Below are positions 1-31,763 of a stretch of 31,763 nucleotides of DNA, in pieces. A model generated the notes under the pieces. The model saw only the letters and a list, made by a program, of their open reading frames with translations, was not told the DNA's origin and did no database searches. A program made the translations under genes and the position numbers. This DNA is from a virus, in IMG/VR virus record IMGVR_UViG_3300037294_000038, positions 1-31,763 of that record, one strand, 5' to 3'. Numbering within the stretch: the stretch's first letter is position 1; each line of letters begins with the position of its first letter.

Positions 1-562
1 CAATTTGATTTTTTCTAAAGTCATTAATAAGCGCAGTAGCTTCAGCCCTAATTAACGTGCGTTCTGTTTCTGTTAATGTTGTTCTAAACTCTTTAACTTT
101 GTTTTCAGTATCCATGCCTGACAACAATGCTAACAACTGAGGCTTACCTCGTGGCTCAGGTTCTTGTTTAGCTTCCGATGCAGGCTCGCTGTTGCGATTA
201 TCTACTGTGTCCGCATCTTTGGTATCATCAATTAAAAATAAACCGTTAAGGGCGTATTTTCGAGCATACGATGATGCCATGCCTGTTATTTGGCTTTCAT
301 CTGCGCCTTTCTTTGCAAACGGTTCTCTTGCAAACGCTTTAACCATTGTTGAAAATTCGCCATCAATAAACTGAGCTGTAGCTTCAACGTAAAAACGGTC
401 ATTAACAACAATTATGTTATCTGAAAGAGTTAACAATGCACCGTCTAAAAGTGGCTTTACGGCTTCCAAGATGTCCTCACAACTGCGATATTTATACTTA
501 CCAAAACTGTTTGTTTGCGATTTAGGTGCTTTTAATGCCGCCTGTATTTTTGCTAATTTCAT
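1..562 (-). CDS. erf: ERF-family single-strand annealing recombinase (C-terminus cut by window edge)
   Basis: Probable ERF-superfamily protein, which anneals complementary single strands during phage recombination and genome circularisation. Translation from the ATG at 562 gives about 187 residues before the window ends. Seen: an N-terminal FGKYKYRSCEDILEAVKPLL block and, near residue 90, the family hallmark SSYARKYALNGLFLIDDTKD. A charged Lys/Glu linker follows (KQEPEPRGK), then a second small domain that runs off the left edge. A CGGAGAACC Shine-Dalgarno lies just upstream, and the ATG overlaps the stop of the HTH gene as ATGA, so the two are translationally coupled. The missing end prevents a length check. 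The ERF call is strong; the role is from family knowledge. Confidence 0.88.
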   Translation of the reverse strand, partial: MKLAKIQAALKAPKSQTNSFGKYKYRSCEDILEAVKPLLDGALLTLSDNIIVVNDRFYVEATAQFIDGEFSTMVKAFAREPFAKKGADESQITGMASSYARKYALNGLFLIDDTKDADTVDNRNSEPASEAKQEPEPRGKPQLLALLSGMDTENKVKEFRTTLTETERTLIRAEATALINDFRKNQI

Positions 563-762
563 TTGGTTCTCCGATTAAGTTTATATTTTGCGTAACGAGT
601 ACCGTTACCGTCTATCATTATTGTTGCGATGTCAAAACCTTTGGCACGCAGTTTAAATACAATGTCAGCAAGTCGTGTGGCACGAAACAATTCGAACGCT
701 TGCCAACTGGTTATAGTCTTGCCTTTTTTGAGGTGAGTAAACACCGAATCAATCTTAGTCAT
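559..762 (-). CDS. Small helix-turn-helix protein (HTH_39-like)
   Basis: A 67-residue protein resembling the short phage HTH_39 type: KGKTITSWQAFELFRATRLAD forms the helix-turn-helix (about residues 13-33), followed by a wing-like IMIDGNGTRYAKYKL end. Such proteins sit next to phage recombination genes and are presumed DNA-binding; the target is unknown. It overlaps the upstream gene's stop by ATGA at 759-762 and the downstream ERF start by ATGA at 559-562, so it lies in the middle of a coupled leftward operon. The last codons encode the Shine-Dalgarno of ERF. The HTH call is reasonable; specificity and regulatory direction cannot be read. Confidence 0.75.
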   Translation of the reverse strand: MTKIDSVFTHLKKGKTITSWQAFELFRATRLADIVFKLRAKGFDIATIMIDGNGTRYAKYKLNRRTK

Positions 763-947
763 AGCGCCTCCACGGTTATGCGGTACACAGTACCGTTCTT
801 GTCGACAACCTCTAGCATGCGCTTGCCTACTTGAGAATAAACATCATAGGCGTGTTCTGCGTGTTCTACACGGTCAGATGTACGCAAAGCGTTTAAACAC
901 ACATCTGCAAGCTGGTCAGCGTAAACAAACATGGATTTAGTTTTCAT
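759..947 (-). CDS. Small early protein of unknown function (62 aa)
   Basis: Unrecognised. I take the start at 947, not the longer in-frame start at 968, because GGAGG in the antisense of 951-959 sits correctly before the ATG at 947. The protein starts MKTKSMFVYADQLADVCLNA and is soluble, mixed charge, with a likely alpha-beta fold ending in a strand pair (KRMLEVVDKNGTVYRITVE). No cysteine pairs or membrane segment. It overlaps the gene upstream by 11 bases and the HTH gene downstream by ATGA. The overlaps on both sides support real translation; function is not inferable. Confidence 0.65.
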   Translation of the reverse strand: MKTKSMFVYADQLADVCLNALRTSDRVEHAEHAYDVYSQVGKRMLEVVDKNGTVYRITVEAL

Positions 948-1140
948 TGATATCCTCCAAATATTCATTACGATTTACACCGAAGTAAGATTCAATTTCT
1001 TGTGGCTCAATAGTCCCGATAACTTCCCATTCATCGGGAGTTACGCACAGCAAAGAATCATCAAGATAATCTTCATCTTGGACAGTAACTATTGCGCACA
1101 CAGTTTGAACGCGGGTACTGTAAATTTTAAACATTGGCAT
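937..1140 (-). CDS. Small acidic early protein of unknown function (67 aa)
   Basis: Unrecognised 67-residue acidic protein, rich in Asp/Glu (QDEDYLDDS, PDEWEVIG, EYLEDINEN). No signal peptide or membrane segment. The start at 1140 is supported by GGAGAAACC seven bases upstream (antisense of 1143-1151), the recurring ribosome-binding site of this phage's small genes and the sequence complementary to the 5' end of the candidate small RNA at 1605-1657. Small acidic phage proteins often mimic DNA or bind host proteins, but nothing here proves that. It overlaps the next gene by 11 bases. Confidence 0.65.
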   Translation of the reverse strand: MPMFKIYSTRVQTVCAIVTVQDEDYLDDSLLCVTPDEWEVIGTIEPQEIESYFGVNRNEYLEDINEN

Positions 1141-1223
1141 TTGGTTTCTCCTTTTATGTCAATTATTTGGTTTGATTGACCGGCCGTGATTGACCCGCGC
1201 CGTGGGGTTAGCGCGAGTCGTGA

Positions 1224-1466
1224 TTAAAAGGCGTGGGCGTCCCGCAAATGCCACGTCATATCCGTACTGTGACGGACATAGTATTTCCCAGCGTCCGTGA
1301 GGACGCTGTAAACGACCAGCCCCGATTGGTCGTTGCGCTCAGCGCGCCTGACTTCAACGGCGCGCTGAGCGCCGTATTTCCTGCACACAAAAGGGGGCGG
1401 GGTTACGCACCCAACGACCCCGAATTCTGATGGGTTTGCTAAAACTTCGATTTTTGTTACGTCCAT
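1224..1466 (-). CDS. First gene of left leftward operon, unknown function (80 aa), unusually GC-rich and hairpin-dense
   Basis: Unrecognised. The start is set at 1466 (MDVTKIEVLANPSEFG...) because CGGAGAAAC, antisense of 1471-1479, lies five bases upstream; the upstream in-frame ATG at 1523 has no such site. Visible features are a PPPFVCRKYGAQRAVEVRRA segment and a strand-rich middle (GLVVYSVLTDAGKYYVRH). Positions 1179-1422 are strikingly more GC-rich than the flanks and contain a chain of perfect inverted repeats (separate entry), so the DNA may be constrained by something other than the protein, or have been acquired from a GC-rich source. About 80 bases without a gene separate it from the next one. 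Confidence 0.55.
   Translation of the reverse strand: MDVTKIEVLANPSEFGVVGCVTPPPFVCRKYGAQRAVEVRRAERNDQSGLVVYSVLTDAGKYYVRHSTDMTWHLRDAHAF
1261..1422. repeat. Chain of five perfect inverted repeats (hairpin array)
   Basis: Five perfect stem-loops within 162 bases. (1) TCCGT/ACGGA, 1261-1276. (2) CAGCGTCC/GGACGCTG with a four-base GTGA loop (GNRA type in + sense), 1289-1308. (3) AACGACC/GGTCGTT, 1311-1334. (4) GCGCTCAGCGCGCC/GGCGCGCTGAGCGC, 14 bp with a 10-base loop, 1335-1372, starting at the base after hairpin 3 ends. (5) CGGGGT/ACCCCG, 1398-1422. A weaker CGCGC/GCGCG dyad lies just to the left, around 1195-1215. All five fall inside the 80-aa gene. The repeats are direct observations; whether they act as RNA, DNA or only reflect GC-rich coding sequence is unknown. 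Confidence 0.8.
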
Positions 1467-1504
1467 TTTTGTTTCTCCGTTTGAGTCAGCTAATTTGCTA
1501 ACCA

Positions 1505-1531
1505 TGTAAACATTGTAATACACTATTTACA
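1505..1531 (-). promoter_or_regulatory. 27-bp operator/promoter of the left leftward operon
   Basis: Imperfect dyad TGTAAACA-N11-TATTTACA, 24/27 identical to the site at 31281-31307; both precede leftward small-gene operons. On the minus strand the centre holds TACAAT (TATATT in the other copy), a good -10 hexamer, so a protein binding the dyad would cover the promoter. A further half-site TATTTACA lies at 1546-1553. No convincing -35 box is seen. Likely operator of a phage repressor or activator encoded outside the window. Confidence 0.6.
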
Positions 1532-1569
1532 GATTATGCAGATATTATTTACATTTATTTTTATAGGTT

Positions 1570-1598
1570 TTGCACAAGCTATAAATTTTAGCTATAAT
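1570..1598 (+). promoter_or_regulatory. Sigma70-type promoter for candidate small RNA 1
   Basis: TTGCAC (1570-1575), a 17-base spacer, TATAAT (1593-1598): a near-consensus sigma70 promoter with ideal spacing. It points rightward into a short non-coding unit that ends in an intrinsic terminator at 1657. Predicted transcription start about 1605. It is back to back with the leftward operator at 1505-1531. Confidence 0.75.
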
Positions 1599-1604
1599 TG
1601 GTCA

Positions 1605-1657
1605 GGTTTCTCCGACCTCTGGCTTGCAAGTGAATATTCCTTGCGAGTCTTTTTTTT
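1605..1657 (+). ncRNA. Candidate phage small RNA 1 with ribosome-binding-site-complementary 5' end
   Basis: Short transcription unit of about 53 nt between a near-consensus promoter and an intrinsic terminator, with no ORF. If transcription starts seven bases after the -10 box, the RNA begins GGUUUCUCCGACCUCU and then enters the terminator hairpin. GGUUUCUCCG is the exact complement of CGGAGAAACC, the Shine-Dalgarno of the exported Cys-rich gene (5131-5140), and matches 8-9 bases of the sites at 1143-1151, 1471-1479, 30948-30956 and 31264-31271. By analogy with trans-acting small RNAs it may occlude these ribosome-binding sites. Promoter, terminator and complementarity are seen; the regulatory role is inference. 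If transcription starts earlier, 1600-1617 could fold into a small hairpin presenting the same bases. Confidence 0.6.
1621..1657 (+). terminator. Intrinsic terminator of small RNA 1
   Basis: Arms GGCTTGCAAG (1621-1630) and CTTGCGAGTC (1640-1649) pair over 10 bp with two G-U wobbles around a nine-base loop, followed by eight T (1650-1657). Textbook Rho-independent terminator on the + strand. Confidence 0.8.
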
Positions 1658-1667
1658 GATGTATAAT
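1641..1667 (+). promoter_or_regulatory. Putative promoter for candidate small RNA 2
   Basis: Perfect TATAAT at 1662-1667 with TTGCGA at 1641-1646, spacer 15, shorter than ideal. The -35 box lies inside the 3' arm of the preceding terminator and the spacer includes its T tract. Predicted start near 1674. Weaker than the promoter of small RNA 1; read-through from it is an alternative. Confidence 0.4.
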
Positions 1668-1673
1668 TAACGT

Positions 1674-1827
1674 ATGCAATGGATTGGTAACCCAGCGCAG
1701 AGTTTAAGAGAGCGAACAGAACGCCTAAATTATGGCGGCTTCGTCAAAAGCTAGTAGTTAGATGCTCTTACATCACTACTTAGTGGCAAACCAAGCCTAA
1801 AGCCCCATAATTTAGGTGTTTTTTTTT
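1674..1827 (+). ncRNA. Candidate structured phage RNA 2 (~154 nt)
   Basis: Non-coding stretch bounded by a TATAAT box and an intrinsic terminator. The 3' part folds as a closed domain: CGCCTAAATTATGG (1722-1735) pairs with CCATAATTTAGGTG (1805-1818), 14 bp with one G-U. Inside it, AGTAGT + GATG pair with CATC + ACTACT around a CUCUUA loop (about 1753-1780). The 5' part is less obviously paired. I do not recognise it as tRNA, tmRNA, 6S, RNase P RNA, group I intron or a known riboswitch. No Shine-Dalgarno/ORF pair lies within it. It could be a regulatory RNA, a decoy, or the leader of the replication operon that starts 420 bases downstream. Confidence 0.5.
1722..1827 (+). terminator. Long-stem intrinsic terminator closing RNA 2
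   Basis: The 14-bp stem 1722-1735 / 1805-1818 is followed at once by nine T (1819-1827). The loop is about 70 bases and itself folded, which is unusual for a plain terminator and suggests a structured domain that also ends transcription. Confidence 0.6.
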
Positions 1828-2160
1828 GCCATTACCCGTACTCCGCACGATAGTAAGCACCTAAATGGGTGGCGCGGAATTAAACATTGGCTGGTCTACA
1901 CCCGACAGCAAGCCAACGCGGACTTAAATGGGTATCGCAACAAGTTTACAGGGCAAGCGGTGAGACAACCTGTAATCGAATAGAACATTAACTTCGGTAG
2001 CAATAGTCTATATCTAAAATTACAAGATACAGATGGTTGAGGAAAGATAGTCATAGCTATCACCCTTGGGGACTTTATTGTCAAACAAAAAACAATAAAA
2101 AATAAATAATTAAATTACAAAAATATTGCAACACAGATTGGATTAATTTGTATATAGTTA
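1828..2160. other. Gene-free, structured then AT-rich region; possible replication origin
   Basis: No convincing protein gene on either strand. Seen: TCCGC/GCGGA enclosing ACCC/GGGT (about 1830-1880); TTGGCT/AGCCAA (about 1889-1918); TTACAGG/CCTGTAA around a 16-base loop (about 1947-1976); GATAG/CTATC (about 2047-2062). TAAATGGGT occurs twice (about 1863 and 1926). Positions 2086-2130 are almost pure A/T. It lies immediately before the replication initiator gene, where phage origins often sit, so an origin with a DNA-unwinding element is possible, but no clear iteron set was found. Confidence 0.35.
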
Positions 2161-2190
2161 ACATTGGCGGATAGGCTTGCAAACCGAAAA

Positions 2191-2232
2191 TTGAGCATCT
2201 CACTCAACTTCCGTCACCCTAAATTGAGATGC
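2191..2232 (+). promoter_or_regulatory. Leader with two mutually exclusive hairpins before the replication operon
   Basis: GCATCTCA (2195-2202) pairs perfectly with TGAGATGC (2225-2232), eight bp. Alternatively TTGAG (2191-2195) pairs with CTCAA (2203-2207); both folds use the same bases. The longer stem ends four bases before the Shine-Dalgarno AGAGAGG (2236-2242) of the gene at 2249. No T tract follows, so this looks like a translational switch, not a terminator. Function is inferred. Confidence 0.45.
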
Positions 2233-2248
2233 AACTAGAGAGGTTGTA

Positions 2249-2854
2249 ATGAATTGCTACAAAATAAATATTGTTGAAATTGCAATTAATACAAGGTATT
2301 TAACACTTATACAAGATTTGTCCTATAGGCGCTTACTTGACTGGTATTATTTAAATGAAAGACCAATACCTACAAGCAACCCATCAATGCTGATTGGGTT
2401 AAACGATTATTTAACAGACGTTGAACGAGTGTTGAACGACTATTTTGTACGCACAGATGATGGTTGGGTTAACAATCAAATAGAAGTTGCCATCGAAGCG
2501 TCTAAAAGAACAAAACAAATTAAACCTGAAGCTATAAAACCAGATAATGTTGATGCGAACATTTGGAATGATTTTGTTGCGTTAAGAAAAACAAAAAATG
2601 CGCAATTAACAGAAACCGCTTTAAATGGCATTGTGCGTGAAGCAAAAAAAGCTAACGTCACAATTAATGATGCCTTGTCTATGTGTTGCTCTCTTGGTTG
2701 GCGGGGCTTTAAAGCTGACTGGGTAAAAGATACAAAGAAAAAAGAACCAGAATGGGTCACAGCCAAAAAAGATTGGGTAAACGAAATGACTGGAAAAACA
2801 GTAACCGCGGACATTATTGACATGGAAAACAATAATTTGAGGTTAGAAAAATGA
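2249..2854 (+). CDS. DUF1376/YdaU-like replication initiation protein
   Basis: Probable phage replication initiator, the O-like partner of the loader gene that follows. The N-terminal ~80 residues fit the DUF1376/YdaU winged-helix pattern: RYLTLIQDLSYRRLLDWYYL near residue 17, then NERPIP and a poorly conserved DYFVRTDDGWVNNQIE segment. The C-terminal part, WNDFVALRKTKNAQLTETAL through GWRGFKADWV, is the small helical module common at the end of phage replication proteins, presumably for recruiting the loader or helicase. Start ATG 2249 follows AGAGAGG at 2236-2242; its stop overlaps the next start as ATGA. The N-terminus (MNCYKINIVEIAIN) is more divergent than usual for the family. Confidence 0.75.
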   Translation: MNCYKINIVEIAINTRYLTLIQDLSYRRLLDWYYLNERPIPTSNPSMLIGLNDYLTDVERVLNDYFVRTDDGWVNNQIEVAIEASKRTKQIKPEAIKPDNVDANIWNDFVALRKTKNAQLTETALNGIVREAKKANVTINDALSMCCSLGWRGFKADWVKDTKKKEPEWVTAKKDWVNEMTGKTVTADIIDMENNNLRLEK

Positions 2855-3315
2855 GCTTGCCAATGAAAGCACTTGAAAGGTTGTTTCAAAGGTTAAGCGC
2901 AACGTATGGTTCAGAATTTATAAACAAATGGGATAAGTTACCTATTAGTGACGTTAAAACAGCATGGGCGCACGAGCTTTCATCATTTGCGGACAACTTG
3001 ACGGCTATCGGCTGGGCATTGGAAAACCTATCTGACCGTTGCCCGAACGCTATTGAGTTTAAGAAGCTATGCCGACAAGCACCTAAGCCAGACACTGTTA
3101 TGCTAGACACGCCTAAAGCCCCTGCGGACATAGTAGACACTGAGATTGCGGCAATGGTTAAGGCTGTGGTTCAGCAAACTAGCGCAGATGACAGCAAGCG
3201 TGATTACAAGGCATGGGCGAAACGGTTAAAAGCAAGACACGATGCGGGTGAGAAACTAGAGATATTTCAAGTACGCTCGTATAAGGTTGCCTTGGGCATA
3301 ACGGAGAAATACTAA
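2851..3315 (+). CDS. Lambda P-like helicase loader
   Basis: Likely DnaB-helicase loader of the replication protein P type. The 154 residues open with LERLFQRLSATYGSEFINKW, then W..EL (residues 30-34), a helical GWALENLSDRCPNAIEFKKLC segment typical of P-like proteins (the WPP-PEFR-LC pattern in relatives), and a Lys-rich helical end (KAWAKRLKARHDAGEKL). It is coupled by ATGA to the replication initiator and by TAATG to the DUF3310 gene. The order initiator-loader matches lambdoid replication modules. The assignment rests on motif pattern and position, because P-like loaders diverge quickly. Confidence 0.65.
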   Translation: MSLPMKALERLFQRLSATYGSEFINKWDKLPISDVKTAWAHELSSFADNLTAIGWALENLSDRCPNAIEFKKLCRQAPKPDTVMLDTPKAPADIVDTEIAAMVKAVVQQTSADDSKRDYKAWAKRLKARHDAGEKLEIFQVRSYKVALGITEKY

Positions 3316-3521
3316 TGGAGACAAAACAAGTAGGTGGTACACATTACAAATCAGATATTGAACCTTGGGATTACATCATCGCAAACCAGTTGGGCTACTT
3401 AGAGGGTAACGTCATTAAGTACGTTACCCGCCATAAAAGCAAGGGCGGGCGTGCGGACATACTAAAAGCAATGCACTATCTTGAGAAAATACTTGAGGTT
3501 GAGTATAAGGGTGAATCATGA
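3315..3521 (+). CDS. DUF3310 protein (SaV-like nucleotide kinase family)
   Basis: A 68-residue DUF3310 protein, common in phage early regions and described as SaV-like, possibly nucleotide kinase. Hallmarks: VGGTHYKSDIEPWDYIIANQ at the start, LGYLEGNVIKYVTRHKSKGG in the middle, then DILKAMHYLEKILE. The conserved His in GGTHY, the EGN-IKY-RH block and the Asp of the last helix are all intact. CGGAGAAAT at about 3302-3310 is its Shine-Dalgarno. It overlaps the stop of the loader gene (TAATG) and the methyltransferase start (ATGA). The biochemical role is known only from annotation of relatives. Confidence 0.85.
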   Translation: METKQVGGTHYKSDIEPWDYIIANQLGYLEGNVIKYVTRHKSKGGRADILKAMHYLEKILEVEYKGES

Positions 3522-4801
3522 AATATCTATCAGTATGCTCAGGCATAGAAGCCGCAACCGTTGCGTGGCATCAATTGGGGTTTAAACCTGTTGGGTTTAG
3601 CGAAATAGAGAAATTTCCAAGCCAAGTATTAACACATCACTACCCAGACGTTAACAACTATGGTGACATGACAAATTTTAAGGAGTGGGACATTGGAACA
3701 ATTGACATTTTGGTCGGAGGAACGCCCTGCCAATCATTCTCAGTCGCAGGGCTTAGGCAAGGTATGCAAGACCCAAGGGGAAACCTTGCCCTTACTTATT
3801 GCGGAATACTTGACCGATTTAAGCCAAAGTGGTTTGTCTGGGAAAACGTGCCTGGTGTCCTCAGTAGCAATGGTGGACGGGACTTTGGTTCCGTCCTCGG
3901 GGCGGTGGCAGAACTCGGGTATGGGTTCGCCTACCGAGTGCTTGACGCTCAAAACTTCGGAGTCCCACAAAGACGCAGAAGAGTGTTTGTTGTCGGATGT
4001 CTTGGAGATTGGAGACGTGCCGCAACGGTACTTTTTGAGCGAGAAAGCCTGTGCTGGGATATTAAGACGAGCAGAAAAAAGGGGCAAGACGTTGCCGCCT
4101 GCGCTTCAAGCAGCACTAGTGTCAGTGTTAACAACCAGGAAGAATGTGTAGTAACGTGTTTTGAACAAAGAAGTCCAGACGGAATTGCTAGAGTTGTTGG
4201 TGGAATATCACCTACATTAAACAGAATGGGTGGAGGTCAAAGAGAACCTTGCGTGTTTTATAACAATGTATTTGCAACTTTGGACGCCAATGAAGGTAAT
4301 AAATGGGGTAGTAACCAGTGGGTTGATCAAGGTAAAGCTATTTTGCAACCTATTTCGCTTGCTGAAAACACTATAGGTAGGCAACCACAGAACGTTGGCA
4401 ATGGTGATGGGTTTACGGTGGGCGATCCAATGTATACGCTGAACGCTACTGGTGTGCATGGGGTGGCGCAACCGATACCTTTAGACTTACGCAACGCCAC
4501 ACAATCAAAAATCATTCACGGAACGCAAGACCCATGCGTTCCAGATATTGCATTTGCACAAGGTAGGAATAATGGAGCAGAGAACGTTCTGGTGCAATCA
4601 ATGTCTGTCCGTAGGTTAACCCCTGTAGAGTGTGAAAGGCTACAGGGATTTCCTGATGGATATACAGACATACAGCCCAACGGCAAGCCAACGGCTGACG
4701 GGTCGCGATACAAGGCTTTAGGCAATAGTATGGCTGTGCCTGTGATGAAATGGATAGGTGAGCGTATTAAAAAAGTTGATTTAATAAAGGTGCGGGCATG
4801 A
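3518..4801 (+). CDS. C5-cytosine DNA methyltransferase
   Basis: S-adenosylmethionine-dependent enzyme that methylates carbon 5 of cytosine in a specific DNA sequence, probably shielding phage DNA from host restriction. Motifs are in order: motif I-like LSVCSGIEAATVAWHQLGF (residues 4-22), motif IV GGTPCQSFS with catalytic Cys71, motif VI ENV (109-111), motif VIII QRRRRVFVVG (151-160), a long variable target-recognition region (about 165-360), motif IX RRLTPVECERLQGFP (about 365-379) and motif X GNSMAVPV (about 402). The gene looks intact and active at 427 residues. No cognate restriction enzyme is nearby, so it is an orphan methyltransferase. Residues 59-211 are overprinted by another gene in the +1 frame. 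ATGA overlaps at both ends. Confidence 0.95.
   Translation: MKYLSVCSGIEAATVAWHQLGFKPVGFSEIEKFPSQVLTHHYPDVNNYGDMTNFKEWDIGTIDILVGGTPCQSFSVAGLRQGMQDPRGNLALTYCGILDRFKPKWFVWENVPGVLSSNGGRDFGSVLGAVAELGYGFAYRVLDAQNFGVPQRRRRVFVVGCLGDWRRAATVLFERESLCWDIKTSRKKGQDVAACASSSTSVSVNNQEECVVTCFEQRSPDGIARVVGGISPTLNRMGGGQREPCVFYNNVFATLDANEGNKWGSNQWVDQGKAILQPISLAENTIGRQPQNVGNGDGFTVGDPMYTLNATGVHGVAQPIPLDLRNATQSKIIHGTQDPCVPDIAFAQGRNNGAENVLVQSMSVRRLTPVECERLQGFPDGYTDIQPNGKPTADGSRYKALGNSMAVPVMKWIGERIKKVDLIKVRA
3693..4151 (+). CDS. Overprinted conserved phage protein inside the methyltransferase gene (152 aa)
   Basis: Second gene in the +1 frame of the methyltransferase. It starts with TTG at 3693, seven bases after a strong AAGGAG, giving MEQLTFWSEERPANHSQSQ. 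The middle has GTLVPSSGRWQNSGMGSPTE, and the end is SDVLEIGDVPQRYFLSEKA followed by CAGILRRAEKRGKTLPPALQ. From memory of phage proteomes, proteins with this N-terminus and this FLS-KAC-GILRRAEKRGKTLPP end are widespread and are sometimes annotated loosely as methyltransferase-associated, including as separate genes; I cannot verify this here. Function unknown. The long open frame across methyltransferase motifs IV-VIII plus a well-placed Shine-Dalgarno argues for real translation. Confidence 0.6.
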   Translation: MEQLTFWSEERPANHSQSQGLGKVCKTQGETLPLLIAEYLTDLSQSGLSGKTCLVSSVAMVDGTLVPSSGRWQNSGMGSPTECLTLKTSESHKDAEECLLSDVLEIGDVPQRYFLSEKACAGILRRAEKRGKTLPPALQAALVSVLTTRKNV

Positions 4802-4974
4802 ATGAAACAGTTTACTTTGACATTGTTGATAAGCGAATCGTATGCAAAGAATGCAGTACGCAAGAGTGTGTAACATTTCCTGTAGATGCCAATCTACTGC
4901 GAGCCCAGTTTGATCTATTTGCGCGTAATCACATAGGGTGCGTGCGTAACCTGTACCGACCACTGGCTGATTGA
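4798..4974 (+). CDS. Small Cys-containing protein (58 aa), possible zinc ribbon
   Basis: Unrecognised 58-residue protein. It starts MNETVYFDIVDKRIVCKECS and contains C16-x2-C19-x4-C24 and a later H-x2-C (HIGC), which could bind one zinc ion. The start ATG at 4798 overlaps the methyltransferase stop as ATGA, so it is probably translated by coupling. It ends six bases before the next small gene. Soluble, no membrane segment. Possibly a small nucleic-acid- or protein-binding factor; function not inferable. Confidence 0.55.
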   Translation: MNETVYFDIVDKRIVCKECSTQECVTFPVDANLLRAQFDLFARNHIGCVRNLYRPLAD

Positions 4975-4979
4975 TTACA

Positions 4980-5147
4980 ATGATTTTTCAGATAACCCAA
5001 GAGCATATAAAGGATAACAATCTTTTGTTTACAAAAGTGGGTTGGTGGTGCTATAAATCAAATGAATCACAAATTTTACATGTAAGAGAAACAAGAGCTG
5101 AAGTACAACAAATAGTATTTTATTTACAAACGGAGAAACCAAAATGA
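4980..5147 (+). CDS. Small hypothetical protein (55 aa)
   Basis: Unrecognised. Frame from ATG 4980 gives 55 residues starting MIFQITQEHIKDNNLLFTKV, with a Trp-rich VGWWCYKS and a basic helix near the end. No clear Shine-Dalgarno precedes it, the main weakness. Its final codons (TEKPK) contain the CGGAGAAACC ribosome-binding site of the next gene, and its stop overlaps that gene's ATG as ATGA, so it may serve mainly as a coupled leader. Confidence 0.4.
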   Translation: MIFQITQEHIKDNNLLFTKVGWWCYKSNESQILHVRETRAEVQQIVFYLQTEKPK

Positions 5148-5290
5148 AAAAATTATTAGCAATCATTCTTATGACATTTTCAGTAAGTGCTTTTGCTTAC
5201 TGCACAACTCAGGTTATATTTGCTGGGGGTAAAACTATTGTTTGCTCAACTTGTTGTACAGGAAACGTTTGCACAACAACCTGCACATAG
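5144..5290 (+). CDS. Exported Cys-rich microprotein (48 aa)
   Basis: Signal-peptide protein: MKKLLAIILMTFSVSAFA is a textbook Sec signal (two Lys, hydrophobic core, AFA cleavage site) followed by a mature part of about 30 residues with seven cysteines, including CSTCCTGNVCTTTC. This would be a periplasmic, disulfide-bonded peptide. Similar small phage proteins with an exported CxxCC...C...C tail occur elsewhere, to my recollection, without known function. The start at 5144 has the strongest ribosome-binding site of the region, CGGAGAAACC at 5131-5140, an exact 10-base match to the complement of the predicted 5' end of small RNA 1. Possible roles: superinfection exclusion or envelope modification (inference). 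Confidence 0.7.
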   Translation: MKKLLAIILMTFSVSAFAYCTTQVIFAGGKTIVCSTCCTGNVCTTTCT

Positions 5291-5291
5291 T

Positions 5292-5300
5292 TGTTATAAT
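5292..5300 (+). promoter_or_regulatory. Extended -10 promoter element
   Basis: TGTTATAAT is a full extended -10 element (TGn + TATAAT) just after the Cys-rich gene. No good -35 box at 16-18 bases; TTGCAC at 5269-5274 is 20 bases away. It would drive the two Lys-rich genes and possibly the ART gene downstream. Confidence 0.4.
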
Positions 5301-5323
5301 GTCAATAACAAGGAGATTACAAA

Positions 5324-5443
5324 ATGAAAAAATGTACGGACAACGGTAATCGTGTAAAGGCTGCGGTTAAAGCTGCAGGAAAAAAGCCAATGGGTAAAAA
5401 GCCTGCAGACAAAATGCCTGCGGACAAAAAGACAAAATATTAA
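5324..5443 (+). CDS. Lys-rich small protein (39 aa)
   Basis: A 39-residue, very basic, low-complexity protein: MKKCTDNGNRVKAAVKAAGK followed by repeated KKPADK/MPADKK units. Excellent Shine-Dalgarno AAGGAG about eight bases before the ATG. No fold is predicted; such charge suggests binding to DNA or RNA. It is paired with another basic microprotein immediately downstream. Function unknown. Confidence 0.6.
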   Translation: MKKCTDNGNRVKAAVKAAGKKPMGKKPADKMPADKKTKY

Positions 5444-5452
5444 GGTGATCAT

Positions 5453-5596
5453 ATGAAAGGTTTGTATGCGAACATTAAAGCAAAGAAAGACCGCATTAAG
5501 GCGGGTTCAGGCGAGAAAATGAACAAGGTAGGTAGCAAGAATGCACCGACGGCTAAAGATTTTAAGACTGCTGCAAAGACTGCTAAAAAGAAATAA
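5453..5596 (+). CDS. Conserved Lys-rich small phage protein (47 aa)
   Basis: A 47-residue basic protein, MKGLYANIKAKKDRIKAGSG ... KMNKVGSKNAPTAKDFKTAAK, ending KTAKKK. I recall the pattern MKGLYANI-AK--RI-AGSGEKM--PG-K-APTA--F as a recurrent small phage protein of unknown function found near head or packaging genes. AAGGTGATC precedes the ATG at 5453. It ends two bases before the ART-GNAT gene. Possibly a nucleic-acid-binding virion or packaging accessory; not established. Confidence 0.7.
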   Translation: MKGLYANIKAKKDRIKAGSGEKMNKVGSKNAPTAKDFKTAAKTAKKK

Positions 5597-5598
5597 GC

Positions 5599-7218
5599 AT
5601 GACGCTTGAAGAGTATTTGCAACAGTTACTTCCTGCACAACAGCCTGTTTATCAACCGACTGCTGTCCAAGGATTACTGACGCCAAGGCAAGACGAGGTT
5701 ACTGCGTATGACCCATCATTTCGCAGGCAAGGCTCAGACGCCACACAAGGGCTACTAGAGAGCATAGGAATGGATAGGGGATACTCACGCAGGGTAGCCC
5801 AGAATTTATTGGGTGGCGAGAGTAGCGTCATGCCCGGCGGTATCGGCATTGCGGACTTTGTGCCATTTGTGGGCTATGGTTTAGGCGCAGGTGAATCGAT
5901 AGAAGGCGTAGGGCAAGCCAAGAAAGACTTTGAGGCGGGGAACTATGGCTCTGCGGCATTGAATTATGCGCTGTCTAGCTTGGGTTTATTACCTGCGGTC
6001 GGTGCGGCTACGGCTTTTCATGGTACGCCAAACAAGGTTGTAGACAAGTTTAATCTTGATAAAGTTGGTACGGGTGAGGGCGCACAAGCCTATGGCCATG
6101 GTATTTACTTTGCTGAAAGCCCAATGGAAGCTCAAAAATATATGGGCAATTTTGATGAATTTAATACAAAAGTAAACAACGAAATATTAGATACACCTGT
6201 TTTAAAGCAAATTTTGCGATATCAAGGAAACCCAGAAAGATACATAAATTCTTTAGAACCACAAATTAAACGGCAACAAGAGATTTTAAAAAATGCAAGT
6301 AAAGAAGAAATAATGCCAGGATTGTCTGATTTTGACATCGCAAACATGGAATTAAATTCAATATTAAAAAATGTAGAAGAAGCTAAAAGTTATATTGGCA
6401 AAGACATTAAAAGCGTTCCTGTTGGAAACTTTTACAAAGTTGATATACCAGACGCAGATATACCTAAAATGCTAGATTGGGATAAATCGTTTAACCAGCA
6501 AACGCCTGAAGTGCGATCAGCATTCAATAAATTGTACTCAGACCCTAAAATTGCTGATTCTGATAATGCGGACTGGTTTAAGAATATAGACAAAGACCAA
6601 GCAAGCATGAGTGGAATGTATAGCAATTTAGCAACAAGCGACAATCTCAAAGGCGCGAAAGATGTGTCACGGTTATTGTCACAAGAAGGCGTAACAGGTG
6701 TTAGATACTTAGATGAAGGCAGTCGCGGTGCGGGCAAAGGCACATCAAACTTTGTTACGTTTAACCCTGAAGAGGTTAAGATACTAGAAGAGAACGGCAT
6801 CAACTACGATGAATTGATGAAAAGTGGTTTACTAGGAAGTAATGTACCAAGCAATGCAACTAATAAAGCTATTAGAAACGCAGATGATCAGCCATACGTT
6901 TCATATTTTAAACATCAAGACGAAATTTTAACTGAAATGGGTGACATTGAATATGGAGATCCCTACGTTTTAATTGATAAAGTGTATGTGCCTGATGATA
7001 TGCGAAAACAAGGAATCGGTAGAAAAATATTAAGAGAAAATTTACATGAAATGCAAAAAGAATATCCTGGTTTACCTATAAAACTAGCAGCTTACCCAGA
7101 CGCAAATACAATTAGCATGGACGATTTAGTAAAGTTTTATAAAAAAGAAAATTTTTATATTGATGAAGTGTTTGGCGATTCTGTAATAATGGAATTTGGT
7201 GGCATAATTAACAAATAA
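5599..7218 (+). CDS. ADP-ribosyltransferase-like / GNAT acetyltransferase fusion protein (possible packaged effector)
   Basis: Three parts. Residues 1-135: Gln/Pro-rich start, then a Gly/Ala-rich hydrophobic stretch (GIADFVPFVGYGLGAGE) like those in ejected virion proteins. Residues about 139-400: ART-type fold resembling the ADP-ribosyltransferases of phage polyvalent proteins, with FHGTP (His141), GTGEGAQAYGHGIYFAE (Tyr170) and, after a helical insert, GVTGVRYLDEGSRGAGKGTSN then FVTFNPEEVKIL, whose Glu could complete an H-Y-E triad. Residues about 435-535: GNAT domain with VLIDKVYVPDDMRKQGIGRK, the acetyl-CoA R-x-x-G-x-G loop. ARTs transfer ADP-ribose from NAD to host proteins, as T4 Alt does; the target here is unknown. 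It lies between basic microproteins and the modification genes. Weak Shine-Dalgarno. Confidence 0.7.
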   Translation: MTLEEYLQQLLPAQQPVYQPTAVQGLLTPRQDEVTAYDPSFRRQGSDATQGLLESIGMDRGYSRRVAQNLLGGESSVMPGGIGIADFVPFVGYGLGAGESIEGVGQAKKDFEAGNYGSAALNYALSSLGLLPAVGAATAFHGTPNKVVDKFNLDKVGTGEGAQAYGHGIYFAESPMEAQKYMGNFDEFNTKVNNEILDTPVLKQILRYQGNPERYINSLEPQIKRQQEILKNASKEEIMPGLSDFDIANMELNSILKNVEEAKSYIGKDIKSVPVGNFYKVDIPDADIPKMLDWDKSFNQQTPEVRSAFNKLYSDPKIADSDNADWFKNIDKDQASMSGMYSNLATSDNLKGAKDVSRLLSQEGVTGVRYLDEGSRGAGKGTSNFVTFNPEEVKILEENGINYDELMKSGLLGSNVPSNATNKAIRNADDQPYVSYFKHQDEILTEMGDIEYGDPYVLIDKVYVPDDMRKQGIGRKILRENLHEMQKEYPGLPIKLAAYPDANTISMDDLVKFYKKENFYIDEVFGDSVIMEFGGIINK

Positions 7219-7259
7219 AATTAAGTTTAATTTAACTCGATGACCCGTTAGGAGTCGAA

Positions 7260-7772
7260 ATGAAGCAAGAAATAGTACATAAGTCTATTGCGGACTTAAT
7301 TCCTTATGCAAACAATGCTCGAACGCATAGTGACACACAAGTAGCGCAAATAGCAGCAAGCATAAAAGAGTTTGGGTTTACTAACCCAATACTATTAGAC
7401 GGTTCAAACGGAATCATTGCAGGGCATGGCAGGCTCATGGCAGTACGTAAGCTAGGTATGGACACCGTGCCTTGCATAGAGCTATCACACCTAAGCGACA
7501 AACAAAGAAAAGCCTATATCCTTGCGGACAATCGCTTGGCTATGAATAGTGGCTGGGATACACAATTGTTAACGCTAGAGCTAAAAGGGCTAGATGACGA
7601 AGGCTTTGACTTAGAGATGCTAGGTTTTGATGCAGATGAGTTAAGTGAATTAATGTCAGATGTTAATTTTGACCCTGCTACAGAAGATGAACAAGGAAAA
7701 TTAGATGAGTTAGACCCAAAATGGATAATTTGCCCTAAATGTGGGAGCGAATTTGATGCAAGAAAAAATTAA
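7260..7772 (+). CDS. ParB/Srx-fold (ParB-like nuclease domain) protein with C-terminal CPxCG knuckle
   Basis: ParB N-terminal-like domain: IADLIPYANNARTHSDTQVA (residues 10-29), IAASIKEFGFTNPILLDG, GIIAGHGRLMAVRKLGMDTV (about 60-79) and LSDKQRKAYILADNRLA, the GHGR box being diagnostic. In phages this domain is often fused or adjacent to DNA methyltransferases and modification genes; here there is no methyltransferase domain. The C-terminus ends WIICPKCGSEFDARKN, half a zinc ribbon. The last codons also carry the start and GGGAG Shine-Dalgarno of the Mom-like gene, which overlaps by 17 bases. Start 7260 is preceded by TTAGGAG. Likely works with the neighbouring modification enzyme; the biochemical role is not established. 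Confidence 0.85.
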   Translation: MKQEIVHKSIADLIPYANNARTHSDTQVAQIAASIKEFGFTNPILLDGSNGIIAGHGRLMAVRKLGMDTVPCIELSHLSDKQRKAYILADNRLAMNSGWDTQLLTLELKGLDDEGFDLEMLGFDADELSELMSDVNFDPATEDEQGKLDELDPKWIICPKCGSEFDARKN

Positions 7773-8463
7773 CTTACACATTGATTGGGCTAGTCACGTA
7801 TCAGCAAAATTTGCTTGTTTGAACTGGCATTACAGTCAATGCTTGCCTGTCGGCAAATTAGTTAAAGTAGGCGTTTGGGAGGATAAAAAATTTATAGGTG
7901 TAGTTTTGTTTTCTCGCGGTGCAAGCCCTACTTTAGGAAATGCTTATGATTTAAATCAAACTAAATGCTGTGAACTTACAAGAGTTGCTTTAAATAAACA
8001 TTTAACACCTGTATCTAGAATATTATCAATAGCTATTAAATTTTTAAAAAACAACAACCCTAATTTAAAATTAATTGTTAGTTTTGCAGACGCTAATCAA
8101 AATCATTACGGAGGAATTTATCAAGCTAATAATTGGTTATATGCAGGAAAATCTAATCCTAAAAAAGATTACATCGGGCCTGATGGTAAAAAATACTTAT
8201 CTAGGCAAATTGCAGAATCAGGTTATGTTATGCAATTTGGAAAAAAAACAAAAGCATACAAACCAAGTGAATGTTTAGCAATTCCTGTTAAAGGTAAGCA
8301 CAGATATTTAATGCCGTTAGATGAAGAAATGCGTGCTAAAGTTGCATCATTAGCAAAGCCATACCCTAAGCGTGTCAAAAAGCAGGACTCTGAGAGCCCC
8401 TCGGAACTGGGCGGGGCAGTACCGACCGACACGCTCCATTTATTGCGAGGAACTAATGGCTAA
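7756..8463 (+). CDS. Mom-like adenine-modification enzyme
   Basis: Resembles phage Mu Mom, a GNAT-like enzyme that converts adenine in phage DNA to N6-carbamoylmethyl adenine and so blocks many restriction enzymes. Family features: KLVKVGVWEDKKFIGVVLFS near the start, ELTRVALNKHLTPVSRILSI (about residues 75-94), the signature LKLIVSFADANQNHYGGIYQ then ANNWLYAG (about 107-134), and KYL-LPLD then YPKR near the end, followed by a GGAVPTDTLH tail seen in other phage Mom-like proteins. The start at 7756 (MQEKINLHIDW) is preferred over GTG 7741 because GGGAG lies eight bases upstream. Overlap with the ParB-like gene implies translational coupling. It also overlaps the small terminase start. Confidence 0.8.
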   Translation: MQEKINLHIDWASHVSAKFACLNWHYSQCLPVGKLVKVGVWEDKKFIGVVLFSRGASPTLGNAYDLNQTKCCELTRVALNKHLTPVSRILSIAIKFLKNNNPNLKLIVSFADANQNHYGGIYQANNWLYAGKSNPKKDYIGPDGKKYLSRQIAESGYVMQFGKKTKAYKPSECLAIPVKGKHRYLMPLDEEMRAKVASLAKPYPKRVKKQDSESPSELGGAVPTDTLHLLRGTNG

Positions 8464-8824
8464 GAACGGCAGACAAGGTGAAGGGGGCGGTAAGCCATTA
8501 ATAGTGTTTGATGAAAAGCAAACCAACCAAGTTGAGTCACTCGCTGCTGTGTTATCAAAAACACAAATGGCTGATTATTTTGGCATAAGCCTTACAACTC
8601 TTATAGAAATTGAAAAGAGGCAACCTGAAGTATCTGAAGCCTATAAAAGGGGCAAATCAAAAGCTATTGGAAATGTAGCTAAAAACCTTATTTCACAGGC
8701 GCAAGCAGGTAATGTATCAGCAGCCATTTTTTACCTAAAGACACAAGCTGGCTGGAAAGAAACACAAGTTAACGAAATAACTGGAGCTGACGGGCAACCG
8801 TTTATAGTCAAATGGGGGCAGTAA
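8456..8824 (+). CDS. terS: Terminase small subunit (DNA recognition)
   Basis: Immediately upstream of the large terminase and of the right size (122 aa). The start at 8456 (MAKNGRQGEGGGKPLIVFDE) is chosen over the longer frame because GCGAGGA is well spaced before it. A helix-turn-helix is visible: VESLAAVLSKTQMADYFGIS then LTTLIEIEKRQPEVSEAYKR. The end, AGNVSAAIFYLKTQAGWKET, is typical of small terminase or phage homeodomain-like proteins. It would form a ring that recognises the packaging site and stimulates the large subunit. Its ATG overlaps the Mom-like stop, and its stop overlaps the large terminase start. Confidence 0.8.
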   Translation: MAKNGRQGEGGGKPLIVFDEKQTNQVESLAAVLSKTQMADYFGISLTTLIEIEKRQPEVSEAYKRGKSKAIGNVAKNLISQAQAGNVSAAIFYLKTQAGWKETQVNEITGADGQPFIVKWGQ

Positions 8825-10077
8825 GAGAGATAATTATCTCGTACCAGCCCAGAGCGCCTCAGATTGAGATGCATAACGCTGCGGACAAGCACCGTTTTAC
8901 AGTAGTAGTCGCTCATCGAAGGGCTGGAAAAACCGTGTCGGCAATCAATGAGTTAATTAAAGCGTCAATCAATTGTGAGCTAGAACGCCCGAGAATGGCG
9001 TACATTGCGCCCACTTACGGTCAAGCTAAACGTGTCGCCTGGGACTACTTACTACACTACACACGACCACTTGGTGCTGTGGCAAACATTGCTGAGCTAA
9101 GGGTAGACTTTTGGGACAGGCGCATACAGTTATTTGGTTCAGATAACCCAGATTCATTGCGCGGACAGTACTTTGATTTAGTAGTCCTAGATGAGATAGC
9201 AGATCAGAACCCAAAGATTTGGAACGAGATTATTCGCCCAGCACTAGCTGACCGCAAAGGAAGAGCAATATTTATTGGCACACCAAAGGGGCAGAATCAC
9301 TTTAAGGAGCTAAGAGACAGGGCTGAAGTTGAACCTGATTGGGCTTTACTCGAATTCAAAGCAAGTGAAACACGCATACTAGATACAGAAGAGCTAGAAG
9401 CAGCCAAGCGTGAGATGGGTGATGATAAGTACAACCAAGAATTTGAGTGTTCATTTAACGCAGCGATAGAGGGCAGTTACTACGGCAAGCTCATGAATGA
9501 CCTAGATGAACAGGGTAGATTCGTTGAGATTGTGCGCGATGATCTATGCCGAACATACACTGCGTGGGACTTAGGAATGGGTGATTCAACCGCTATCTGG
9601 GTTGTCCAGGTATCAGGTCAAGAGTACAGATTCATGGACTTTATAGAGAATCACGGGGTTGGGCTTGATTGGTATGTGCGTGAATTAACAGAGCGAGGCT
9701 GGCATAAAGCTGAACACATATTGCCACATGACGTGCAAGTCAGAGAGTTAGGGACAGGGCGAAGCAGGCTAGAAGTGTTACAAGAAGCAGGACTATCTTG
9801 CACCGTTGCGCCACGACTTGGCATAGACGATGGAATACAAGCGTTTAGAAGAATGTTGCCAAACTGTTGGTTTAATATGCCACAAGTTAAGCAAGGTGTA
9901 GAATGTCTTAGAAATTACAGGCGCGAATATGACGAAAAGCGTAATATATTCTATGATAAGCCATTGCATGACTGGTCATCGCACGGGGCAGATTCTGCTA
10001 GATATTTTGCCGTCGGAGTGTTTGATATCAGTTCTTGGTCTAAACCAATTAAAATTAACACAGGTTGGGTCGTATAA
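8812..10077 (+). CDS. terL: Terminase large subunit (packaging ATPase/nuclease)
   Basis: DNA-packaging motor, 421 aa. Walker A AHRRAGKT (residues 34-41), an adenine-binding Q segment (YQPRAPQ), Walker B LVVLDE (123-128), coupling motif IFIGTPKG (153-160). The RNase H-like nuclease has AWDLGMGDSTA (251-261, Asp253 and Asp258) and a distal HGADSARYFAVG supplying the last acidic residue (about 398). The length is slightly short for a terminase but all motifs are present. ATG 8812 overlaps the small-subunit stop and lacks a strong Shine-Dalgarno, so it relies on coupling. It sets the 5' boundary of the head module. Confidence 0.95.
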   Translation: MGAVREIIISYQPRAPQIEMHNAADKHRFTVVVAHRRAGKTVSAINELIKASINCELERPRMAYIAPTYGQAKRVAWDYLLHYTRPLGAVANIAELRVDFWDRRIQLFGSDNPDSLRGQYFDLVVLDEIADQNPKIWNEIIRPALADRKGRAIFIGTPKGQNHFKELRDRAEVEPDWALLEFKASETRILDTEELEAAKREMGDDKYNQEFECSFNAAIEGSYYGKLMNDLDEQGRFVEIVRDDLCRTYTAWDLGMGDSTAIWVVQVSGQEYRFMDFIENHGVGLDWYVRELTERGWHKAEHILPHDVQVRELGTGRSRLEVLQEAGLSCTVAPRLGIDDGIQAFRRMLPNCWFNMPQVKQGVECLRNYRREYDEKRNIFYDKPLHDWSSHGADSARYFAVGVFDISSWSKPIKINTGWVV

Positions 10078-10217
10078 TGTGGTTACAACAGCAAGGCAAT
10101 AAACTAGATCAATCCATATTAGACCGATTAATAGAAAGAATAGAGAAGCTAGAGGAAAAGATTAAACTGTTAGAACGCAAGCGTATCAATCAAAAGGATA
10201 CAAAGAATGTCATCTGA
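10077..10217 (+). CDS. Small coiled-coil protein between terminase and portal (46 aa)
   Basis: Frame starting at ATG 10077 (overlapping the terminase stop as TAATG): MWLQQQGNKLDQSILDRLIE RIEKLEEKIKLLERKR, 46 residues. Heptad leucines/isoleucines predict one amphipathic coiled coil and nothing else. Its end overlaps the portal start by 11 bases and contains the portal Shine-Dalgarno AAGGAT. Overlaps on both sides make translation likely. It could be a packaging accessory or portal-assembly factor; no homolog is recognised. Confidence 0.55.
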   Translation: MWLQQQGNKLDQSILDRLIERIEKLEEKIKLLERKRINQKDTKNVI

Positions 10218-12294
10218 AATGAAACTTAAAGCGATTATTGATTCAGAAATTGATAACGCGATTGGGTATCTTGAAAGCGAAACAACGCTAGACCGAGCTA
10301 AAGCTCTTGAGTTTTATCTTCGCCAACCTTATGGTAATGAGGTAGAGGGTCGCTCACAAGTAGTAACGGGCGAGGTTGCTGAGTCAATTGATGGCGCATT
10401 GCCAAGTTTAGTGCGGGTGTTTACACAATCAGATGATATTGTGCGCTTTGAACCAAAAGCTCCAGGCGATGAAGAGGGCGCAAAGCAAGCAACAGAGTAT
10501 GCAAACTGGGTGTTCTATGCACAGAATTCAGGATTCACAATACTGCACGACTGGTTCAAAGATGCTTTGATGCAAAAGGTTGGTGTCATCAAAGCGTACT
10601 GGGACACAAAGGTAGACGTTACAAAAGAGACCTATGAAAATTTAACAGACGATGAACTGATGATTTTATTGTCAGACGATTCGCTAGATGTTGTTGAGCA
10701 AGACACTACTGAGATTGAGGGTCAAGTTGACGAAATGGGTCAACCTATGATGTTTAGATCACACAACATTGTCGTAAGTAAAAAAACAAGCCGAGGCTCA
10801 GTTAAGATTGAAAACGTGCCTCCCGAGGAATTTCTTATAAGTAAGCGTGCAAGAAATATTGAAGATTCGCCATTTATTGCACACCGAAAATTGCTTCCAC
10901 GTTCGGATTTAATAGCAATGGGTTTTGACCCTGAAGTCGTTGATAGATTATCGGCTTTTGACGAACTTAGTTTTACATCGGAACGATTGGCACGGTACTC
11001 ACGTGGTGAGCAACCGTTTCAGCAGGCAAGTATTGACAGAGCAATGCAAGAAATTGAAGTATATGAATGTTACATAAAAGCCGATATTGATGACGATGGA
11101 ATAGCAGAATTGCGCCAAGTATTTTATGCGGGTTCAGACATTCTAAGTGATATCGAAACGGATTATGTGCCTTTTCATTCACTATGCCCAATACCCATCC
11201 CGCACAAGTTTTTCGGTGAGTCTATGGCTGATCGCACGATGGACATTCAGCTAATCAAATCAACAGTTGTGCGCCAAATGTTGGACAACTTATATCTGAG
11301 CAACAACGGGCGAATGGGTGTGGTAGAAGGTCAAGTTAATCTTGACGACATGCTTTCGGTAACGCCTGGCGGTGTGATTCGCATGAAGAATCCAAACGCT
11401 ATTGTGCCAATTGTTGTTCCACAGGTTGCTGGTCAAGCGTTCCCAATGCTAGAGTATTTAGACAATCAGCAAAGTAAGCGAACAGGTATTTCTGAGGCGC
11501 AACAAGGGTTAAATCCCGATGTGTTGCAAAACGTTACAGCGGCAGCAGTTGCGGCTGCCTCACAAGCAGCGGGTGGCAAGATAGAGTTAATCGCTCGTAT
11601 ATTTGCCGAGACTGGTGTCAAAAGCCTATTCGTTGGCATCTTGCAACTAGTGTGTAAGTATCAGGACAAGCCAACTATCATTCGGTTGCGCGGGAAATAC
11701 GTTCCTATTGACCCAAGATTGTGGTCGAACCAATATGATCTATCAATAAACGTTGGGCTTGGCACAGGCAACAGGCAAGAACAGATGGCGATGTTGCAGA
11801 TGGTTTTATCTAAGCAAGAAACGATTATCCAACAATACGGGCCAAGTAATCCACTTTGTTCGGTAGGGCAGTACCGTGCAACTTTGGGTAGATTTATAGA
11901 GGCAGCAGGGTTCACGGACTCAGCAGAATTCTTTAAAGAGGTGACGCCAGAGGTAGACGCACAGTTAGCACAGCCACAAGAGCCAAAGCAAGACCCAGCA
12001 ATGCAAGCGTTACTACAACAGGCGCAAGCACAATTGCAAATTGCACAACAAAAAGCGGTTGCTGATATTGAAGCAAGGCAAATGAAAGCACAGGCTGATA
12101 TTCAGTTAGAGCGCGAAAAGGCAACGGTTGATATTCAGATACAGCGCGAGAAGTTGGCAGCGGAGTTACAAATGCAACGTGAAAAGTACGCGCTTGAGTT
12201 ACAATTTAGACAGCAAGAATTACAGGCTGAGATTGCCCTTAAACAAATTAAACTAGGTGCTGACATAACCAGCGATGTGAGGATACCAGGGTGA
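10207..12294 (+). CDS. Portal protein (P22-type)
   Basis: Large portal, 695 aa, forming the dodecameric DNA gateway at one capsid vertex. The N-terminal pattern, LDRAKALEFYLRQPYGNEVEGRSQVVTGEVAESIDGA-P, is typical of P22-like portals of podoviruses and SU10-type phages; the wing and core include TSRGSVKIENVPPEEFLISK and the clip/stem PIPIPHKFFGESMADRTMDI. Residues about 585-685 are an exceptionally long Gln/Ala/Glu/Lys heptad helix (IQIQREKLAAELQMQREKYA), corresponding to the helical barrel of P22 portal. AAGGATACAAAG precedes the ATG. It ends GTGA, overlapping the next start. Confidence 0.9.
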   Translation: MSSEMKLKAIIDSEIDNAIGYLESETTLDRAKALEFYLRQPYGNEVEGRSQVVTGEVAESIDGALPSLVRVFTQSDDIVRFEPKAPGDEEGAKQATEYANWVFYAQNSGFTILHDWFKDALMQKVGVIKAYWDTKVDVTKETYENLTDDELMILLSDDSLDVVEQDTTEIEGQVDEMGQPMMFRSHNIVVSKKTSRGSVKIENVPPEEFLISKRARNIEDSPFIAHRKLLPRSDLIAMGFDPEVVDRLSAFDELSFTSERLARYSRGEQPFQQASIDRAMQEIEVYECYIKADIDDDGIAELRQVFYAGSDILSDIETDYVPFHSLCPIPIPHKFFGESMADRTMDIQLIKSTVVRQMLDNLYLSNNGRMGVVEGQVNLDDMLSVTPGGVIRMKNPNAIVPIVVPQVAGQAFPMLEYLDNQQSKRTGISEAQQGLNPDVLQNVTAAAVAAASQAAGGKIELIARIFAETGVKSLFVGILQLVCKYQDKPTIIRLRGKYVPIDPRLWSNQYDLSINVGLGTGNRQEQMAMLQMVLSKQETIIQQYGPSNPLCSVGQYRATLGRFIEAAGFTDSAEFFKEVTPEVDAQLAQPQEPKQDPAMQALLQQAQAQLQIAQQKAVADIEARQMKAQADIQLEREKATVDIQIQREKLAAELQMQREKYALELQFRQQELQAEIALKQIKLGADITSDVRIPG

Positions 12295-12686
12295 GTGGAA
12301 ATCAACAATTAGATTCGCAATTAATGGCGTCGTTGCAATCAAACATGCAACAGCCTATGCAACAACCTTTGCAACAAATGCAACAATCAATGCAACCGAT
12401 GCAACAATTTGGACAGCAACAAAGCGCATACAACCCGTTCGATGCTATTGCCCAGATGCAACGTCAACCGATGCAACAACCAGTGATGAATCCATTTTTT
12501 GGTGGTCAAATACCCATGAACTTTGGTTTACCTGAGGCATCACGTATACCCGCAGACTTTCAATCTGCGTTACAAAACTTTAAACGTGGTACTCCTCCTC
12601 CTCCTGTTGATAATTCCATGGGTGCAGTTTTTGATTCTGGGAATGTTTACGGTGGAAATTTTAACGGTGGAAACGGTAACGATTAA
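12291..12686 (+). CDS. Gln/Met-rich low-complexity virion-region protein (131 aa)
   Basis: Starts at GTG 12291 overlapping the portal stop. Residues 5-75 are built from MQQPMQQ-type units with a matching atgcaacaa DNA repeat; then a proline-rich FGGQIPMNFGLPEASRIPAD segment and a Gly/Asn tail (GNVYGGNFNGGNGND). Disordered, prion-like composition; no enzymatic motif. The position between portal and scaffold suggests an assembly or capsid-internal role. The sequence type is visible; the function is not. Confidence 0.65.
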   Translation: MSGNQQLDSQLMASLQSNMQQPMQQPLQQMQQSMQPMQQFGQQQSAYNPFDAIAQMQRQPMQQPVMNPFFGGQIPMNFGLPEASRIPADFQSALQNFKRGTPPPPVDNSMGAVFDSGNVYGGNFNGGNGND

Positions 12687-12916
12687 TGGACAAGGCACAA
12701 TTATCAATCAATTTACTGCGCGATGAGTTTTTCATGGGTGAAATGAAAGCGATTAAAGATAATTGTTTACAGCAAATTGTTAACAGTAACGAATCAGATA
12801 TAAACGTGCGTGAAGATTATTACCGAATACATAAGCAGATAGATTTGGTTATATCCCACTTTCAATCGTTAGCGGATAGCAAGCAGATTGATAGCAAGAG
12901 ATGGAAGATATTTTAA
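12686..12916 (+). CDS. Small conserved head-module protein (76 aa)
   Basis: Helical 76-residue protein: LLRDEFFMGEMKAIKDNCLQ ... DINVREDYYRIHKQIDLVIS, ending DSKRWKIF. Small proteins with this RD-F...M..IK...R...YR.-...I...L.......I..KRWKI pattern occur between portal and scaffold in many P22/SU10-like phages, to my recollection without assigned function. ATG 12686 overlaps the previous stop (TAATG). Probably an assembly accessory. Confidence 0.7.
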   Translation: MDKAQLSINLLRDEFFMGEMKAIKDNCLQQIVNSNESDINVREDYYRIHKQIDLVISHFQSLADSKQIDSKRWKIF

Positions 12917-12978
12917 GAATTGCTGACTTATCAGCACACCGAGCTAAACGGATTTTTGGCAGTAGGGGTTTAAGATGA
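12901..12978 (+). CDS. Possible 25-aa microORF bridging to the scaffold gene
   Basis: ATG 12901 lies inside the previous gene's last codons and gives MEDILRIADLSAHRAKRIFG SRGLR; its stop overlaps the scaffold ATG as ATGA. It exactly fills the space between two genes, and its last codons carry the scaffold Shine-Dalgarno (AGGGG). Weak own ribosome-binding site. Could be a coupling leader or chance. Confidence 0.3.
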   Translation: MEDILRIADLSAHRAKRIFGSRGLR

Positions 12979-13931
12979 GCGAAAACATGACACCCGATTC
13001 GGGTAATGGTACGCTGACGGTAGATAGTGCCGCTGGTGCGATGCTTGGTTTGATGGGCGGTGATGACTCGCAAGAGCAACAGGTAGCCGAACATGAAAGC
13101 GAAGAGATTGCAACTGAGTCTGGGGTTCAAGAGTATGCAACCGATGACAGCGAAGAGGAAGAGGGCGAACAAGTTGAGCAACCAAAATATCGCGTCAGAG
13201 TTTCGGGCGAAGATATAGAGGTCACGCAAGACGAATTAGTCCGAGGATATCAACGCGAGGCAGACTACACAAAGAAAACCCAAGCACTTGCAGAAGCGCG
13301 TAAATCTCTGGATACGGAGAAAGCGGGCGTAGAGCAAGCAAAAGGATTAAGAGATACATACGCGCAACGTTTAGGAATGATTGAGCAGATGCTCACAAAC
13401 CAAAACAAAGCCGAGAATCTTGATGAGTTAAAAGATATAGACCCGATTGGGTATGCTGTAAAAGTAGCAGAGCTGTCACAGCGCAAAGATCAATTGCAAG
13501 CTATTCAATTCGAACGTCAACGCATTGCCGAACAGCAACAAGCGGAACACAAAGAAATGATTGGCAAACATGTTGCGCTAGAGGCTGAGAAGTTATCTGC
13601 TTACATACCTGAATTTTTAGACCCTGAAAAAGGCGAAACAGTCCGCAAAGACATTCGTAATTTTGCTAAGTCTATTGGGTGGACAGATCAAGAGTTGGCT
13701 AGTGTTTATGATTCTCGAGCTGTTATGACACTTTACAAAGCAATGCAGTACGACAAGTTAATAGCATCAAAACCGGGTATGCAAAAGAAAGTTTCTCAAG
13801 CACCCAAAATGCTAAAAGCAGGCGTATCACAAGGCAAAGGGGCGTCAGAACAGAGTAAAGCAAACATGCAACAATTGCGACGCACAGGCAGGGTTGCCGA
13901 TGCCGCTAACGTTTTTGAACAATTCATATAA
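12975..13931 (+). CDS. Capsid scaffolding protein
   Basis: A 318-residue, charged, helical protein between portal and capsid, the standard place for scaffold. Residues about 30-68 are acidic (DDSQEQQVAEHESEE, DDSEEEEGEQVEQ); the middle is one long coiled coil (TKKTQALAEARKSLDTEKAG, IQFERQRIAEQQQAEHKEM); the C-terminus is basic (KKVSQAPKMLKAG, QLRRTGRVADAANVFEQFI), the end that contacts the coat in P22. No protease is encoded nearby, so it probably leaves the procapsid intact. ATG 12975 overlaps the microORF stop and follows AGGGG. Confidence 0.85.
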   Translation: MSENMTPDSGNGTLTVDSAAGAMLGLMGGDDSQEQQVAEHESEEIATESGVQEYATDDSEEEEGEQVEQPKYRVRVSGEDIEVTQDELVRGYQREADYTKKTQALAEARKSLDTEKAGVEQAKGLRDTYAQRLGMIEQMLTNQNKAENLDELKDIDPIGYAVKVAELSQRKDQLQAIQFERQRIAEQQQAEHKEMIGKHVALEAEKLSAYIPEFLDPEKGETVRKDIRNFAKSIGWTDQELASVYDSRAVMTLYKAMQYDKLIASKPGMQKKVSQAPKMLKAGVSQGKGASEQSKANMQQLRRTGRVADAANVFEQFI

Positions 13932-13940
13932 GGATTTATC

Positions 13941-14885
13941 ATGCCTACATTTACCGCACACACTGCCATTGGGCAACGTGAAGATTTAAGCGATGTTATT
14001 TATAACATTTCACCAACCGAGACACCACTTTTAAATACGCTGGCACGTGGCAAAGCTACTGCCGTCTATCACGAGTGGCAGACTGACAGCCTTACTGCTG
14101 TCAACACATCTAACGCAGCAGTTGAGGGTGCAGACGCATCTTCAGCCACTTTGTCACCAACAGTTCGCCTAGGTAACTATTGCCAAATTGTGCAAAAGAC
14201 TATTCAAGTCTCTGGCACGCTTGACTCGGTTAACAAGGCTGGTCGCAAGAGTGAAAAAGCATACCAACTTGCCCGTGCTTCTAGCGAGTTAAAGCGTGAC
14301 ATCGAGGGCATTCTTTGCTCAAACCAAGCAAGCTCGGCAGGCTCTAGCAGTGTTGCTCGCAAGCTAGGTTCTGTATTGGCTTGGCTTGACAGCAATACAT
14401 CGGTTGGTACTGACGGTGCTGACCCTACTACTATTGGCTCAACTACTCGTACAGATGGCACAGTCCGAGAGTTTACTGAAACACTGTTAAAAACTGTTAT
14501 TGCAAGCGTTTACGTTAACGGTGGCATGCCTAAAGTTTTAATGGTTGGCGCAGCAGGTAAGCAGAAAGTATCAACCTTTGCTGGTATCGCTCAGCAACGA
14601 TACATGGCCCCAGCCGATGCACCAACGACTATCATTGGCGCAGCGGATATTTATTTGTCAGACTTCGGTTCAGTTTCTGTCGTACCTAACAGGTTCATGC
14701 GTGTGCGTGACGCTTTGGTGCTAGACCCTGAGTACGCAGCAGTTGCTTACTTACGCCCATTCGCTACAAATGAATTGGCAAAGACTGGTGACAGCGAAAA
14801 GACTCAGATTCTTGCTGAGTTAACCTTAGAAATGCGTAACGAAGCTGCACATGGTGGCGTGTTTGATTTAGACATGGCGCTTTAA
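13941..14885 (+). CDS. Major capsid protein (SU10-type, DUF5309)
   Basis: HK97-fold coat protein of the SU10/DUF5309 type, 314 aa. The start is characteristic: AIGQREDLSDVIYNISPTET PLLNTLARGKAT, then YHEWQTDSLTAV..NAAVEGADA, IVQKTIQVSGTLDSVNKAGR (E-loop/spine region) and SELKRDIEGILCSNQASSAG. The C-terminal half has the expected RVRDALVLDPEYAAVAYLRPF and ends in ELTLEMRNEAAHGGVFDL. AAGGATTTATC precedes the ATG. A strong GC-rich hairpin lies just after the stop. Confidence 0.93.
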   Translation: MPTFTAHTAIGQREDLSDVIYNISPTETPLLNTLARGKATAVYHEWQTDSLTAVNTSNAAVEGADASSATLSPTVRLGNYCQIVQKTIQVSGTLDSVNKAGRKSEKAYQLARASSELKRDIEGILCSNQASSAGSSSVARKLGSVLAWLDSNTSVGTDGADPTTIGSTTRTDGTVREFTETLLKTVIASVYVNGGMPKVLMVGAAGKQKVSTFAGIAQQRYMAPADAPTTIIGAADIYLSDFGSVSVVPNRFMRVRDALVLDPEYAAVAYLRPFATNELAKTGDSEKTQILAELTLEMRNEAAHGGVFDLDMAL

Positions 14886-14894
14886 CCTTAAGAT

Positions 14895-14916
14895 GGGCGG
14901 GGGGAAACTCTCGCCC
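14895..14916 (+). terminator. GNRA-capped hairpin after the capsid gene (attenuator or mRNA end stabiliser)
   Basis: GGGCGGGGG (14895-14903), GAAA loop (14904-14907), CTCTCGCCC (14908-14916): nine pairs including two G-U, capped by a stable GNRA tetraloop. Followed by TAATTAAAAT, not a real U tract, so at most a leaky terminator. Placement directly after the most expressed virion gene suggests mRNA 3'-end protection or partial termination. Confidence 0.6.
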
Positions 14917-14926
14917 TAATTAAAAT

Positions 14927-15247
14927 ATGAACAAAATATTAAATGTTGATGAATTTGCAGGTAGACACACCGTTGCCCATTCAGATGGCGATGGTGGTTT
15001 AATACTAGAAACAAAACAAGATGTTAGCCATATAATTGAGGCTAACAAATTAATGTTTAATCAAGTAAAATCACAAGATAAGTACGGTGATATGACGCAC
15101 GTTGCTCGGTTGCCATTGACAGTAATAGATGACTTAAACCGCAAAGGTATTATGCGTGGGTTTGCTGTTATTAATGAACCTAAAATGAAGTTGTTTTTAA
15201 ATGACCCTGATAATCGTTTCTTTAGAACAAGACCTGGTAGAGTTTAA
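14927..15247 (+). CDS. Conserved phage head-region protein (106 aa)
   Basis: A 106-residue soluble protein: DGDGGLILETKQDVSHIIEA NKLMFNQ..., then DMTHVARLPLTVIDDLNRKG and a highly conserved-looking end LNDPDNRFFRTRPGRV. I recall this family as very common just downstream of capsid genes in phages with SU10/T7-like heads, with no firm function. A head-completion or connector-associated role is plausible from position only. Confidence 0.75.
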   Translation: MNKILNVDEFAGRHTVAHSDGDGGLILETKQDVSHIIEANKLMFNQVKSQDKYGDMTHVARLPLTVIDDLNRKGIMRGFAVINEPKMKLFLNDPDNRFFRTRPGRV

Positions 15248-15262
15248 TTTTATGGAAATACT

Positions 15263-15883
15263 ATGGGCATAACGAACTACACAGACTTACAGTCTACGAT
15301 TGCGAGTTACCTTGCGCGTTCTGATTTGACTGCTCAGATACCTGACTTTATACGATTAGCAGAAGTGCGCCTTAGACGTGATATACGGATACGGCAAATG
15401 CTAAATTCTTCGACCACCACGACTACTGGTGGAGATGACACAATATCGTTGCCGATTGATTTTTTAGAGTTGCGTGATCTATTTGTTGTCACCAACCCAA
15501 TACGTGATTTGAAATATTTATCACCTAGCATATTTTCTAGAAATGGGCGCGTAACCGAATCAGGTTTGCCTGTTTTTTATACTATCATTGCAAACGAGTT
15601 TAAGTTTGCACCAACTCCTGATGCTGAATACACAGTACAAATGTTGTATTACGCATCTCCAAGCTATTTAACAGATACAAATCAAAGCAATGTTTTTCTT
15701 GCTTACTGTCCAGATTTATTACTATATGGAGCTTTAATTGAAGCAGAACCATATTTAATGAATGATGCCCGAATTCAACTGTGGGCTGGAATGTATGATC
15801 GTGGATTATCATCACTAACAAGTGCCGATGATTCATCTGAGCATAGTGCTGTCCCATTAACAATGACTTTATCCGCGAGGTAA
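15263..15883 (+). CDS. Head-tail adaptor protein (SU10 adaptor type)
   Basis: A 206-residue protein starting GITNYTDLQSTIASYLARSD LTAQIPDFIRLAEVRLRRDI, the classic N-terminus of the SU10-type adaptor family that binds beneath the portal. The middle has DTISLPIDFLELRDLFV and RVTESGLPVFYTIIANEFKF, then the C-terminal helical bundle PDLLLYGALIEAEPYLMNDA. Comparable to gp4/gp6 connector proteins. Position after capsid fits. Confidence 0.85.
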   Translation: MGITNYTDLQSTIASYLARSDLTAQIPDFIRLAEVRLRRDIRIRQMLNSSTTTTTGGDDTISLPIDFLELRDLFVVTNPIRDLKYLSPSIFSRNGRVTESGLPVFYTIIANEFKFAPTPDAEYTVQMLYYASPSYLTDTNQSNVFLAYCPDLLLYGALIEAEPYLMNDARIQLWAGMYDRGLSSLTSADDSSEHSAVPLTMTLSAR

Positions 15884-15885
15884 TT

Positions 15886-16272
15886 ATGGCTGCAATGTCG
15901 AACTTCCTAGAAAACGCTTTAATCAATGCTACTCTGCGTAACACCACTTACACAAGCCCTGCTGTTGTGTACGTTGGTTTATACATTACTGACCCAACAG
16001 ATGCAAATACTGGTACGCAAGTAACTGGTGGTTCTTATGCACGACAAGCAGCAACGTTTGGTGCGCCAGCAGACGGTGGTTCTACCACTACTGCTGATAT
16101 TACATTTCCTACTGCAACGGCTGATTGGGGAACTATTCCTTACTTCGCTATATTTGATGCCGTATCGGCTGGCAATATGCTGTATCACGGTGAGCTTAAC
16201 AATAGCAAAACCATACAGACTGGCGACATCTTAAAAATTGAGACAGGTAACTTAACAGTAACCTTAGCTTAA
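15886..16272 (+). CDS. Conserved structural protein, beta-rich (128 aa)
   Basis: A 128-residue beta-rich protein widely found in phage structural modules: NFLENALINATLRNTTYTSP AVVYVGLYITDPTD, GGSYARQAATFGAPADGG, then ITFPTATADWGTIPYFAIFD and GELNNSKTIQTGDILKIETG. Likely a tail-fibre- or head-fibre-associated virion protein; the exact role is not established. GAGG precedes the ATG, two bases after the adaptor stop. Confidence 0.75.
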   Translation: MAAMSNFLENALINATLRNTTYTSPAVVYVGLYITDPTDANTGTQVTGGSYARQAATFGAPADGGSTTTADITFPTATADWGTIPYFAIFDAVSAGNMLYHGELNNSKTIQTGDILKIETGNLTVTLA

Positions 16273-16282
16273 AGGTAATGAA

Positions 16283-16789
16283 ATGGCTATCAATATTGCA
16301 GACCGAGTTAAAGAAACGAGCGTTACTAACGGCACAGGTTCAGTAACGCTTGGCGGTGCTGTAACTGGCTACCAGTCATTTGCAACAATTGGAAACGGCA
16401 ACGAGTGTTATTACACGATTGTTAATGTAGCTGTTGCAACTGAATGGGAAGTTGGGATTGGTACATACATATCTGCGGGTACTTTACTATTGCGCAACAC
16501 GGTACTATCGTCATCTAATGCTGGTGCGCTAGTATCGTTTTCTGCTGGCAACAAAGAAGTGTTTGTAACTTACCCTGCTCAACAAGCTGTAACCCAAGCA
16601 GGATTATTGTTAGATATCGGCACAGACCCGAACCAGATACCACTGAATCAGTTTTTAGGCACAATGGCTTATCAAGATTTACCTAATGTTGAGCTATCTT
16701 TGCGCCCAACGATTCCACTGACAACGCCATCGGTTCAAGATGTGATTGATGCCTTGATTGCGCTTGGTCTTGTTACGCAGGCGGATTAA
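16283..16789 (+). CDS. Conserved structural protein (168 aa)
   Basis: A beta-rich virion-type protein. Residues 1-100 follow a recurrent phage pattern: DRVKETSVTNGTGSVTLGGA VTGYQSFATIGNGNECYYTI, EWEVGIGTY, TVLSSSNAGALVSFSAGNKE VFVTYPA. Residues 110-168 form a second short domain with NQFLGTMAYQD, found in fibre and decoration proteins, and a helical end (TPSVQDVIDALIALGLV). Likely tail or fibre attachment component; no precise assignment. Confidence 0.7.
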   Translation: MAINIADRVKETSVTNGTGSVTLGGAVTGYQSFATIGNGNECYYTIVNVAVATEWEVGIGTYISAGTLLLRNTVLSSSNAGALVSFSAGNKEVFVTYPAQQAVTQAGLLLDIGTDPNQIPLNQFLGTMAYQDLPNVELSLRPTIPLTTPSVQDVIDALIALGLVTQAD

Positions 16790-16791
16790 AA

Positions 16792-17028
16792 ATGTCATTT
16801 AAAGATATCGACAAACAAATACACTTTTTTAGCGGTCTAGCCTTATGCCTAGCTGTAGCTCTATTCTTTGGTGCATACGCTGGATTAGCTGTGGCTGTAC
16901 TAGCGGGTCTTGGCAAAGAGGTATACGACAACTATGGGCGTGGTGCACCTGACATTTACGATGCTGTAGCAACGGCAGTTGGCGGTGCGCTTGGCTTTGT
17001 ACTAATAATGATTGCGGAGGCTCTATGA
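16792..17028 (+). CDS. Small two-helix membrane protein (78 aa)
   Basis: Two hydrophobic segments: [20 protein letters not shown] (residues 10-29, continuing to AVAVLAGLG) and [20 protein letters not shown] (about 58-77), separated by a charged [17 protein letters not shown] loop. The KE-x-D...GxGxPDxxDa loop recurs in small phage membrane proteins next to tail-fibre genes. Its role is unknown; holin-like or exclusion functions are possible, but a better holin candidate lies in the lysis cassette. Its last codons contain the GGAGG of the tail-fibre gene. Confidence 0.65.
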
Positions 17029-19340
17029 GCATTAAAAACAATTTCCCAAACGTGCGACCATCTCTTACGGTTGACTTTAGAAACTCAGAAACAGTAGACC
17101 CGCGCATCGTAACCGCACGAGCAAGTACAGCGACGTACACAGACAAGTTTGGTATTATCAAGACTGCTGTCGCTAATGAGCCGAGGATTACTTTTGATGC
17201 TGTGACAGGTGAATGTTTAGGGTTGATGCGGGAAGCGCAGAGGACTAATCTAGTATTAAGGAGTGAGGAGTTTGATAATGCAAGTTGGGGTAAATCAGGA
17301 ACTACAGTTACACCAAACGTAATTATTGCCCCTGATGGTACGTTAACTACCGACAAATTAATTGAAACTGCAACAACAGGATTTCATTCAATTAATCAAA
17401 TGGCTGGAACTGTTGGTGTTGCAAAAGTTTTTTCAATTTATGCTAAATATGCTGAAAGACAAAGTATTGTATTGGGTGTTGTTGGAATATTAGCGATTAG
17501 CTATAACTTAACAAATGGCGCAATTACTATTATTGTTGGTGGTGCAAGTGTGCTTGCTAGTGGCGTAGAAGTAGCTGGCAACGGGTGGTATAGATGCTGG
17601 TTCTCTACAACAGCAGTTAAATTCCAAGTTTTCCCTGCTATTGGTTCAACTTACAATTATGCTGGAAACGGCACTTCAGGCATCTACCTATGGGGCGCAC
17701 AACTCGAAGCAGGCTCTTACCCATCTTCCTACATCGAAACCGAAGCCTCTCAAGTTACCCGTGCGGCAGACGCTTTCACGCTCTCAGGCGCAAACTTTAC
17801 CCAATGGTATAACCAAAGCGGTCAAGGCACACTTGTAGCAGACGTAGACACACCTGAATCAGGCATCATTGTCACAGCGGGTACTGCTAACCTTCGTGCG
17901 CCTGTTATCGCTGACCGTTCTTACGGCTTACCCTTTTATCCAACGGCTACCACTTCACTAACTTTAGGTGTTGGTACACATAAGAAACTAAGCTACTACC
18001 CTGCCGATGTTGAGTACAGAAACCTGATCACACTTGTCAATGCACCGTCTAATGCTTTCGTGATGACCGTGTTTATCAGTGCAGACGGTGGTACATTCCA
18101 ATGGCCTAATCGCACGGGTACTCGTGACGCAGTTATTAATTGGGGTGATGGTACTAGTGTTACATCTACAGGCGACTTGACTGCTAAGACTTATGCGCTT
18201 GCGGGTTATTACGATATCAGTGTGACGGGTACATACACAGCACCATTCTTTAATAATGGTGGTGACAGGCTTAAATGCGTTGATGTTCGTCAATGGGGTA
18301 GCGTTACGGGTATGACTACTTGGAATGCATCCTTTAGGGGTTGTAATAATTTAGTTGGGACAGCTACTGACGCACCTGTTTTAATTGGCGCGGTAAATAG
18401 TATGTTTGAAGGCTGTACAGTATTTAACGGTGCTATTGGTAACTGGAATACAAGTGCAGTTACTACTATGGCTACTATGTTCCAAATCGCGCCAGCATTT
18501 AACCAAGACATCGGTTCGTGGAACACAAGTGCAGTTACTAGTATGATTAGTATGTTCAACACTGCATCAGCATTTAACCAATACATTGGTAACTGGAACA
18601 CAGGCGCAGTTACTAGTATGATTAGTATGTTCCTAAGCGCGACAGCATTTAATCAAAACATTGGTTCGTGGAATACAAGTGCAGTTACTAATATGACTAA
18701 TATGTTCCTAAGCGCGACAGCATTTAACAACGGCGGAAGTGCAAGTATTAACAACTGGAACACAGGTGCAGTTACTGCTATGCAAGGTATGTTCAGCAGT
18801 GCATCATCGTTTAACCAAAACATCGGTTCGTGGAACACAGGTGCAGTTACTAGTATGGCTAATATGTTCCAAAGTGCGACAGCATTTAACCAAGACATCG
18901 GTTCTTGGAACACAAGTGCAGTTACTAGTATGCAAACTATGTTTAACACTGCATCAGCATTTAACAACGGTGGTAGTGCAACTATAAACAACTGGAACAC
19001 AGGTGCAGTTACTAGTATGTCCTTTATGTTCCAAGGTGCAACAGTATTTAATCAGAACATTGGTTCTTGGAACACAGGTGCAGTTACTAATATGCAAAGT
19101 ATGTTCAACGCTGCATCAGCATTTAACCAAAACATTGGTTCTTGGAACACGGGTGCAGTTACTGTTATGGCTAATATGTTCCTAAGCGCGACAGCATTTA
19201 ATCAAGACTTATCTGTTTGGGTTACAGGTCTAACAGCACAGCCAATTAACTTCTCAACAAGCGCAAACGCTACTTTCGCTAACAACGCTAATGGGCTTAA
19301 GCCATACCTCTCGGGTGGCGTAATTCAAATCAACACATAA
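17025..19340 (+). CDS. Tail fibre / receptor-binding protein with lectin-like, PKD-like and DUF285 repeat domains
   Basis: A 771-residue adhesin. N-terminus: [20 protein letters not shown] plus a region typical of phage fibres. Residues about 70-235: carbohydrate-binding-like jelly roll with [31 protein letters not shown] and [20 protein letters not shown]. Residues about 365-415: PKD-like domain ([11 protein letters not shown]... [12 protein letters not shown]). Residues 460-717: ten tandem 25- or 29-residue DUF285/BspA-like repeats ([18 protein letters not shown]), then a degenerate eleventh and a short tail. DUF285 repeats fold as a leucine-rich-like solenoid. This is the probable host-recognition protein and the most evolvable part of the genome. 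GGAGG precedes ATG 17025. Confidence 0.85.
18402..19175 (+). repeat. Ten tandem 75/87-bp coding repeats in the tail fibre
   Basis: Eight 75-bp and two 87-bp units. Each encodes MF-x3-A-x-FNQ-x-IG-x-WNT-x-AVT-x-M; the two longer units (numbers 5 and 8) carry [19 protein letters not shown] identity between units is high, with changes concentrated at the two or three residues before each MF and after it. Such arrays can expand or contract by recombination. An eleventh unit (19176 on) is degenerate. Confidence 0.9.
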
Positions 19341-19349
19341 GGACATGAC

Positions 19350-19673
19350 ATGCAAGATTTTTACCTAAAATTTGTTGACGAAGAGCAAGCACAAGAGGTG
19401 CTCTACACTAAAGTAGTAGACGAGTGGAGCGAGCCTGAAGACCCTGAGGTTGAGCCTATCCCTTTGCGTTGGCATTATGTGCCGAACTATGTAAACATTG
19501 ACACGATTGGTGTGAGCTACGAGCCTGCGCCTGACCCCGTGCCAGAGCCACCACCAGAGCCTGTACCTTACGATGGTTGGTTTGTAAATGTTAGGGTAGT
19601 TAGCGAAGACCCAGAGCCATTGTTACTGTTTAGTATCGACCCACAACCATACCAAATTAGAATTTGGGCTTAA
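19350..19673 (+). CDS. Acidic Pro-rich tail-region protein (107 aa)
   Basis: Starts MQDFYLKFVDEEQAQEVLYT and contains a Pro/Glu spacer (PEPEVEPIP..., PAPDPVPEPPPEPVPYD) before a conserved-looking GWFVNVRVVSEDPEPLLLFS end. Such proteins follow fibre genes in many phages; a fibre-assembly or spike-linked role is plausible. No catalytic motif. A GGACATG stretch before ATG 19350 is a modest Shine-Dalgarno. Confidence 0.65.
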   Translation: MQDFYLKFVDEEQAQEVLYTKVVDEWSEPEDPEVEPIPLRWHYVPNYVNIDTIGVSYEPAPDPVPEPPPEPVPYDGWFVNVRVVSEDPEPLLLFSIDPQPYQIRIWA

Positions 19674-19676
19674 ACA

Positions 19677-20267
19677 ATGTTAGGTTTCTCGCCATTATCA
19701 ACCTACCCAATATCAACAGTACCTTTGCAGGATAAGGTAAGTGCATTTGCATCAGGTGTTGCTAGTGTTAATTCTCTAGCAAACGCAAGATTTTTAATGA
19801 GTGGCGACTCACAAGTGGTTGCTTCTATTGATTTAAATGTCAGAAAAACGATGATAATCGTTGCTACAGCAACCGCAAATGCACAGGTTGATCTTAATGC
19901 TTTACGTACTACATTCTCAATCGGTGATATAAGCTCTGTTGCTGTCGTATTTATAGACGCAAATAGGTTTGCTTTTGATAATGCATCTGTTTCAGCTAGT
20001 GCGACAGTGGACGGTGATAGTATTAGGCTACGACTTGTTGCGTCATCGGTCAACGGTACGGCTACAATAGTGGCGCAACCCAGTGCAATATTCACATTTG
20101 TATCAGACATAAACGGTATTGCCGTTGCTGATTTGACACCTAATATCATAGCTTCTGCGGGTGCTAATATCAATGGTAATGCGGTCTATGTAATCAACGC
20201 TGAACTTGTTGGCGAAAATTGGTCAGTTGTGCCACAAGGTGAAAATATATGGCTACGAAGAGGTTAG
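19677..20267 (+). CDS. Beta-repeat structural protein (196 aa)
   Basis: A 196-residue protein made of alternating Ala/Val/Ser/Thr beta strands (ASGVASVNSLANARF, ATATANAQVDLNALRTT, SASATVDGDSIRLRL, VNGTATIVAQPSAIF) ending in a GENWSVVPQGENIWLRRG motif that recurs in phage virion proteins. No cysteine, no membrane segment. It overlaps the tail-hub gene by 19 bases, and that overlap carries the hub's Shine-Dalgarno. Likely fibre or head/tail decoration. Confidence 0.65.
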   Translation: MLGFSPLSTYPISTVPLQDKVSAFASGVASVNSLANARFLMSGDSQVVASIDLNVRKTMIIVATATANAQVDLNALRTTFSIGDISSVAVVFIDANRFAFDNASVSASATVDGDSIRLRLVASSVNGTATIVAQPSAIFTFVSDINGIAVADLTPNIIASAGANINGNAVYVINAELVGENWSVVPQGENIWLRRG

Positions 20268-21670
20268 TGTTAGGCGAGTGGTTGCCAGACCAGCCAGGTT
20301 TAACTGGTGCGATTACAAAAGCATTCAACGTTATCCCACTTTTAAACGGTTATGGACAACTGCCGTCTATAAAAGCGTTTTCAGACAATGCAAGCGAGCC
20401 TTTGACTAATGTTGTTGCAGGAAAGTTTGGTGACACAGTCCAGTTATTCGCCACGAGTGAAACAAAGATTTTTAAATACGACCCTAATGATTTAAGTTTA
20501 AATGATGTTTCAAAAGCGGGTGGGTATACCGCATCAAGTGGTTGGAATTTTACACAGTATGGAAAATCTTTGATCGGTGCAAACGGTTCAAACGTTTTAC
20601 AGTATTGGGAGCTAGGCGTATCTACTGCTTGGGCAGATGTGTCAGAAAGCGCACCAATTGCTAGTTTTGTAACCGTTGTGCGTGACTTTGTGGTAGCAGC
20701 GAACAACAGTAGTAACCCTAATCGCGTGTTTTGGTCGGATATAAACGATGAAACAAATTGGGTTTCTGGTGCAACGTCACAATCTGATTTTCAAGATTTA
20801 CCCGATGGCGGCAATATCCAGGGCGTAACGGGTGGCGAATTTGGGATAGTGTTCTTAGAGCGTTCAATCTATAGAATGAGCTATCAGGGTTCACCATTAT
20901 TTTTCCAATTTGATGCTATTTCAAGAACGCTAGGTTGCTATGAGCCGAATTCTATTGTGCAACAAGGTGCAAGAACGTTCTTTTTGTCAGACGATGGATT
21001 TTACGTATGCGATGGTCAAACAGTTACTGCAATCGGTGCTGAAAAAGTAGATCGATGGTTTTTTGAAGATGTCAGTGAAGGTTCATTAGATAAGATGTCG
21101 GCTGCAATTGACCCTGAACGCCATTTAATTGTGTGGTGTTACCCGAATGCAAACGCCACTCAAACCATTTTATTTTACAACTGGCAAACAGGGAAATGGT
21201 CGTTTGGAATTACAGCCGCTGATTACATAGCTACTGCCTCAACTGTTGGAACTACACTAGAACAACTTGATATCTACACAAGTTTAGAGGGTATACCCGC
21301 ATCGCTTGATTCTCGGCTATGGGCTGGTGGAAAGCCTCTATTTGCGGGTACTAGTGGCTCACAAATTATTTTATTCGGTGGCGTAGCAAGATCAGCAGAA
21401 ATCGAAACAGGAGATATTGAGGAAGGTAGTCAATCAATCGTAAAGTTAGCATACCCGCAAGTTGATGGTGGCTCTGCAAGCGTAGCTGTTGCATCAAGAT
21501 TTAGATTAGATAACTCTATAGTTTACACGACTGATATAAATGCAGATGATGAAAATAGAGTTTCATTGCGAAGCATTGGTAAATATCACAGACTTCTAAT
21601 TAAGCCTACAGGTGATTGGCAAACAATTATGGCTGTTGATATTGAAATACAGCCAGTGAGTAGTCGATAA
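20249..21670 (+). CDS. P22 gp10-like tail hub / packaged-DNA stabilisation protein
   Basis: A 473-residue beta-propeller-type protein matching the phage stabilisation family (P22 gp10), which closes the portal channel and links head to fibre or needle. Seen: GEWLPDQPGLTGAITKAFNV IPLLNGYGQLPSI at the start; repeated blade motifs (DTVQLFATSETKIFKYDPN, RVFWSDINDETNWVSG, DLPDGGNIQGVTGGEFGIVF, RSIYRMSYQGSP, TFFLSDDGFYVCDGQTVTAI, DPERHLIVWCYPNANATQTI LFYNWQTGKWSF); C-terminal beta domain. AAGGTGA lies before ATG 20249. Good match to the podovirus tail plan. Confidence 0.85.
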   Translation: MATKRLVLGEWLPDQPGLTGAITKAFNVIPLLNGYGQLPSIKAFSDNASEPLTNVVAGKFGDTVQLFATSETKIFKYDPNDLSLNDVSKAGGYTASSGWNFTQYGKSLIGANGSNVLQYWELGVSTAWADVSESAPIASFVTVVRDFVVAANNSSNPNRVFWSDINDETNWVSGATSQSDFQDLPDGGNIQGVTGGEFGIVFLERSIYRMSYQGSPLFFQFDAISRTLGCYEPNSIVQQGARTFFLSDDGFYVCDGQTVTAIGAEKVDRWFFEDVSEGSLDKMSAAIDPERHLIVWCYPNANATQTILFYNWQTGKWSFGITAADYIATASTVGTTLEQLDIYTSLEGIPASLDSRLWAGGKPLFAGTSGSQIILFGGVARSAEIETGDIEEGSQSIVKLAYPQVDGGSASVAVASRFRLDNSIVYTTDINADDENRVSLRSIGKYHRLLIKPTGDWQTIMAVDIEIQPVSSR

Positions 21671-21969
21671 TGTTTAGACGCTTGCCACAGCAAGGCGGTC
21701 AACCTAGAGACATTTCTGAGGTTGTGAACGGCATAATCGATGGCAAAACAAACAACACGGGTTCAGTAACGTTAGCAACAGGTAACACAACAATTTTGAC
21801 AGACGAGCGCATAAGTCCAAGCAGTAAGATTGTGTTAATTCCAAAGACGTCAGATTCTGCGGGTGCAACTGGCGTCTACGTATCAGTTCAAACATTTGGT
21901 TCAGCAACTATATCGGATATAGGTAATGTTTCAACTAATAAAATTTATGATTATATTGTGGTAGGTTGA
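21670..21969 (+). CDS. Small conserved tail-region protein (99 aa)
   Basis: A 99-residue protein: an N-terminal arm (FRRLPQQGGQPRDISEVVNG) and a beta domain with NTTILTDERISPSSKIVLIP and GVYVSVQTFGSATISDIGN. Its N-TT-V-D-RI-P-S-I-L-P pattern is common in short phage virion proteins beside tail-hub genes. ATG overlaps the hub stop (TAATG). Function unknown. Confidence 0.65.
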   Translation: MFRRLPQQGGQPRDISEVVNGIIDGKTNNTGSVTLATGNTTILTDERISPSSKIVLIPKTSDSAGATGVYVSVQTFGSATISDIGNVSTNKIYDYIVVG

Positions 21970-22358
21970 TGTTTACATACATACAGCCTAAAGATGTAAG
22001 ATCTAATTGGGCTTTTGTAAAAAAAGGGCTTGAACATATTTTACGCAAATCTCCTGAGTCTTGGATACCAGAGGATATTTACGCAAGCTGTGTTAACAAT
22101 ACTGCAGTGTTGTGGTTGGCTATGGAAAACGACAAACCGATAGGTTTTGTTGTTGGTTATAGAGAAGGCGATGCTTTCCATATATGGTGCGCCCACGGAA
22201 ATTTAGGTGGAAAACTAGCAGAATGGTTTAAAATGGTTGAAAGCATAGCAAAAAGCATGGAATGTAAGCAAATTACTTTTGCATCGTGGCGACCTGCATG
22301 GAACAAGGTTGCCGTTGAGTTGGGTTTTAAGACCCGAAGCTGGATTAAGGAGTTATAG
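21969..22358 (+). CDS. GNAT-like acetyltransferase-fold protein (129 aa)
   Basis: The start at ATG 21969, which overlaps the previous stop (TGATG), is preferred over TTG 21966. The pattern is that of small phage GNAT-like proteins: AVLWLAMENDKPIGFVVGYR, IWCAHGNLGGKLAEWFKMVE, CKQITFASWRPAWNKVAVEL GFKTRS. The classical R/Q-x-x-G-x-G/A acetyl-CoA loop is poorly formed, so catalysis is uncertain. Relatives occur between the tail hub and ejection genes in podoviruses. It may modify a host or phage protein or serve structurally. Confidence 0.6.
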   Translation: MFTYIQPKDVRSNWAFVKKGLEHILRKSPESWIPEDIYASCVNNTAVLWLAMENDKPIGFVVGYREGDAFHIWCAHGNLGGKLAEWFKMVESIAKSMECKQITFASWRPAWNKVAVELGFKTRSWIKEL

Positions 22359-22360
22359 AT

Positions 22361-23431
22361 ATGTCAATGGGCGGCGGTGGTGGCGGTAGTGGCAAACAAA
22401 CAGTCACAACGGAACTTGACCCGATGGTTAAGCCTTTTGTTGAATTCGGTTTAAACGAATCACAACGATTATATGATACGGGTGGCCCGAGTTTTTTCCC
22501 TGGGCAAACATACGTTGGCCCGTCATCGCAAACTCAGCAAGGTTTGCAGATGGCGCAAGACCGAGCTTTAGCGGGTAGCCCTCTTTTACGAGGAGCTCAA
22601 CAAACAGTTGGCTCATTGCAAACGGCAACAAATCCCGCATTAGGTGGGTTTGCAGACGTATATAACCGCGCAGGCAATAATCCTGCAATGGGTATGACTA
22701 ACCAAACGGCTCAAGGCGCGTATTTGGGTGGCAATCCATTCTTTCAGGGCGCATTTCAACCCGCAGCGCGTGCAGCGCAGGATACGTTTAACCAAGGTAT
22801 TCAGGGCGTATCAAGTCAAGCCTCAAGAGCAGGTCGATATGGCTCGGGTGCAATGGGGCAATTAGAAGATAGAGCATCTAATCAATTTGCACAGTCGTTA
22901 TCTGACACGGCAGGAAAACTAGCTTATCAAAACTACGGTCAAGAACGAGGGTTGCAAGAGAATGCGATTCAAAATCTTGGTGCGCTATCAAATCAAGGAT
23001 TACAGACGCAACTTGCAGCGACATCGGGGCTAGGTCAAACGGCATCAAACGATTTTGCACGACAGCTACAAGCTGCGGGCATGTCACCTGATATGGCTTC
23101 GCAAGATTATGCTGACATTCAGAGACTTATTGATCTTGGGCAGACGCAAGAGAATTACCAGCAACTTGCTTTGGGTGACGCGATGCAACGATTTAACTTT
23201 GAGCAGAACGCACCTTACGCTGGTTTGCAAACGTTCTTATCAGCAGCGTATGGTGCGCCTATGGGCAGTCAGGTGTCACAACCCATCTATAACAACCAGT
23301 TAGGTGGCGCGGTATCAGGTGGGCTGTTAGGCGCAGGGCTGGGCACTAGAATGGCAGGTAAGGATGGCAATCAACTAGGATATGGGGCAGGTGGCGCTGC
23401 TCTAGGCGCGTTAGCAGGAGCATTCGCATAA
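22361..23431 (+). CDS. Putative DNA-ejection / internal virion protein A (356 aa)
   Basis: Gly/Gln/Ala-rich, 356 aa, starting SMGGGGGGSGKQTVTTELDP. The central half is helical with repeated Q-x-Q-N-x-A spacing; the C-terminus is a Gly-Ala hydrophobic run (GGAVSGGLLGAGLGTRMAG, GYGAGGAALGALAGAFA) able to cross or insert in membrane. This architecture is shared by ejection proteins released with DNA in P22-like phages. Strong AAGGAG before ATG 22361. First of four consecutive ejection-type genes. Confidence 0.7.
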   Translation: MSMGGGGGGSGKQTVTTELDPMVKPFVEFGLNESQRLYDTGGPSFFPGQTYVGPSSQTQQGLQMAQDRALAGSPLLRGAQQTVGSLQTATNPALGGFADVYNRAGNNPAMGMTNQTAQGAYLGGNPFFQGAFQPAARAAQDTFNQGIQGVSSQASRAGRYGSGAMGQLEDRASNQFAQSLSDTAGKLAYQNYGQERGLQENAIQNLGALSNQGLQTQLAATSGLGQTASNDFARQLQAAGMSPDMASQDYADIQRLIDLGQTQENYQQLALGDAMQRFNFEQNAPYAGLQTFLSAAYGAPMGSQVSQPIYNNQLGGAVSGGLLGAGLGTRMAGKDGNQLGYGAGGAALGALAGAFA

Positions 23432-24093
23432 TGAGCGGAATGGAACCTTTACTGATCGGTGCAGCGTTGGGCGCAGGAGTGGGCGGTGCTACCGCTAGTT
23501 TGTCGGGTGGCAATGTGTTACAGGGTGCGCTTATGGGCGGTTTAACGGGTGGCGCAACGGGCGGTTTAGGTGGCCTAGGGGCGGGCGGTGCAGCAGGAGG
23601 TGCAACCGCATCGGGCGCAGGTTCAGCACTAGGTGGCGCGGGCGCACTAGCATTCCCCGTTTCTGCTGGCACATCATTTGCAACACCTTTAGCAACAGGG
23701 CTCACAAGTGGTGCTGGTAGTATTGCACTTAACCCTGCATTAAGTAGTTTCATGCCATCTATTCCGGCTGCGATCAATCAAGTGCCAATGGGTGCAATGC
23801 CGTTTCAGATAGGCACTGTACCAAGTGGTCTTGGTCCAACAATGAGCGCTGGGCTAACAGGTGTTATGCAAGGGGCTACGGAAGTGGCAAGCCCTGGCAT
23901 GATGGATAGTTTTATAAAATACGGTGATGTTGCAAAGCAGATGATGCCAAAGCAACAACAAAAACAAGGTCAACAGTTAACACCTGGTAGGATTCGTCAA
24001 GGTCAGGCGGTGAACATGACAGCCCCTTACGCGAGTCTATTACAAGAGCAGATGGCGATGCAACAACCACGCCGTCGGCTGTCTTTACTGTGA
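23431..24093 (+). CDS. Putative ejection protein B, Gly/Ala-rich (220 aa)
   Basis: Residues 1-75 are an almost pure Gly/Ala/Leu stretch (LLIGAALGAGVGGATASLSG, MGGLTGGATGGLGGLGAG) resembling glycine-zipper membrane segments. The rest is Pro/Met-rich, ending in a Gln-rich basic tail (KQQQKQGQQLTPGRIRQ, QQPRRRLSLL). No enzyme motif. ATG overlaps the previous stop (TAATG). Likely membrane-inserting pore component used during genome ejection; this rests on composition and neighbourhood. Confidence 0.65.
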   Translation: MSGMEPLLIGAALGAGVGGATASLSGGNVLQGALMGGLTGGATGGLGGLGAGGAAGGATASGAGSALGGAGALAFPVSAGTSFATPLATGLTSGAGSIALNPALSSFMPSIPAAINQVPMGAMPFQIGTVPSGLGPTMSAGLTGVMQGATEVASPGMMDSFIKYGDVAKQMMPKQQQKQGQQLTPGRIRQGQAVNMTAPYASLLQEQMAMQQPRRRLSLL

Positions 24094-24102
24094 GAATATA
24101 AA

Positions 24103-25302
24103 ATGGCTAATTATTTAGAAAGTTTGCTCGGCGAAGATGAATTACAACAAGCAAAAAACCAAGCCTTAAGCTCTGGGTTAATGCAAGCGGGATTTGCTGG
24201 CCTGTTAGGTAGTGGGCCATCTTTATTACCTACAAGTGCCGGGCAAGCGATTGGGCAAGCTGGGCTTGCTGGAATGAGCGCATATGACAGCGCATTAGAT
24301 CAAGCAAAGCAAGATATAAGTCAAAAATCAATTCAAGGCATAATCAGTGGGACTTTAAGCGGGTCGGGTAATAATGTGGCAAACACTGAAAACATGGCTG
24401 ATAAATTTACTAAGTTAGCTGAAAGGTTTGCACCAATTGACCCAACAAAATCAAAACTTTATTATGATTTGGCTGAACAATCTCGTGGAAAATCAGAAAA
24501 ATTTACAGGTAATTTAGCAAACTCGGCATTAGAATTATTCGGTACAGCAGACTTGGCAAAGTTAACGCCAGAGCAAAGAACGCAAGCCTCGAAATACGCT
24601 CAATCACAGGCAATGTCAACAGCAAGTGCAGGGGCAACGCGTGTAACAATGCCACCAAATACTCAAGTTGGAAGCATACCGCCTGGTTATTACTTGAAAG
24701 TTGATAATGCTACGGGAACCATGCAAATGGCGCCAATACCGGGTGGGCCTGTTGATAGTGCACAAAACAAATTAGACGCTTCTACGCAAACACAAAAAAC
24801 AAGTTCAAATGTAACAAAAAATATTGTTATTCAGGATATTAACCGTGCTCTAAACATTGCAGAAACAAACCCAACGGCAACAGGCGTCATGTCAAAAGCG
24901 GCATTATTAAATCCAGAAAGCGATGCTAGCTCCCTGGTTGGAATACTTGGCTCTATCAAATCAAACATCGGTTTAGATAAAATTATGACAATGCGTGCAG
25001 AATCACCTACTGGCGCAGGCCTTGGTGGTTCTACAAGCGATAGAGATATGGCAACGGTTCAAAGTATTTACGGTCAATTAAACCCAGCAGGCGACCCAAA
25101 AGTTTTAAATTATGAGTTAATCCGTTTGAACAACGCTTACTTAGATTCAGTTCATGGTACGCCTACCCAAATACAAGGTTTGATTGATAGTGGCAAAGTT
25201 ACAAAAGAAATAGGACTGGATCTTATGAAACGTCAAAATTTACCTAAAATTGGTAACAATAAAGATCAAAATCAAAAACCTTTATCTAATATTTTTAAAT
25301 AA
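24103..25302 (+). CDS. Putative ejection protein C (399 aa)
   Basis: A 399-residue helical protein: NYLESLLGEDELQQAKNQAL, GLMQAGFAGLLGSGPSLLP, repeated Gln/Ser-rich helices, and a C-terminal region (SIKSNIGLDKIMTMRAESPT GAGLGGSTSDRDM...) seen in long internal virion proteins. Soluble with short Gly-rich patches. Third of the ejection series; the weak Shine-Dalgarno (GAGAATATAAA) suggests dependence on upstream translation. Confidence 0.65.
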   Translation: MANYLESLLGEDELQQAKNQALSSGLMQAGFAGLLGSGPSLLPTSAGQAIGQAGLAGMSAYDSALDQAKQDISQKSIQGIISGTLSGSGNNVANTENMADKFTKLAERFAPIDPTKSKLYYDLAEQSRGKSEKFTGNLANSALELFGTADLAKLTPEQRTQASKYAQSQAMSTASAGATRVTMPPNTQVGSIPPGYYLKVDNATGTMQMAPIPGGPVDSAQNKLDASTQTQKTSSNVTKNIVIQDINRALNIAETNPTATGVMSKAALLNPESDASSLVGILGSIKSNIGLDKIMTMRAESPTGAGLGGSTSDRDMATVQSIYGQLNPAGDPKVLNYELIRLNNAYLDSVHGTPTQIQGLIDSGKVTKEIGLDLMKRQNLPKIGNNKDQNQKPLSNIFK

Positions 25303-25311
25303 GAGGTTGTT

Positions 25312-27096
25312 ATGGCTAATTTAGATGAAAACAATTTACTGTTAAAAATAAATGAAGCGCGTAAAGAGGGATATTCTGAAAGTGAAATTATTAACTTTTT
25401 ATCCGAAAAGGACGCGCGGTTTAAAGATGCTTCTGAGCAGGGTTACAATTTAAATCAAATATCTGATTTTTTAAATCAACGTCAAAAACAAACAGAAGCT
25501 AACACTGGTCAATATAGTTACGACCCGATGCTAACAGGTCAACCCTCGCAAGAAGATACGAATAGAGGGAACCAAGCACAATCTGATTTTAGAAACGTTG
25601 CAACAACAGCTTTAAAGAATGTTCCATCATCGGCGGGTACAGCGTTAAAGGATTTAGTTAACGCTATCTCTAGCCCGTTGCAAACAGGAAAATCAATTTT
25701 AGATTTAGGCGCAGGCGCTTTGCAAAACGCATTGCCTGAAAGGCTTGTGCAAGCTGTGGGTGAAGACCCAGCATCGCGCAACGTGGCTAATCAGGTTGGC
25801 GAGTTTTATAAAAATAGATACGGTGGCACAGAAAATATTGTTAACACTATATCTCAAGACCCAGTAGGCGCGTTGGCTGATGTTTCGTCATTGTTGTACG
25901 GTGGCGGTGCTGCTTTGCGAGGCGGTGCGGGTGCAACTAATGCGTTAACCGCAGGCCGTGTTTCATTACCCGGTGTAGCCGATATAGGGCGTGAGTTAAG
26001 TAGTGCAGGTAGCATAATAGACCCATTAGCGCTTGGCGCACGTGGTGTTAGCTCAGCGGTTAAAACTGTTGGAAAAAGTGTGGCGGAGCCAATTTTAGGG
26101 CTAACCACAGGCGCTGGCAGAGAATCGGTATCACAAGCATACCAAGCTGGGCGCGAAGGTGGTGAGCGAGCTACACAATTTAGGGATAACGTAGTTGGTA
26201 GAGCTGACCAAACAGACGTGTTAGACGCAGCTAGGCAAAACTTAAGCGTTATACGTAAACAGCGTTCAGATATGTATCGTTCTGGTATGCTTGATATTAG
26301 CAAAGATACAACTCAATTAAATTTTGATGGTATTGATAACGCAGTAAAATCAGCTACAAATCGCACGCAATACAAAAATAAGATTGTAGATAAGACAGCT
26401 TCTGATGCTTTGGGAGAGGCTAGATCATTAGTTGATGAGTGGAAAACTTCAAACCCTGCTGAATTCCATACTCCAGAGGGGTTAGACGCATTAAAACAAT
26501 CGGTTGGCGCTGTGTTAGAAAAATTAGAACCCAATAAAAACCCATACAACACAGTAAACCAAGTTTATAACTCTATTAAATCTGAGATAGTTAAACAAGC
26601 TCCTGTTTATTCAAAAACGATGCGGGAATACACGCAAGCGTCAGATCAAATCAGAGAGATTGAAAAAGCATTATCACTTGGCAATAAAACATCTGCTGAT
26701 ACTGCAATGCGAAAACTACAATCTCTCATGCGAGATAATGTAAACACTAATTTTGGTCAACGAGTTAAACTTGGAAAACAATTGGAAAGCCAAGGTGGGC
26801 AAATGATGATGCCAGCCTTAGCAGGTCAAGCATTGCAATCACCAGTTCCAAGAGGCTTACAAGGCGCTGCGGCATTACCAACAACAGCATTAGCGTTTAC
26901 TGCGGGCGGTGCATTGCCAGCGATAGCTAACGCAATAGCATCATCTCCGAGAATTGTTGGAGAAGCAACCTACGGTCTTGGCGCAATGGGGAGGGGTGTA
27001 GATAGAGCTAGTAGCGCAATGCCTTTCTTATTAGACCCTGAGTTATATAATGCTTTGTATCAATCGGGTAGAATTCAAAATACATTGGAAAAATAA
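25312..27096 (+). CDS. Putative ejection protein D, long helical (594 aa)
   Basis: Largest protein of the series. N-terminal repeat-like KINEARKEGYSESEIINFLS and DASEQGYNLNQISDFLNQ resemble two copies of a short helical module (A-x-x-GYS-x-x-EI-x-FL). Then Gly/Ala-rich hydrophobic segments (VGALADVSSLLYGGGAALRG), a long charged helix (RQNLSVIRKQRSDMYRSGML, ...) and another hydrophobic Ala/Gly stretch (AALPTTALAFTAGGALPAIA) near the end. Consistent with a trans-envelope ejection channel component. No lysozyme motif found. AGAGG before ATG 25312. Confidence 0.7.
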   Translation: MANLDENNLLLKINEARKEGYSESEIINFLSEKDARFKDASEQGYNLNQISDFLNQRQKQTEANTGQYSYDPMLTGQPSQEDTNRGNQAQSDFRNVATTALKNVPSSAGTALKDLVNAISSPLQTGKSILDLGAGALQNALPERLVQAVGEDPASRNVANQVGEFYKNRYGGTENIVNTISQDPVGALADVSSLLYGGGAALRGGAGATNALTAGRVSLPGVADIGRELSSAGSIIDPLALGARGVSSAVKTVGKSVAEPILGLTTGAGRESVSQAYQAGREGGERATQFRDNVVGRADQTDVLDAARQNLSVIRKQRSDMYRSGMLDISKDTTQLNFDGIDNAVKSATNRTQYKNKIVDKTASDALGEARSLVDEWKTSNPAEFHTPEGLDALKQSVGAVLEKLEPNKNPYNTVNQVYNSIKSEIVKQAPVYSKTMREYTQASDQIREIEKALSLGNKTSADTAMRKLQSLMRDNVNTNFGQRVKLGKQLESQGGQMMMPALAGQALQSPVPRGLQGAAALPTTALAFTAGGALPAIANAIASSPRIVGEATYGLGAMGRGVDRASSAMPFLLDPELYNALYQSGRIQNTLEK

Positions 27097-27995
27097 TGGC
27101 AAAGATTAAAATCTCGCAGTTTGATACAGACCCAGCAAATAACACAGATATCGATGGAATTAACTTAGCCGAGGGTATGGCTCCCGGTCTTGTCAACAAT
27201 GCTATTCGCACGTTGATGGCGCAACTAAAAAATCAGTTGACTGGCACAGACGATGATAACCGTACAATCGGTGGCAATCTTGTTGTTGATGGAACGTCAA
27301 CATTAACGGGTAACTCAACCGTAGGCGGTACATTAGCAGTTACTGGTAATACCACGTTTAGTGGAACGTTAACTGTTGGTAGCAATTTAACCGCAGCAAC
27401 CGCCGATATATTAGGTGTGGCGACATTAAATTCATTAGTTGTCGCCACAACCGCGGCTGTTGCTAACTTAACCGCTACCAGCGAAATATCCGCGCCTGTT
27501 GTACGCGCTACAACTAAGTTTATATTTGCCGATGGCTCAGAACAGGTAACTGCGGCAACAACAGGCTTTACTGCTGGCACGGTAATGCTATTTGTGCAAA
27601 CTTCAGCGCCAACCGGTTGGGTTAAGTCTACGGCTCACGATAATAAAGCATTGCGAGTGGTTTCAGGAACAGCAGGCGCGGGTGGCTCTGTTGCATTTAC
27701 TACAGCTTTTGCAAGCCAAGCGGTATTAGGTACAAACGGTTCAGTTGGTGCTACAACTTTAACAACCGCACAGATACCAAGTCACACACACACTTATAAC
27801 TTAGGAAGAGAGGCACCCAATACAACAGGGTTTCTTAAAGCTGCTGGCTCTGTAGATAGCGGTTATAACGAAACATTACCCACTAACGCAACAGGCGGTG
27901 GTGGTTCACACACTCATACGGCAAGCGCATTCACAGGCACAGCAATTAACCTAGCCGTTCAATACGTTGACGTTATTATTTGCACAAAATCATAA
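27096..27995 (+). CDS. Second tail fibre with collar-type C-terminus (299 aa)
   Basis: N-terminus ISQFDTDPANNTDIDGINLA EGMAPGLVNNAIR is a common virion-attachment segment. Residues about 55-130: triple-beta-helix-like repeats (NLVVDGTSTLTGNSTVGGTL, GNTTFSGTLTVGSNLTA), the hallmark of trimeric fibres. C-terminus: tail-collar-like domain with GTVMLFVQTSAPTGWVKSTA and two HTH triplets (PSHTHTYN, GSHTHTAS) that could bind metal as in T4 short fibres. ATG overlaps the previous stop. Confidence 0.8.
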   Translation: MAKIKISQFDTDPANNTDIDGINLAEGMAPGLVNNAIRTLMAQLKNQLTGTDDDNRTIGGNLVVDGTSTLTGNSTVGGTLAVTGNTTFSGTLTVGSNLTAATADILGVATLNSLVVATTAAVANLTATSEISAPVVRATTKFIFADGSEQVTAATTGFTAGTVMLFVQTSAPTGWVKSTAHDNKALRVVSGTAGAGGSVAFTTAFASQAVLGTNGSVGATTLTTAQIPSHTHTYNLGREAPNTTGFLKAAGSVDSGYNETLPTNATGGGGSHTHTASAFTGTAINLAVQYVDVIICTKS

Positions 27996-28276
27996 TGAAA
28001 ATAGAATCTAAAGCCAATTGCCCGCTAGACAACTTCAACCCGTGTCGGCAAACAGACTGCGCTTGGTTTACCCAATTGCGCGGGAACAATCCAAACACAG
28101 GCAAAGAAATAGACGAGTGGGGTTGCGCTATTGCTTGGATACCAGTTTTACTTATTGAAAACTCTCAACAGCAAAGAAGCACGGGCGCTGCGGTGGAGTC
28201 ATTTAGAAACGAGATGATAAAAGCTAACACACAAACGGCTGATCTTATTATTGCTCAACAGAAACTTTTGGGGTAA
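27995..28276 (+). CDS. Conserved Cys-containing phage protein (93 aa)
   Basis: The start at ATG 27995, overlapping the fibre stop as TAATG, is favoured over the longer frame. Four cysteines (CPLDNFNPCRQTDCAWFTQL, WGCAIAW) could form a metal or Fe-S site. The N-P-C-R-x-x-DCAWF-x-x-LRGxNPNTGxExDExGCA block is, from memory, strongly conserved across many phages, with no proven function. C-terminal helix rich in Gln (NSQQQRSTGAAVESF). Placed between fibre and lysis genes. Confidence 0.7.
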   Translation: MKIESKANCPLDNFNPCRQTDCAWFTQLRGNNPNTGKEIDEWGCAIAWIPVLLIENSQQQRSTGAAVESFRNEMIKANTQTADLIIAQQKLLG

Positions 28277-28279
28277 TAA

Positions 28280-28531
28280 ATGAGTCAAGAAATTTACAAT
28301 ATCGTCCTTGGCTTGGCAGGCACTCTTGGCGGGTGGTGGCTAAAAGTTATGTGGGAATCGCTAAAAGAATTGCAAGCTGCTGACAAAGATTTGACCGAAA
28401 AAGTCAGCCGCATCGAGATCCTCGTGGCAGGTAATTATGTTAAGCGCGAAGAATTTGACCGTGCCCTTGAAAGACTGTTTGTTAAGTTAGATAGCATTGA
28501 GCTTAAAATTGACGCTAAGGCTGACAAATGA
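28280..28531 (+). CDS. Small membrane-anchored coiled-coil protein (83 aa)
   Basis: A hydrophobic start (IYNIVLGLAGTLGGWWLKVMW, residues 4-24) followed by a coiled coil (SLKELQAADKDLTEKVSRIE, KREEFDRALERLFVKLDSIE). Looks like the small membrane coiled-coil proteins at the start of phage lysis cassettes, XhlA-like in layout. Its stop overlaps the holin start as ATGA. Possible holin partner or antiholin; not proven. Confidence 0.6.
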   Translation: MSQEIYNIVLGLAGTLGGWWLKVMWESLKELQAADKDLTEKVSRIEILVAGNYVKREEFDRALERLFVKLDSIELKIDAKADK

Positions 28532-28734
28532 AACTTGATGCGCAATGGTCGATGATTCTCAAGCGTGCTTGGTCTGTTAGATTTATTGCGCTAGCTGGGT
28601 TGCTAAGTGCAACCGAAGTTGTCCTACCGATGTTTGAACACGATATACCTAGAAACGTTTTTGCCGTTTTATCTTTAATATTTATAGCGAGCGCATTCAT
28701 TGCTCGGGTAATTGTGCAAAAAGATTTGCTATGA
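28528..28734 (+). CDS. Holin candidate (two transmembrane helices, 68 aa)
   Basis: Two hydrophobic segments, FIALAGLLSATEVVLPMF (19-36) and VFAVLSLIFIASAFIARVIV (44-63), flanked by basic residues, 68 aa: a small holin of the two-helix type that controls lysis timing. The AWSVRFIALAGLLSATEVVLP pattern resembles DUF7940-type phage holins. Coupled by ATGA on both sides, directly before the endolysin. Confidence 0.75.
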   Translation: MKLDAQWSMILKRAWSVRFIALAGLLSATEVVLPMFEHDIPRNVFAVLSLIFIASAFIARVIVQKDLL

Positions 28735-29186
28735 AACGATCAAGCATTGCAGCTTTGTCTCTTAGTGCCGCAGCACTGGTTGGATTAGCTGTGCATGAGG
28801 GCTATCGTGAGCAGGCTTATGTTCCAGTGCAGGGTGATGTATTAACAATAGGTTTTGGTACGACAGAGGGCGTTAAATTAGGCGACAAAACAGACCCAGT
28901 AACATCTTTGCAAAGAAAGTTAAAAGATATTGAAAAGTTTGAAAACGAAATTAGGTCGTGTGTAAAAGTTCCGCTTAAACAAAACGAATTTGATGCATAT
29001 TTATCATTAAGTTACAACATTGGATCAAGCGCATTTTGTCGTAGCACATTAGTTAAAAAACTTAACGCGGGCAATTATGAGGGTGCGTGTTTAGAAATAT
29101 TGCGCTGGGATAAATTTAAAGGCCAAGCATTAGCAGGCTTAACCACTCGTCGTAAAGATGAATATAACAAATGCAAAGGTGATTAA
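28731..29186 (+). CDS. Endolysin, GH24 lysozyme with signal-anchor N-terminus
   Basis: A 151-residue muramidase cleaving peptidoglycan. The N-terminal SSIAALSLSAAALVGLAVHE is weakly hydrophobic, Ala/Ser-rich and uncleaved in character: a signal-arrest-release anchor, so export is probably Sec-dependent and activation follows membrane depolarisation. Catalytic region HEGYREQAYVPVQGDVLTIG FGTT: Glu23 and Thr44 are in place; the usual catalytic Asp position is Pro32, with Asp36 nearby, a variant seen in other phage lysozymes. Later motifs EFDAYLSLSYNIGSSAFCRS TLVKKLN and GLTTRRKDEYNKC are typical. Confidence 0.9.
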   Translation: MKRSSIAALSLSAAALVGLAVHEGYREQAYVPVQGDVLTIGFGTTEGVKLGDKTDPVTSLQRKLKDIEKFENEIRSCVKVPLKQNEFDAYLSLSYNIGSSAFCRSTLVKKLNAGNYEGACLEILRWDKFKGQALAGLTTRRKDEYNKCKGD

Positions 29187-29429
29187 ATGTTTTTGTGGCT
29201 AAAGTTTAAAGTTTACATTATTGGATTATTTGGCATCATTGCAACGATGTTGTCAATTTATTTTGTTGGCAAAAGAAGCGGAGTGCAAAATGAATTCAAT
29301 CGACAGTCACAAATCGACAACAAGCAGGCGCGTAAAATCGAAGATGCGGCTGATCGTGCTCGCAATGCTGACGGTGATAATGTTGACGCTATTGAACGGT
29401 TGCGCAGCGCAGGCAAACTACGAGACTAG
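29187..29429 (+). CDS. Inner-membrane spanin (Rz-like)
   Basis: An 80-residue protein with one N-terminal membrane segment (FKVYIIGLFGIIATMLSIYF) and a periplasmic charged helix (QIDNKQARKIEDAADRARNA). Short for an Rz but with the correct topology, and it follows the endolysin by one base. With the lipoprotein encoded in its +1 frame it would fuse inner and outer membranes at lysis. GGTGATTAA is the Shine-Dalgarno. Confidence 0.75.
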   Translation: MFLWLKFKVYIIGLFGIIATMLSIYFVGKRSGVQNEFNRQSQIDNKQARKIEDAADRARNADGDNVDAIERLRSAGKLRD

Positions 29430-29550
29430 CAGAGCAATTTGCCGAGAACTTGCGCGTGACTTGCCGACTTACAACACAAAAGATACACCCGAAACATTAG
29501 AATCGGGCGCACGGTTTATAGATGTTTTTAATGCTGTGTGTCCTAATTAA
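29290..29550 (+). CDS. Outer-membrane spanin lipoprotein (Rz1-like), embedded
   Basis: Starts at ATG 29290 after GCGGAG, inside the Rz-like gene in another frame, and runs 121 bases beyond it. An Arg/Lys-rich start, then hydrophobic LIVLAMLTVIMLTLLNGC ending in a lipobox-like LLNGC, so Cys would be lipidated and the protein anchored in the outer membrane. The mature part is about 50 residues with two more cysteines. The arrangement is the lambda Rz/Rz1 type, partially embedded. This is the last rightward gene. Confidence 0.75.
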   Translation: MNSIDSHKSTTSRRVKSKMRLIVLAMLTVIMLTLLNGCAAQANYETSRAICRELARDLPTYNTKDTPETLESGARFIDVFNAVCPN

Positions 29551-29620
29551 TTGACATAAGTCCAAAGACCCACCCGACAATAATAATAAATATAAGCAAA
29601 CCGATAACGTACAGGCTCAA
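29543..29620 (-). CDS. Possible 25-aa single-helix membrane peptide
   Basis: Starts at TTG 29620, overlapping the stop of the upstream gene (TTGA), eight bases after GGAG in that gene's tail. Sequence MSLYVIGLLIFIIIVGWVFG LMSIN: one membrane helix and nothing else. It converges on, and overlaps by eight bases, the end of the Rz1-like gene. The non-ATG start and small size keep this tentative, but the ribosome-binding site is good. Confidence 0.4.
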   Translation of the reverse strand: MSLYVIGLLIFIIIVGWVFGLMSIN

Positions 29621-30276
29621 GCGTTCTTCTCCTTTAGTTTTGCTTCGATAGCACGAGCAAGTTCATAACGTGCAAATCGACTCACCGTTGCGTTCACATC
29701 TTCATCTGTCAGCCCGACCCATTCGCGCTTTGGTGGTGCTGTATAAAGATCAACGCCCCCTTCAGGGTAAGATCCTTTTGGGTAAACTAAAATATGGCTA
29801 TAGTCGACTGAAATAAATCCTTGCAAATCATTGCTTTCAACAGGTTCGTGGCTTTCTGCATCTGAAATTTCTTCTCCTTTAAGCACTTCTTGAATGCGGT
29901 TGTACACTTCATACCTGCCATAATTGTCTTCTTGTCTGACATCCCAGCCTGCGTAGCGCATCTCAACCTCCGCGCGTCTTAGTATTGCGTACAGCAGGTC
30001 ATTGTCCTCTGCTATAGCATCGTGGATTTCCATGTAGGCATCGCATTGATCTTGCATCTGTTCCATCGCAGAGTATTCTATCGGCTCGGGAATAGGTTCG
30101 TTTTCTCTTGGTGGATGAAGAGGTTTTGTACCGATTGCGTAATGCAGGTCAGGACACGCAAGAACTTCCCATAAGTATGACAAACGCCATGTTTTGGTTT
30201 CGTTTAACCAAACCCAAATGTTTCTAGATGTGTTTTCTAACCACAAACTAAGTACAAATTGTTGTGGGTGTTTCAT
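29617..30276 (-). CDS. Phage early protein of unknown function (219 aa)
   Basis: Acidic 219-residue protein. N-terminus WLENTSRNIWVWLNETKTWR LSYLWEV; centre EQMQDQCDAYMEIHDAIAED and AEVEMRYAGWDVRQEDNYGR; C-terminus DLYTAPPKREWVGLTDEDV ... ARAIEAKLKEKN. From memory, the last ~30 residues (YTAPP-REWVGLTDEDV...IEAKLKEKN) recur at the end of otherwise unrelated phage early proteins. The AAACTAAAGGAG encoding KLKE doubles as the Shine-Dalgarno of the next small gene. ATG 30276 overlaps the previous stop (ATGA). Confidence 0.7.
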   Translation of the reverse strand: MKHPQQFVLSLWLENTSRNIWVWLNETKTWRLSYLWEVLACPDLHYAIGTKPLHPPRENEPIPEPIEYSAMEQMQDQCDAYMEIHDAIAEDNDLLYAILRRAEVEMRYAGWDVRQEDNYGRYEVYNRIQEVLKGEEISDAESHEPVESNDLQGFISVDYSHILVYPKGSYPEGGVDLYTAPPKREWVGLTDEDVNATVSRFARYELARAIEAKLKEKNA

Positions 30277-30488
30277 ATTATTTCCTTACTTTTTGATTGT
30301 GTAGGAATGTTGCTCTTGCTTTTATCTTCTATCTTTGCAATTATAAGATTGCTTACATCAAAGCCATGATTTTCAATTATTCGTAGCTTTATTTTTTCAA
30401 TCTGCATGTGTTCAGAGTCTGTGCCCTGATACTTATAAAGCAAATAATCAAGAAACTCCATTTCGCTTTTTAGCTTAATGCGGGTCAT
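30273..30488 (-). CDS. Small Lys-rich early protein (71 aa)
   Basis: Unrecognised 71-residue protein: KLKSEMEFLDYLLYKYQGTD then IEKIKLRIIENHGFDVSNLI and a Lys/Ser tail. Helical, soluble. Its ATG overlaps the stop of the 19-residue microprotein (ATGA), whose last codons carry an AGGGGATAAG ribosome-binding site. Its stop overlaps the 219-aa gene (ATGA). Function unknown. Confidence 0.6.
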   Translation of the reverse strand: MTRIKLKSEMEFLDYLLYKYQGTDSEHMQIEKIKLRIIENHGFDVSNLIIAKIEDKSKSNIPTQSKSKEII

Positions 30489-30544
30489 CTTATCCCCTGT
30501 ATATAATTTAAATACCGCAGATTAACGACACGTTGTTGCTTCAT
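30485..30544 (-). CDS. 19-residue microprotein, copy 1
   Basis: MKQQRVVNLRYLNYIQGIR, overlapping by ATGA the gene on each side. It follows a strong AAGGAG (in the antisense of about 30549-30560). Identical at 16 of 19 residues to copy 2 at 30740-30799. Of the seven codon differences four are synonymous, suggesting the peptide, not only the DNA, is maintained. May be a leader peptide coupling translation to the following gene. Confidence 0.55.
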   Translation of the reverse strand: MKQQRVVNLRYLNYIQGIR

Positions 30545-30585
30545 GTGTTTTTCTCCTTAAGTTTGGCTTCAATCGCATCGTTCAT
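30541..30585 (-). CDS. 14-codon ORF encoding an IEAKLKEKN tail
   Basis: MNDAIEAKLKEKNT, bounded by ATGA overlaps on both sides. The peptide equals the C-terminal motif of the 219-aa protein (AIEAKLKEKN) without the rest, and its AAACTTAAGGAG is the ribosome-binding site of the next microORF. Best read as a decayed or minimal gene end kept as a translation-initiation cassette. Confidence 0.4.
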   Translation of the reverse strand: MNDAIEAKLKEKNT

Positions 30586-30743
30586 AGTGAATCCTTTGCA
30601 CAAAAATATAAGATAACCGAAAGCACTAAAACAGCACCAGTGATTGCGCCCATGTCTCCAAACAATCTGTACCCGATGTAAGTCGTTGCTAACATAGCAA
30701 TTGGTATAGACGCTATTCCTAGCGCAAATTTATTGATTTTCAT
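30582..30743 (-). CDS. Small two-helix membrane protein (53 aa)
   Basis: MKINKFALGIASIPIAMLAT TYIGYRLFGD then MGAITGAVLVLSVILYFCAK DSL: two membrane segments joined by a short turn, 53 residues. AAAGGAATAAG precedes ATG 30743, which overlaps the stop of microprotein copy 2. Early-expressed phage membrane peptides often affect superinfection or membrane processes, but the specific role is unknown. Confidence 0.6.
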   Translation of the reverse strand: MKINKFALGIASIPIAMLATTYIGYRLFGDMGAITGAVLVLSVILYFCAKDSL

Positions 30744-30799
30744 CTTATTCCTTTTATATGTTCCAAATATCGCAGATTAACGACACGTTGCTGCTTCAT
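30740..30799 (-). CDS. 19-residue microprotein, copy 2
   Basis: MKQQRVVNLRYLEHIKGIR, the paralog of the microprotein at 30485-30544. ATG 30799 overlaps the stop of the 49-aa gene (ATGA) and follows AGGA; its own stop overlaps the ATG of the membrane protein (ATGA). The codons ATAAAAGGAATAAGA provide the next gene's Shine-Dalgarno while encoding IKGIR. Its flanks differ from those of copy 1. Confidence 0.55.
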   Translation of the reverse strand: MKQQRVVNLRYLEHIKGIR

Positions 30800-30945
30800 G
30801 TTCCTAGCGATTTGTAATAAGCCCATTTTTCTTGGTATTCAGGCAACTCAGAGGGTGGCACAAAGCCAAGCCGTTTAAACGTTGCCAGCACATCTGTTTT
30901 GACTGCTGGTGTATATGGTAAATGATCTTTTGGGTAAGTTAACAT
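30796..30945 (-). CDS. Small conserved phage early protein (49 aa)
   Basis: MLTYPKDHLPYTPAVKTDVL ATFKRLGFVPPSE followed by a short helical end (EKWAYYKSLGT). I recall the LTYPKDH-PYTPAVKTDV-ATF---G-VPPSE pattern as recurrent in phage early regions. The start at 30945 is chosen because GGAGAAACC (antisense of 30948-30956) sits two bases upstream of the ATG region at normal distance; the longer in-frame start lacks it. Function unknown. Confidence 0.7.
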   Translation of the reverse strand: MLTYPKDHLPYTPAVKTDVLATFKRLGFVPPSELPEYQEKWAYYKSLGT

Positions 30946-30958
30946 TTGGTTTCTCCAG

Positions 30959-31147
30959 TTATTTAAGTTTGTATCTATCACGGCATGGCGCACAAGCACC
31001 ATCTATTAACCGACCTGCCCATTCTTCGCACAAGTCGCAGTCACCCTCAGTGCCCGGGTCTAACTTTGCGGCATTGCTGATTTGCTTAACTTTTGCATCA
31101 ATTGCAAGCTGAGTGCGGTCATTGGTTATGTCTACGTCATCGCTCAT
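30959..31147 (-). CDS. TraR/DksA-type C4 zinc-finger protein (62 aa)
   Basis: 62 residues with Cys37-x2-Cys40 and Cys52-x2-Cys55 (DCDLCEEWAGRLIDGACAPC), the C4 finger of phage TraR/DksA-like proteins, preceded by a short helix (TQLAIDAKVKQISNAAKL). TraR-type proteins bind the secondary channel of RNA polymerase and shift host transcription; whether this one does is inferred. Start ATG 31147 overlaps the upstream stop as TGATG, which decides against the longer frame. Confidence 0.75.
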   Translation of the reverse strand: MSDDVDITNDRTQLAIDAKVKQISNAAKLDPGTEGDCDLCEEWAGRLIDGACAPCRDRYKLK

Positions 31148-31260
31148 CAGACAAAACACGCTAGGAGAAGCGTCAGGAACGCGCAGGAAGCCACACAGTA
31201 AGCCAGCCTTGGTGTAATGTTAGCCTCGTACTTTTCTTTGCTGTATTCGCCTGTAATCAT
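31147..31260 (-). CDS. First gene of right leftward operon: 37-aa membrane peptide
   Basis: MITGEYSKEKYEANITPRLA followed by YCVASCAFLTLLLACFV: a charged start and one C-terminal membrane segment with three cysteines. Excellent ribosome-binding site AAGGAGAAAC. It is the first gene after the operator at 31281-31307, so it should be among the earliest products. Function unknown. Confidence 0.6.
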   Translation of the reverse strand: MITGEYSKEKYEANITPRLAYCVASCAFLTLLLACFV

Positions 31261-31280
31261 TGTGTTTCTCCTTGTTAATA

Positions 31281-31307
31281 TGTAAACAATATAACACACT
31301 ATTTACA
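31281..31307 (-). promoter_or_regulatory. 27-bp operator/promoter of the right leftward operon
   Basis: TGTAAACA-N11-TATTTACA, 24/27 identical to 1505-1531. On the minus strand the centre contains TGTTATATT, an extended -10 form. A further degenerate half-site (TGTTTACC) lies at 31320-31327, giving three half-sites about 20 bp apart, as at the other copy. Drives the microgene operon ending at 29543. Confidence 0.6.
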
Positions 31308-31322
31308 CTAATTAATAGGTGT

Positions 31323-31529
31323 TTACCCTATAAAGTACACATAAACAGACCTTGGCCCACATACCCAGTTTTCATCTACAACTTTTTTGCGGCTTAACTT
31401 TCCAGCTTTGACGTAGCGAATAAGTGTAATTTGAACTGTGCCGTGAATTAAATTTAAAGCCTGAGCTATTTTTTCAGACCTTTGGTTTGGGTTGTTACGA
31501 ATGTAATCAATAATTTGTGCTGAAATCAT
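31323..31529 (-). CDS. Small winged-helix DNA-binding protein (68 aa)
   Basis: MISAQIIDYIRNNPNQRSEK IAQALNLIHGTVQITLIRYV KAGKLSRKKV: a compact winged helix-turn-helix with recognition helix HGTVQITLIRYV and a wing ending VYVYFIG. Start ATG 31529 follows AAGGA; the TTG start further upstream lacks a ribosome-binding site. It sits just upstream of the operator, between the right operon and the nuclease-like gene, so it could regulate the block, though the target is not shown. Confidence 0.65.
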   Translation of the reverse strand: MISAQIIDYIRNNPNQRSEKIAQALNLIHGTVQITLIRYVKAGKLSRKKVVDENWVCGPRSVYVYFIG

Positions 31530-31539
31530 AGTTTTTTCC

Positions 31540-31763
31540 TTAAAATTCAAATTGTTTTAATTCGTAGCGGTTGCTAGAATTTTTCCACCATCCGTGAACA
31601 ATTACCCGCCAGTTGCTTCGTATCATCTCAGGCAAAGCAGGCGCATCTTCAATCTTTTTAATGCGTGCGCTCATGTTACTTTTGCTCGTTACTTGTATTG
31701 CAAGCGTTTCACCGTTGCCAACCGCAAGCAGGTCAATGCAACTGTAAAGGTCGTGCTTGCGTT
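31540..31763 (-). CDS. PD-(D/E)XK-like nuclease-fold protein (N-terminus cut by window edge)
   Basis: Open frame from the right edge, 73 residues visible: RKHDLYSCIDLLAVGNGETL AIQVTSKSNMSARIKKIED ... IRSNWRVIVHGWWKN. The D-LL...ETLAIQVTS strand pair matches the core of small phage endonuclease-like proteins (D...(E/Q)-x-T), and NMSARIKKI... WRV-VHGW is, to my recollection, shared by a known phage family annotated as nuclease-like. A Holliday-junction or VRR-NUC-type role is possible. The N-terminal catalytic residues are outside the window. Confidence 0.55.
   Translation of the reverse strand, partial: RKHDLYSCIDLLAVGNGETLAIQVTSKSNMSARIKKIEDAPALPEMIRSNWRVIVHGWWKNSSNRYELKQFEF

Follow-up and report, generated by a model that had tools for sequence, protein, structure and literature searches.

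A predicted phage small RNA whose 5' end is complementary to a ribosome-binding sequence common to early genes

We found a compact unit of promoter, predicted 53-nt RNA and intrinsic terminator between the divergent gene arms of a phage genome, which recurs in related contigs of uncultured phages and whose RNA would begin with a sequence complementary to the ribosome-binding sites (RBSs) of several early genes. An earlier note on this DNA had pointed to a promoter followed by such an anti-RBS small RNA, and direct reading of the sequence bears this observation out. We consider it fairly probable that the RNA acts in trans as an antisense repressor of an early regulon. The unit, its conservation, its predicted fold and its complementarity are read from the sequence and lead us to this proposal, of which transcription, the exact start, the direction of the effect and its timing are predictions.

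The promoter-RNA-terminator unit and its conservation

The window, i.e. the whole stretch of DNA analysed here, is a 31,763-base IMG/VR virus record with terminase, portal, scaffold and capsid genes. Its leftward genes lie below position 1523 and from about 31,300 to 29,600, its rightward genes extend from 2249 to 29,429, and the non-coding stretch 1523-2249 separates the two arms. On the plus strand of this stretch, sequence reading places a promoter of the form TTGCAC-17 nt-TATAAT at 1570-1598 (-35 at 1570-1575, -10 at 1593-1598), 3' of which lies AGGTTTCTCCGACCTCTGGCTTGCAAGTGAATATTCCTTGCGAGTCTTTTTTTT (1604-1657). The promoter had been described as near-consensus, which is true of its perfect TATAAT; TTGCAC, however, agrees with TTGACA at only three of six positions and is weaker than claimed, and a promoter scan reached 10 of 12 only with spacings of 16 or 18 nt. 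The predicted RNA (1605-1657, plus strand, start at 1604 or 1605), delimited by the promoter and terminator positions and conserved in seven contigs, contains no ATG and has no coding capacity. An RBS function of 1605-1614 for a minus-strand gene was rejected, since no start codon lies 3' of it. The terminator proposed earlier is present as well: a stem at 1621-1649, predicted by folding and with 100% of its stem cells paired across the contigs despite one-sided changes, and a T8 run at 1650-1657 would end the RNA (feature 1621-1657, plus strand). An automatic terminator scan missed it because it permits loops of at most 8.

The first ten nucleotides, GGUUUCUCCG (1605-1614, plus strand), form the putative seed. 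Its core is presented in the loop of a predicted 5' hairpin, AGGUU-UCUCC-GACCU (1604-1618, plus strand), which alone is worth about -2.8 kcal/mol. Between -35 and -10 lies an invariant, imperfect and operator-like palindrome, AGCTATAAATTTTAGCT (1577-1593), which at up to 3 mismatches is the sole such site in the window, G001 and G002, while G011 has one extra site with 2 mismatches. This invariance and position suggest that a DNA-binding protein governs when the small RNA is produced.

Pattern and protein searches of viral contigs retrieved six more contigs with the unit, namely G001 (L003/L136), G002 (L083/L140), G003 (L137), G004 (L138), G005 (L139) and G011 (L156). The seed is identical in 7 of 7 contigs, and the 43-nt promoter block (1556-1598) does not vary, whereas differences occur at 24 of 76 positions of the leftward leader and promoter region, 3 of 9 positions of the terminator loop and 6 of the 15 bases after the T run. 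One-sided differences in the terminator stem (U-A/U-G, C-G/U-G, A-U/G-U) keep all pairs, and the aligned columns of the seven contigs hold no two-sided covariation in the hairpins. The 5' hairpin of G011 carries an A-to-G change before the seed and an A-to-C change after it; it is predicted to refold as GGGU/GCCC, with the seed core still in the loop. The flanks, in contrast, are exchanged: the first leftward gene differs among contigs (57 to 208 aa, with unrelated starts), and genes and RNAs are also swapped on the right. A constant unit between changing flanks is probably functional in its own right.

BLAST searches gave no match, whether annotated phages were compared with the region or plasmids with the unit, nhmmer of the unit against the gathered loci retrieved no diverged homologue, and the exact unit pattern is absent from GTDB genomes, so that this search provides no prophage or host link. 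Rfam has no match for the window at E-values up to 1 and nothing relevant for 1560-2120 at E-values up to 5.

Complementarity to early ribosome-binding sites

The complementarities listed in the earlier note proved to be exact. All 10 nt of the seed pair with the RBS of the Cys-rich 48-aa gene starting at 5144 (5131-5140, plus strand; -18.6 kcal/mol), 9 nt each with those of the leftward genes starting at 1466 (1471-1479; -15.0 kcal/mol), 1140 (1143-1151; -16.5 kcal/mol) and 30945 (30948-30956; -17.0 kcal/mol), and 8 nt with that of the leftward gene starting at 31260 (31264-31271; -12.9 kcal/mol), the last four on the minus strand. Two matches had been overlooked. One, a probable target, precedes the recombination gene ERF starting at 562 (GGAGAACC; PF04404, E 4e-35), whose RBS CGGAGAACC (565-573, minus strand) would pair with one bulged U at -15.3 kcal/mol; the other belongs to the start at 3315 (GGAGAAAU). 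Apart from ERF, the tested targets match no Pfam family.

The earlier note had conceded that matches of 8-10 bases might arise by chance. We compared 51 gene starts with 60,848 13-mers from both strands, not counting sequences antisense to these start windows, and required pairing of at least 8 nt. The gene list had been compiled manually from open frames, and single starts may be wrong, but the control used the identical list. Those 13-mers that begin at 1603-1606 match 7 gene-start windows, the best unrelated 13-mer 4, which speaks against chance. When the first 18 nt were shuffled, the summed duplex energy over seven targets was reached in 0 of 1000 mononucleotide and 1 of 1000 dinucleotide shuffles. 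With automatic gene starts, the seed site is the top anti-RBS site in the window, G001, G005 and G011; in G002 it ties with a site at 21715, which lies antisense to the RBS of a gene truncated by the contig end. Moreover, the complementarity starts at the predicted +1 and stops after 10 nt, which fits a seed, unlike a copied leader.

The target side shows a corresponding regularity. Every GGAGAAAC in the window and in G001-G005 either serves an early gene as its RBS or lies antisense to the seed. Among non-redundant GGAG...ATG starts, AAAC follows GGAG in 29 of 101 cases in the clade, as opposed to 4 of 164 in control relatives in which no such unit turned up (Fisher p 4e-10, an optimistic value because shared ancestry is ignored). 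The AAAC-bearing RBS spans about 11 gene families; in the window it belongs to 4 of the 10 leftward and 1 of the 41 rightward starts. An RBS shared across early small genes, as postulated earlier, is present, but the regulon would be partial, since the leftward genes at 947 (GGAGGATAT) and 762 (GGAGGCGC) have other RBSs without the motif.

The seed never varies in the seven contigs, which therefore hold no compensatory change of seed and target. The one target change concerns the first leftward gene of G011, whose RBS has turned into GGAGAAAUC and whose pairing to the seed survives through G-U. A search of G012, G013, G016 and MW202462 for an RNA of this type that pairs another seed with another RBS found none. 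The last of these (= L186), a complete circular relative with a 75% identical capsid protein, repeats another early RBS word, GGAGTAGYAAATG, at 22, 462, 2935, 31099 and 34481, and a search of this genome for an RNA complementary to it found none. Uniform RBSs can hence arise otherwise, and a shared RBS alone is no proof of RNA control.

Neighbouring elements

Directly downstream of the small RNA lies a second promoter (-10 at 1662-1667) with a second terminated RNA (T9 at 1819-1827). This second unit occupies 1662-1827 in the window, 18966-19043 in L150, 10653-10747 in L179, about 33,700-33,793 in L186 (-) and 5152-5250 in L042, and is also present in L152 (-). Relatives carry different sequences at this locus, one group of which forms an H-type pseudoknot of the order S1 - S2 - hairpin - S1' - S2' - T run, whose S1 (7-9 bp) and S2 (18-21 bp) are re-paired almost completely in different sequences. 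In G011 and G003 the T run ends about 10-15 nt before the replication gene, so that the RNA is probably a leader or attenuator there, and the pseudoknot version is possibly a new attenuator or leader family. The window copy of the second RNA has no Rfam match. It represents another version, which recurs (window 1673-1827, L015 about 1165-1315, L048 about 5430-5580, L026 about 6460-6615) and whose helices covary as judged by eye, with TAAGAG(A)GC/GCTCTTA for the window, GAGTGA/TCACTC for L048 and CTAGGA/TCCTAG for L026. The same locus in G002 (L150 19064-19180) contains a Betaproteobacteria-1 RNA (RF02932, E 6e-20) adjoining an HNH gene. This match, together with the distant relationship to the Methylophilales phage Venkman, suggests a host among the Betaproteobacteria.

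A third conserved non-coding element follows at 1830-2060 in the window (L015 1320-1570, L048 5590-5830, L042 5260-5500, L018 590-835), with 72-74% DNA identity across phages and a helix that reads TACAGG/CCTGTA, TATAGG/CCTATG or CTAGAG/CTCTAG. It is followed by the apparent last codons of an HNH gene (YHPWG), has no Rfam match and is possibly intron- or homing-gene-related. Just before the RBS of the replication gene at 2249, its leader (2170-2248) carries two 8-bp arms, GCATCTCA and TGAGATGC, a possible translational control hairpin of this gene. Elsewhere in the window, 7741-8463 encodes a protein that matches the Mom DNA-modification family (PF25680, E 4e-44), adjoining a ParB-like/methyltransferase-related gene.

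Proposed action, alternatives and known phage regulators

In the proposed mechanism, host RNA polymerase would make the 53-nt RNA as an independently transcribed and terminated molecule, whose 5' end would include GGUUUCUCC, as the proposal requires. The UCUCC loop of the 5' hairpin would contact GGAGA in a target mRNA, whereupon the hairpin would open and the first 8-10 nt would form a duplex of 8-10 bp with the Shine-Dalgarno sequence and the bases next to it (GGAGAAAC, often then C). At -13 to -18 kcal/mol, the target duplexes should be able to open this weak hairpin. Since they cover the Shine-Dalgarno sequence, they should also block 30S binding and lower translation of the regulon jointly, i.e. 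of the first leftward genes, the ERF gene, two small genes farther along the leftward arm and the small Cys-rich gene on the other strand. The earlier idea of a dedicated antisense RNA as a one-to-many early switch gains backing for a dedicated RNA with an anti-RBS 5' end, from the conservation in seven contigs, the genome-wide test and the RBS common to about 11 families, while a shut-off of the early programme is something that we infer.

The same locus could also be read as acting in cis on read-through into the rightward replication operon, be it as a promoter followed by a promoter-proximal terminator or as a put-like antitermination RNA; its RBS match would then be incidental. The unit does lie upstream of this operon and is followed by the second promoter and second terminated leader RNA, and the tandem pair of hairpins resembles an antitermination leader. 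The put-type RNA of HK022 acts in cis and makes RNA polymerase ignore downstream terminators; the likeness here is one of layout alone. We regard such a cis role as unlikely, because it leaves unexplained why the first 10 nt are the genome's best anti-RBS sequence and why the seed is invariant alongside a clade-specific RBS word, and because the downstream operon has its own promoter. Slightly less likely still appears a general Shine-Dalgarno-binding RNA or host regulator, whose UCUCC loop would act on host mRNAs with phage pairing as a side effect. The loop does fit the core that many Shine-Dalgarno sequences contain, and phage sRNAs such as PreS act on host mRNA, as described in a 2025 review (PMC12197685), but the match extends past this core into AAAC(C), a sequence that the early RBSs of the clade typically have and that is rare in relatives.

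Least credible of all, and in our view quite improbable, is that the minus-strand copy of GGAGAAACC is a relic of early-gene exchange at RBSs, in which one RBS copy stayed behind before the promoter, or part of a DNA operator (GGTC-N10-GACC). Flanking genes are swapped right at GGAGAAAC in several contigs, and GGTC and GACC flank the seed in the window; however, the minus strand has no start codon after GGAGAAACC, the copy is invariant in seven contigs and its start falls precisely on the predicted +1, and G002 and G011 have GGTT/GGGTTG in place of the outer GGTC arm. A 53-nt RNA repressing an early regulon in trans is therefore the reading that we prefer.

The location of the unit invites a comparison with Cro-type early repressors of related phages, which occupy the same site between divergent early operons. 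The divergent region contains an annotated Cro-type gene in Venkman (gp19) and MW202481, and in MW202462 an open frame (34065-34283) of Cro appearance, judged by eye; an HTH_3 model gave a sub-threshold match in Venkman and none in MW202462 and MW202481. Where these more distant relatives have the Cro-type gene, the seven contigs have the small RNA, which, by an analogy of position alone, may be an RNA counterpart of the early-gene turn-down switch. Cro-type repressors are DNA-binding proteins that act at promoters, whereas the RNA would act at RBSs. That it replaces a Cro-type repressor, and that the RBS word brings acquired early genes under one post-transcriptional turn-down, is a tentative idea, which we hold to be possible rather than probable. 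If true, early genes newly brought into this mosaic early region would fall under the same control, provided that they have or gain the word.

Among known phage RNAs, OOP, sar and aQ are encoded opposite their target, and c4 is processed from the same transcript as its target. A cis antisense RNA of the OOP/sar/aQ type was rejected for the present case, as 1605-1657 overlaps no target gene and the nearest target RBS lies at 1471-1479. With its predicted own promoter and terminator and a conserved seed complementary to initiation regions elsewhere, the small RNA has these features of a trans-acting one. It matches no Rfam model, a further difference from c4. According to PMC12197685, OOP and aQ (lambda), sar (P22) and c4 act on single phage genes; the first three are likewise small phage RNAs that lower phage regulators by pairing, but each is antisense to one gene, whereas the RNA described here would have many targets elsewhere in the genome. 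The same source portrays VpdS (phage VP882) and PreS (lambda) as Hfq-bound, trans-acting phage sRNAs, of which VpdS affects phage and host mRNAs and PreS acts on host dnaN; unlike what is proposed for the present RNA, it mentions for neither that it reads an RBS word which phage early genes have in common. Within the open PubMed Central literature, the covered part of PMC12197685 describes no RNA whose single seed serves an RBS word that an early regulon shares. It presents c4 of P1 and P7 as a phage RNA that likewise blocks translation around a phage RBS, with complementary bases in loops; c4, however, acts on ant only, while the small RNA combines a predicted promoter and terminator of its own with a seed common to many targets. 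The closest phage antisense RNAs mostly target one phage gene, as far as this source goes, whereas a single seed to which many unrelated early genes respond through their RBS would constitute a regulon defined by the RBS itself, which would explain the common control of freely exchanged early genes.
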